From the NCBI GenBank assembly GCA_018821305.1, contig JAHJMN010000104.1, positions 1 to 39,200 of the forward strand: a stretch of DNA of 39,200 nucleotides, given 5' to 3'. The notes under the pieces are model-generated. The model saw only the letters and a list, made by a program, of their open reading frames with translations, ran no database searches and was not told the DNA's origin. This document shows positions 1-39,200 of this stretch, piece by piece. Made by a program: the position numbers and the translations under genes. This stretch comes from Myxococcota bacterium (lineage in GTDB: Bacteria > Myxococcota_A > Polyangia > HGW-17). Each line of letters opens with the position of its first letter. The stretch's first letter is position 1.

Positions 1-532
1 CAGGATAATCAGGGTCTTGTTCCTGAAGGTGCATCGCAAGTACTGAAAGCGGTCTTTATGCCACAAAAACACTTACCTTGAAAGTAAACGCCCTGCTGCT
101 GTCCCTGTTTTCCTGACTTCCTGTTTTCCTGTAATTATTATGCGATGTTGTATTTATTGATTATTTCTTTCCAAATTTCACTAACCGATCAGCATTGAGT
201 CTAAAACACATTCCCGGTTAAAAAGAACGAAAAATAGAAAGTGACTAAATTATTCCGGCCTTATTGATGTTGGATTGTTACACCCTGCTCCTGTTTCCTG
301 TTCTCCTGACTTCCTGATTATCTGTTAAACTCGGGTTAGGATTTTTAATAAAATCCTTCGCAATTCGCATTACAGGACAGTAAAAAATTAAAAAGTTATA
401 CATTGAGAAGGAAAAATCGAAATAAAAATCTGTTCACATTCTCTTGAGTCATGGGGACATACAAGTGACTGAACTGTTTTGGAACAAGAAGTCTATTTCC
501 ACTTCTCAATAGTTTTACAGGAGGTATTTTAG
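1..532. repeat. Gene-free region of dispersed repeat fragments
   Basis: No convincing gene is present. Three pieces of family A inner sequence are visible: about 1-30 (CAGG words), 91-132 and 283-326 (runs of CCTG words spaced 7-9 bases apart, for example CCTGACTTCCTG). A reversed family B half-element lies at 335-383; it contains the hairpin AGGATTTTTAATAAAATCCT and ends in CAGGACAGTAA. The window begins inside this tract, so whether the first bases belong to a complete element cannot be seen. Confidence 0.7.
374..402 (+). promoter_or_regulatory. Candidate sigma-70 promoter formed by a family B terminus
   Basis: AGGACA at 374-379 (four of six matches to TTGACA) is followed by a 17-base spacer and TATACA at 397-402. 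The -35 hexamer is part of the terminal CAGGACA of the family B repeat. It points at the secreted-protein gene that starts at 533, giving a leader of about 125 bases. Prediction from sequence only. Confidence 0.45.
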
Positions 533-1432
533 ATGAGAACCAGCATTATTTCGTTGATTTTTATCCTTACTCTGATTTGCACAGAAGAATCAAAAGCGTC
601 TGATTTATGGACTTTCAGGGGGACTTATCAGAATAGCGAAATTAAGATAATTATTGAGACTGAGATGTCTGACAACTGGTCTCCGCATGGATCATCAAGT
701 TCAAAAGACATTTCCTGTCAGGCGTCGTATGACAGTGGCAAAATCAATAATCCCGTAATTATTTATAATAAAAAGACTTATGCACTTAAAAAGTTTGTTA
801 CTTCGAAAGATAATATTGTTATGACAGCGGGAAAGAGTCTGGATTTATTTGATTTTGAACTGAAATATTCGATCAACGGGAAAAAAGGTGAATTCCGTAA
901 AAAATTTACCGCATTTACAGGAACATATCGAGGTGTCGGTTTTGGAAAACTCTATATTATTGAGAATGGAAAAAAGAACTTGAATGATTTCGAAAAAGTA
1001 ATTGTCAGCCGGTTAAAATGGAAAAAATTGGTACTCAAAAAAGGTGAAAAATACAGTTATGTTGTTGAAGGGCGGAATTCAAAAGGTCAGCGAGCTGTGA
1101 CGGTATTACGCGTAAAATATGGAAATGTTTACAGGAGGGAATACAGGGATTATAGAAGAGATAAAAAAGCAATGCAATATAAAGAAGTCTTTGGAAAATC
1201 CTGGGTTGAAAACGAGGTTCAGTTGGCATCGCATTCGGAGGGGGCTGAAGTAAAAACTATTGATCAACTGTATGATAATTGTGAGAAATTCATTTCAGAA
1301 AAAAAATCAGGCGATACTTCGAATGTAATCTTTTCCCGAAATGGCCTTATCTTCAGGTGTGAAGTTTATAATTCTGCAAAAGGTAAAGGGTCTAAAAATC
1401 AATCAGTAAAAATAAATTACATGACGTTTTAA
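533..1432 (+). CDS. Secreted protein of unknown function
   Basis: A 299-residue protein that I cannot assign to a family. Residues 1-23 form a signal peptide: a short basic start, a hydrophobic core, then a likely signal peptidase I site after SKA. Cysteines in the export signal do not sit in a lipobox, so a soluble periplasmic or secreted protein is more likely than a lipoprotein. The mature part is rich in Lys, Tyr and Ser, has few cysteines (C62, C251, C277 approximately) and reads as beta-strand-rich. A good Shine-Dalgarno (GGAGG, seven bases before the ATG) supports the start. It stands alone between a repeat-filled region and the beta-barrel gene downstream. Confidence 0.75.
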   Translation: MRTSIISLIFILTLICTEESKASDLWTFRGTYQNSEIKIIIETEMSDNWSPHGSSSSKDISCQASYDSGKINNPVIIYNKKTYALKKFVTSKDNIVMTAGKSLDLFDFELKYSINGKKGEFRKKFTAFTGTYRGVGFGKLYIIENGKKNLNDFEKVIVSRLKWKKLVLKKGEKYSYVVEGRNSKGQRAVTVLRVKYGNVYRREYRDYRRDKKAMQYKEVFGKSWVENEVQLASHSEGAEVKTIDQLYDNCEKFISEKKSGDTSNVIFSRNGLIFRCEVYNSAKGKGSKNQSVKINYMTF

Positions 1433-1587
1433 AGCAATGCCCATGTAAGCTAGTTCGTTTCCTTTTTACAGCAAAATTCAAATATCGGAAGATGAAGTCC
1501 TTTTTTTTACTCGAGATGTGTTTATGTTTGTTACAGTGATTTCCGTGGGTAAGGCAATGTTACGAAATCACAGTCGGAGGATGGGTT

Positions 1588-2331
1588 ATGAAAAACTTTA
1601 TAATTACAATGCTTGTTTTAGTTGTTCCCGTCTTTGCTGCGGCAAAAGTTCCAAGATTTCAAATTGAATTCGAGGGAGGCGGACTCTGGCAGACTCGAAA
1701 TGAAGTTCAGATTCCAAATGAAGAAACCGCAAGTCGAATAGATCTTACGGAAATGATTGGTTCAGGTCCCCTTCCGGCTTTTCGATTGTATTTTACCTGG
1801 AATATAACTCCTGACCACGGTCTGAGACTCTTAGCAGCTCCTTTAGAAGTTACCAAAAGTAAAGTAATTACATCAGATCTTGTATTTGACCGGGTTACGT
1901 TTGCTGCGGGTCAGAAGACGGATTTTACATACAAGTTTAATTCCTGGCGGCTTAACTACAATTATCGGATTTTTCACCGTAATAATTTTAATCTTCGCAT
2001 CGGATTTACTGCCAAAATACGTGATGCAAAAGTAGAAATCCGCCAGAGTGGAACCAAGGGCGTTTTGACGGATCTGGGTTTTGTTCCACTGGCTTATGTT
2101 GCAATTGATTGGGAGTTTCATCCAGGATTTCATCTGAACTTTGATTTTAACGGACTTGCGGGAGGTCCCGGGCGTGCCTTTGATGTGGCACTTAAAGCTA
2201 TTTGGGACATAAACAACCGGATTTCGGTCTCCGCCGGATATCGCACTGTAGAAGGTGGTGCAGATGTCGACGCCGTGTATAATTTCGCATGGCTTCACTA
2301 CGGAATTATCTCAGTAATCGGCCGCTTCTAA
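1588..2331 (+). CDS. Outer-membrane beta-barrel protein, function unknown
   Basis: A 247-residue protein with a cleavable signal peptide (residues 1-19, cleavage near AAA-K). The mature sequence alternates polar and hydrophobic/aromatic residues in strands of 9-12 residues (for example FRLYFTWNI, NFNLRIGFTAKI, ISVSAGYRTV). It ends in Phe, the classic C-terminal signature of BAM-assembled outer-membrane proteins. Size fits an 8- to 10-stranded barrel. Nothing indicates a specific substrate. A Shine-Dalgarno GGAGG lies about seven bases before the ATG. Its TAA stop abuts the left end of a family A palindromic repeat that fills the gap to the convergent lipoprotein gene. Confidence 0.8.
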   Translation: MKNFIITMLVLVVPVFAAAKVPRFQIEFEGGGLWQTRNEVQIPNEETASRIDLTEMIGSGPLPAFRLYFTWNITPDHGLRLLAAPLEVTKSKVITSDLVFDRVTFAAGQKTDFTYKFNSWRLNYNYRIFHRNNFNLRIGFTAKIRDAKVEIRQSGTKGVLTDLGFVPLAYVAIDWEFHPGFHLNFDFNGLAGGPGRAFDVALKAIWDINNRISVSAGYRTVEGGADVDAVYNFAWLHYGIISVIGRF

Positions 2332-2606
2332 ACTGCTTGCGGGATAAAAGGATTGAAACGGGAAAAGTGAATGTTTTCATCCTGCTATTTGTAATTATGC
2401 TTTAATATTGAATGTTTATGACCTGATCCTGATCCTGTTTACCTGACTGCCTGAGTTCCTGTTTAAAATTTCAGGGAAACAGGAACTCAGTAGCAGGAAC
2501 AGGCAAGCAATTTTTGCTTTGCAAAAATGCAAGTGACAAACAGGGGGCTCATTCCTGAAGCATTTTATTAAAATAAGTCACTATCGTATTACTAAGGAAG
2601 CAGTCT
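2332..2606. repeat. Family A palindromic element, copy A1
   Basis: An approximately 275-bp element with terminal inverted repeat ACTGCTT / AAGCAGT. Inside is a long imperfect stem made of CCTG and CAGG words, whose core is the 14-bp inverted repeat CTGAGTTCCTGTTT / AAACAGGAACTCAG. It exactly fills the gap between two convergent genes: the left end follows the TAA of the barrel gene, and the right end overlaps the stop codon of the lipoprotein gene on the minus strand. Its left 100 bases are nearly identical to those of copy A2 at 11266-11506. A role as a bidirectional transcript end is inferred from position. Confidence 0.85.
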
Positions 2607-3831
2607 ATGGGAGAAGTTCGACTCCTATGGCAAGGTTTAAATCGGTGTGGCCGGCAAAGAATATTACTCTGGTTGACTGAAGTTCGATCACCGATGGTGA
2701 ACGGATTTCTTCCTGAGTCCATGTAAAATCTTCCCTGACGAAAATCGGCTCACTGTCAGTTGTCCATGAACTGAATCCATCGTCGGAGACGGCGTGGGAA
2801 ATGGCCACCTGGGTCCATGGGTCTGCTTTTACTACGTCAAAATAAAGGTGAACCTGGTTGTTTGAATAAAGAGCGTTCGGCGTTGAATAGCCAACATACT
2901 CTTCTCTCGGCCAGAGGTCTTGATCCGGTGTTAGAACAGATACTGGACCTGTCCATGTGTCACCATTAAAAACTGTAAGGCCTATGACCTGGAGTGTAGT
3001 TCCAACGCTTGCATTTGCACCTACTGCAGTGAAATAAAGATGAAGATTGCTCCCAACAACTACTGGAGCGGGCTCACCAACAACAAACTGATTGAAATCA
3101 AGATTTACTTCCCCTTGTGGATCTGTGGGTTTGAGTTCAAAGTTTGTATCACGAGTCCATACTATACCATCTTCACTTGTTGCATGTCCAATTTGAAAAC
3201 TTGTTGCATCTGCATAATTTTCAGGGTAAGAAGTATAGAAAAGATGATATAAACCATCAAATTTAACTACAGCAGGAGTTTCGACACTCTTCCTGTCCCA
3301 TGCCATCGGATCGCTGTTTTTCTCGAAGACTGCATATTCAGGGGACAATTCCCAGTTAATGAGATCTTCGCTGACGAGCCTGTATATTTTAACGTTTTCG
3401 TCGAAATTGGCGGAAGCGCTGGCATACATTACATATGTGCCATTATCAACTAATACATGGGGGTCGTTCCTGTTTGATCCTGCAAAGAAATCATTTGTTT
3501 CAATGATGGGATTTGAATGGTCAGGGAGCACTTCTTCACAAGTATTTATTTCACTGCAATAAATTGGAACAGCAGACTGAGGGCAGTCGGATACTTCAAA
3601 ACACTCAACTTCGGTATCGCATTGATTCAGTGCGGTATTACAGACACCTTCGGTGCAGTCGGAAGTAGAATGGCAGGCGCCGTCGTTCAAAAGGCATTGC
3701 CCGTTTTCACAGTGAGAAATGCTGTCGCAAACCGGATCGCAGACGTTAGAATTGTTTGAAGAATCATCATCATCACAACCAGCGAAAGATATTGAAAGAA
3801 AGACTAAAACAATAAACACTGACCTATGCAT
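2605..3831 (-). CDS. Lipoprotein with Cys-rich N-domain and GH43/GH32-like beta-propeller
   Basis: A 408-residue lipoprotein. The signal peptide ends in the lipobox FAGC (Cys19), followed by an acidic linker. Residues about 30-105 carry closely spaced cysteines in small disulfide modules of the CxxxSDCxxGxCN type. Residues about 110-408 resemble the five-bladed propeller of glycoside hydrolase families 43/32: motifs of the type DPHVLVDNGTYVMYAS, GLYHLFYTSYPE and LHLYFTA recur, each with the usual aromatic/Asp pattern. Catalysis is not proven; a binding or sensing role is possible. It lies nine bases downstream of the lipoprotein gene at 3841-5001 with its own Shine-Dalgarno (AAGGAGA), so the two probably form an operon. 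Confidence 0.8.
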   Translation of the reverse strand: MHRSVFIVLVFLSISFAGCDDDDSSNNSNVCDPVCDSISHCENGQCLLNDGACHSTSDCTEGVCNTALNQCDTEVECFEVSDCPQSAVPIYCSEINTCEEVLPDHSNPIIETNDFFAGSNRNDPHVLVDNGTYVMYASASANFDENVKIYRLVSEDLINWELSPEYAVFEKNSDPMAWDRKSVETPAVVKFDGLYHLFYTSYPENYADATSFQIGHATSEDGIVWTRDTNFELKPTDPQGEVNLDFNQFVVGEPAPVVVGSNLHLYFTAVGANASVGTTLQVIGLTVFNGDTWTGPVSVLTPDQDLWPREEYVGYSTPNALYSNNQVHLYFDVVKADPWTQVAISHAVSDDGFSSWTTDSEPIFVREDFTWTQEEIRSPSVIELQSTRVIFFAGHTDLNLAIGVELLP

Positions 3832-3840
3832 TGGATCTCC

Positions 3841-5001
3841 TTATTTTTGATGTTCGAAGGTACCGCGGAAAGATGCGGCGAAGATGACACCACTTCCGTA
3901 CAGCGTCAGTTCAGCCCTGGAAAACCTCATGTTTTCATCTGTATAGCCACCATAGATGATAAAACGACCTCCAGCGAAAGCACCGGAAACAAGGTCGTAA
4001 TGCAGTTTCCCGTCATCGGAAGGGACAATTTCCCCGGTGTAAAGATTTTCATCAATGACGACGGCTGCCCAGGAATCGGTAATGCTGACAATTTGAATAT
4101 TTCCGTCGGTAACAGGGACATAGTCTTCTTCGGGAAGTTCATCGTCCACAGAAGTAACGACCGTTTCACCGTTCCATTCAGAATCAATGGAGAAAACATA
4201 TTCACCATCGTCAAAGTCGTCAATAGCATTGCAAAGACAATCAATTTCAAGGTTGAAGCTGCCTTGTGCCCCATTATATCCATCAACTGCGATAAACCGA
4301 TAATAGTGAACATCGAATGCAACACTTTCAATATCCTGAATATCAAGTGGAGTTGAAGAAAATCCCTGAGCGTCAAAAGGGTCGCAGGAGTTAAGGACAA
4401 AAAGATCAAGGTCTTCGGTAATATCCGTGAGTCTTGCCATAGCTCGACAGTCCATTGATTGCATTTCCCCGGCATTCACATTCATTGTGAAAATCTGCTC
4501 CGGGCCAGTTTCTGCTCTAGCGGAAACGCTGTAACCATTCCATTCATTTAAAGCACCAACTGTTGTGCCCGAATACCTCGTACCGCAAGGAGTTTTAACA
4601 GTATCAAAGCACTTTGCGATTTCCTCGGGAACAATGCACTTTCCCGTTTCTTCATTCAGTTCAAACCCGAGACCACAACTGCACGTAAGATCCTCATTGC
4701 ACGAACCAAGAATCGTTGACAATTCAGGGTTTTCGTTACATGTCTGATTCTGCCCGTAGACGCAATTCCCGGAAGTAATCGCGCGGCATTTCCCTGTTGC
4801 AGGGTTGTTTTCAAAGCCTCCATTGCAACTGCAAGTTTGATCTTCATTGCAACTTCCAGAAAGGGAAGATTGAGCTGCATCGTCATTGCAAGTTTGATCC
4901 TGCCCGTAAATGCAGTACTCAGGGTCATCAGTACAATCAGAACACGTGCAACCATAAACAGTTGTTAAAACAAGAAGTAGAGTAAGCAGCAACGATTTCA
5001 T
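3841..5001 (-). CDS. Lipoprotein with two EGF-like repeats and a PPC-like domain
   Basis: A 386-residue lipoprotein with lipobox VYGC (Cys18). Residues about 25-125 contain two near-identical Cys-rich repeats of about 45 residues, each starting CxYGQxQTCN and ending in CSCxxGFExNxxTGKC, like EGF-type modules. Residues about 140-255 resemble the bacterial pre-peptidase C-terminal (PPC) fold, with the sequence DLDLFVLNSC and a closing aromatic strand. Residues 260-386 are a separate beta-rich domain of unknown kind. The product should sit on the cell envelope. A GGAGG Shine-Dalgarno precedes the ATG, and a promoter partly supplied by a repeat lies upstream. It is the first gene of a two-gene operon with the propeller lipoprotein. 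Confidence 0.8.
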   Translation of the reverse strand: MKSLLLTLLLVLTTVYGCTCSDCTDDPEYCIYGQDQTCNDDAAQSSLSGSCNEDQTCSCNGGFENNPATGKCRAITSGNCVYGQNQTCNENPELSTILGSCNEDLTCSCGLGFELNEETGKCIVPEEIAKCFDTVKTPCGTRYSGTTVGALNEWNGYSVSARAETGPEQIFTMNVNAGEMQSMDCRAMARLTDITEDLDLFVLNSCDPFDAQGFSSTPLDIQDIESVAFDVHYYRFIAVDGYNGAQGSFNLEIDCLCNAIDDFDDGEYVFSIDSEWNGETVVTSVDDELPEEDYVPVTDGNIQIVSITDSWAAVVIDENLYTGEIVPSDDGKLHYDLVSGAFAGGRFIIYGGYTDENMRFSRAELTLYGSGVIFAASFRGTFEHQK

Positions 5002-5027
5002 GGGAAACCTCCGTTAGTTTTCCCAGT

Positions 5028-5056
5028 AGTATACAACTCTTTTGGGATCGTGTCCG
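5028..5056 (-). promoter_or_regulatory. Candidate sigma-70 promoter, -35 inside a family B repeat end
   Basis: Read on the minus strand: CGGACA (complement of 5051-5056), a 17-base spacer, and TATACT (complement of 5028-5033, five of six matches to TATAAT). The -35 lies in the terminal TGTCCGG of the family B copy at 5050-5133. It precedes the lipoprotein gene starting at 5001 by about 20 transcribed bases, with the Shine-Dalgarno in between. Confidence 0.55.
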
Positions 5057-5133
5057 GAAATTCGCTTCGTGAAGAATTTTATTTAAAATTCTATCCGGCC
5101 ACTACAAGTAAATTCAACACCTTGCGGTTACTC
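5050..5133. repeat. Family B repeat, copy B2 (left part)
   Basis: GTGTCCGGAAATTCGCTTC followed by a second hairpin (GAATTTTATTTAAAATTC), TCCGGCCACTA and CAACACCTTGCGGTTAC. It matches copies at 24084-24226 and 39062-39200 over the left 85 bases but lacks the right half. It lies between the 3' end of the lipoprotein gene at 5173-5769 and the start of the gene at 5001, both on the minus strand. Confidence 0.75.
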
Positions 5134-5172
5134 TTTTTGAGGATTACCAGTAGATGATTTAATAACTGGGTT

Positions 5173-5769
5173 TCAGTCTTTAAGGACTTTTACAAGACTG
5201 AAAGTTTTTGTTTTTTTATTGATTTTGAAAATCAGTTTAACACCAAACTGGCCCCGGATGCTTTTTACTTCGCAGAATTCATCCTTGATATCAATTTTAA
5301 CAATTTTCATCTCGTCCGCAGATGAACGGGCAGGATCAACACCCTGGATATCGGCAAGGACATGGTATTTGACGATTTCTGATGAATTTTTAATTGAAAG
5401 CGTCTTATAGATAGCATCGCCACCATTTTCGGAAACTATATGGTCATAAGTCAGTGGAAAAGAAACAATCGAATCAATATATTTGAAATCTCTTATCTTC
5501 AACCGGCGCCCAATTTCCGCCATGACATGCTTGAGATGGCAAGCACTCAGGGCAGGGCAGTTACTTGATGGAACAAAGTCTTTGACTCTGGATTCAATTT
5601 TATTCTTGCTTCCAGCCTCAATTTCTGTTGTTTTTTCAGGAACATTATTACTATTGGAAACACCGGATTGTGTAGATTTACCGTTTTCTGATGTCTGCAA
5701 ATTATCACCGCCTCCCTTAGGAGTGCAGGCAAACACAAAAAGTGAAATAAAAACATAAATTTTCTTCAT
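5173..5769 (-). CDS. Small lipoprotein of unknown function
   Basis: A 198-residue protein with a short lipoprotein signal (MKKIYVFISLFVFAC; lipobox VFAC, Cys15), followed by about 45 residues of a low-complexity Ser/Asn/Lys/Glu linker. The folded part (residues about 65-198) has two close cysteines (NCPALSAC), one further downstream (CEVKSI), and a KIDIKDEFCEVKS...LIFKIN pattern that suggests a small alpha/beta or NTF2-like domain, though I cannot name it. A purine-rich AAAGGG lies seven bases before the ATG. It is transcribed alone, divergently from the Asn-rich lipoprotein gene at 5948, with an AT-rich 178-base gap that holds promoters for one or both. Confidence 0.7.
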   Translation of the reverse strand: MKKIYVFISLFVFACTPKGGGDNLQTSENGKSTQSGVSNSNNVPEKTTEIEAGSKNKIESRVKDFVPSSNCPALSACHLKHVMAEIGRRLKIRDFKYIDSIVSFPLTYDHIVSENGGDAIYKTLSIKNSSEIVKYHVLADIQGVDPARSSADEMKIVKIDIKDEFCEVKSIRGQFGVKLIFKINKKTKTFSLVKVLKD

Positions 5770-5886
5770 GAGTAACCCTTTGCCTTTTCAGGTCAATATT
5801 TCAAGACACGAAATAAATAACATTTTAATGAAATATTCAAATCAATATCTGAAAATCATATTTAAAAATAATTTTCTTTTTCAGGC

Positions 5887-5914
5887 TTGAAATCAGGAAT
5901 TCGAATGGTATACC
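5887..5914 (+). promoter_or_regulatory. Candidate sigma-70 promoter
   Basis: TTGAAA at 5887-5892, a 16-base spacer and TATACC at 5909-5914. It lies just upstream of the lipoprotein gene at 5948, which has a Shine-Dalgarno AAAGGAGG. The same TATACC box with a 16-base spacer occurs upstream of lgt. Confidence 0.5.
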
Positions 5915-5947
5915 TTTTACAGGACATCAACTATAAAGGAGGTTCAT

Positions 5948-6679
5948 ATGAAACTTTTTAACATTTCTATTCTTATTTTCGCATTTATCTTATCAAGTTG
6001 TGAGGATTCGGAAACCCAAACGAATAACTCAAACAACGCAAACAACACCAATAACTCAAATAACTCAAATATTACCGTTGATTATGAACATACAACGTGT
6101 AAAACAAACCTCAAATCCATGGCTGATTACGATTTTGCTGGTTTCGAGTGCATTTACTACAGTTATGATGGCTCAGACAGTCTTTTTATCAGTCATATCA
6201 ATGCTATTTTTAACTGTTGCCCCGATGAGACTCTTGGCTTGACAGGAGATCTTGTTGTCAGTGGCAATTCCATAACTGTTACGGAGTCAGACAACGGAGG
6301 AATGTGTTCCTGTATGTGCCCCTATGATCTAAGTTATACTGTAACTGGTATTGAGGCCGGAAATTATACCGCCTCCTTCAATACTTATACAGGTGGCAAT
6401 GTATCTATTGATCTTACTGCTGCTGGTGAAGGTACTGTTTGTGTAGATAAACTGTCAGACGCCTTCATTTGTAATTCTGCAGGGGAGCGCGGATGTCTTT
6501 GCCAGGATTCAACTGAATGCATGGACGGCAATGGCTACTGCTATGATTACAGCGAATATAATTCAGCTTGTGTAAATACCTGTGAAACCACAGAAGACTG
6601 CCCCATGCCCGACCTCGAAGAATGCCTCGAAGACACTGATGGCACCTACTTCTGCAGCCCCACCACCTCCTTCGAATAA
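5948..6679 (+). CDS. Asn-rich-linker lipoprotein with Cys-rich C-terminus
   Basis: A 243-residue lipoprotein with lipobox LSSC (Cys18). Residues about 23-41 are an Asn/Ser/Thr/Ala tract of (N)N-S/A/T-N units, a linker type common in lipoproteins of Bradymonadales and other Myxococcota. The middle (residues 45-165) is a beta-rich domain with paired cysteines (NCCPDE, GMCSCMCPYD). The C-terminus (about 175-243) has small disulfide modules of the type CNSAGERGCLCQDSTEC, similar to the N-terminal modules of the lipoprotein at 2605-3831. No enzymatic motif is visible. A strong Shine-Dalgarno (AAAGGAGGTTCAT) precedes the ATG. Confidence 0.75.
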   Translation: MKLFNISILIFAFILSSCEDSETQTNNSNNANNTNNSNNSNITVDYEHTTCKTNLKSMADYDFAGFECIYYSYDGSDSLFISHINAIFNCCPDETLGLTGDLVVSGNSITVTESDNGGMCSCMCPYDLSYTVTGIEAGNYTASFNTYTGGNVSIDLTAAGEGTVCVDKLSDAFICNSAGERGCLCQDSTECMDGNGYCYDYSEYNSACVNTCETTEDCPMPDLEECLEDTDGTYFCSPTTSFE

Positions 6680-6766
6680 TCGAAATCAGAAGTCTGCTTC
6701 AGATGGAAGTATAGATTGCAGGTTTAAAAAAAAAGAATATATTCCTGAAATCAATTGGAGGCGGAC

Positions 6767-7324
6767 ATGAGTCGCTCACGTAGAAAACATTTGAATCAAA
6801 AATCAGGCAGGGGAATGGTGACTGAACCATGTCAGCCAGTTGTCCACAATAAACTATTCGTACCGCTTTCAATATTTTTTTCAGGTGTTGTTTTTCTTAT
6901 TGCTGGAATGCTTGTCGGCTCCATCCCCGGGAAAGGATGGATTGCAACGGATGGTAAACTACTTGATACAAAAATTGAAAAAGCACCAATAAAGAATGGC
7001 AGTTACTTTATCTCATTAAAATACAGTTACAAATCTCCTGAAGGGAGTAGGATCAATCATTTTAAATGGTGCACTTTTGACCGATTTTATTTTAAATCCT
7101 CGGCAAAAAAAGCCTTAAAAAAGCTGGAAAGTACTGGGCATATTAAAGTGTTTTATAACCCGGAAAATGCGACAGAATCCACCTGCAGTATGAAAAACCG
7201 ACCGGCGTATGGCTTTTTGAGCGATGTTTTTATCTGGATTTTTTACGTTCTCAGTTCAGTTGTTTTAGTGGTTTTCGTTATTCCAATGGTAAGAAAACGT
7301 AAAAAAACTGAAAATAAATCCTGA
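6767..7324 (+). CDS. DUF3592-type membrane protein
   Basis: A 185-residue integral membrane protein. It has a basic N-terminus, a first transmembrane helix at about residues 25-47 (LSIFFSGVVFLIAGMLVG) and a second at about 147-170. Between them is an extracytoplasmic domain with the DUF3592 pattern: a TDGKLLDTKI strand, a YSYKSPEG strand, and KVFYNPENATES near the end, the family's usual x-V-x-Y-dP-x-N-P motif. An upstream in-frame TTG at 6755 would add four residues, but GGAG at 6757-6760 is correctly placed for the ATG at 6767, so the shorter start is preferred. The function of DUF3592 proteins is not established. The gene is convergent with the RCC1 lipoprotein gene downstream. Confidence 0.75.
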   Translation: MSRSRRKHLNQKSGRGMVTEPCQPVVHNKLFVPLSIFFSGVVFLIAGMLVGSIPGKGWIATDGKLLDTKIEKAPIKNGSYFISLKYSYKSPEGSRINHFKWCTFDRFYFKSSAKKALKKLESTGHIKVFYNPENATESTCSMKNRPAYGFLSDVFIWIFYVLSSVVLVVFVIPMVRKRKKTENKS

Positions 7325-7356
7325 AAATTTTATGTTTGATCCCTTTTTTCTGAGGA

Positions 7357-9643
7357 TCAGGGGTAGGCGATGAATTCTGGATCTGTTGCTTGAACGGGTA
7401 AAGCTGAGGACATGGTCACCGGATCTATGCCTAACTGACCTGAATAATTATCACCCCAACTTTGGATTTTACCATTTGTATCCACAAATCCTGTATACCA
7501 GTTTTTAACAGCAATTGATGCAGACACAAGGATTCCTGATGACGCAATTGACTGCTGAGGAGTATGATAATATGTGGTGCCACCAGCAATTCCAAGTTCC
7601 TGAGATCCATTTGAGCCCCAGCACCATAATCTGTTCAAAGTATCTGATGCACAGGTATATGACCTTCCCTGTGAATTTCTTTTACTTACGGCAATGGAAT
7701 TGAAAACCGCACCGGTAGGCATTAAGACCGGAGTGGGGGTATTTGCAGGATCTCTGTTACCTGCACCAATTGCACCATAGCTGTTATCTCCCCAGCAAAA
7801 CCCGTTGCCTGCAGTATCAAGAACACATGCATGCGCATCAGTAATGCTTATAAAATTGATTGCCGCTGCCGCTGACGGAACTGTAATACTTTGCGGAGTC
7901 CATGCATAATCAACTCCAACGAGTCCATAATAGTTAGAACCCCAGCACCAGAGACCACCATCTGTATCAGTGGCGCAGGAAATCTGACCTCCCGCAGCAA
8001 TGAAATTGAATGATTTGTTCTGAGGCATTTCAACAGGTACTGGTACCCAGCTGTTTGCAGATGAATTGTTTCCCAGTTGACCGCTACCATTTGAGCCCCA
8101 GCACCATGCGTTTCCGATGGTGTCAATGGCGCAGGTGTGATCAAAACCTGCGGCAACCGCAGTGAAGGAAATTCCCGGTGGCATACTTGTTGTAACGGGG
8201 CTGTTGCTTGGTGAATTGGATAAATTTCCAAATTGTCCATATGAATTGTCACCCCAGCACCAATTGTCACCGTTTGTATCCACAACACATGTATGGTTTA
8301 TTCCTGAAGACAATTTATCACTGAAGGATATTCCATCGGGCTTTTCCACTGGTGTCGGTGTATATGTAGATGTGCTGTCCCCGGTTCCCAGTTGCCCATT
8401 AGTGTTAGAACCCCAGCACCAGATGTCGTTGCGTGAATCCTGAGCGCACGCAAAATTCAGGCCGACCACAAGTCTCGTAAATACTTTTCCACTGCATCCA
8501 AGCATTGCACATCCAGTATTGCAGGCAATGGACCCGGAATCATAACCCAGGTCTGAGCAGGTTGTACCGCCGAAATCTGTCCCATCGCACTGCTCTCCGA
8601 AATCCGCATCGAGTTTGTTGTCTCCGCAACTTCGACACATGGATAAATCATAATCACAACTGGAGCAAAGCAGTGTCACGTTTTCATCATAATAGTTGGG
8701 GTTAAGGCTGTGACAGTTTGTTTTTCCGTTCAGATTTGCCCCTTCGCAATTTTCGCCGTAAATAGTCTGAATTGTTCCGTCACCACAATATCCAAAAGTA
8801 GCACAGTTTGCTTCGGCATAGGTACAGTCATTGTTGCAACTCAGAGTGCCACCATAATAACCAAGAGAAATGCAATCATTGCCCCCATAATCATTGCCAT
8901 CACATTCTTCTGCCCCGGTCGTCGAGCCATCTCCACATTCGCTGCAGTTGGAGTAGTCGAAAGTGCAGTCACTGTTACAAAGCAGCGTACCGGCATCGAA
9001 ATTTAACTGAGTGGCGCAGGTCTGGTTATTAAGATTAGTCCCATCGCAGTCTTCCTCTTCGGTCTGAACTGTGGAATCTCCGCATCTTCCAGACAGCTCA
9101 CAGTTCTGGGTATTGAAAGTGCAATCATTGGAACAGCTTAGTGTTCCACCATAATACCCCAGTGTTTCGCAGGTCTGGCCGTTCAGATTGCCATTGTCGC
9201 AGGTTTCTCCATACTGGGCCTGAATTACGCTGTCTCCACATTTATTTTCTCCACCGCACTGACTGAAATCATAGCGACAATCATCACCACAGGTGACATT
9301 GCCGGTACCGTATACTCCGAATTCAGCACAGGTAAGTTCGGTGAAACTGGAAGCTTCACAATCTTCATCGTTTTCCTGTACTATGTCATCCCCGCATCTC
9401 TCTGAGCACTGTGAGTAATCGAAAGTGCAGTCATTGGCGCAAGTCAGCGTTCCTTTGTAATATCCAGCTTCCATGCAGGTATTTCCCCCGAGGTTTTCTC
9501 CATCGCATTCTTCAGAGGGGTCGATAACAGTGTCGCCACACACATCAACTTCAGACGAATCATCACACCCGGCAAAAACCAGTGAGAGGGAAATTGTTCC
9601 GATTAATAAAATAGTATTAAATAAGTGTTTTTTTTTCAGCCAT
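7357..9643 (-). CDS. Large lipoprotein: seven Myxococcus Cys-rich repeats plus seven RCC1-like repeats (possible A9 frameshift at start)
   Basis: The continuous reading frame from 9543 gives 728 residues with no signal peptide. Extending it upstream in the same frame (to 9639, about 760 residues) reveals a lipoprotein signal ending LVFAGC. The only ATG with a proper Shine-Dalgarno (GGAGG, five bases before the ATG at 9643-9641) is out of frame by one base, because the next codons contain a run of nine A (T at 9628-9636). Eight A would join ATG-GCT-GAA to the signal peptide. The mature protein has seven CGD...CDG...C repeats of about 48 residues (Myxococcus disulfide repeat type). Seven repeats with xWCWGxNxxGQLG then follow (RCC1 type), enough for one seven-bladed propeller. 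It should be a surface binding protein; the ligand is unknown. Confidence 0.85.
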
Positions 9644-9779
9644 AATAACCTCCAAACCGTCTTTATGAAACGATTTGGCGCATAGGCTATATATTATAAA
9701 CAATTTGTCAATCAGTATTATATCAAGGGGGAATTTTTAAGGAAACTAAAGGTCGGGAGATATCTCAACACCTTGTGGT

Positions 9780-10772
9780 TTATTTTTCGTTACTTTTTTG
9801 CACGGGACCAATGTATCGCCTGGAAATAACGATATTATCCACCCAGCGGAGCATAGTTTGCGGAAAATCTTCAGTTGTACGATGTAGATTCAGTTGAACG
9901 TAGTTTGGCTTCAGGTCTTCCGTATCGCGATATCTCATCTGAGTAACTCTGGAAATGAGGACACCGTTCTGCCACAGTCTGGCTTCACCGTCTGAAAACC
10001 CCGGAGTATTGAGATATAGACCCACTTCAAAGCAGTTCCATTCATTAAAAATCAGATACTGAAAGGGCGTGGCGTAAACACTGAAACGATATGGTGTGCC
10101 ACCGTCAGAGGCATCAGTAACATTCAGTTCGCCAATCGGTACATCAACTCTATCGGGAGCGGGATTGTATGAATACAGATGCCCAACCCATAGAAAACCA
10201 TCATTAGCTTCGGGCTTTTGAGAAGGACCCCACCCTACAAACTGGATAGAAGCGTTATACCAGTTAGTCCCATCACATCTTGTATTCGCATTTGTTCCTT
10301 CAGATTCGGCGTAGATTCCAAAGCCTTTGACGCCCACACCGAGGGACAAATCCTCAGGGTGAAAGCTGTCATCGTACATCATACACATTCTTACAAAATA
10401 AGCTGGCTTCTCATCGAGATGAGCCGATGCAGGCAAAATGAAGCGGGTAGTTGGGCCGTTTTCGCCATTTTCCCAGGTATGGATTGCACTGTAATTGCCA
10501 GTGTAAGATACATCCGAAGTCACTTCGACATTTAAAGCGTAGCGGTCTTCTTCCGTGGGTATCTGAACATCACCGGTTTCAAAGTCCTCGGCAGCAATGA
10601 CAAATTCGTTTGAAGCAATTCCGATGTCATCGGGGTAATCCGCAGACAGTCCGGGATTCAATCCATCGGAAAGCCCCTCAGCCCAGAAGTCCGGATCCGG
10701 TGGTGCCTTTTTTTCATTGTTTGAACACGACAACGAGCCAATCATACATACAGCGAGTAATAAAAACTTCAT
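9780..10772 (-). CDS. Lipoprotein with polysaccharide lyase 14-like/jelly-roll domain
   Basis: A 330-residue lipoprotein with a short signal peptide and lipobox SLSC (Cys16). After a Pro/Asp-rich linker, residues about 55-320 form a beta-sandwich-like sequence. The order of motifs resembles the polysaccharide lyase 14 / concanavalin-like fold: YFVRMCMMYDD, GVGVKGFGIY, a WNCFEVGLYLNTPG strand, GEARLWQNGVLIS, and the closing WVDNIVISRRYIGP. Family assignment is from motif order only, and catalytic residues cannot be verified, so it may be a glycan-binding rather than a cleaving protein. The start codon lies four bases downstream of the DUF3795 gene's stop and has Shine-Dalgarno AAGGAA, so the two genes are one operon. 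Confidence 0.7.
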   Translation of the reverse strand: MKFLLLAVCMIGSLSCSNNEKKAPPDPDFWAEGLSDGLNPGLSADYPDDIGIASNEFVIAAEDFETGDVQIPTEEDRYALNVEVTSDVSYTGNYSAIHTWENGENGPTTRFILPASAHLDEKPAYFVRMCMMYDDSFHPEDLSLGVGVKGFGIYAESEGTNANTRCDGTNWYNASIQFVGWGPSQKPEANDGFLWVGHLYSYNPAPDRVDVPIGELNVTDASDGGTPYRFSVYATPFQYLIFNEWNCFEVGLYLNTPGFSDGEARLWQNGVLISRVTQMRYRDTEDLKPNYVQLNLHRTTEDFPQTMLRWVDNIVISRRYIGPVQKSNEK

Positions 10773-10775
10773 ATT

Positions 10776-11192
10776 CTATTCCTTGGATCTGAAATCTTTT
10801 CCACATTCGGAGCAGATTGAGTCATGAATTCCCACAATACCACCGCAACAGCAAATCCATTTGTTTTTTTCAGTTTTCATGAATTCTTCCACACCATCTT
10901 CACCCACCATCTTTGAATTTTCAATGAGGCTTGCTTTATATCTGGTGCGGTAACTTTTATCGAGATTTTTAACTGACTTACACGGGAAATCCCCGCATTC
11001 AAAACAATATTTCAAATTTCTTTCGGCAGCGCAGATGGCAATCAGGCATTTCTTGCATCGTTCAGGTTTATTTTCATCACCCATGAGGCATCCCGCACAG
11101 GACTTCTTTTTTCGGAGATGAACATAACACAAAAGACAGTTCATCCCGCAGGGAGCAAAGTAACCGGTATCAATAGAGTCAGGCATTTTCAT
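10776..11192 (-). CDS. DUF3795 cysteine-rich protein
   Basis: A 138-residue cytoplasmic protein with 17 cysteines. The N-terminal pattern YFAPCGMNCLLC followed by CAGC and CKKC, then CFECGDFPC, is the signature of the DUF3795 family. The C-terminus adds WICCCGG and CSECG, which look like a zinc ribbon. Metal (zinc or iron-sulfur) binding is likely, but the function of the family is unknown. No Shine-Dalgarno is visible before the ATG at 11192, and a promoter at 11199-11227 would place the transcript start at or next to that ATG, so a leaderless mRNA is possible. It is followed directly by the lyase-like lipoprotein gene. Confidence 0.8.
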   Translation of the reverse strand: MKMPDSIDTGYFAPCGMNCLLCYVHLRKKKSCAGCLMGDENKPERCKKCLIAICAAERNLKYCFECGDFPCKSVKNLDKSYRTRYKASLIENSKMVGEDGVEEFMKTEKNKWICCCGGIVGIHDSICSECGKDFRSKE

Positions 11193-11198
11193 ATGGAA

Positions 11199-11227
11199 GT
11201 CTTATGACAAACAAGCTCTCAAGTCAA
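11199..11227 (-). promoter_or_regulatory. Candidate promoter giving a near-leaderless mRNA
   Basis: On the minus strand: TTGACT (complement of 11222-11227), a 17-base spacer and TAAGAC (complement of 11199-11204; a weak -10). A start seven bases beyond the -10 would fall at 11192, the A of the DUF3795 ATG. Confidence 0.4.
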
Positions 11228-11265
11228 GGTTCGTAAGAGTTTTCCGATAAAAAAAAGCGAATTAG

Positions 11266-11506
11266 ACCGCTTGCGGAATTAAAGGATCGAAACGGGAAAA
11301 GTGAATGTTTTCATCCTGCCATTTGTAATTATGCTTTGATGTTGAATGTTTATGACCTGAACCGGGATCCTGTTTGCCTGACTACCTGTGTCCCTGTTTA
11401 AAATTTCAGGGAAACAGGAAATCAGTAGCAGGAACAGGAAAACAGGGGACTTATTCCTGAAGCATTTCTTTAAAACGAGTCACAATCGTATTACTCCGCA
11501 AGCGGT
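11266..11506. repeat. Family A palindromic element, copy A2 (complete)
   Basis: A 241-bp element bounded by a perfect 11-bp terminal inverted repeat, ACCGCTTGCGG (11266-11276) and CCGCAAGCGGT (11496-11506). Subterminal sequences AAAGGATCGAAA (left) and ATCGTATTACT (right) recur in other copies. The centre has CCTG words facing CAGG words around the core CCCTGTTTAAAATTTCAGGG. The left half is nearly identical to copy A1 at 2332-2606. It has no coding capacity. Confidence 0.9.
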
Positions 11507-11693
11507 ATAAAAAGTGAATATTTACCTCATTTTTTTGTAATTTTACATTGATATTAGATGTTTATGATCTGACCCTGCCCCTGTTTACCTGACTGCCTGA
11601 GTCCCTGTTAAAATATTTCAGGTAACCAGGTAATCAGTAGCAGGAACAGGATAATCAGGTAAGCAATTTTGCGAAGCGCAATGCAAGAGGACA
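11507..11693. repeat. Family A partial copy A3, directly adjoining A2
   Basis: Starts AAAAAGTGAATATTTACCTC, matching the AAAAGTGAATGTTTTCATCC stretch of copies A1 and A2. It continues through the CCTG/CAGG stem (CCTGTTTACCTGACTGCCTG) to GCAATTTTGCGAAGCGCAATGC, a small hairpin also seen in A1 at about 2505-2531. It lacks terminal repeats of its own and looks like a tandem second element sharing an end with A2. Confidence 0.7.
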
Positions 11694-11700
11694 TTAACTG

Positions 11701-11743
11701 AATAATATCCTGTAATCTTGAAAATATCAGGATATTATTTTTT
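11701..11743. terminator. Hairpin with T-run at the 3' end of the TerB-like gene
   Basis: A perfect 12-bp inverted repeat, AATAATATCCTG (11701-11712) and CAGGATATTATT (11728-11739), is followed on the plus strand by six T. The right arm overlaps the last codon and stop of the minus-strand TerB-like gene. The T-run is on the plus strand, so a canonical rho-independent stop would act on leftward-gene antisense transcripts; for the TerB mRNA it is a 3' stem without a U-tract. Confidence 0.5.
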
Positions 11744-12089
11744 CATTCTTAAGAATTTCTTCTACTTTTTCATCAGTATACCCGATTTTGACAGCAACCT
11801 TGGAAAGTAATTTTTTCTCAGTTTTTGCAAAATCACCGTCACTGATAATGGCTTTTCCTACTTCAATAATCACTGCATTTTTAGCCTCTTCGGTAGAAAT
11901 ATCTTCCGCAAGCAGGGCTGGATCATCATCAATGTTCCGGCGCATGACTTCTTTTCTTTGATCTGCATCAAGTTCATATTTGTCCATTACGCCATCAAGA
12001 TAATCCCTTTCTTTATCCGTCAGGAATCCATCAATTAGAATAGCTTGACATACGACTTTACATATCGAGAGTTTTTCTTTTGTTTCCAT
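11727..12089 (-). CDS. TerB-like helical protein
   Basis: A 120-residue, acidic, all-alpha protein. It has two similar halves, each with the motif of a TerB/DjlA-type tellurite-resistance fold: AILIDGFLTDKERDYLDGVMDKY near residues 17-39, and AIISDGDFAKTEKKLLSKVAVKIG near residues 80-103. In this fold a conserved Asp-Gly and a following acidic/Lys-Glu segment coordinate metal. The molecular role of stand-alone TerB-like proteins is unclear. A GGAG Shine-Dalgarno seven bases before the ATG supports the start. No other ter genes are visible in the window. It lies downstream of the nucleotide-sugar dehydrogenase gene, separated by a family A repeat fragment, so co-transcription is uncertain. Confidence 0.75.
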   Translation of the reverse strand: METKEKLSICKVVCQAILIDGFLTDKERDYLDGVMDKYELDADQRKEVMRRNIDDDPALLAEDISTEEAKNAVIIEVGKAIISDGDFAKTEKKLLSKVAVKIGYTDEKVEEILKNEKIIS

Positions 12090-12140
12090 ATGCTTTCTCC
12101 AGTTTGCGCAATTCAGTGGAATGCACAGAAAAAATTAGCT

Positions 12141-12217
12141 GCTCCTGCTACTGATTGCCTGTAACATGATATATTTACAGGAAAGCAGGAAGTCAGGAAA
12201 GCAGGTTCAGGATCAGG
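12141..12217. repeat. Family A inner stem fragment, copy A4
   Basis: Only the CCTG/CAGG portion is present: GCTCCTGCTACTGATTGCCT, a short palindrome CCTGTAA/TTACAGG, then AAAGCAGGAAGTCAGGAAAG and CAGGTTCAGGATCAGG. No terminal inverted repeats are recognisable. It sits just after the stop of the nucleotide-sugar dehydrogenase gene (minus strand). Confidence 0.65.
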
Positions 12218-12247
12218 TCATAACCATCAATTTATTCCAAGAGGACC

Positions 12248-13564
12248 CTAGGCCAGATAGATTTTATCTCGGCCTTCTTTGACGTTCTTAGTGGCGTTTC
12301 TGGAATCAACTATGATGGTGCTTTCGCGGACGATCATCTCGTAATCGTAGCAGGAATGGTCAGTGACGATTAAAATGGCATCGTAGTTTTTCAGGTTTTC
12401 AGGAGTGAGATCCACAGAAGCCATTTTGATAGTGTAATGACGCATTGGGCTTACTTTGGGTACCGATGGAATGTATGGATCGTTATAATCAACCACTGCG
12501 CCCTTGTCCATGAGGAGTTCGATGAGTTTGAGGGCTGGTGATTCCCGAAGGTCATCAATATCTTTTTTGTAAGCCATGCCCAGCATGAGGATTTTTGCTC
12601 CGTTAATGCATTTTTTGTTTTTGTTCAGGGCGTCCATCATTTTCTGGACAACAAAATAGGTGACGGAATTATTGATTTCCCCAGCGAGTTCGATGAATTT
12701 AGTCTGGAAATCAAACTCATGGGCTTTCCATGTCAGATAAAACGGGTCAATTGGAATGCAGTGGCCCCCAAGACCGGGCCCTGGATAGAAAGGATGGAAT
12801 CCGAAGGGTTTCGTGGAAGCAGCATCAATGACTTCCCATATGTTAATGTCCATACGATCACAGAGCATTTTGAGTTCGTTTACCAATGCGATGTTGATGT
12901 TTCGATAGATGTTTTCAAGTAGTTTCGTGAGTTCTGCTGCCCGAGTGGAAGAAACGGGAACAACTTTGCCGATGACGGCGGAGTAGAGTTCAACGGCATT
13001 TTTAAGTCCTTCGGGAGTCATTGCCCCGACAACCTTGGGAATGGTTGAAGTGTTGAAATCCTTGTTGCCTGGATCTTCCCGTTCGGGACTGTATACAAGG
13101 TAGAAATCTTTGCCAGCGGTAAGTCCGCTTTTTTCAAGAATTGATTTAGTCAGTTCATCGGTGGTTCCGGGGTAGGTGGTTGATTCAAGGGAAATTAGTT
13201 GCCCTTTTCTGATGTACGGTTTGATACTCTCACAAGTACTCACAACGTAACTCATGTCCGGCTCTCGATGATGGTCAAGGGGGGTCGGGACGCAAATTAA
13301 AATTGCATCGCATTCGGAAATCCGGCTGTAATCCGTTGTCGGGATAAACTTTTTAGTGTCGATGAGTCCGGATACCTTATCCGAAGGTATATGTTTTATA
13401 TAGCTTTTTGATTCAAGAAGGAGTTTTACTTTCACAGGATCCACGTCAAAGCCGATGACAGGAAAATTCTGTTTACCAAACTCAATTACAAGGGGCAGGC
13501 CCACATAACCCAGGCCAATTACTCCGACTACCGCCGTTCTGTTTTTAATCTTTTCAATTAACAT
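12248..13564 (-). CDS. UDP-N-acetylglucosamine 6-dehydrogenase-like nucleotide-sugar dehydrogenase (WbpA type)
   Basis: A 438-residue cytoplasmic enzyme of the UDP-sugar dehydrogenase family, which oxidises C6 of a UDP-hexosamine to the uronate with two NAD+. Visible features: the Rossmann motif GLGYVGLPL at residues 17-25, VPTPL, the family sequence SPEREDPGN typical of WbpA-like UDP-GlcNAc enzymes, and the catalytic cysteine in GPGLGGHCIPIDP (about Cys269). The C-terminal NAD-linked domain includes MLGMAYKKDIDDLRESP. An in-frame TTG would add four residues, but GGAGG at 13570-13574 is spaced for the ATG at 13564. UDP-ManNAc oxidation (WecC-like) cannot be excluded. The product would feed capsule or O-antigen synthesis. 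No glycosyltransferase lies next to it. Confidence 0.9.
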   Translation of the reverse strand: MLIEKIKNRTAVVGVIGLGYVGLPLVIEFGKQNFPVIGFDVDPVKVKLLLESKSYIKHIPSDKVSGLIDTKKFIPTTDYSRISECDAILICVPTPLDHHREPDMSYVVSTCESIKPYIRKGQLISLESTTYPGTTDELTKSILEKSGLTAGKDFYLVYSPEREDPGNKDFNTSTIPKVVGAMTPEGLKNAVELYSAVIGKVVPVSSTRAAELTKLLENIYRNINIALVNELKMLCDRMDINIWEVIDAASTKPFGFHPFYPGPGLGGHCIPIDPFYLTWKAHEFDFQTKFIELAGEINNSVTYFVVQKMMDALNKNKKCINGAKILMLGMAYKKDIDDLRESPALKLIELLMDKGAVVDYNDPYIPSVPKVSPMRHYTIKMASVDLTPENLKNYDAILIVTDHSCYDYEMIVRESTIIVDSRNATKNVKEGRDKIYLA

Positions 13565-13666
13565 TATTACCTCCAAAAAAATTCGTATAAGTTCGCCGGG
13601 CAGTATAGCAGTTTCGGATTCTTTTAAAACTAATTTTCAAGACCGAAAAGCGTTATTCATGAAGAG

Positions 13667-14641
13667 TTACCATAATCCATGGATCGTTTCATTGCAGGAC
13701 ATGCATTTGCCGTTTATGACCGCATTTTTCACGATATGGTAGCCTCTGCGCTCAATAAGAGAACTGTGACAACGGGGGCACTTTGTAGTTGCATGGGCAT
13801 TTTGTCCCCGGATGTTTCCTGTGTACACGTATTTCATTCCAGCATCCGTAGCTAAAGCAGCAGCTTTCAGGATGGTACTCTCCGGTGTTGGTTCCACATT
13901 GCGCATGCGGTGATGCGGAAAAAATCTCGAAAAATGAATGGGTATATGCGTTCCAAGGTGGGTTTTTATAAAATTAATGAGTTTCCCGATGTCCTTTTCC
14001 GAATCGTTGAGCTCCGGAATTATAAGGTTTGTTATTTCAAGCCATTTTCCGCCCTTTAAAAGGATTTGAGCTGCTTCAAGAACGGGTTTCAGGGTGCCTG
14101 TACAGATCCGGCGATAGAGATCGTCATTCATGAATTTGATATCCAGATTAACAGCATCAATAAACGGGAGGGCCTCCTCAAGGGGTTTTTTATTTATATA
14201 TCCCGCTGTTACCCAGACTGTAAGCAGGTTGTTTTTGCGGGCAACTTTCCCGATTTCAAGGCTGTACTCGTAAAAGATCACCGGATCCGTGTAAGTAAGC
14301 GCTATACTCCTGGATCCTTTTTTTAAGGCCAATGCAGCGATTTCATCGGCGGTGAGACGGTAGGCTTTCAGATCTACAGGGTTACTCTGGCTTATACCTT
14401 CATTCTGACAGTTAAGACAATGAAGATTACACCCCGCACAGGCAATGCTAAGGATTTTTGAGCCCGGAAGTACATGATATAGAGGCTTTTTTTCTATTGG
14501 ATCATTGTGAACAGCAACGGGACGGTCGTGAGTGATGGCAGTAAGGACACCTTTATAATTATAGCGAGCGCGACAATCGCCGGCCATTCCTTCTTCAATG
14601 CGGCAGTGTTTCGGACACAGATCGCATATGAGGGCAGACAT
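13667..14641 (-). CDS. amrS: AmmeMemoRadiSam system radical SAM enzyme
   Basis: A 324-residue radical SAM protein. The [4Fe-4S] motif CNLHCLNC has its cysteines at residues 71, 75 and 78 (CxxxCxxC). An N-terminal cysteine group (C6, C9, C13) and a C-terminal zinc-ribbon-like pair (CPRC, CMSC) are typical of this family, as are the motifs IACAGCNLHC, TYTDPVIFYEY and FSRFFPHHRM. AmrS belongs to a widespread system with Memo and AMMECR1 proteins whose biochemical role is unresolved. Neither partner is in the window. The ATG follows directly on the stop codon of the small membrane protein gene (TAAATG), with the Shine-Dalgarno GGGAG inside that gene, so the two are translationally linked. Confidence 0.9.
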   Translation of the reverse strand: MSALICDLCPKHCRIEEGMAGDCRARYNYKGVLTAITHDRPVAVHNDPIEKKPLYHVLPGSKILSIACAGCNLHCLNCQNEGISQSNPVDLKAYRLTADEIAALALKKGSRSIALTYTDPVIFYEYSLEIGKVARKNNLLTVWVTAGYINKKPLEEALPFIDAVNLDIKFMNDDLYRRICTGTLKPVLEAAQILLKGGKWLEITNLIIPELNDSEKDIGKLINFIKTHLGTHIPIHFSRFFPHHRMRNVEPTPESTILKAAALATDAGMKYVYTGNIRGQNAHATTKCPRCHSSLIERRGYHIVKNAVINGKCMSCNETIHGLW

Positions 14642-14866
14642 TTATTTCGACTCCCGGTAGAAAAGGGCTTTTTTATCACTTAACTGTCCGGTTTTAATTG
14701 CTTTTTCTATTTTATTAACATCGCGTGCCTGAGGTTTGCCTTTAATTTGTGAAGGTTTTGACACCTCGGGGGATCTACTGCTTCCGGGTTTTTGAGGCAA
14801 AGTATTAATTCCGATAAGAATGACAAAAGTGAGCATATAAAGCCATGCTGCGAGATCTTTAATCAT
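14642..14866 (-). CDS. Small membrane protein upstream of amrS
   Basis: A 74-residue protein with one N-terminal transmembrane helix (about residues 5-22, LAAWLYMLTFVILIGINTL), then a Pro/Ser/Lys-rich linker and a short charged tail with IEKAIKTGQLSDKKALFYRES. The family is not recognised. Its stop is immediately followed by the amrS ATG, so the pair is an operon. The Shine-Dalgarno (GGTAG) is weak. Support comes from the operon position and protein-like composition. Confidence 0.6.
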   Translation of the reverse strand: MIKDLAAWLYMLTFVILIGINTLPQKPGSSRSPEVSKPSQIKGKPQARDVNKIEKAIKTGQLSDKKALFYRESK

Positions 14867-14981
14867 TAAAAGTAACTACCTTTCGAAAAACACGCTGAAA
14901 GGGGTGAATGTTTTCTGAAATCCATCTTGAATCAAAACGGCACTTATGGCAAGCTGAGGGCAGCTGAAAACCATACCTTTG

Positions 14982-14998
14982 GACTACTGAAGTAGTTC
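14982..14998. promoter_or_regulatory. Palindrome in the glnA upstream region
   Basis: ACTACT-GA-AGTAGT at 14983-14996 is a perfect dyad within a slightly longer symmetrical stretch. It lies between the divergent small membrane protein gene and glutamine synthetase, just before a TAAAAT that could be a -10 (15004-15009). It does not fit the known GlnR or NtrC consensus, so the cognate factor is unknown. Confidence 0.35.
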
Positions 14999-15036
14999 AA
15001 GGGTAAAATATTAACAATTTTTCCATGGAGTATCAA

Positions 15037-16446
15037 ATGTTTAGAAACCGTCTGGAAGCTGAACAGTTCGCAAAAAAGGAACATGTAAAATGGATTGATA
15101 TCAAATTCTCGGATTTTGAGGGAAACTGGCGACATGTTACTGTGCCAAGTGATGACCATGCCTGGAATCTTTTTGATAAATCCGGTATCGGTTTTGATGC
15201 CTCCAGTGTAAAACTTCAGCCCCTGGAAAAAGCTGATATGGTTCTCAAACCTATATGGGATACGGCCTTTTTGGATCCTTTCTTTCCTTCAAAAACTTTG
15301 AGTTTTATTTCTGAAGCACGTGATATTGTCACGGATGAGCCATCACCTCTGGATTCCAGAAACAAGGCTAGACTTGCTCTGGAGCTGGCAAAAGAGCTTG
15401 GCATCTGTGATAAAGCTATGTTTGCTCCGGAATATGAGTTTTATGTATTTAAAAATATATCATTTATTCGTCGTGAGATGGGTATGGGCTATACTGTAAC
15501 GCCCCTGACTGATGATGAAAATTCCAACGGCCTTTATATCCAGCCTCATCATGGATACCATGCACTTCCTCCATTTGATCGGCATCTGGAATACCGTATT
15601 CGAACGGCGGAAATTCTTGGCGAACTTGGAATTCCAATTCATTATCATCATCATGAAGTTGGAGGAAGTGGACAGGGTGAGTTTGAAGTCTCCCTTACAC
15701 CAATTGTAAAAGCCGGTGACCATGCAATGATGGTTAAATATGTATCTCGTCAGGTAGCGGCTCAGATGGGCGTAAGTGTTACTTTTATGCCCAAACCCAT
15801 CAACAAACATCCGGGAAGTGGTCTTCACTGCCACCAGAATCTATGGCTCAATGGCAAAAATGTGTTTTATGATAAGGATGGCTATTGTGGACTCAGTAAA
15901 GATGCTATCCATTATATAGCGGGTATTTTAGATAACGGTAATGCTCTCTTAGCTATTACAAACCCGTCACAGAACAGTTATCGCAGGCTTGTTCCAGGAT
16001 ACGAAGCTCCCACAAAGGCATTTTTCAGCCCCGGTAACCGCAGTGCTGCCATCCGTATCCCGACTTATGCAAACAGTCCGGAGGAACAGCGCATTGAATT
16101 CCGTTCTCCTGATGCTACGGCTAATCCTTACCTGCTTTTAGCGGGCCAGTTAATGGCGGGAATAGATGGAATCGTTCAGAAAAAAGACCCAACAGCTCTT
16201 GGCCTTGGACCTGTGGAAGAAAATATTTTTAACTGGTCTGAAGACCGTCTTAAAACATTGAAATCCCTTCCTACTTCCCTTGATGAAGCTCTGGATGCTC
16301 TGGATGCGAATCCGGATTTCTTGCTCCGAAATGATGTTTTCAGCAAGGAGTTTATTGAAAAATGGATAAAAATCAAGCGTGAAGAAGCCCTGATATTCCG
16401 CCAGGTACCTCATCCCTTTGAAATTGAAATGTATTACGGAGTCTGA
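15037..16446 (+). CDS. glnA: Type I glutamine synthetase
   Basis: A 469-residue class I glutamine synthetase (ATP-dependent condensation of ammonia with glutamate). Family landmarks: GIGFDASSV near residue 50, EYEFYVF with metal-binding Glu, GQGEFEVSL, the ATP-binding KPINKHPGSGLHCHQNLW, NRSAAIRIP, and EFRSPDATANPYL near the C-terminus. The region that in GSI-beta enzymes carries the adenylylated Tyr (NLYDLPPEE) reads NIFNWSEDRLKTL, so adenylylation control is unlikely and the enzyme fits the GSI-alpha or a divergent type. The upstream in-frame ATG at 15025 lacks a Shine-Dalgarno; GGAG at 15027-15030 fits the ATG at 15037. The next gene starts three bases after the stop. Confidence 0.92.
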   Translation: MFRNRLEAEQFAKKEHVKWIDIKFSDFEGNWRHVTVPSDDHAWNLFDKSGIGFDASSVKLQPLEKADMVLKPIWDTAFLDPFFPSKTLSFISEARDIVTDEPSPLDSRNKARLALELAKELGICDKAMFAPEYEFYVFKNISFIRREMGMGYTVTPLTDDENSNGLYIQPHHGYHALPPFDRHLEYRIRTAEILGELGIPIHYHHHEVGGSGQGEFEVSLTPIVKAGDHAMMVKYVSRQVAAQMGVSVTFMPKPINKHPGSGLHCHQNLWLNGKNVFYDKDGYCGLSKDAIHYIAGILDNGNALLAITNPSQNSYRRLVPGYEAPTKAFFSPGNRSAAIRIPTYANSPEEQRIEFRSPDATANPYLLLAGQLMAGIDGIVQKKDPTALGLGPVEENIFNWSEDRLKTLKSLPTSLDEALDALDANPDFLLRNDVFSKEFIEKWIKIKREEALIFRQVPHPFEIEMYYGV

Positions 16447-16449
16447 TTT

Positions 16450-19400
16450 ATGGCAAAACGAAAACGTCCGGGTCTTGCAGTCCGAAGGGAGCGAGGCCCT
16501 TATGCCCCACTGTCTACAGTGGAAAAAAACTCTTCTGAACTTTCTGCAACCGCTGATATAGTTGAAAATGAAGAGATTACCTCTCTTAAAAGCCCATTAC
16601 TGTATATAAAGCCTGAAACGATTTTTTTCTTTATTGCCGGGTTGGCTGCAATTGGGATGTTTTCCGGGGCCTTATTCGGTTATGCCCCTAAACCAGATGA
16701 TAAATTTACAAAATTTATCAGGCTATTAACTGCTTTCAGCATTTCATCACTTCTGTGTCCAGGCCTTTTCTGGTTTATCTCTGAGAAATTTTTGAAAAAA
16801 AACTCCGTTTACTGGTATCCCATCGGGGCACTGGTCGCTGCGGTAGTTTTCCGGTTTCTTTATTTTGGCAATGTTCTCGGAAATATCCATGCAGGTCCCA
16901 TGCTTTTCTTTTTCATTACCCACGGACTGATTGCTGGTATTGTTTTCCGCAACCGTAGATTAATGACTTTTTTCATGGGCTTTACACTGCTTGTTTCTGT
17001 GTCGGCATTTACCTTTCTTTTGCCTAGTGATTTCAGATACACCCGGCTTTTCGTTGTTCCCAAAATAATTGCTATTTATCCTTTTGCCGCTCTGGCTTTA
17101 GCGGCTATTACAGGTGCTTTTATGGTTATGCGCAACCGAATGGAATTGCTGCGTAATCCAGTTTTCATTTTTGTGATGCTCACGGTGATATGGGGGATTA
17201 TTAACTGTTTTACTTCCACCATGCCCGCAGTTACATTCTTCGGAAGCATCATCCGGCAAATGGGATTTATTACGGTTCTTTCTTTTTCAATTATGGCCAT
17301 AGCGGTGATTCTTTATATCCGCAAATCACCAGAAAAAGCCATGAATCTGCTGTATCTTGTGGTGATTTCCGGAATTATTCTAGGGCTTCGGGCATTTTAT
17401 GAGGTAATGGATCCTCAAGCTAAATCATTACGCCCTAATGGTTTTGCTGGAAATCCGGACTTTTTCGGAAACAATCTTCTCTTCACTGCTTTTTTTGCCT
17501 GGGTTGTAATCTTTTCCGTGAAAAAACGCATATGGGCTTTCATTGGTATATTGTCTTTTACTCTTTCGTTTTACGCTCTTGTATTGTCACAGACACGAGG
17601 TGCCTGGGCAGGAGCGGGAATTGCTTCCCTTTTCGGTCTCTTTTTGTTCCGGGCCTCCTCTGATCTGGAACGGAAGGAAGTTACACTTCGTTTTTATATA
17701 TCCGTTGGAGCAGTAGCAGCGGGATTTTTGCTCTATCACATGTTTATAAGTAGTGCGATTCCAGAAACGGAAAATTCTTTGAATGCCCTTAAACTTCTTA
17801 GAGATAAGGCGGTTGGGGATTCATTTTTTGTAACTATGGTTTTTTCACCGTTATTTTTCAAGGCCGGCCTCGACAGTTTTGATGAGAATAAGGCAAAAAT
17901 TCGTTATCTTTCGGTAATGGGAGCTATAGGTATCGCGGCTCTGATTCTTCCTCCGTCCCGACACCTTTTTATAAAGCAGGTTAAAAAAGCTGTAAAGTAT
18001 GAAAAACTTTTTGATCCTGTACACGGTGAAGCTCGTTTTAAACTGTGGAAAGATACTCTACCCATGGTCAATAAACATAAACTTATTGGTGTTGGGCGAG
18101 AAACGTTCCGGGTGAATTTCCTTCCATTCAAAACCTATGAATTAGCTATCAAAGATCCCGGTGTGAACTATCGCAGTTCCCATAATATATACCTTGATTA
18201 TATTGCCATGGAGGGTTTGGGTGGTTTTATTATCTATATGGGGCTTTTGTTTTCTGCTCTGCTGCTTGCAGCAATGGTCCTGAAACGACGGGCTCAAAAG
18301 TGGAAAACGATCGCCTATGCAGTGATGCTTTCGTTAATTGCGTATATGGGGCATACACTTACAATCTATGATGTACTGCCCACTATGGCCTTTGTGTTTT
18401 TTGTAGTCGGAATTGCAGGTGCCATGTGGAAGGCTGGTGAAGAAATTGACGGAGATGAAGTTTCAGAAGTTGATTTGCGGCCATGGTCACTGAAATACGC
18501 CGGGGCAGCGAGTGTGTTTGGATTGTTTGCTTTAGTGGGCATGGTTATTACTTTGCCCTACGTGTATTCTCATCATGTGGCAGATTACCTTAATACTAAA
18601 AACCTGAAGAATCAGGCGGAAATTAAACAATTTCTTGGTACACTGAACGAATTGCGCAAAAAGGAGACGGAGTTTGAAAACATTGAGCAGCGGCTCACAC
18701 TTTATGAAGCAGGAAACCGTCATCCAGCACTGGTGAAAGTTTTTGCGGGATTTCTTCGCATATCTCCTGGAGAATTTCAGAAGAACCCTGCTGTTTATGT
18801 GCAGAAATTAAGAAATTCACTTCCAATTTTAAAAAATAACTTTGCTAAGCAGAAATCTAATTTTATTGCTTCTTCCATGGATAAAGTAAGTCTAAAGGTC
18901 GATGAAATGTTCCGTTTAGCTGAAAAAATAATGATTGATGGCCCTTCCATGGGTTATCACTCATATATTGCCGGCCATGGGATGCAGAATCTCATTCAAT
19001 TGCCAAGTGCCGCGAGGAAAAACAAAACTGTAGAACAGATTCTGGAGTTTGTGGTTAATGCCTCAGAAAAAGGTGTTAAGCGTAATACAAACCCTGAAAG
19101 TGCGTGGTCCAGACTTTCAAGTGCCTATTACAGTGCTGGTGCCCATGAGCAATCAAAGGGAAACCACAAACAAGCCTGGATATATTATAAAAAAGCTCTT
19201 CATGCTATTGAAAAATCAATTTCTTTTGATCGATGGTATTACGATACCCACCGGATCCGGGCTATATTTATGATTGAAAAATTCTGTGATGCCCATGAGG
19301 CAGATCTTGAGCTTCAGACAGTCTCAAAAATCGTTATGGGAAGCAGAAACAATAAAGCCAAGGGCAATCTTTATTCTTTTGCGCCACTTTATTTGAAACT

Positions 19401-19731
19401 CGCCAATATCTGGACTGAGATGGCTCAATCCGAAACACTTCCACAAAAGCGAACTGAATACGTGAAAAAAGCTCAGGAGGCTGTTGGAATGCTAGCGGAA
19501 ATAGAACTGGATCGCCGGAAGGCAATGTCAGCAAAAAATCCCGGGGATATTAATCTACTAAACTCAATAAATTTAATGACAGCAATCATTAAACAGATGA
19601 AAAGTGAAGTGCCTCCTGCGGATGTATCAGTGATATCAAGAGCATTAGCTAATTTTCAGGGAGGGAAATCTCCCACGGTATTTTCCAGTTGCATGGCAAA
19701 AAAACGATTAATGGAACCCAACCAACAATAA
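16450..19731 (+). CDS. Giant O-antigen ligase/polymerase-like membrane protein with helical C-terminal domain
   Basis: A 1093-residue protein. After a Lys/Arg-rich N-terminus, residues about 55-300 hold many transmembrane helices. The Wzy/WaaL-type core follows: NPDFFGNNLLFTAFF, then LSQTRGAWAGAG at about 378-389 (the family's characteristic TRGaw motif), a periplasmic loop ending GVGRETFRVNF, and GVNYRSSHNIYLDYIAMEG, the usual ligase signature. The last membrane helices lie near 640-700. Residues about 715-1093 are a soluble helical region with TPR-like pairs (SAYYSAGAHEQSKGNHKQAW...), like the C-terminal extensions of some lipid-carrier glycan ligases. It probably polymerises or transfers undecaprenyl-linked glycans; substrate unknown. 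It sits between glnA and purA, tightly packed with glnA. Confidence 0.8.
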   Translation: MAKRKRPGLAVRRERGPYAPLSTVEKNSSELSATADIVENEEITSLKSPLLYIKPETIFFFIAGLAAIGMFSGALFGYAPKPDDKFTKFIRLLTAFSISSLLCPGLFWFISEKFLKKNSVYWYPIGALVAAVVFRFLYFGNVLGNIHAGPMLFFFITHGLIAGIVFRNRRLMTFFMGFTLLVSVSAFTFLLPSDFRYTRLFVVPKIIAIYPFAALALAAITGAFMVMRNRMELLRNPVFIFVMLTVIWGIINCFTSTMPAVTFFGSIIRQMGFITVLSFSIMAIAVILYIRKSPEKAMNLLYLVVISGIILGLRAFYEVMDPQAKSLRPNGFAGNPDFFGNNLLFTAFFAWVVIFSVKKRIWAFIGILSFTLSFYALVLSQTRGAWAGAGIASLFGLFLFRASSDLERKEVTLRFYISVGAVAAGFLLYHMFISSAIPETENSLNALKLLRDKAVGDSFFVTMVFSPLFFKAGLDSFDENKAKIRYLSVMGAIGIAALILPPSRHLFIKQVKKAVKYEKLFDPVHGEARFKLWKDTLPMVNKHKLIGVGRETFRVNFLPFKTYELAIKDPGVNYRSSHNIYLDYIAMEGLGGFIIYMGLLFSALLLAAMVLKRRAQKWKTIAYAVMLSLIAYMGHTLTIYDVLPTMAFVFFVVGIAGAMWKAGEEIDGDEVSEVDLRPWSLKYAGAASVFGLFALVGMVITLPYVYSHHVADYLNTKNLKNQAEIKQFLGTLNELRKKETEFENIEQRLTLYEAGNRHPALVKVFAGFLRISPGEFQKNPAVYVQKLRNSLPILKNNFAKQKSNFIASSMDKVSLKVDEMFRLAEKIMIDGPSMGYHSYIAGHGMQNLIQLPSAARKNKTVEQILEFVVNASEKGVKRNTNPESAWSRLSSAYYSAGAHEQSKGNHKQAWIYYKKALHAIEKSISFDRWYYDTHRIRAIFMIEKFCDAHEADLELQTVSKIVMGSRNNKAKGNLYSFAPLYLKLANIWTEMAQSETLPQKRTEYVKKAQEAVGMLAEIELDRRKAMSAKNPGDINLLNSINLMTAIIKQMKSEVPPADVSVISRALANFQGGKSPTVFSSCMAKKRLMEPNQQ

Positions 19732-19742
19732 GGAGCAGGAAC

Positions 19743-20981
19743 GTGACAACAATAATCGCGCTGGGACTTCAATGGGGTGATGAAGGTAAGGGAAAAGTTA
19801 TTGATTATCTGTGTGAAAAAGCACAAATGGTTGTACGGGCCTGCGGAGGCGCCAATGCGGGGCACTCCATTCATACAGATGGTCGCAAGTATGTACTGCA
19901 TTTGATTCCTTCGGGCATTGTTCACGAGGGTGTACGCTGTCTTTTGGGAAGTGGAATGGTTATCAGCCTGTCCAGTCTCGAAAAGGAAATTGCCGGACTT
20001 ACCGAGGCACTGGGACGAAATATAAATGAATCTATTGGTATTTCTCACGGAGCTCATATTATTTTACCATGGCACAGTGAACTGGAGCAGATGAGAGAAA
20101 GTTCTTCAAAACCTGTTGGGAGCACTCTCAGAGGTATTGGCCCTGCTTATGAAACCCGGGCGAGTCGCTTTGGAATTACTGCAGGCATGCTTGCACATCC
20201 GGATATGCTTCGCAAAAATCTTGAGATTTTAAGAGGTTCAATTGCCCCGGATTCTACTGTTTCTGTAGATATGATTTTCGATGAACTGATGAATTATGCA
20301 GCATGGGTGGTTCCAATGCTTGCGGACGTATCTCTGGAGGTTTTCAATGCACGGAAAAATGGTGTTGAAATCCTTTTTGAGGGTGCTCAAGGTATCTTGC
20401 TCGATGTTTTTCACGGCACTTTTCCGTATGTTACATCCTCAAACACAGTTACAGGGGGAATTTACGCTGGCATTGGAGTAGGTCCCAATGGAGATGAAAA
20501 AATAATCGGGATTGTAAAAGCATATACCACAAGAGTAGGGCTGGGGCCTTTTCCAACGGAACTTTTCGATGCCACGGGCGAGAAAATTCGTGACGTAGGC
20601 AAGGAATTTGGTGCCACCACCGGTCGGCCTCGTCGCTGTGGCTGGCTTGATTTGGTTGCTTTGAGATATGCTGTGCGGCTTTCCGGAGTGACAAGTATTG
20701 CCCTAACAAAGGTCGACGTTCTGAATGACTTTGAAGAAATTATGATATGTGACTCTTATATTGATGGGGAAGGACATGAAATCAGTGAATTTCCGCCGTC
20801 GGGTATAGGTCTTGAAAATTGTAAACCGATTTATACAAAATTAAAAGGTTGGAAGTCATTTTCCAGTGGCGCACTTCCGCTGCCACTTATTGATTACATA
20901 AGGTTAATTGAAGAACGTTGTGATGTTGAAGTGTCAATAATTTCCATGGGTCCCGATCGCCGGGACACTATTGAACTTTGA
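19743..20981 (+). CDS. purA: Adenylosuccinate synthetase
   Basis: A 412-residue enzyme that joins IMP and aspartate with GTP in the AMP branch of purine synthesis. Motifs: the P-loop GLQWGDEGKGKV at the N-terminus, GANAGHSI with the catalytic His, GSTLRGIGPAYETRASR, FEGAQGILLDVFHGTFPYVTSSN, and TTGRPRRCGWLD near residue 290. The open frame extends upstream to 19689, overlapping the previous gene, but GTG at 19743 has an AGGAG seven bases upstream and gives the family-standard VTTIIALGLQWGDEGK start. The end (SMGPDRRDTIEL) is the normal C-terminus. It is likely co-transcribed with the glnA group. Confidence 0.95.
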   Translation: MTTIIALGLQWGDEGKGKVIDYLCEKAQMVVRACGGANAGHSIHTDGRKYVLHLIPSGIVHEGVRCLLGSGMVISLSSLEKEIAGLTEALGRNINESIGISHGAHIILPWHSELEQMRESSSKPVGSTLRGIGPAYETRASRFGITAGMLAHPDMLRKNLEILRGSIAPDSTVSVDMIFDELMNYAAWVVPMLADVSLEVFNARKNGVEILFEGAQGILLDVFHGTFPYVTSSNTVTGGIYAGIGVGPNGDEKIIGIVKAYTTRVGLGPFPTELFDATGEKIRDVGKEFGATTGRPRRCGWLDLVALRYAVRLSGVTSIALTKVDVLNDFEEIMICDSYIDGEGHEISEFPPSGIGLENCKPIYTKLKGWKSFSSGALPLPLIDYIRLIEERCDVEVSIISMGPDRRDTIEL

Positions 20982-21275
20982 GGCCCGAAGCGAATTACAG
21001 GACACTAACAATTTGGGAACGAAGGTACGGACTGGAAGAGGACACGAACTGTACCGCTTCCTGAGTAATACGAAAGTACTTGGATTTAAAGAAATTTTTC
21101 AGGAAACTCCCTGCTTTCCTGTTCCTGATTTCCTGAAATTTTTAACAGGGAAGCAGGCAAACAGGAAGCAGCATCAGTGGCAGGTCGTAAACATCGATAT
21201 CAACGCATATTACTAAAAAACGTAATATTTCAGTCACTTTGAGATTTTGATCCTTTTACTCAGGACACGAACCAA
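20982..21275. repeat. Family A element A5 with flanking family B ends
   Basis: Directly after the purA stop there is a reversed family B end (20990-21009, containing GAAGCGAATTACAGGACACT). The family A element A5 follows at 21053-21265: it begins ACCGCTTCCTGAGTAATACG and ends GATCCTTTTACTCAGGA, with 10-bp inverted repeat TCCTGAGTAA / TTACTCAGGA. The central CCTG/CAGG stem is at about 21100-21182. Relative to A2 it is inverted. A further CAGGACACGAAC lies at 21261-21272. No gene is seen. Confidence 0.8.
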
Positions 21276-21297
21276 GATGCTTTGCTCACCTGTATAA

Positions 21298-21325
21298 TTG
21301 ACATTATTTTTTCAGTGGTTATACC
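21298..21325 (+). promoter_or_regulatory. Candidate sigma-70 promoter for lgt
   Basis: TTGACA at 21298-21303, a 16-base spacer and TATACC at 21320-21325. It precedes lgt and lies just upstream of a palindrome at 21339-21353. Confidence 0.55.
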
Positions 21326-21338
21326 TGCTTTCTGGTTT

Positions 21339-21353
21339 CCGGATTTAATCCGG
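21339..21353. promoter_or_regulatory. Palindrome between lgt promoter and start
   Basis: CCGGATT-T-AATCCGG is a perfect 7-bp inverted repeat with a single-base centre. It is located about eight bases after the predicted transcription start and 34 bases before the GTG start of lgt. Either an operator or a 5' mRNA hairpin. Confidence 0.45.
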
Positions 21354-21387
21354 TTTGTTGTTGATCCTTTATTCCCGGGAGGAAAAA

Positions 21388-22290
21388 GTGAACTTTACGT
21401 GGAATGTCAATCCTGAAATTATTGCGCTGGGGCCTTTGAGTCTCCGGTATTACGGCCTTTTATTCGTTGTAGTTTTTCTCGGTGGTTTTTATCTGCTTAA
21501 GTGGCAGATGGAACGAGTGGGATGGAAAGAAGATGACGTCAGTGACTTTATTATACCGGGTATGCTGGCAGTAATTATCGGTGCAAGACTAGGTCATGTT
21601 CTGTTTTATGAACCAGCGAGTTATTTCAGTCAGCCCGTTGAGATAATAAAATTCTGGAAAGGTGGTCTCGCCAGCCACGGTGCCACTCTGGGTTTAATTG
21701 TCGCCATCATTTACTTCGCAAAGAAAAAAGGAATGGCCATCACGGAAGTTGCCGATAGATTCAGTTTCAGTGCCACTTTAGGTGCCGCACTTGTGCGTTT
21801 AGGCAACTTTTTTAATTCTGAAATTGTGGGTCGTATCACGGATCAGTCCTGGGGTGTGCGTTTTCCCCGTTGCCATGAGGACAGGCATCTTACCGCTATT
21901 GGCGAGCAGGTTCCACTTCGTCATCCTTCCCAGCTTTATGAATTTGGCATGGCTGCTTTTATTATGCTCGTACTTTGGGGTGTTGATCGAAAACTCGGGG
22001 AAAAACGTCCCCGGGGGCTTTTGGGCGCTTTATTCCTGAGTCTATATTTTACAGCCCGTTTCATTGTCGAATTCTTCAAGGAATATCAGACAGGGCTCAA
22101 AGATCATCAACTTTTAACTATGGGACAACTTCTCAGTATTCCCATTGCATTAGCAGGTTACATCTGGCTCTTTATCGCAATCAAACAGAATGTGCCGGCT
22201 CAAAGTAAAGTTCCTGAATATCCTGAAGAAAAACCCGAAAAAGCAGCGCCATCAAAGAATGCGGGCCGAAGAAAGAACCGCCGTAAATGA
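21388..22290 (+). CDS. lgt: Prolipoprotein diacylglyceryl transferase
   Basis: A 300-residue polytopic inner-membrane enzyme that transfers a diacylglyceryl group from phosphatidylglycerol to the lipobox cysteine of prolipoproteins. Motifs: GPLSLRYYGLLF at the N-terminus, GARLGHVLFYEP, the GGLASHGATLG segment with the conserved His near residue 97, RLGNFFNSEIVGR containing the essential Arg/Asn region, and RHPSQLYEFG. The C-terminus adds a Lys/Pro-rich tail of about 30 residues. The open frame extends to an ATG at 21355, but GTG at 21388 has GGGAGG six bases upstream and gives the normal length. The many lipoproteins around it depend on this step. It overlaps the next gene by four bases. Confidence 0.93.
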   Translation: MNFTWNVNPEIIALGPLSLRYYGLLFVVVFLGGFYLLKWQMERVGWKEDDVSDFIIPGMLAVIIGARLGHVLFYEPASYFSQPVEIIKFWKGGLASHGATLGLIVAIIYFAKKKGMAITEVADRFSFSATLGAALVRLGNFFNSEIVGRITDQSWGVRFPRCHEDRHLTAIGEQVPLRHPSQLYEFGMAAFIMLVLWGVDRKLGEKRPRGLLGALFLSLYFTARFIVEFFKEYQTGLKDHQLLTMGQLLSIPIALAGYIWLFIAIKQNVPAQSKVPEYPEEKPEKAAPSKNAGRRKNRRK

Positions 22291-23324
22291 GGTATTTTCT
22301 TCTTTTAATGATTGCATTGTCCTGTTCTACCGCAGGTGAGAAGGAAGTTGTTATTACAGTTAATGGAGGAACAGGGTCTATTTCCTTCGGGAAAATAAAT
22401 CAAGCTTTGATTTACCTGCGCTCTTTTGCGGAAAAGTCCGACATTGTTGAAAAAGCCGGCTACATTGTTTTGGCTCATGGTGCTTCAACATTTTACGGTT
22501 ATTCCTGGGATGAAAACTCCGGTGGGGAGGAAGCTTTTCTTCGAACAATTTGCAAAAAACTCGGGTTTAAAACTGATACGACATGGAATTGCGCCATTTC
22601 TCTAAGTCGGGATATTCTTGCCCAGAGTACCAATCTACTCAAGGACTTTTGTAATATTCAACGTATAAAAAAACAGTGTGGGGAACTTCAGAAAGAGTTT
22701 ATTGAAATTCTTGAACTCCGCCTTGAAGGACCTCTTAAACCGCTCCAGTGTGCGCTTAATGAAGGAAAACGTATAAAATTTCGTGATAAATCGGACTTTG
22801 ATAGAATTCCTGAGGGTTTTACTGCAGTAATGTCTGGAGGTAAAATATCCACTGGTTCTTTTGATGCCATTGGAATCGACAGTTTCCATGTGACGGATCT
22901 TCTAGCAAGAGCTGCGTCACTGACTGGTGAGAGGTTTTTGACTCTTGTGTTGCCTGGTGCCAGTAATATAAAGAATTTCAAAGAATTTGTAAGAATTGCT
23001 GTTGACAGTGGCTTAAGGACAATAGTACTGTGGGGGGAAGATAAAGATGGTATTGGTAAAGGCCGAATTGTAAAAATCAATACCACAAAGTTCACCGAAG
23101 ACTGTAAGGAAACGGACAAGATCTGTAATACACCTGCGGGTAAGGGGCTTTTAATCGGTAATTTTAAATCAATTCAGGATATTTCTGATGAAATGGAAAA
23201 GTCTGCAACTTCCCTTTTGTTGATTCGAGATGCGACTAGAAATCCGATTGCGGTTCCACTGTTCGAAAAATCAATAATTGAGCCAGAGGATTTGCTCAAA
23301 GTTAAACCGACAGTTATAAAATAA
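22287..23324 (+). CDS. Unknown lipoprotein translationally coupled to lgt
   Basis: A 345-residue protein whose ATG overlaps the lgt stop in ATGA, implying translational coupling. It has a very short signal peptide with a plausible lipobox ALSC (Cys13). The mature part begins VVITVNGGTGSISFGKINQAL, continues with IVLAHGASTFYG, and later repeats this style: FTAVMSGGKISTGSFDAIGID and LTLVLPGASNIKNF. These Gly-rich turns after beta-strands suggest an alpha/beta domain such as a metallophosphatase-like fold, but metal ligands cannot be matched with confidence. Cysteines are spread through the middle (CNIQRIKKQC). I do not recognise the family. Confidence 0.7.
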   Translation: MRYFLLLMIALSCSTAGEKEVVITVNGGTGSISFGKINQALIYLRSFAEKSDIVEKAGYIVLAHGASTFYGYSWDENSGGEEAFLRTICKKLGFKTDTTWNCAISLSRDILAQSTNLLKDFCNIQRIKKQCGELQKEFIEILELRLEGPLKPLQCALNEGKRIKFRDKSDFDRIPEGFTAVMSGGKISTGSFDAIGIDSFHVTDLLARAASLTGERFLTLVLPGASNIKNFKEFVRIAVDSGLRTIVLWGEDKDGIGKGRIVKINTTKFTEDCKETDKICNTPAGKGLLIGNFKSIQDISDEMEKSATSLLLIRDATRNPIAVPLFEKSIIEPEDLLKVKPTVIK

Positions 23325-23368
23325 TAAATGCTTTTTTAAGTTTCCGACGGGAAATCAAGGAATTTTAA

Positions 23369-24070
23369 ATGAAAATACATACTGGAGTTAGCCATTTTCC
23401 GAGATATTACAAAAAAATTGGTGATATATGTGAAATGGCAGAGGTTGAATCTTTTATTACTACTAAACCCAAAAAGGGCACTCTTGTGAATTGGCGGGAG
23501 GTTATGGGTAAGAAGTTTCGTTTCGTTCTGCCCGCACCAACTGCTCTTACGGATCCTGACTGGAATAAGGCTGGAACAGGATTCTGGCGGGATGGAGCGC
23601 AGGGATTTAAAGAAGGTGCTGAACGTGACTTCATAACAAAAACGATGTTTAAAAGCGCCGGAATACTTCAGTGTATTACATTTCTATTTCCAACTCCTGT
23701 CAGTTTTCGTCCGACGGAAGATAATCGCCAAAGAATTATGGATTATTTTAAACCATTTGTTGAGAAGAAGCAAAGGGTTATCTGGGCCCCCACTGGACTT
23801 TGGGATATGGAAAAACTTCTGCGGGACACTGCTGGAACAGGAATCTTCATTGCTCAAAATCCTCTGGATGTGAATTTTATTCAGGATGATGAGGAGTTCA
23901 GATATCTCCGGATTGAAAATATTGCATCAAAAAATGTAACTTCTGAAATCAATATGGAGAAGATCCTTGAAGCTTGTGACGGAGCAAAAAGAGTTTTTGC
24001 TGTATTCAAAACCTCCAATCCCCTGCGTGATGCCAACGCATTCAATCGATTTCTTTCTGAAGAAATTTGA
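23369..24070 (+). CDS. DUF72 (YecE-like) protein
   Basis: A 233-residue protein resembling the DUF72/YecE TIM-barrel family. The N-terminus GVSHFPRYYKKIGDICEMAEVESF matches the family's G.S..P.YY...F..VE...T pattern, followed by W....GKKFRFVLPAP (the F.F..K strand). The later segment ILQCITFLFPTPVSF and a long helix before RVIWAPTGLW fit the barrel. Family members of full length are about 240-290 residues, so this one is on the short side. No activity is established for the family. Shine-Dalgarno AAGGA lies seven bases before the ATG. It follows the unknown lipoprotein gene by 44 bases and may end the lgt operon. Confidence 0.75.
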   Translation: MKIHTGVSHFPRYYKKIGDICEMAEVESFITTKPKKGTLVNWREVMGKKFRFVLPAPTALTDPDWNKAGTGFWRDGAQGFKEGAERDFITKTMFKSAGILQCITFLFPTPVSFRPTEDNRQRIMDYFKPFVEKKQRVIWAPTGLWDMEKLLRDTAGTGIFIAQNPLDVNFIQDDEEFRYLRIENIASKNVTSEINMEKILEACDGAKRVFAVFKTSNPLRDANAFNRFLSEEI

Positions 24071-24083
24071 ACTCACAATAAAT

Positions 24084-24226
24084 AGTTCATGTCCTGTAAT
24101 TCGCTTCGCGAAGGATTTTATTAAAAATCCTAACAGGCCACTACAAAAATTCAACACCTTGCGGTTACTGTCCAGAGCAAAAAACAGGCGAAAAATTTTG
24201 ATTTCCGGTATTTCAGGACAGTAACT
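24084..24226. repeat. Family B repeat, complete copy B3
   Basis: A 143-bp element with terminal inverted repeats AGTTCATGTCCTG / CAGGACAGTAACT (paired TGTCCTG/CAGGACA and AGTT/AACT). Inside are two hairpins (TTCGCTTCGCGAA; AGGATTTTATTAAAAATCCT), then CAGGCCACTA, CAACACCTTGCGGTTACTGT and GGCGAAAAATTTTGATTTCC. The same order is found at 39062-39200. It starts 13 bases after the DUF72 stop codon. Confidence 0.85.
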
Positions 24227-24242
24227 AAATATTATTTATACA
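24215..24242 (+). promoter_or_regulatory. Candidate promoter using a family B terminus as -35
   Basis: AGGACA at 24215-24220 (the repeat end), a 16-base spacer and TATACA at 24237-24242. It is the upstream one of two tandem promoters for the lipoprotein gene at 24342. Confidence 0.45.
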
Positions 24243-24266
24243 ATAGTACAGCTCCAATGCCAGACG

Positions 24267-24295
24267 TTGACAAGCGTTTAGAAAAGTAGTACACT
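24267..24295 (+). promoter_or_regulatory. Strong sigma-70-like promoter
   Basis: A perfect TTGACA at 24267-24272, a 17-base spacer and TACACT at 24290-24295. Predicted start near 24302, followed by AGGAG and the ATG of the lipoprotein gene at 24342. Confidence 0.7.
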
Positions 24296-24341
24296 CCCGC
24301 CATATTTTTGCCCGGTTGATTCCGGGTTCAGGAGAATTGAA

Positions 24342-25529
24342 ATGAAAACAAGAATTTTAGTATTTGCTGTGGCTCTTTCCTTCTTTGCTGCTTCCTGCGG
24401 TAAAAAAGAAAAAAAAGAATCTGATTCAAAAGACAAGGTAAAAACCCCTGCAACCAAGACTGACGCAAAGGGTAAAAAAGTTGATGACAAAAAAGTCGAT
24501 GACAAAAAAGTAGTTCGCGGGCTACCTAAAACGAACGATGTAAAACCTGTTGAAGTAAAGAAACCCGTGGACGCAGGTAAAATCGAGTTTGCCAAACTTC
24601 CAGATTTGGAATTCAAACCTCTGTTCGCTGCCGAAATCAACATCGCAAAAATGGTAAAATCACCACTTTTCAATGACCTCACCGATAACGGAAACGATAT
24701 CAAAATGGATCTCGGTGACGACTTCAAAAAAACAGCAGAATGTGCTGGACTCAAGGTTGCTAAACCATATGAAATTATGGATAAAGTACATGTCTTTGGT
24801 CTTACGAAAGAAGATTTAGCTGTCCTTCTTGGTTTTAACGTTGAAGTTAAGAAGTTCGTTGAATGCGCTGTTAAAAACGGCAAAGACATTAAAAAAGTAA
24901 AATTCCAGGGTAAAGATGCCTATGAATTCAAAAACAAAAAAACCGGTGAAAAAGGAACCCTCATTGAAACAGGTAAAAATTCTGTTCTGGTTTTAATTGG
25001 TAAAGCTGGAGACAAAGTTAAAGTTGGCGCTGGCAAAATTGGAACGGGAAATGTTGCAGACTATTTCTCAGCTATCAAAACCCCCGGTTGTATAAAAGTT
25101 GTTGTGCGCGACATGCCCATTCCCGCTGATGAAAAAATTACTGCTCTTATGCCTAAACTTAAAACAATCAGCCTCGACTTTGCCGCTGGATCCAATGACA
25201 AAAACATGATGGCAAGCGCAATTATCGATGTTAAAGATGCTGATGCTGCAAAGGGTGCTGTCGGATTTGCTAATCTTTTCCTCAATGGTCCTCAGGCTAA
25301 AGCTGAACTCACTAAAATGGGAATTGATGCCGGCATTCTTAAAAACCTCGTTCTTCAGGATTCCGGAAGTTTCATTAAAGCATCTGTAAATCTTGAAATA
25401 GCTGTAGTAAAAACAATCGTTGCCAAATTAAAAGGCAGCAAAAATGCAAAAAAAGCCCCCGTTGACGCTCCCAAAGTTGACAAAAAGCCCGCAAAAACCG
25501 GTAAAGTAGCCCCGAAAAAAGGCAAATAG
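24342..25529 (+). CDS. Lys-rich lipoprotein of unknown function
   Basis: A 395-residue lipoprotein with lipobox AASC (Cys19). Residues 20-65 are a Lys/Asp-rich linker containing the direct repeat KVDDKKVDDKKV. The folded part (about 75-365) is Lys-rich with repeated VKSPLFNDL / FVECAVKNGKDIKKVKFQGKDAYEF and VLVLIGKAGDKVKVGAGK patterns, reading as alpha/beta with few cysteines. The last 30 residues are a Lys/Ala/Pro-rich tail similar to the linker, possibly binding peptidoglycan or polyanions. Codon choice is strongly biased to GCT, AAA and GGT, and the promoter (TTGACA) and Shine-Dalgarno (AGGAG, seven bases) are near consensus, both suggesting high expression. Family not recognised. Confidence 0.75.
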   Translation: MKTRILVFAVALSFFAASCGKKEKKESDSKDKVKTPATKTDAKGKKVDDKKVDDKKVVRGLPKTNDVKPVEVKKPVDAGKIEFAKLPDLEFKPLFAAEINIAKMVKSPLFNDLTDNGNDIKMDLGDDFKKTAECAGLKVAKPYEIMDKVHVFGLTKEDLAVLLGFNVEVKKFVECAVKNGKDIKKVKFQGKDAYEFKNKKTGEKGTLIETGKNSVLVLIGKAGDKVKVGAGKIGTGNVADYFSAIKTPGCIKVVVRDMPIPADEKITALMPKLKTISLDFAAGSNDKNMMASAIIDVKDADAAKGAVGFANLFLNGPQAKAELTKMGIDAGILKNLVLQDSGSFIKASVNLEIAVVKTIVAKLKGSKNAKKAPVDAPKVDKKPAKTGKVAPKKGK

Positions 25530-25641
25530 TAGTCTCTTCTTCCGCATTCCACTGTGCTTTCATTAAAAATTGCCCCTCTTTGTTTGAGTTTATAAAATGT
25601 ATATGCTTTTAGTGAAAAATCTGCCACTATATACTAAAACT

Positions 25642-25705
25642 AGTTCTTGTCCTGAGCTAAAAATTAGTTGAAAATTTGATTAAATCCTTTTTCAGGACAT
25701 GAACT
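25642..25705. repeat. Short family B-terminus inverted repeat (MITE-like), copy B5
   Basis: A 64-bp element consisting only of family B ends: AGTTCTTGTCCTGA (25642-25655) and TCAGGACATGAACT (25692-25705). These match as inverted repeats in 13 of 14 positions, with a 36-base AT-rich centre. It ends nine bases before the ATG of the next lipoprotein gene, so it is part of its leader or promoter. Confidence 0.8.
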
Positions 25706-25714
25706 TAGAAGTGG

Positions 25715-28030
25715 ATGGTCGCAATGAAACTAATCACACTTTCTTTTTTATGTATGTATATTTTTTCCGCTTGCAATCTGGTTCTTGACGTTAAAGATGG
25801 CCCAAAAACTTGCGGAAATGGGGTACTTGATCCCACAGAGGAATGTGAAGGGGATAATCTGGGTGGAGCGGACTGCGTTTCACAAGGCTTTTCTTCTGGA
25901 GTTTTAGCATGTTCACCTGGCTGTGAATTTGATACTTCCCAGTGCTCAAATGAACCGGAATATTGCGGAAATGGAATAATTGAAGGTATTGAAAGTTGTG
26001 ATGGTACAAATCTTGGTCAGGCAAACTGTGAAAATCAAGGCTACTCCGGCGGAACCCTGAGTTGTTTGTCAAATTGCACTTTCAACGTTTCCAATTGTGG
26101 CGAAATGCTCTGTGGGAATGGAATTGTCGATAGTGGTGAGACCTGTGATGGAACGGCACTGAATGGTGAAACATGTGAGAATCTTGGTTACTCTTTTGGA
26201 ACTCTGGCCTGCTCTGCAGATTGTCGTAACTTTGATCTTTTCGGATGTATAAACACAGAAAACTGTGGAAACGGCATAAAGGATGATGGTGAGCAATGCG
26301 ATGGCACGGATACCGGGTCCGTTACCTGTAATAGCCTTGGATATTACAGTGGTGGTGAAATCGGATGTAATTCGAATTGCACTTTAAATACAGAGGCGTG
26401 TTCAGGAGGTCGCTGTGGGGATGATTCAATTCAACCGTTTTCCCCTGCAAATGAAGTATGTGACAATAACGAATTCGGTTCGGTCACTTGCTCTAACAGC
26501 GGTTTTTCCGGCGGTTCACTGATATGTTCCAGTGATTGCCGATCTATAAATTACCATAACTGCACTGGTGGCTGCGGCAATGGTGTTAAGGAAAATACTG
26601 AAGATTGTGATGATTTGGATACGGGTGGAGAGACATGTACAAGTTTGGGATATTATAATGGTGGTACTATTTCATGTACATCATCATGCACTTATGACAC
26701 ATCGGGCTGCCTCGGAGGTATATGTGGTGATCATATTAAACAGGCAAGCGAAGTATGCGATGGAGAAGATTTCGGAGGTAGTGACTGTTCAAATTATGGT
26801 TTTGATTCAGGTTCCCTCAGTTGTAGTTCCAATTGCTTTACTATTGATACCTCTGGTTGCGAAAATCTAACCACATGTGGAAACAATACAGTGGAAAGCG
26901 GTGAGGACTGTGATGGAATAACGATTCCAGAGACATGTGCAGATCAGACCGGATACTGGTTCGGACAACTAGAATGTTTACCCAATTGTATGTTTGATTT
27001 GGGGGGGTGTCATCGAATAACCCATATAGCAGCAGGGATGCGCCACAGTTGTGCAATTGTTGATGGGGCTGTATATTGTTGGGGAGATAACGGAGCCGGA
27101 CAACTCGGTGATGGGGGAACGTTACCTTCATCATCTATCCCAATTCGGGTAAATGTTTCCGCTGAAGCCCTTTCTATTGATTCCAGAGGTTCAAGGACCT
27201 GTGTTGTGCTGGCAACCGGGGATGCGGAGTGCTGGGGAGATGAAACATCAAGTCCGACTAAAATAAACGGTGGTATTCTTGACGTAGTTCAGGTATGTAA
27301 TGGAATGGATCACGTATGCATAAGAGTAGCCAGCGGTAACTTGTTTTGCATGGGGGATAATTCCAATGGTCAACTTGGAATAAACTCATTTGGTGGATTT
27401 TATACTTCTTTGCAGGAAGTTCAGCATCCAAATCCAGCGGATCACATTGCCTGTGGTGATTATCACAACTGTATGGTCGATACCAGTGGCATAGCCTATT
27501 GTTGGGGAATGGGACAAGAAGGAAGGCATGGTCTCGGGATGGAATATGACGTTCCTGTCCCAGCAGAAATAATGGCAGATATTGGTTCAATCTATTGTGG
27601 TGCTGCTCACTCCTGTGCTATCGATAGTGCCGGTATAGGCTGGTGCTGGGGTCGTAACAGTTCAGGGCAACTTGGAACCGGGGATGGAAACCCCCGTTAC
27701 GCACCAGAAGTTATTGATGATATGGCAATTTATTCCGGATTTTTAACAGGTTACACATCAACCTGCGGGTTTTTAAACTCCGGTGGGATGAATTGCTGGG
27801 GGAGCAATGCTTACGGCCAACTTGGAGATGGAAGCTGGATGAGCAGCGAAACTCCAGTGCCGGTTTCGGGGTTTTCAGGAACGGTTCGCAGTGCCGGAAG
27901 TTCTTATCACGTTTGCATTGTCACCAACAACTATGCGCCCTGGTGCTGGGGTCGTAATAATTACTGGCAACTCAGTACTGGAGACCAGAATAATCGCGGT
28001 ACTCCCGTCCCCGCAAACGGCCCCCCATAG
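25715..28030 (+). CDS. Large lipoprotein: eight Myxococcus Cys-rich repeats plus seven RCC1-like repeats
   Basis: A 771-residue lipoprotein, paralogue of the one at 7357-9643. Lipobox FSAC lies at residue 19; a second ATG three codons in (25724) is an equally good start and gives a more typical signal peptide. Residues about 32-430 contain eight CGNG...E.CDG..L.G..C...GY..G.L.C...C.F....C repeats (Myxococcus disulfide repeat), each with six cysteines. Residues about 435-770 contain seven RCC1-like repeats with xxCWGxNxxGQLGxG; repeat two lacks the QLG part. The seven repeats fit a closed seven-bladed propeller. Cell-surface location and a binding role are inferred; no ligand can be named. It converges with a small ORF eight bases away. 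Confidence 0.9.
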   Translation: MVAMKLITLSFLCMYIFSACNLVLDVKDGPKTCGNGVLDPTEECEGDNLGGADCVSQGFSSGVLACSPGCEFDTSQCSNEPEYCGNGIIEGIESCDGTNLGQANCENQGYSGGTLSCLSNCTFNVSNCGEMLCGNGIVDSGETCDGTALNGETCENLGYSFGTLACSADCRNFDLFGCINTENCGNGIKDDGEQCDGTDTGSVTCNSLGYYSGGEIGCNSNCTLNTEACSGGRCGDDSIQPFSPANEVCDNNEFGSVTCSNSGFSGGSLICSSDCRSINYHNCTGGCGNGVKENTEDCDDLDTGGETCTSLGYYNGGTISCTSSCTYDTSGCLGGICGDHIKQASEVCDGEDFGGSDCSNYGFDSGSLSCSSNCFTIDTSGCENLTTCGNNTVESGEDCDGITIPETCADQTGYWFGQLECLPNCMFDLGGCHRITHIAAGMRHSCAIVDGAVYCWGDNGAGQLGDGGTLPSSSIPIRVNVSAEALSIDSRGSRTCVVLATGDAECWGDETSSPTKINGGILDVVQVCNGMDHVCIRVASGNLFCMGDNSNGQLGINSFGGFYTSLQEVQHPNPADHIACGDYHNCMVDTSGIAYCWGMGQEGRHGLGMEYDVPVPAEIMADIGSIYCGAAHSCAIDSAGIGWCWGRNSSGQLGTGDGNPRYAPEVIDDMAIYSGFLTGYTSTCGFLNSGGMNCWGSNAYGQLGDGSWMSSETPVPVSGFSGTVRSAGSSYHVCIVTNNYAPWCWGRNNYWQLSTGDQNNRGTPVPANGPP

Positions 28031-28037
28031 ATTTTCT

Positions 28038-28247
28038 CTATTCAGTTTTCTCGTTTTTTTCATGACTGAGCGGTTCTTCAGGTTCGAAGTAGAATTTTTG
28101 TGATTTGAGTTTGCGCAGGGTTTGAATTGGAATTATGATCGCTTCTTCAGTCTTTTCTTCAACTTCTTTTTCTGTATTCTCTTCTAAACCAGTATCTCTA
28201 AGGATATTAAGAAGTTGTCTAATGTTGTATTTGTTAACATCAATCAT
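28038..28247 (-). CDS. Possible small charged protein
   Basis: A 69-residue frame with a hydrophilic, Glu/Lys-rich composition. The N-terminal segment IDVNKYNIRQLLNILRDTG looks like an amphipathic helix, and the centre EKEVEEKTEEAIIIPIQTL could be coiled. It does not overlap another gene, and its stop lies eight bases from the convergent RCC1 lipoprotein stop. The upstream sequence TTTACCTAAC is a poor Shine-Dalgarno, and no family is recognised. It could be a real small gene or chance. Confidence 0.35.
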   Translation of the reverse strand: MIDVNKYNIRQLLNILRDTGLEENTEKEVEEKTEEAIIIPIQTLRKLKSQKFYFEPEEPLSHEKNEKTE

Positions 28248-28473
28248 GTTAGGTAAACCTGAAACTTAAACTGACAACCCGTATTCCAGGACAGTAACTA
28301 ATCACTACTCTGGCTATAACGGGAGATTTTCTCCGACTTCATTACACATCGGTATTTGAAAAACAAACTTTACCCATCAATATTATTTTTTTCGTGTCCT
28401 GAAATTCACAGTGCGGGGGTTTTAAAATTGAGAATCAACAGGATTTTGAAAAATTAATAGATTTACATTAAAT
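28248..28473. other. Gene-free region upstream of the gntR operators
   Basis: No coding sequence seen. Two isolated family B ends face away from each other: CCAGGACAGTAACT at 28284-28297 and CGTGTCCTGAAATTC at 28393-28407. The rest is AT-rich. Promoters for the small ORF on the minus strand or for the first operator region may lie here. Confidence 0.5.
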
Positions 28474-28485
28474 TGGTATATACCA
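28474..28485. promoter_or_regulatory. GntR-type operator 1, TGGTATATACCA
   Basis: A perfect 12-bp palindrome, identical to operator 2 and 108 bp upstream of it. It matches the TGGT...ACCA layout of HutC-type GntR boxes. A weak promoter (TTGAAA at 28446, TAAATT at 28469) could overlap it. Confidence 0.75.
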
Positions 28486-28561
28486 CATGTTGCTATTTTT
28501 TATGCGGATGGCATTGATTATATATTTGAAATATATAGTAATTGTAAATTCACTTTTGGTA

Positions 28562-28593
28562 TTGACCTATGGGGTGTTGAGTGGTATATACCA
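28562..28593 (+). promoter_or_regulatory. gntR promoter with embedded operator 2; leaderless start
   Basis: TTGACC at 28562-28567, a 17-base spacer and TATATA at 28585-28590. The -10 lies inside the second TGGTATATACCA palindrome (28582-28593). A start seven bases after the -10 would be 28597, the A of the gntR ATG. No Shine-Dalgarno exists between the operator and the ATG, which supports leaderless transcription and autorepression. Confidence 0.65.
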
Positions 28594-28596
28594 AAC

Positions 28597-29574
28597 ATGG
28601 AACGGTACCCGGTTATAGATCCGCTTCTTCAGAAACCAGTTTTTCTTCAAATTGAACATCAGATTCAGGAGTTTATCATTTCCGGGGACCTTGGACCCGC
28701 TGCTAAATTACCATCCGAACGTCAGATGGCTGAGCAATTGGGTGTTTCCCGGGGGACAGTTAAAAAAGCATATGAAAATCTTGTACGAACGGGATTTCTA
28801 GAGGTAAGGCGAGGTTCAGGCTGTTTTGTTCGGGGCCAATCAAAGTCTTCAACGAGGCTTGAAACAGCACAGAAACTTATACGTACGGTTATTTTTGAGC
28901 TTGAAAAAATAAGATTTTCTCACAGGGAAATGGGTGATCTTTTCTCCTCCGAGGTAACAACCAGAGTTGAAAACCTTCAGAATTTTTCCGTTGTTACTAT
29001 TGATTGTAATCCTGAAGCCCTTGATGTTTACCACATTCAGTTGGCATCTTTGTCTCATGTAAATCATCTACAGATGCTATTAACAGATCTCGAATCAGAG
29101 AACGATCCTCGAACAATTTTAAAAAATTATGATTTGATAATTACCACAATGGGCCATTATGAGCGAGTTTCGTCTCTTGCAGGTTCCTTGAAAGATCGAG
29201 TTATAAGTGTTGGTGTGTCTCCCTCGGCTGAGACCCTCGTGCAATTGGGTGCTATTCGCTCATCTATGCGGATAGGGATAATTTCCCGCTCCCATCGATT
29301 TCAGGAAATTGTAACAGGTTGGATTCGAAAATTTCATCCGAATAATTCAATTTCCGGTATTAACGTAACTTCAGGCGAACAAGTCATAGATCTGATTGAT
29401 AAGGCAGATGTACTTATAGTGCCATCTTCCGGAAGTGGAACTCTTTCCACTGAACAACTTAACTCGATAAGGAGTTTTCGTCAGCGAGGCGGGGTTATTA
29501 TAAAATTTGAATATCGAATTGAGGCGGGTAGTTTAGGGTTTCTGGAGAAATTGTTTTTTTCACTCACAATTTAA
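28597..29574 (+). CDS. GntR-family regulator of the glutamate mutase operon
   Basis: A 325-residue transcription regulator. Residues about 8-78 are a GntR winged helix (PVFLQIEHQIQEFIISGDL, LPSERQMAEQLGVSRGTVKKAYENL, GFLEVRRGSGCFV). The C-terminal part (about 90-325) is not a plain UTRA or FCD domain. It is alpha/beta, with VVTIDCNPEALDVYHIQ, YDLIITTMGHYERVSSL, IGIISRSHRFQEIV and ADVLIVPSSG resembling the effector domains related to periplasmic-binding or Rossmann-like folds. Two identical palindromes upstream are the likely targets. Given the position before glmS, glutamate or a pathway intermediate is the likely ligand (inference). No Shine-Dalgarno precedes the ATG. Confidence 0.85.
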   Translation: MERYPVIDPLLQKPVFLQIEHQIQEFIISGDLGPAAKLPSERQMAEQLGVSRGTVKKAYENLVRTGFLEVRRGSGCFVRGQSKSSTRLETAQKLIRTVIFELEKIRFSHREMGDLFSSEVTTRVENLQNFSVVTIDCNPEALDVYHIQLASLSHVNHLQMLLTDLESENDPRTILKNYDLIITTMGHYERVSSLAGSLKDRVISVGVSPSAETLVQLGAIRSSMRIGIISRSHRFQEIVTGWIRKFHPNNSISGINVTSGEQVIDLIDKADVLIVPSSGSGTLSTEQLNSIRSFRQRGGVIIKFEYRIEAGSLGFLEKLFFSLTI

Positions 29575-29596
29575 TGTCCGGATACGAACAAACTAT

Positions 29597-29682
29597 AGAC
29601 CGCTTCCTGAGTAAATTAATGCAATTGTGAAATTGAATGATATTTCCCAAATTAAGCACTCGTATTACTCAGGAAGCGGTCT
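29597..29682. repeat. Minimal family A element between gntR and glmS
   Basis: An 86-bp element made of a perfect 18-bp inverted repeat, AGACCGCTTCCTGAGTAA (29597-29614) and TTACTCAGGAAGCGGTCT (29665-29682), with a 50-base centre that lacks the CCTG stem of the longer copies. It lies 22 bases after the gntR stop and 19 bases before the glmS ATG. In a read-through mRNA it would form a long hairpin immediately upstream of the glmS ribosome binding site. Confidence 0.9.
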
Positions 29683-29701
29683 GGAAAAAGGATAAAAGGT
29701 C

Positions 29702-30127
29702 ATGGGTAATATTAATATTGTACTCGGAGTCATCGGATTCGACTGCCACAGTGTAGGAAACAAGATTCTCGAGCATTTCTTCACGGAGAAGGGTTACTCT
29801 GTTCACAATCTCGGCGTCATGGTGAGTCAGGAAGAATTCATAAATGCAGCCATCGAAACCGCAGCTCCAATAATTATGGTTTCCTCTCTGTACGGGCATG
29901 GTGAGATTGATTGTGCTGGTTTGAGAGAAAAATGCATTGAAAAAGGCCTTGAAGATATTCTTTTATATGTAGGGGGAAACCTTGTTGTGGGAAAAACACC
30001 CCTTGAGCAGGTTGAATCAAAATTCCGGAAAATGGGTTATGACCGGGTTTTTGGCCCTGATGCCGATCTTGAAGCAGTCGACAGTATTCTTCGAGTTGAT
30101 CTAAAAGAAAAAGGATTCTCTTTATGA
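29702..30127 (+). CDS. glmS: Glutamate mutase sigma subunit (B12-binding)
   Basis: A 141-residue small component S (MutS/GlmS) of adenosylcobalamin-dependent glutamate mutase, which converts L-glutamate to (2S,3S)-3-methylaspartate with GlmE. The cobalamin-binding motif DxHxxG is at D14-C15-H16-S17-V18-G19, with His16 as the cobalt ligand, the same numbering as in Clostridium cochlearium. SSLYGHGE (about 61-68) and GGNLVVG (about 91-97) complete the Rossmann-like B12 site. Family length is about 137 residues, so it is full length. Shine-Dalgarno AAAGG lies close to the ATG, just behind the palindromic repeat. It overlaps glmL by four bases (ATGA). Confidence 0.95.
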
Positions 30128-31515
30128 AGGATCGTGTAATCAGCCTGGATACGGGCTCTACATGGACCAAGGGTGCTCTGTGGTCCCTTGATGGGGGAAA
30201 ACCTGAGCTTAAGAGTTATTTTAGGACTCCGACAACAACAGCTAATCTGGCCGATGGTGCTCTTTCAGTTGCCTCCCACCTGTGCAGTGTTTCCAGGGAG
30301 GATTACATAAAGAATCATACTGGCATTCCCGTTTTCTGGACATCTTCAGCTAAGGGGGGATTGGCTATCGCAGTAGTCGGGCTGGTTCCGGATCTCAGTG
30401 TAGAACTTGGGCGGCTGGCTGCATGGGGTAGTGGCGGGAGAATAACAAAAGTCTGGCCATGGGTTTTAACGAATCAACATATGGATGAGATCATTGCCTC
30501 AAAACCAGACATTATCCTTCTTACGGGTGGAACTGACGGAGGGCACGAGAAAAATGTCATCCACAATGCCAGAATCATAGGCGAAAGCACTTATGATGCT
30601 TCAGTAATTTACGCTGGTAACAGTTATATTGCTTCTGAAGTCGAAAAACTGCTGGAAACAAAAAGATGTACTGTAGTCCCTAATCTTATGCCGGACCTTG
30701 GAACAATAAACGAAGTCCCCTGCCAGTTGGCTATCCGGCAGGAGTTTCTGGATAATATTGTTGAGGGTCGTGGCCTTTTACAATTGGTTGATGTATTTGG
30801 GAGAAAACCGCTGCCGACACCTTCTGCAATGCTCAATCTTGTGACGACAATTAATGAAAAATGCCCAGATTTTGGTGATTTTACGCTTATTGACATGGGG
30901 GGAGCTACGACAGATGTTTATTCTATATGCCCGGCTCAATCTGATGATTCAGTGATTCTTCGTGGTATTACAGAGCCTTTGATTAAACGTTCCGTAGAAG
31001 GGGATCTGGGGATGCGGGTCAGTGCTCGCTCCCTTTGGGAAGTAATAGTTAAATCAATGAAAAGCGCTACGGGATTACCATCCTTGGAACAGTTGAAGGA
31101 ATGGACAGAACATGTATTAGAAAATACAGAACTTCTTCCTGTAACACATACAGAAGGTGACCTCGACCGGATTTTGGCAGTAAGTGCGCTCTGGCATTCA
31201 GTTGCCCGACACTCCGGGAGAATTGAACAGGTCTGGACATCAAATGGTAAAGTTGGGGTTCAACGGGGGAAGGATCTCAGAAAAATTGCGAAGGTGGTAC
31301 TCACCGGGGGCTGGCTTGCACGGTTCTCGAACAAGAATTTCTGGAGTCAGGCTCGTGAGATATTTGGTTGTTTTGAAAATGATAAAGAAATCCTTATTCC
31401 AGAAAAGCCAGATGTATTTACAGATGCTGAATATTTATGGCCGCTATTTGCTCCTCTCGTCGGTGAGATTCCGATGGTAGAACAGGCAGCGCTGAAGGCA
31501 TTAATAAAAAGATGA
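30124..31515 (+). CDS. glmL: Glutamate mutase-associated ATPase GlmL (reactivating factor)
   Basis: A 463-residue protein of the MutL/GlmL family. It belongs to the ASKHA (actin/hsp70-like) fold: the first phosphate loop is [18 protein letters not shown] at residues 4-21, the second [16 protein letters not shown] near 252-267, and the adenosine motif [12 protein letters not shown] near 391-402. In clostridia the gene always lies between the two mutase subunit genes, as here. By analogy with diol dehydratase reactivases, it is thought to exchange damaged cobalamin. Its ATG overlaps the glmS stop by four bases, and glmE follows after 15 bases. Confidence 0.92.
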
Positions 31516-31530
31516 TAAAGGAGTTAAATT

Positions 31531-32976
31531 GTGAAAACAGGTAGAATTTCCATGGATGAATTCCTCAGTGAAAGAGAGCAGGTTCTGAAGTCATGGCCCA
31601 CAGGAGAAGGTCTTTCTCTGGAAAAGGGTCTTGAATATCAGGGAACTATCCCTGTTGAGAAAAATTTTGCTCATTGGATGAAGAAAGCCATTGATGAGAA
31701 AAAGACACTGCTTCAGCCCCGGGCTGGTGTAGCACTGGTTGATGAACACATCAAGCTTTTACAGTATCTGGAAACAGAAGGCCAGGCTGATCTTCTTCCA
31801 ACTACAATCGACGCATATACAAGACAAAATCGATATGAAGAAGCTCAGACGGGAATTGCAAAAAGTATTGCAGCCAAGACTTCACTTCTGAATGGGTTTC
31901 CCGCAGTTAATCATGGTCTGGAGGAATGTCGCCGAGTAACAGAAAGCGTTAAATCCCCAATTCAGGTACGTCACGGAACTCCCGATGCCAGACTTTTAGC
32001 AGAGATTACTCTTGCGGGGGGATTTACAAGTTTTGAAGGTGGTGGCATCAGTTACAATATTCCCTATGCCAAGAAAGTTTCCCTTGAGACATCCATGGCT
32101 CACTGGCGATGGGTTGATCGACTAATCGGCTTTTATGAAGATCATGGAATCCATATAAATCGTGAGCCGTTTGGTCCGCTCACCGGAACCCTGGTTCCTC
32201 CATTTGTAGCATTGACTGTAGCTGTAATTGAAGGCATCGCGGCACTGACCCAGGGTGTGAAAAGTATTACTCTCGGTTATGGTCAGGGTGGAAACCTGGT
32301 TCAGGACGTGGCTGCCATGTATGCTCTTCGGGAACTGGCGGATGAATACTTCAAACGGGAAGGATTTAATGATTATGAACTTTCCACAGTTTTCCATCAG
32401 TGGATGGGTGGATTTCCGGAAGATGAAGCAAAAGCATTTTCGGTTATTACCTGGGGTGCTACAGTAGGGCGATTTGCGAAAGCAACTAAAATCATTGTAA
32501 AAACGCCGCATGAAGCCATGGGCATTCCCACAAAGGAGGCAAATGCTCAGGGCCTGCTTGCTTCCCGTCAGGCCATTAACATGCTTTCAGAGCAGGTGCT
32601 CCCCGTGGGTCCAACTTTCCGAAGGGAAATTGATCTGATAAAAGCTGAAGTAAACTGCATTATGGATAAAATTTACGAACTCGGTCTGGGTGATGCACAG
32701 GAAGGCAGTATTGCAGCTATCAAAGCAGGGGTTTTAGATGTTCCATTTGCTCCTGCAAGTGTAAATCACGGCAAATTACTTCCCATGAGGGATGACGAAG
32801 GTTATATCCGGATATACAACTGGGGGAAAATCCCCATGGCTGAGGAAATTAAAGCATTTCATGCCCAGCGATTGAATGACCGGGCGAAAAGCGAAGGGCG
32901 AACAGTCTGTTTTCAGATGGTTACCGATGATATTTATGCCATAAGCAAAGGAAAACTTGTGGGGCGGCCGAGGTAA
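31531..32976 (+). CDS. glmE: Glutamate mutase epsilon subunit
   Basis: A 481-residue TIM-barrel catalytic component E of glutamate mutase. Substrate-binding residues of the C. cochlearium enzyme are all present with a constant shift of two: the three arginines of the arginine claw at R64 (QPRAGVAL), R98 (AYTRQNRY) and R147 (QVRHGTPDAR), then E169, Y175 and Y179 in FEGGGISYNIPYAKK. Length is equal to the family's. The start codon is GTG, with GGAG eight bases upstream. Together with GlmS it forms the radical mutase; the 103-base gap before the next gene holds a hairpin at the lyase ribosome binding site. Confidence 0.96.
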   Translation: MKTGRISMDEFLSEREQVLKSWPTGEGLSLEKGLEYQGTIPVEKNFAHWMKKAIDEKKTLLQPRAGVALVDEHIKLLQYLETEGQADLLPTTIDAYTRQNRYEEAQTGIAKSIAAKTSLLNGFPAVNHGLEECRRVTESVKSPIQVRHGTPDARLLAEITLAGGFTSFEGGGISYNIPYAKKVSLETSMAHWRWVDRLIGFYEDHGIHINREPFGPLTGTLVPPFVALTVAVIEGIAALTQGVKSITLGYGQGGNLVQDVAAMYALRELADEYFKREGFNDYELSTVFHQWMGGFPEDEAKAFSVITWGATVGRFAKATKIIVKTPHEAMGIPTKEANAQGLLASRQAINMLSEQVLPVGPTFRREIDLIKAEVNCIMDKIYELGLGDAQEGSIAAIKAGVLDVPFAPASVNHGKLLPMRDDEGYIRIYNWGKIPMAEEIKAFHAQRLNDRAKSEGRTVCFQMVTDDIYAISKGKLVGRPR

Positions 32977-33042
32977 CCGGGGTGCTGAAGCATTACAGAA
33001 AAAATGTATTGCGTAAACATATCATGCTTTCTAAAATATATT

Positions 33043-33070
33043 CCGCAGAGATTATCATCCTGCGGGGAGG
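33043..33070 (+). promoter_or_regulatory. Hairpin next to the methylaspartase Shine-Dalgarno
   Basis: CCGCAG (33043-33048) pairs with CTGCGG (33060-33065) across an 11-base loop, and the Shine-Dalgarno GGAGG follows at once (33066-33070). It could affect translation initiation of the lyase or mark an mRNA processing site. Small stem, so uncertain. Confidence 0.35.
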
Positions 33071-33079
33071 AATAATTCA

Positions 33080-34333
33080 ATGAAAATCGTTAAAGCGTTT
33101 TTTACACCGGGAACCAGTGCATTCTTTTTTGATGATCAGCGGGCAATCAAGAAAGGAGCGGGGCATGATGGCTTTGTCTATGAAGGAAATCCAGTAACTG
33201 AAAGGTTTTCACGAATAAGGGAAGCAGGGCAGTCATTGAGCGTTCAACTCCTCCTCGAAGATGGGCAAATTGCCCTGGGTGATTGTGCTGCAGTTCAGTA
33301 CTCCGGTGCCGGTGGTCGGGATCCTCTCTTTCTTGCAGAAGAATATATGGCCTTCATGCAAAAGAATGTCGCTCCAATGCTCGAAGGCTGTGAAATAAAA
33401 TCCTTCCGCGAAATGACGGAAAATTTCATGTACCTGGAGATTAACGGGAAACGCCTTCACACGGCTCTCCGATATGGTCTTTCTCAAGCTCTCCTGGACG
33501 CCCGGGCTAAATCAAGACATCTCCTCCCAGCGGAAATAATCTGTGAAGAATATAATCTGCCGGTAATAGCTGAGCCTGTTCCAATTTTCGGACAGACTGG
33601 AGATAATAGATACGAAAATGTTGATAAAATGATTTTAAAAAATGTTGATGTAATTCCTCACGGACTTATTAATAACATTGATGAAAAACTGGGTCGTGAC
33701 GGTGAGAAACTTCGTGAGTATATTCGATGGCTTGCCGCAAGAGTAAAAAAATTACGTATAAATGATGATTATGCCCCGGCTCTTCATCTTGACGTTTATG
33801 GAACTGTTGGAATTGCATTTAATAGCGATTTCGGTCGAATTGCTGAATATCTGGCTTCTCTTGAGAAAGATGCTGATGGGCTTCCCCTGTATATTGAAGG
33901 CCCCTGCGATATGGAAGAAAAAGACGCAACTATTGATGCTCTGGCAAAAATATGCCGGGATTTAGAAGCGAGGGGAAGTAATGTTAAAATTGTAGCCGAT
34001 GAATGGTGTAACACTTTTGAGGATGTTAAAGACTTCGCCGACGCAAAAGCATGTCATATGGCTCAGATAAAGACTCCGGATCTTGGGGGAATTCAGAATA
34101 TTGTAGACAGTGTTTTATATTGTAAAGAACATGGCGTTGAAGCGTATACCGGAGGTACCTGTAATGAAACCGATGTAAGTGCCAGGATGTGTGTACACCT
34201 CGCTGTAGCAGCCCGTTCTGATCGCATGCTTGCAAAACCGGGAATGGGGTTTGATGAGGGATATACAATAGTTAAGAACGAAATGGAACGAATCCTAACG
34301 GTTCTTCGATTCAGAAATGGGAGTGTGAAATGA
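33080..34333 (+). CDS. mal: Methylaspartate ammonia-lyase
   Basis: A 417-residue enolase-superfamily enzyme that eliminates ammonia from 3-methylaspartate to give mesaconate. Active-site residues of the Clostridium tetanomorphum enzyme are found at the same numbers: Q172, H194, the Mg ligands D238, E273 and D307, Q329 and the catalytic base K331 (in HMAQIKTPDLGG). The N-terminal enolase-type lid domain runs to about residue 160 and the barrel follows. The start has GGGAGG nine bases upstream. The stop overlaps the next ATG by four bases, coupling it to the AtuA-like gene. Confidence 0.96.
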   Translation: MKIVKAFFTPGTSAFFFDDQRAIKKGAGHDGFVYEGNPVTERFSRIREAGQSLSVQLLLEDGQIALGDCAAVQYSGAGGRDPLFLAEEYMAFMQKNVAPMLEGCEIKSFREMTENFMYLEINGKRLHTALRYGLSQALLDARAKSRHLLPAEIICEEYNLPVIAEPVPIFGQTGDNRYENVDKMILKNVDVIPHGLINNIDEKLGRDGEKLREYIRWLAARVKKLRINDDYAPALHLDVYGTVGIAFNSDFGRIAEYLASLEKDADGLPLYIEGPCDMEEKDATIDALAKICRDLEARGSNVKIVADEWCNTFEDVKDFADAKACHMAQIKTPDLGGIQNIVDSVLYCKEHGVEAYTGGTCNETDVSARMCVHLAVAARSDRMLAKPGMGFDEGYTIVKNEMERILTVLRFRNGSVK

Positions 34334-35709
34334 GTGATAAACGTGAATTCAGAGTTTTATCAGCTACGGCAATTTTAGGCTACGGTTTTCCCGAGGAAAG
34401 TTTCGAGAGAGGAATGTCGCGAAAACCTCATCTGATAGCGGTAGATGCCGGTTCTACGGACCCGGGGCCGTACTATCTGGGGAGCGGGAAATCATTTACA
34501 GACAGAGCATTTGTGAAGAGGGATCTCACTCACATGATAAAAGCTGGTGTGAGCAATTCAATTCCTGTGGTGATTGGAACGGCGGGGGGAAGTGGTGCCA
34601 AATCCCATCTTGACTGGTGTCGCGAAATTATTGAAGAACTGGCTGAAGAAAATAAACTTTCTTTCAAAATGGCAGTAATTCCGGCAGATATTTCAAAAGA
34701 AAGAGTACTAAATGCATTAAATGCCGGGAAAATAATTCCTCTGGCGGGAGTTCACGAACTTACTCATGACCATGTGGTTCAGTCTACAAACATTGTAGCG
34801 CAAATGGGAATGGAGCCCATCATTGAAGCTTTAAAAGGTGGCGCACAGGTAGTTTTAGCGGGTCGCGCATATGATCCAGCTAATTTCGCGGCACTGGCTG
34901 TTATGGAAGGGTTTGATGAAGCTCTTGCCCTTCATATGGGAAAAATACTTGAGTGCGCTGCTATCGCGGCAACTCCCGGAAGCGGTGCAGACTGCGCTCT
35001 GGGTATTTTAGAAGAGGATGGATTCATTTTAGAACCATTGAATCCCAAAAGAAAGTTCACCTGCGAAAGCACTGCGGCTCATACCCTTTATGAGAAAACA
35101 GATCCTTACCACCTGCCGGGTCCCGGTGGTGAGCTGGATCTCACGGGATGCAATTTCACACAAATAGATGAAAATCGCGTTCGGGTAACGGGTACACGAC
35201 ATGTGCCGACAGAAAAATATTATGTAAAGCTCGAAGGCGCTCGTCCCATCGGATACCGTACAGTATCCATTGCCGGGAGTCGCGATCCCATTATGATTTC
35301 GCGAATTGACAGTATCCTTAATGAAGTCAATGAGCAGGTTGAAAGTATGATTTCAAAACGCTCTGATGTAAACGGCAGCGTCTATTATCATGTATACGGA
35401 AAAAACGGGGTAATGGGGCCACTGGAGCCGATTCCATCATCGTCTGTTTCCAGCCATGAACTTGCAATTATTATTGAAGCTATCGGCGAAACAAAAGCTG
35501 CCGCGGATACTCTGTGTTCAGTAAGTCGTTCCACCCTCCTGCACTATGGCTATGAAGGACGGATTTCCACCGCAGGGAATCTTGCTTTTCCCTTCAGCCC
35601 TTCGGATATATCAATGGGCACAGTTTACGAATTTTCCATTTATCACCTCATGGAAATGGAAAATGACATGTTTCCTGTTACTTATTTCCAGGTTGGAAAG
35701 GAAGACTGA
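34330..35709 (+). CDS. AtuA/DUF1446-family protein
   Basis: A 459-residue cytoplasmic protein of the acyclic-terpene-utilisation AtuA (DUF1446) family. Recognised stretches: a Gly-rich N-terminus (ATAILGYGFPEESFERG), HLIAVDAGSTDPGPYYLGSG, VVIGTAGGSGAKSHLDWC, AQVVLAGRAYDPANFAALAV, and ECAAIAATPGSG. No catalytic chemistry is established for the family. AtuA proteins of the terpene pathway carry an extra C-terminal ferredoxin-like domain of about 100 residues; this one stops before it, and the next gene encodes a protein of that size. Position between methylaspartase and fumarase suggests action on a mesaconate or citramalate derivative or its CoA ester (inference). Confidence 0.85.
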   Translation: MSDKREFRVLSATAILGYGFPEESFERGMSRKPHLIAVDAGSTDPGPYYLGSGKSFTDRAFVKRDLTHMIKAGVSNSIPVVIGTAGGSGAKSHLDWCREIIEELAEENKLSFKMAVIPADISKERVLNALNAGKIIPLAGVHELTHDHVVQSTNIVAQMGMEPIIEALKGGAQVVLAGRAYDPANFAALAVMEGFDEALALHMGKILECAAIAATPGSGADCALGILEEDGFILEPLNPKRKFTCESTAAHTLYEKTDPYHLPGPGGELDLTGCNFTQIDENRVRVTGTRHVPTEKYYVKLEGARPIGYRTVSIAGSRDPIMISRIDSILNEVNEQVESMISKRSDVNGSVYYHVYGKNGVMGPLEPIPSSSVSSHELAIIIEAIGETKAAADTLCSVSRSTLLHYGYEGRISTAGNLAFPFSPSDISMGTVYEFSIYHLMEMENDMFPVTYFQVGKED

Positions 35710-35711
35710 TA

Positions 35712-36047
35712 ATGCTTGTAAATATTACTGATGTAGCAAGAGTTATACGTTCAAAAAACTCCGGACCATTTGAAATCACATTTGATATAATGTTTAAAAG
35801 TCCCCAGTGGTTTGAATATTTCTGTGAAAAGGATATTATAAGCCGGGAACTTATCTGTCGTTTATATAATGTTGATGAAACGAAAATACTTGCGATTGTG
35901 CACTTTAAACCGGCCAATGCCATCAAGTTTACTCTTAAACGCAGAATTCCGTCGGGAAGCCCCGGGGAGACTGATATTTACGGAGCTCAGCAGCACGCAC
36001 CACTTCTGGGAATTGAATTTGAGGCCCCGGAATATGAGAAAACCTGA
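35712..36047 (+). CDS. DUF4387 protein
   Basis: A 111-residue protein of the DUF4387 family. Typical features: ITDVARVIRSKNSGPFEITFDIMF at the N-terminus (the RSKNAGPF motif is the family hallmark), YNVDETKILAIVHFKPANAIKFTLKR in the middle, and a Gly/Asp/Thr-rich turn PGETDIYGAQQHAPLLGIEF near the end. It starts two bases after the AtuA-like gene. DUF4387 and AtuA-like genes are regular neighbours and may encode two halves of one protein. Function unknown. Confidence 0.85.
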   Translation: MLVNITDVARVIRSKNSGPFEITFDIMFKSPQWFEYFCEKDIISRELICRLYNVDETKILAIVHFKPANAIKFTLKRRIPSGSPGETDIYGAQQHAPLLGIEFEAPEYEKT

Positions 36048-36116
36048 AGGAAGCAATTTCGCTTGTGAAATGCAAGAGGACACGTTGGAATTCAATGTTT
36101 TCATGGAAGGTAATAA

Positions 36117-37061
36117 ATGCGACCGGTACCATATGCTTACAGTTCATCACACTTTGAAACGCTGATATACAGTGCTTACTACGCTCCCCGAGGTCGACAG
36201 CGCTTATACATGCTTGCCCGGGACCTTTCCACTCGATACTTGTATCCAACTGATTTGCTTGTTGGAATCATAGGATCCGAAGGAAGCGGCAAATCCACAC
36301 TTATCAAAGGATTGTTTCCGGGTCTCGAACTTACTAACGATGATGATGGCGTAAACCTCAGACCCACCCCAATCTATGACTTTGATTCCTCGGATTTTTT
36401 TGCGGGGCATACATTTCACATTGACGCCCGCTACGAGCTTGCTTTTCATCAGAAATATGATATCTGTGAGGCGATTTCACGAATTATAATGCACGGTCGT
36501 CGAGTAGTGGTGGAACACTTTGATCTTATTCAGGATGGTATCGGGTTCAATGCACATATTATTTTTGGTATTGGTGAAGAGGTCATCGTTGCACGGCCCG
36601 GAATTTTTGGCCCGTGGCCTGCAGATATAAAGCGGGTTGTGGATAAAACAATAAAATATCGTCTCATGTCGCACAGTGCCGAGGATATCACTTCTTACAT
36701 TCTTGAACATGAGTACAACTACACCCGGAAAATGCTTCACAGCGATGTAAAACACGGTTTTGTAATAAAGTTTCCCTATGAACCGACCATAGACATCAGT
36801 GAACTGGAAGATAAAGTACAGAAAATAATTGAGAAAAATGTCCCCATCAGTGCTGCCGGGGAGGATCTGCTCGCCATCGGTGATTGGCGGATGTACTGCA
36901 CGGGCACTAGAACCCATGTTAAATCCAGCGGGATGATTGAAAACTTCCATATGAAGAAAGATTTCATATATGATGCTCTCACACGGGAATATCTCCTTGT
37001 TGGAATTGTTGGAAAGCGCGAAACCGCAGGTCTTGAAGATATCGCATACGTGCAGGAGTAA
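36117..37061 (+). CDS. P-loop NTPase with AlaRS second-additional-domain-like C-terminus
   Basis: A 314-residue protein of unknown function. Residues about 46-60 hold a Walker A loop (GIIGSEGSGKSTL). Kinase-like features include FDSSDFFAGHTFHID and VVVEHFDLI, a Walker-B-like strand. The C-terminal part (about 200-314) contains YCTGTRTHVKSSGMIENFHM, similar to the CxGTHVxxTGEIGxF motif of the tRNA_SAD editing domain of alanyl-tRNA synthetase, with Cys and His spaced six apart. Homologues with this domain name are, to my recollection, found beside glutamate mutase genes in clostridia. The start is preceded by GGAAGG. It could be a kinase, a chaperone or an editing hydrolase. Fumarase starts three bases after its stop. 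Confidence 0.75.
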   Translation: MRPVPYAYSSSHFETLIYSAYYAPRGRQRLYMLARDLSTRYLYPTDLLVGIIGSEGSGKSTLIKGLFPGLELTNDDDGVNLRPTPIYDFDSSDFFAGHTFHIDARYELAFHQKYDICEAISRIIMHGRRVVVEHFDLIQDGIGFNAHIIFGIGEEVIVARPGIFGPWPADIKRVVDKTIKYRLMSHSAEDITSYILEHEYNYTRKMLHSDVKHGFVIKFPYEPTIDISELEDKVQKIIEKNVPISAAGEDLLAIGDWRMYCTGTRTHVKSSGMIENFHMKKDFIYDALTREYLLVGIVGKRETAGLEDIAYVQE

Positions 37062-37064
37062 ATA

Positions 37065-38636
37065 ATGTTTATTGACAGATTCTCAAATGGAACGGAAAAA
37101 TATCGTCTGATTTCTAAAGATGGCGTGAAACGAGTGTCTATGGAAGGTCGGATTTTTTACGCTTTAGATCCACTCGCCATCATAAAGTTGGCTTCGGAAG
37201 CCTTTCATGATGCGGCTTTTTACCTCCGGTCCTCCCATCTGGAAGGCTGGAAGAATATTATTGAAGATCCTGAGGCTTCTGACAATGACCGCTATGTTGC
37301 CGCAGCTCTTCTTAAAAATGCCGTGATAAGTGCATCAGGTGAGCTTCCCCTTTGTCAGGATACAGGCACAGCAACAGTTGTGGCACTTCGAGGAAGTAAT
37401 ATAATTACAGATGGTACTGACGAATCTGCAATTTCCGATGGAATTAAAAGTGCTTACTCAACTTACAATCTGCGCTACAGTCAGATAATCCCGGACTCCA
37501 TGACTGATGAACACAATTCCAAAAATAATCTGCCGGGACAGGTAGAAATCATTCATGATTCCGGTGATTCCTACCGCTTTTTGTTTATTGCAAAGGGTGG
37601 GGGAAGTTCAAACAAAACAACACTCATTCAAGCTTCAAAAGCCCTTTTGCGTGAAGATGCCCTTAAAAATCTCCTCGGGGAAAAAATTTCATCTCTGGGC
37701 GTTGCCGCATGTCCGCCCTACCATCTTGCAGTTGTTATCGGTGGCACGAGCCCCGAAGCAAATCTTAAAACTTTAAAACTCGCCACAGCCCACGCATGTG
37801 ATCACATCTCCTCAAAACCCAGTGAAAATGGCGTTTTCCGGGACCAGAAATGGGAAGAAATTGTCATGGAAATCGCACAGGAAAGTGGTCTCGGTGCTCA
37901 ATTTGGTGGGAAATATCTCGCCATGGATGCCAGGGTTATAAGGCTTCCGCGCCATGCAGGAAGTTGCCCCGTTTCCATTGGCGTTTCCTGTTCTGCCCAT
38001 CGGAATATTCTGGGCCGAATTGATGCTGATGGTGTCTGGCTGGAAGAACTCGAAACCGAGCCCGAAAAGTATCTCCTGCAGGTTGAAAACAGTTTTACAC
38101 CGGTGGAAATTGAAATAACAGATGATATTGAAAAAACGGCAGGAAAATTAGACGGACTCGCCGCCGGGTCACTTGTTCATCTGTCCGGAACAATGATCGT
38201 CGCGAGGGATATCGCTCACGCAAGGCTTTTCGAAATGCTGAAAGCAGGAAACCCACTGCCTGACTACTTCAAACGCTATCCAGTTTACTATGCCGGTCCT
38301 GCAAAGACTCCAGCGGGAATGCCTATCGGGTCTTTTGGTCCGACAACAGCCCAGCGAATGGATGAGTACCTTGAAACCTTCATGTCCCTTGGCTTTTCCC
38401 GAATTACCCTGGCAAAAGGAAACCGTTCACCTTCCGTGGCAAAATCGTGTGCGCGCTATAATGGCTTTTACCTGGGTACCATCGGTGGTGCCGCATCACT
38501 GCTGGCAAAAGAAAACATAGTCCACAGCGAAATCATTGACTTCGAAGACCTCGGAATGGAAGCAATCCGGAAAATCCAGGTAAAAAATCTCCCCGCCTTC
38601 ATAATCACCGACAACCGCGGTAACTCATTGTACTAA
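37065..38636 (+). CDS. Fused class I fumarase, probable mesaconase
   Basis: A 523-residue oxygen-sensitive [4Fe-4S] hydro-lyase with both fumarase domains in one chain, like E. coli FumA. Cluster cysteines: C97 in CQDTGTA, C216 in ACPPYHLAVVIGG (119 residues apart, the spacing in FumA), and C309 (or C301) in SCPVSIGVSCSAHRN. The C-terminal beta domain has PAKTPAGMPIGSFGPTTAQRMDEY. Its position as last gene of a methylaspartate operon indicates that its main reaction is hydration of mesaconate to (S)-citramalate, an activity known for class I enzymes. Malate/fumarate activity is also possible. GGAG lies eight bases before the ATG. Confidence 0.9.
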   Translation: MFIDRFSNGTEKYRLISKDGVKRVSMEGRIFYALDPLAIIKLASEAFHDAAFYLRSSHLEGWKNIIEDPEASDNDRYVAAALLKNAVISASGELPLCQDTGTATVVALRGSNIITDGTDESAISDGIKSAYSTYNLRYSQIIPDSMTDEHNSKNNLPGQVEIIHDSGDSYRFLFIAKGGGSSNKTTLIQASKALLREDALKNLLGEKISSLGVAACPPYHLAVVIGGTSPEANLKTLKLATAHACDHISSKPSENGVFRDQKWEEIVMEIAQESGLGAQFGGKYLAMDARVIRLPRHAGSCPVSIGVSCSAHRNILGRIDADGVWLEELETEPEKYLLQVENSFTPVEIEITDDIEKTAGKLDGLAAGSLVHLSGTMIVARDIAHARLFEMLKAGNPLPDYFKRYPVYYAGPAKTPAGMPIGSFGPTTAQRMDEYLETFMSLGFSRITLAKGNRSPSVAKSCARYNGFYLGTIGGAASLLAKENIVHSEIIDFEDLGMEAIRKIQVKNLPAFIITDNRGNSLY

Positions 38637-38674
38637 AAAAAACTGAACGCTTCATGAGTAAAGGGCTCGAGAGT

Positions 38675-38916
38675 AGACCGCTTGCGGAGTAATACGATTG
38701 TGGTTTATTTTAAAATAAAGCTTCAGGAGTGAGCCCCTGATTTTCCTGTTGCTGCTACTGTTTACCTGAATACCTGATTTTTTTTAACAGGTATTCAGGA
38801 AGTCAGGAAAACAGGTTCAGGAACAGTGGTTAAACAACCAATATCAATTAATAATTAAAAGAAACATAATTTTCTTTCAATTTCCATATTTCGATCCTTT
38901 TATTCTGCAAGCGGTC
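38675..38916. repeat. Family A palindromic element, copy A6 (inverted)
   Basis: A 242-bp element downstream of the fumarase gene with terminal repeats GACCGCTTGC (38676-38685) and GCAAGCGGTC (38907-38916). Relative to A2 it is in the opposite direction (TAATACGAT now on the left, TTTCGATCCTTTTATT on the right). The core CCTGAATACCTG / CAGGTATTCAGG is a perfect 12-bp stem (38765-38776 and 38788-38799), followed by more CAGG words. It is probably transcribed at the 3' end of the glutamate operon. Confidence 0.9.
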
Positions 38917-39061
38917 AAAAAGTGAACATTTGATTTTTTGATTTAAAATCGAAATAGTTTGTTTGTATTCTTGATGTTTTTACACTAAAGTATGTTTGTA
39001 AAAACGATATTTTATGGAGCGTGAATGAGACGAAGTATTGAAAATGAATTAAGGATTATTT
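38917..39061. other. Gene-free AT-rich stretch
   Basis: I see no gene, only AT-rich sequence with short runs (GAACATTTGATTTTTTGATT) between the family A and family B elements. Confidence 0.4.
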
Positions 39062-39200
39062 AGTTCGTGTCCGGAAATTCGCTTCGCGAAGAATTTTATT
39101 AAAAATTCTATCCGGCCACTAGTAATATTTTCAACACCTTGCGGTTACTGTCCTGAACAAAAAATCGGCGAAAAATTTGATTTTGGGTATTTCAGGACAG
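39062..39200. repeat. Family B repeat, copy B4, cut by the window end
   Basis: Begins AGTTCGTGTCCGGAAATTCG, carries the same two hairpins, TCCGGCCACTA and CAACACCTTGCGGTTACTGT as copy B3 at 24084-24226, and reaches GGTATTTCAGGACAG at the last base. The closing TAACT lies outside the window. Confidence 0.85.

Follow-up and report, generated by a model that had tools for sequence, protein, structure and literature searches.

Structure of the lipoprotein locus

The analysed window is a 39,200-nt stretch of Myxococcota contig JAHJMN010000104.1 (assembly GCA_018821305.1; 5.2 Mb in 216 contigs), in which a long minus-strand frame stays open over 778 codons (9693–7357). This frame contains a clear lipoprotein signal (LKKKHLFNTILLIGTISLSLVFAG-Cys). 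Read from a CTG at 9639 it begins KKKHLFNTILLIGTISLSLVFAG-Cys, giving a signal peptide that extends from the CTG to the Cys of the lipobox LVFAGC (9565–9639, minus strand; long-frame translation and lipoprotein-signal scan) and a Cys-rich/RCC1 lipoprotein of 760 aa in total (7357–9639, minus strand; translation and Pfam). Cys-rich CGD...EECDG repeats fill a long stretch, followed on its 3′ side by an RCC1-like domain (about 8487–7723), in which the RCC1 repeats exceed the Pfam thresholds (PF25390, E 2e-60, 205.5 bits, cut-off 150; PF00415, E 1.4e-46, 157 bits, cut-off 21.7). A lipobox and signal peptide are both present, from which surface exposure of the protein is predicted. The Cys-rich/RCC1 frame had been recognised correctly in the first-pass annotation, but the length of 728 codons given there counts from the first GTG (9543), which is located past the lipobox, within the mature protein, and is thus implausible as the protein start.

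The start of the gene, read directly on the minus strand, is GGAGG TTATT ATG GCT GAA AAA AAA ACA CTT ATT TAA. The Shine-Dalgarno sequence GGAGG (9649–9653, minus strand; sequence and spacing distribution of this genome) lies 5 nt from an ATG (9643–9641) and 9 nt from the CTG at 9639. The frame of the ATG crosses a homopolymer of nine A in total (A9; 9628–9636, minus strand, T9 on the plus strand; next base C) and hits a stop after codon 8 (MAEKKTLI then TAA; 9617–9643, minus strand). The long frame is one base off, and contains no ATG, GTG or TTG from the upstream stop to the lipobox; the CTG (9637–9639, minus strand; sequence and context model) is the sole near-cognate start immediately 5′ of this frame's lysine codons. 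For the ATG start, then, a homopolymer in the 5′ coding region sets the reading frame by its length. This arrangement, an ATG at 9643 with a Shine-Dalgarno sequence and then an A9 tract that leaves it one base out of frame with a lipoprotein signal, is as the first-pass annotation described it, and the coordinates, including that of the CTG, are confirmed.

Folding places an 11-bp hairpin (9652–9678, minus strand) with its 3′ arm overlapping the Shine-Dalgarno sequence at its first two bases; it could be a putative terminator or translational control element, and the fold z-score of the 100-nt region around it is only -1.4. A CCTG/CAGG-rich interspersed palindromic repeat is present near the gene in two or three copies (11369–11442, 11580–11654 and 12139–12221), and its core (CAGTAGCAGGAACAGG) was found in 40 of 231 loci examined, some of which overlap. 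Rfam gave sub-threshold matches only, those to microRNAs falling on this repeat.

Lipoprotein signals and start codons in the source genome

About 1.6 of the 5.2 Mb of the same assembly, partly picked around paralogs and A9 runs, was surveyed and contained 152 lipoprotein-like signals, 146 of them with an ATG (138), GTG (6) or TTG (2) in range. On inspection, five of the six signals with no such start look false or have long N-termini, leaving the window gene as the only convincing lipoprotein in the 1.6-Mb scan without a standard start. Absence of a standard start among lipoprotein-like signals is therefore exceptional, and no other convincing lipoprotein among the 152 requires a CTG.

Two further lipoprotein genes interrupted at homopolymers were identified. 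The first, missed by the lipobox rule of the 152-signal scan, lies on the minus strand of another contig (G000:C61, L036:7428 region), where a T10 run falls within the signal peptide of a 457-codon frame, and an ATG with a Shine-Dalgarno sequence (MKVHKNLLHFFF...) differs in register by one base from the lipobox frame (...FFFSFLLLTIGC); no homolog of this lipoprotein was found at E 1e-10 in seven family genomes. In the second (L045:6342; G000:C55, minus strand), a frame for the N-terminus of a lipoprotein and one for a subtilase domain (PF00082) meet at A10, making it a candidate third broken lipoprotein gene. A T-run version of the pattern search gave one match, attributed to chance.

Choice between ATG 9643 and CTG 9639

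The two possible starts were compared with a context model trained on 140 lipoproteins, each with a single candidate ATG, with the start codon itself left out. Upstream bases (the ribosome site) favour the ATG (+2.5 nats, against -1.9 for the CTG; training median 2.7), while downstream bases favour the CTG (+3.3 against -4.0; training median 2.5), as do the n-region residues (KKKHLF from the CTG, +6.9; AEKKHL from the ATG, -2.2; training median 5.4). MKKKHLF is a typical lipoprotein n-region for this genome; an acidic residue at positions 2–6, as in MAEKKHL, occurs in just 5 of the 140 training lipoproteins.

Use of the CTG, named by the first-pass annotation as what would refute a frame break, is accordingly a serious rival. 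The gene would then be intact and constant, with perhaps weak expression, the A9 would encode three lysines in frame, and the ATG would be an accidental out-of-frame competitor. Besides the n-region and downstream context, the direct adjacency of the CTG to the lysine codons and the undamaged long frame are in keeping with this explanation, as is the lack of a standard in-frame start. On the other side, bacteria initiate poorly at CTG, its spacing from GGAGG is marginal (a spacing of 9 is rare but seen, in 5 of 100 cases in this genome, at the edge of the distribution) and the better-spaced ATG competes for the same Shine-Dalgarno sequence. By our estimate, the n-region and context in favour of the CTG and the lack of any other lipoprotein needing one roughly cancel, and a CTG start is therefore rated almost as likely as the hypermutable tract discussed below.

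Length of A/T runs and interruption of genes

Coding DNA makes up 84% of the surveyed sequence, and the same share of A/T runs would be expected within genes. The observed in-gene share is 0.78, 0.75, 0.71 and 0.56 for runs of 5, 6, 7 and 8 bases, respectively, dropping to 0.21 at 9 (10 of 48 runs) and 0.33 at 10 or more. Runs of at least nine are not rare in themselves: 1.2 Mb contain 60 of them, roughly one every 20 kb. None of the 434 interior coding runs of 7–8 bases breaks a gene, all being in frame; on inspection of their translations, ten seeming frame changes at such runs look like gene ends, gene starts or noncoding DNA. Among runs of at least nine, three genes are broken (the window gene and the two lipoprotein genes L036 and L045) and 14 are in frame. 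This contrast with 7–8 base runs gives P of about 4e-5 (0.005 against length 8 only), both values being rough because two of the three breaks came from scanning of 5′ ends and the sample was partly built around A9 runs. Two other A9 runs lie outside the count of broken genes: that in L125 is an ordinary gene end/gene start, and relatives show the same frame change as at that in L144.

Nine is thus the critical A/T run length in this genome, with in-gene depletion setting in at nine and breaks seen only from nine upwards, and the window tract is long enough for instability here. A9 is also slippage-prone in many bacteria, which share this threshold (PMC1088944). Slippage by DNA or RNA polymerase at runs of at least nine is in keeping with this pattern, and the view of the tract as slippage-prone is to that extent supported by the sharp depletion at nine and by the breaks at T10 and A10 in the other two lipoprotein genes. 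The pattern does not fit a platform making general homopolymer errors, which is unlikely since shorter runs would break too. An error of assembly or sequencing in tract length, also offered by the first-pass annotation, has in its favour that the A9 is known from a single assembly. It is made improbable by the intact 7–8 base runs, by the 14 longer runs in frame, and by a frame change at 9–10 base runs in a PilZ-domain gene that is seen, always with one sign, in four separate assemblies.

A recurrent frame change in a PilZ-domain gene

The PilZ-domain gene (L144:2974–5966, plus strand, contig C72) changes frame at A9 (4004–4012). The homologous site in related genome G001 is A10, with the same shift, and G003 and G005 have a shift of the same sign at T9 and T10 in a membrane segment (the loci in G001, G003 and G005 being L221, L222 and L223). 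The frame change is thus found in four related genomes from two genera, at two different sites and always with sign -1. The same protein is encoded in one continuous 950-codon frame in G002 (L227), and for the genus that comprises G004, G006 and G007 a separate ATG apparently starts its second part. A shift of one sign in four genomes speaks for productive slippage, or for frameshifting by -1 on the ribosome, over error, and the gene is a candidate, from comparison of these sequences, for conserved transcriptional slippage or a -1 ribosomal frameshift.

The direction of the PilZ shift is opposite to that needed by the window gene. For the window gene, -1 frameshifting by the ribosome on A-AAA-AAA was discarded, as the shift required there has the opposite sign. 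Transcriptional slippage on A9 could instead be its normal route of expression, part of the transcripts having an altered tract that puts the ATG in the lipoprotein frame. Such runs are slippage-prone in other bacteria, as noted above, frameshifting of 15–25% occurs on tssM poly-A runs (Citrobacter A11; PMC4256274), and the family has its own example of a gene shifting frame at 9–10 base runs in the PilZ gene. We nevertheless give this explanation a small probability, as the PilZ sign is opposite, just a minority of transcripts would be in frame, and no ortholog of the window gene was found for a comparison of conservation.

Paralogs and homologs

The source genome has many paralogs of the Cys-rich part, the RCC1 part or both. 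Identity is about 42–47% to the nearest homologs in genus and family, and those among them with readable N-termini have ordinary in-frame ATG starts. For the comparison of the tract in relatives that the first-pass annotation had proposed, related genomes, the genus, the syntenic block of G001 and collections of genomes and viral contigs were searched, and neither an ortholog nor a second allele was found in these. Genes to the right of the locus (from 12248) are kept as a block in G001, and the window lipoprotein gene was not found in that genome. Conservation of tract and frame relation in at least two homologs, as expected of a slippage gene, was not seen.

With so many paralogs, loss of one is perhaps tolerated, and the tract could reflect a recent loss-of-function mutation in a redundant copy (a young pseudogene). 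Against this, the remaining 760 or so codons carry no damage, and a slip in a homopolymer could in principle be reverted; of the explanations weighed here, this is the one to which we attach least weight.

A hypermutable tract as the leading explanation

Our leading explanation, held tentatively, is a hypermutable tract whose A9 form truly exists in the DNA and is a low or off length, with the ATG as the true start. Slipped-strand replication errors would alter the tract and so move the ATG into or out of the lipoprotein frame. At A9 the well-served ATG at 9643 would yield just the 8-residue peptide, which is why the gene is placed at a low or off setting, and residual lipoprotein could come from the in-frame CTG at 9639 or from transcripts lacking one A. 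What the sequence directly establishes is the layout of the start, a long frame free of damage, how rarely a lipoprotein-like signal lacks a standard start, and the in-gene depletion of nine-base A/T runs. Original use of the ATG as start, variation of tract length in the population and expression of the long frame are presumed.

The hypermutable tract is supported by the canonical Shine-Dalgarno sequence and ATG at normal spacing, the standard starts of 146 of the 152 lipoprotein-like signals, the sharp in-gene drop at nine together with the numbers of broken and intact genes on either side of it, and the interruption of two other lipoprotein genes at T10 and A10; vaa and inlA, described below, are direct precedents. 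The atypical n-region MAEKKHL of the ATG, the failure to find an ortholog or second allele in the searches above and a sample partly picked around paralogs and A9 runs count against it. This explanation and constitutive use of the CTG are partly compatible: weak expression from the CTG could occur at A9, and one A fewer would give strong expression from the ATG. An elaboration that we regard as rather unlikely is a three-position dial, in which ATG and CTG share the Shine-Dalgarno sequence and A-tract, successive tract lengths give strong (ATG), weak (CTG) or no expression, and several lipoproteins of the lineage are set in this way by coding A/T runs of nine or ten.

If the tract does switch, poly-A tracts would vary the surface of an uncultured bacterium that has Cys-rich RCC1 lipoprotein paralogs in large number, as they do in some host-associated bacteria. 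A gene caller restricted to standard starts would place the start at the GTG inside the mature protein, losing the signal peptide. The critical length of nine and the conserved PilZ frame change make slippage testable in this group.

Comparison with known systems

One close parallel is vaa, encoding the variable adherence-associated surface adhesin of Mycoplasma hominis, in which a 5′ poly-A tract acts as a phase switch, on at 8 A and off at 7 or 9 A (PMC524362). Switching has been measured in vaa, whereas the window gene is known from one allele; the window gene also differs in that the tract precedes the core of the signal peptide and an in-frame CTG is present. Listeria monocytogenes inlA likewise has a 5′ poly-A tract and an out-of-frame form stopping after residue 8, like the ATG frame of the window gene (PMC2831843), but the tract is shorter (A6/A7), the product is a Gram-positive internalin and alleles are available from many strains. 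Thermus dnaX (A9) and Citrobacter rodentium tssM1 (A11) have runs of A9–A11 that shift the mRNA frame, as is a candidate mechanism here (PMC1088944, PMC4256274); slippage in both was shown by experiment, while the window gene is known from sequence and would need one base fewer (or two more).
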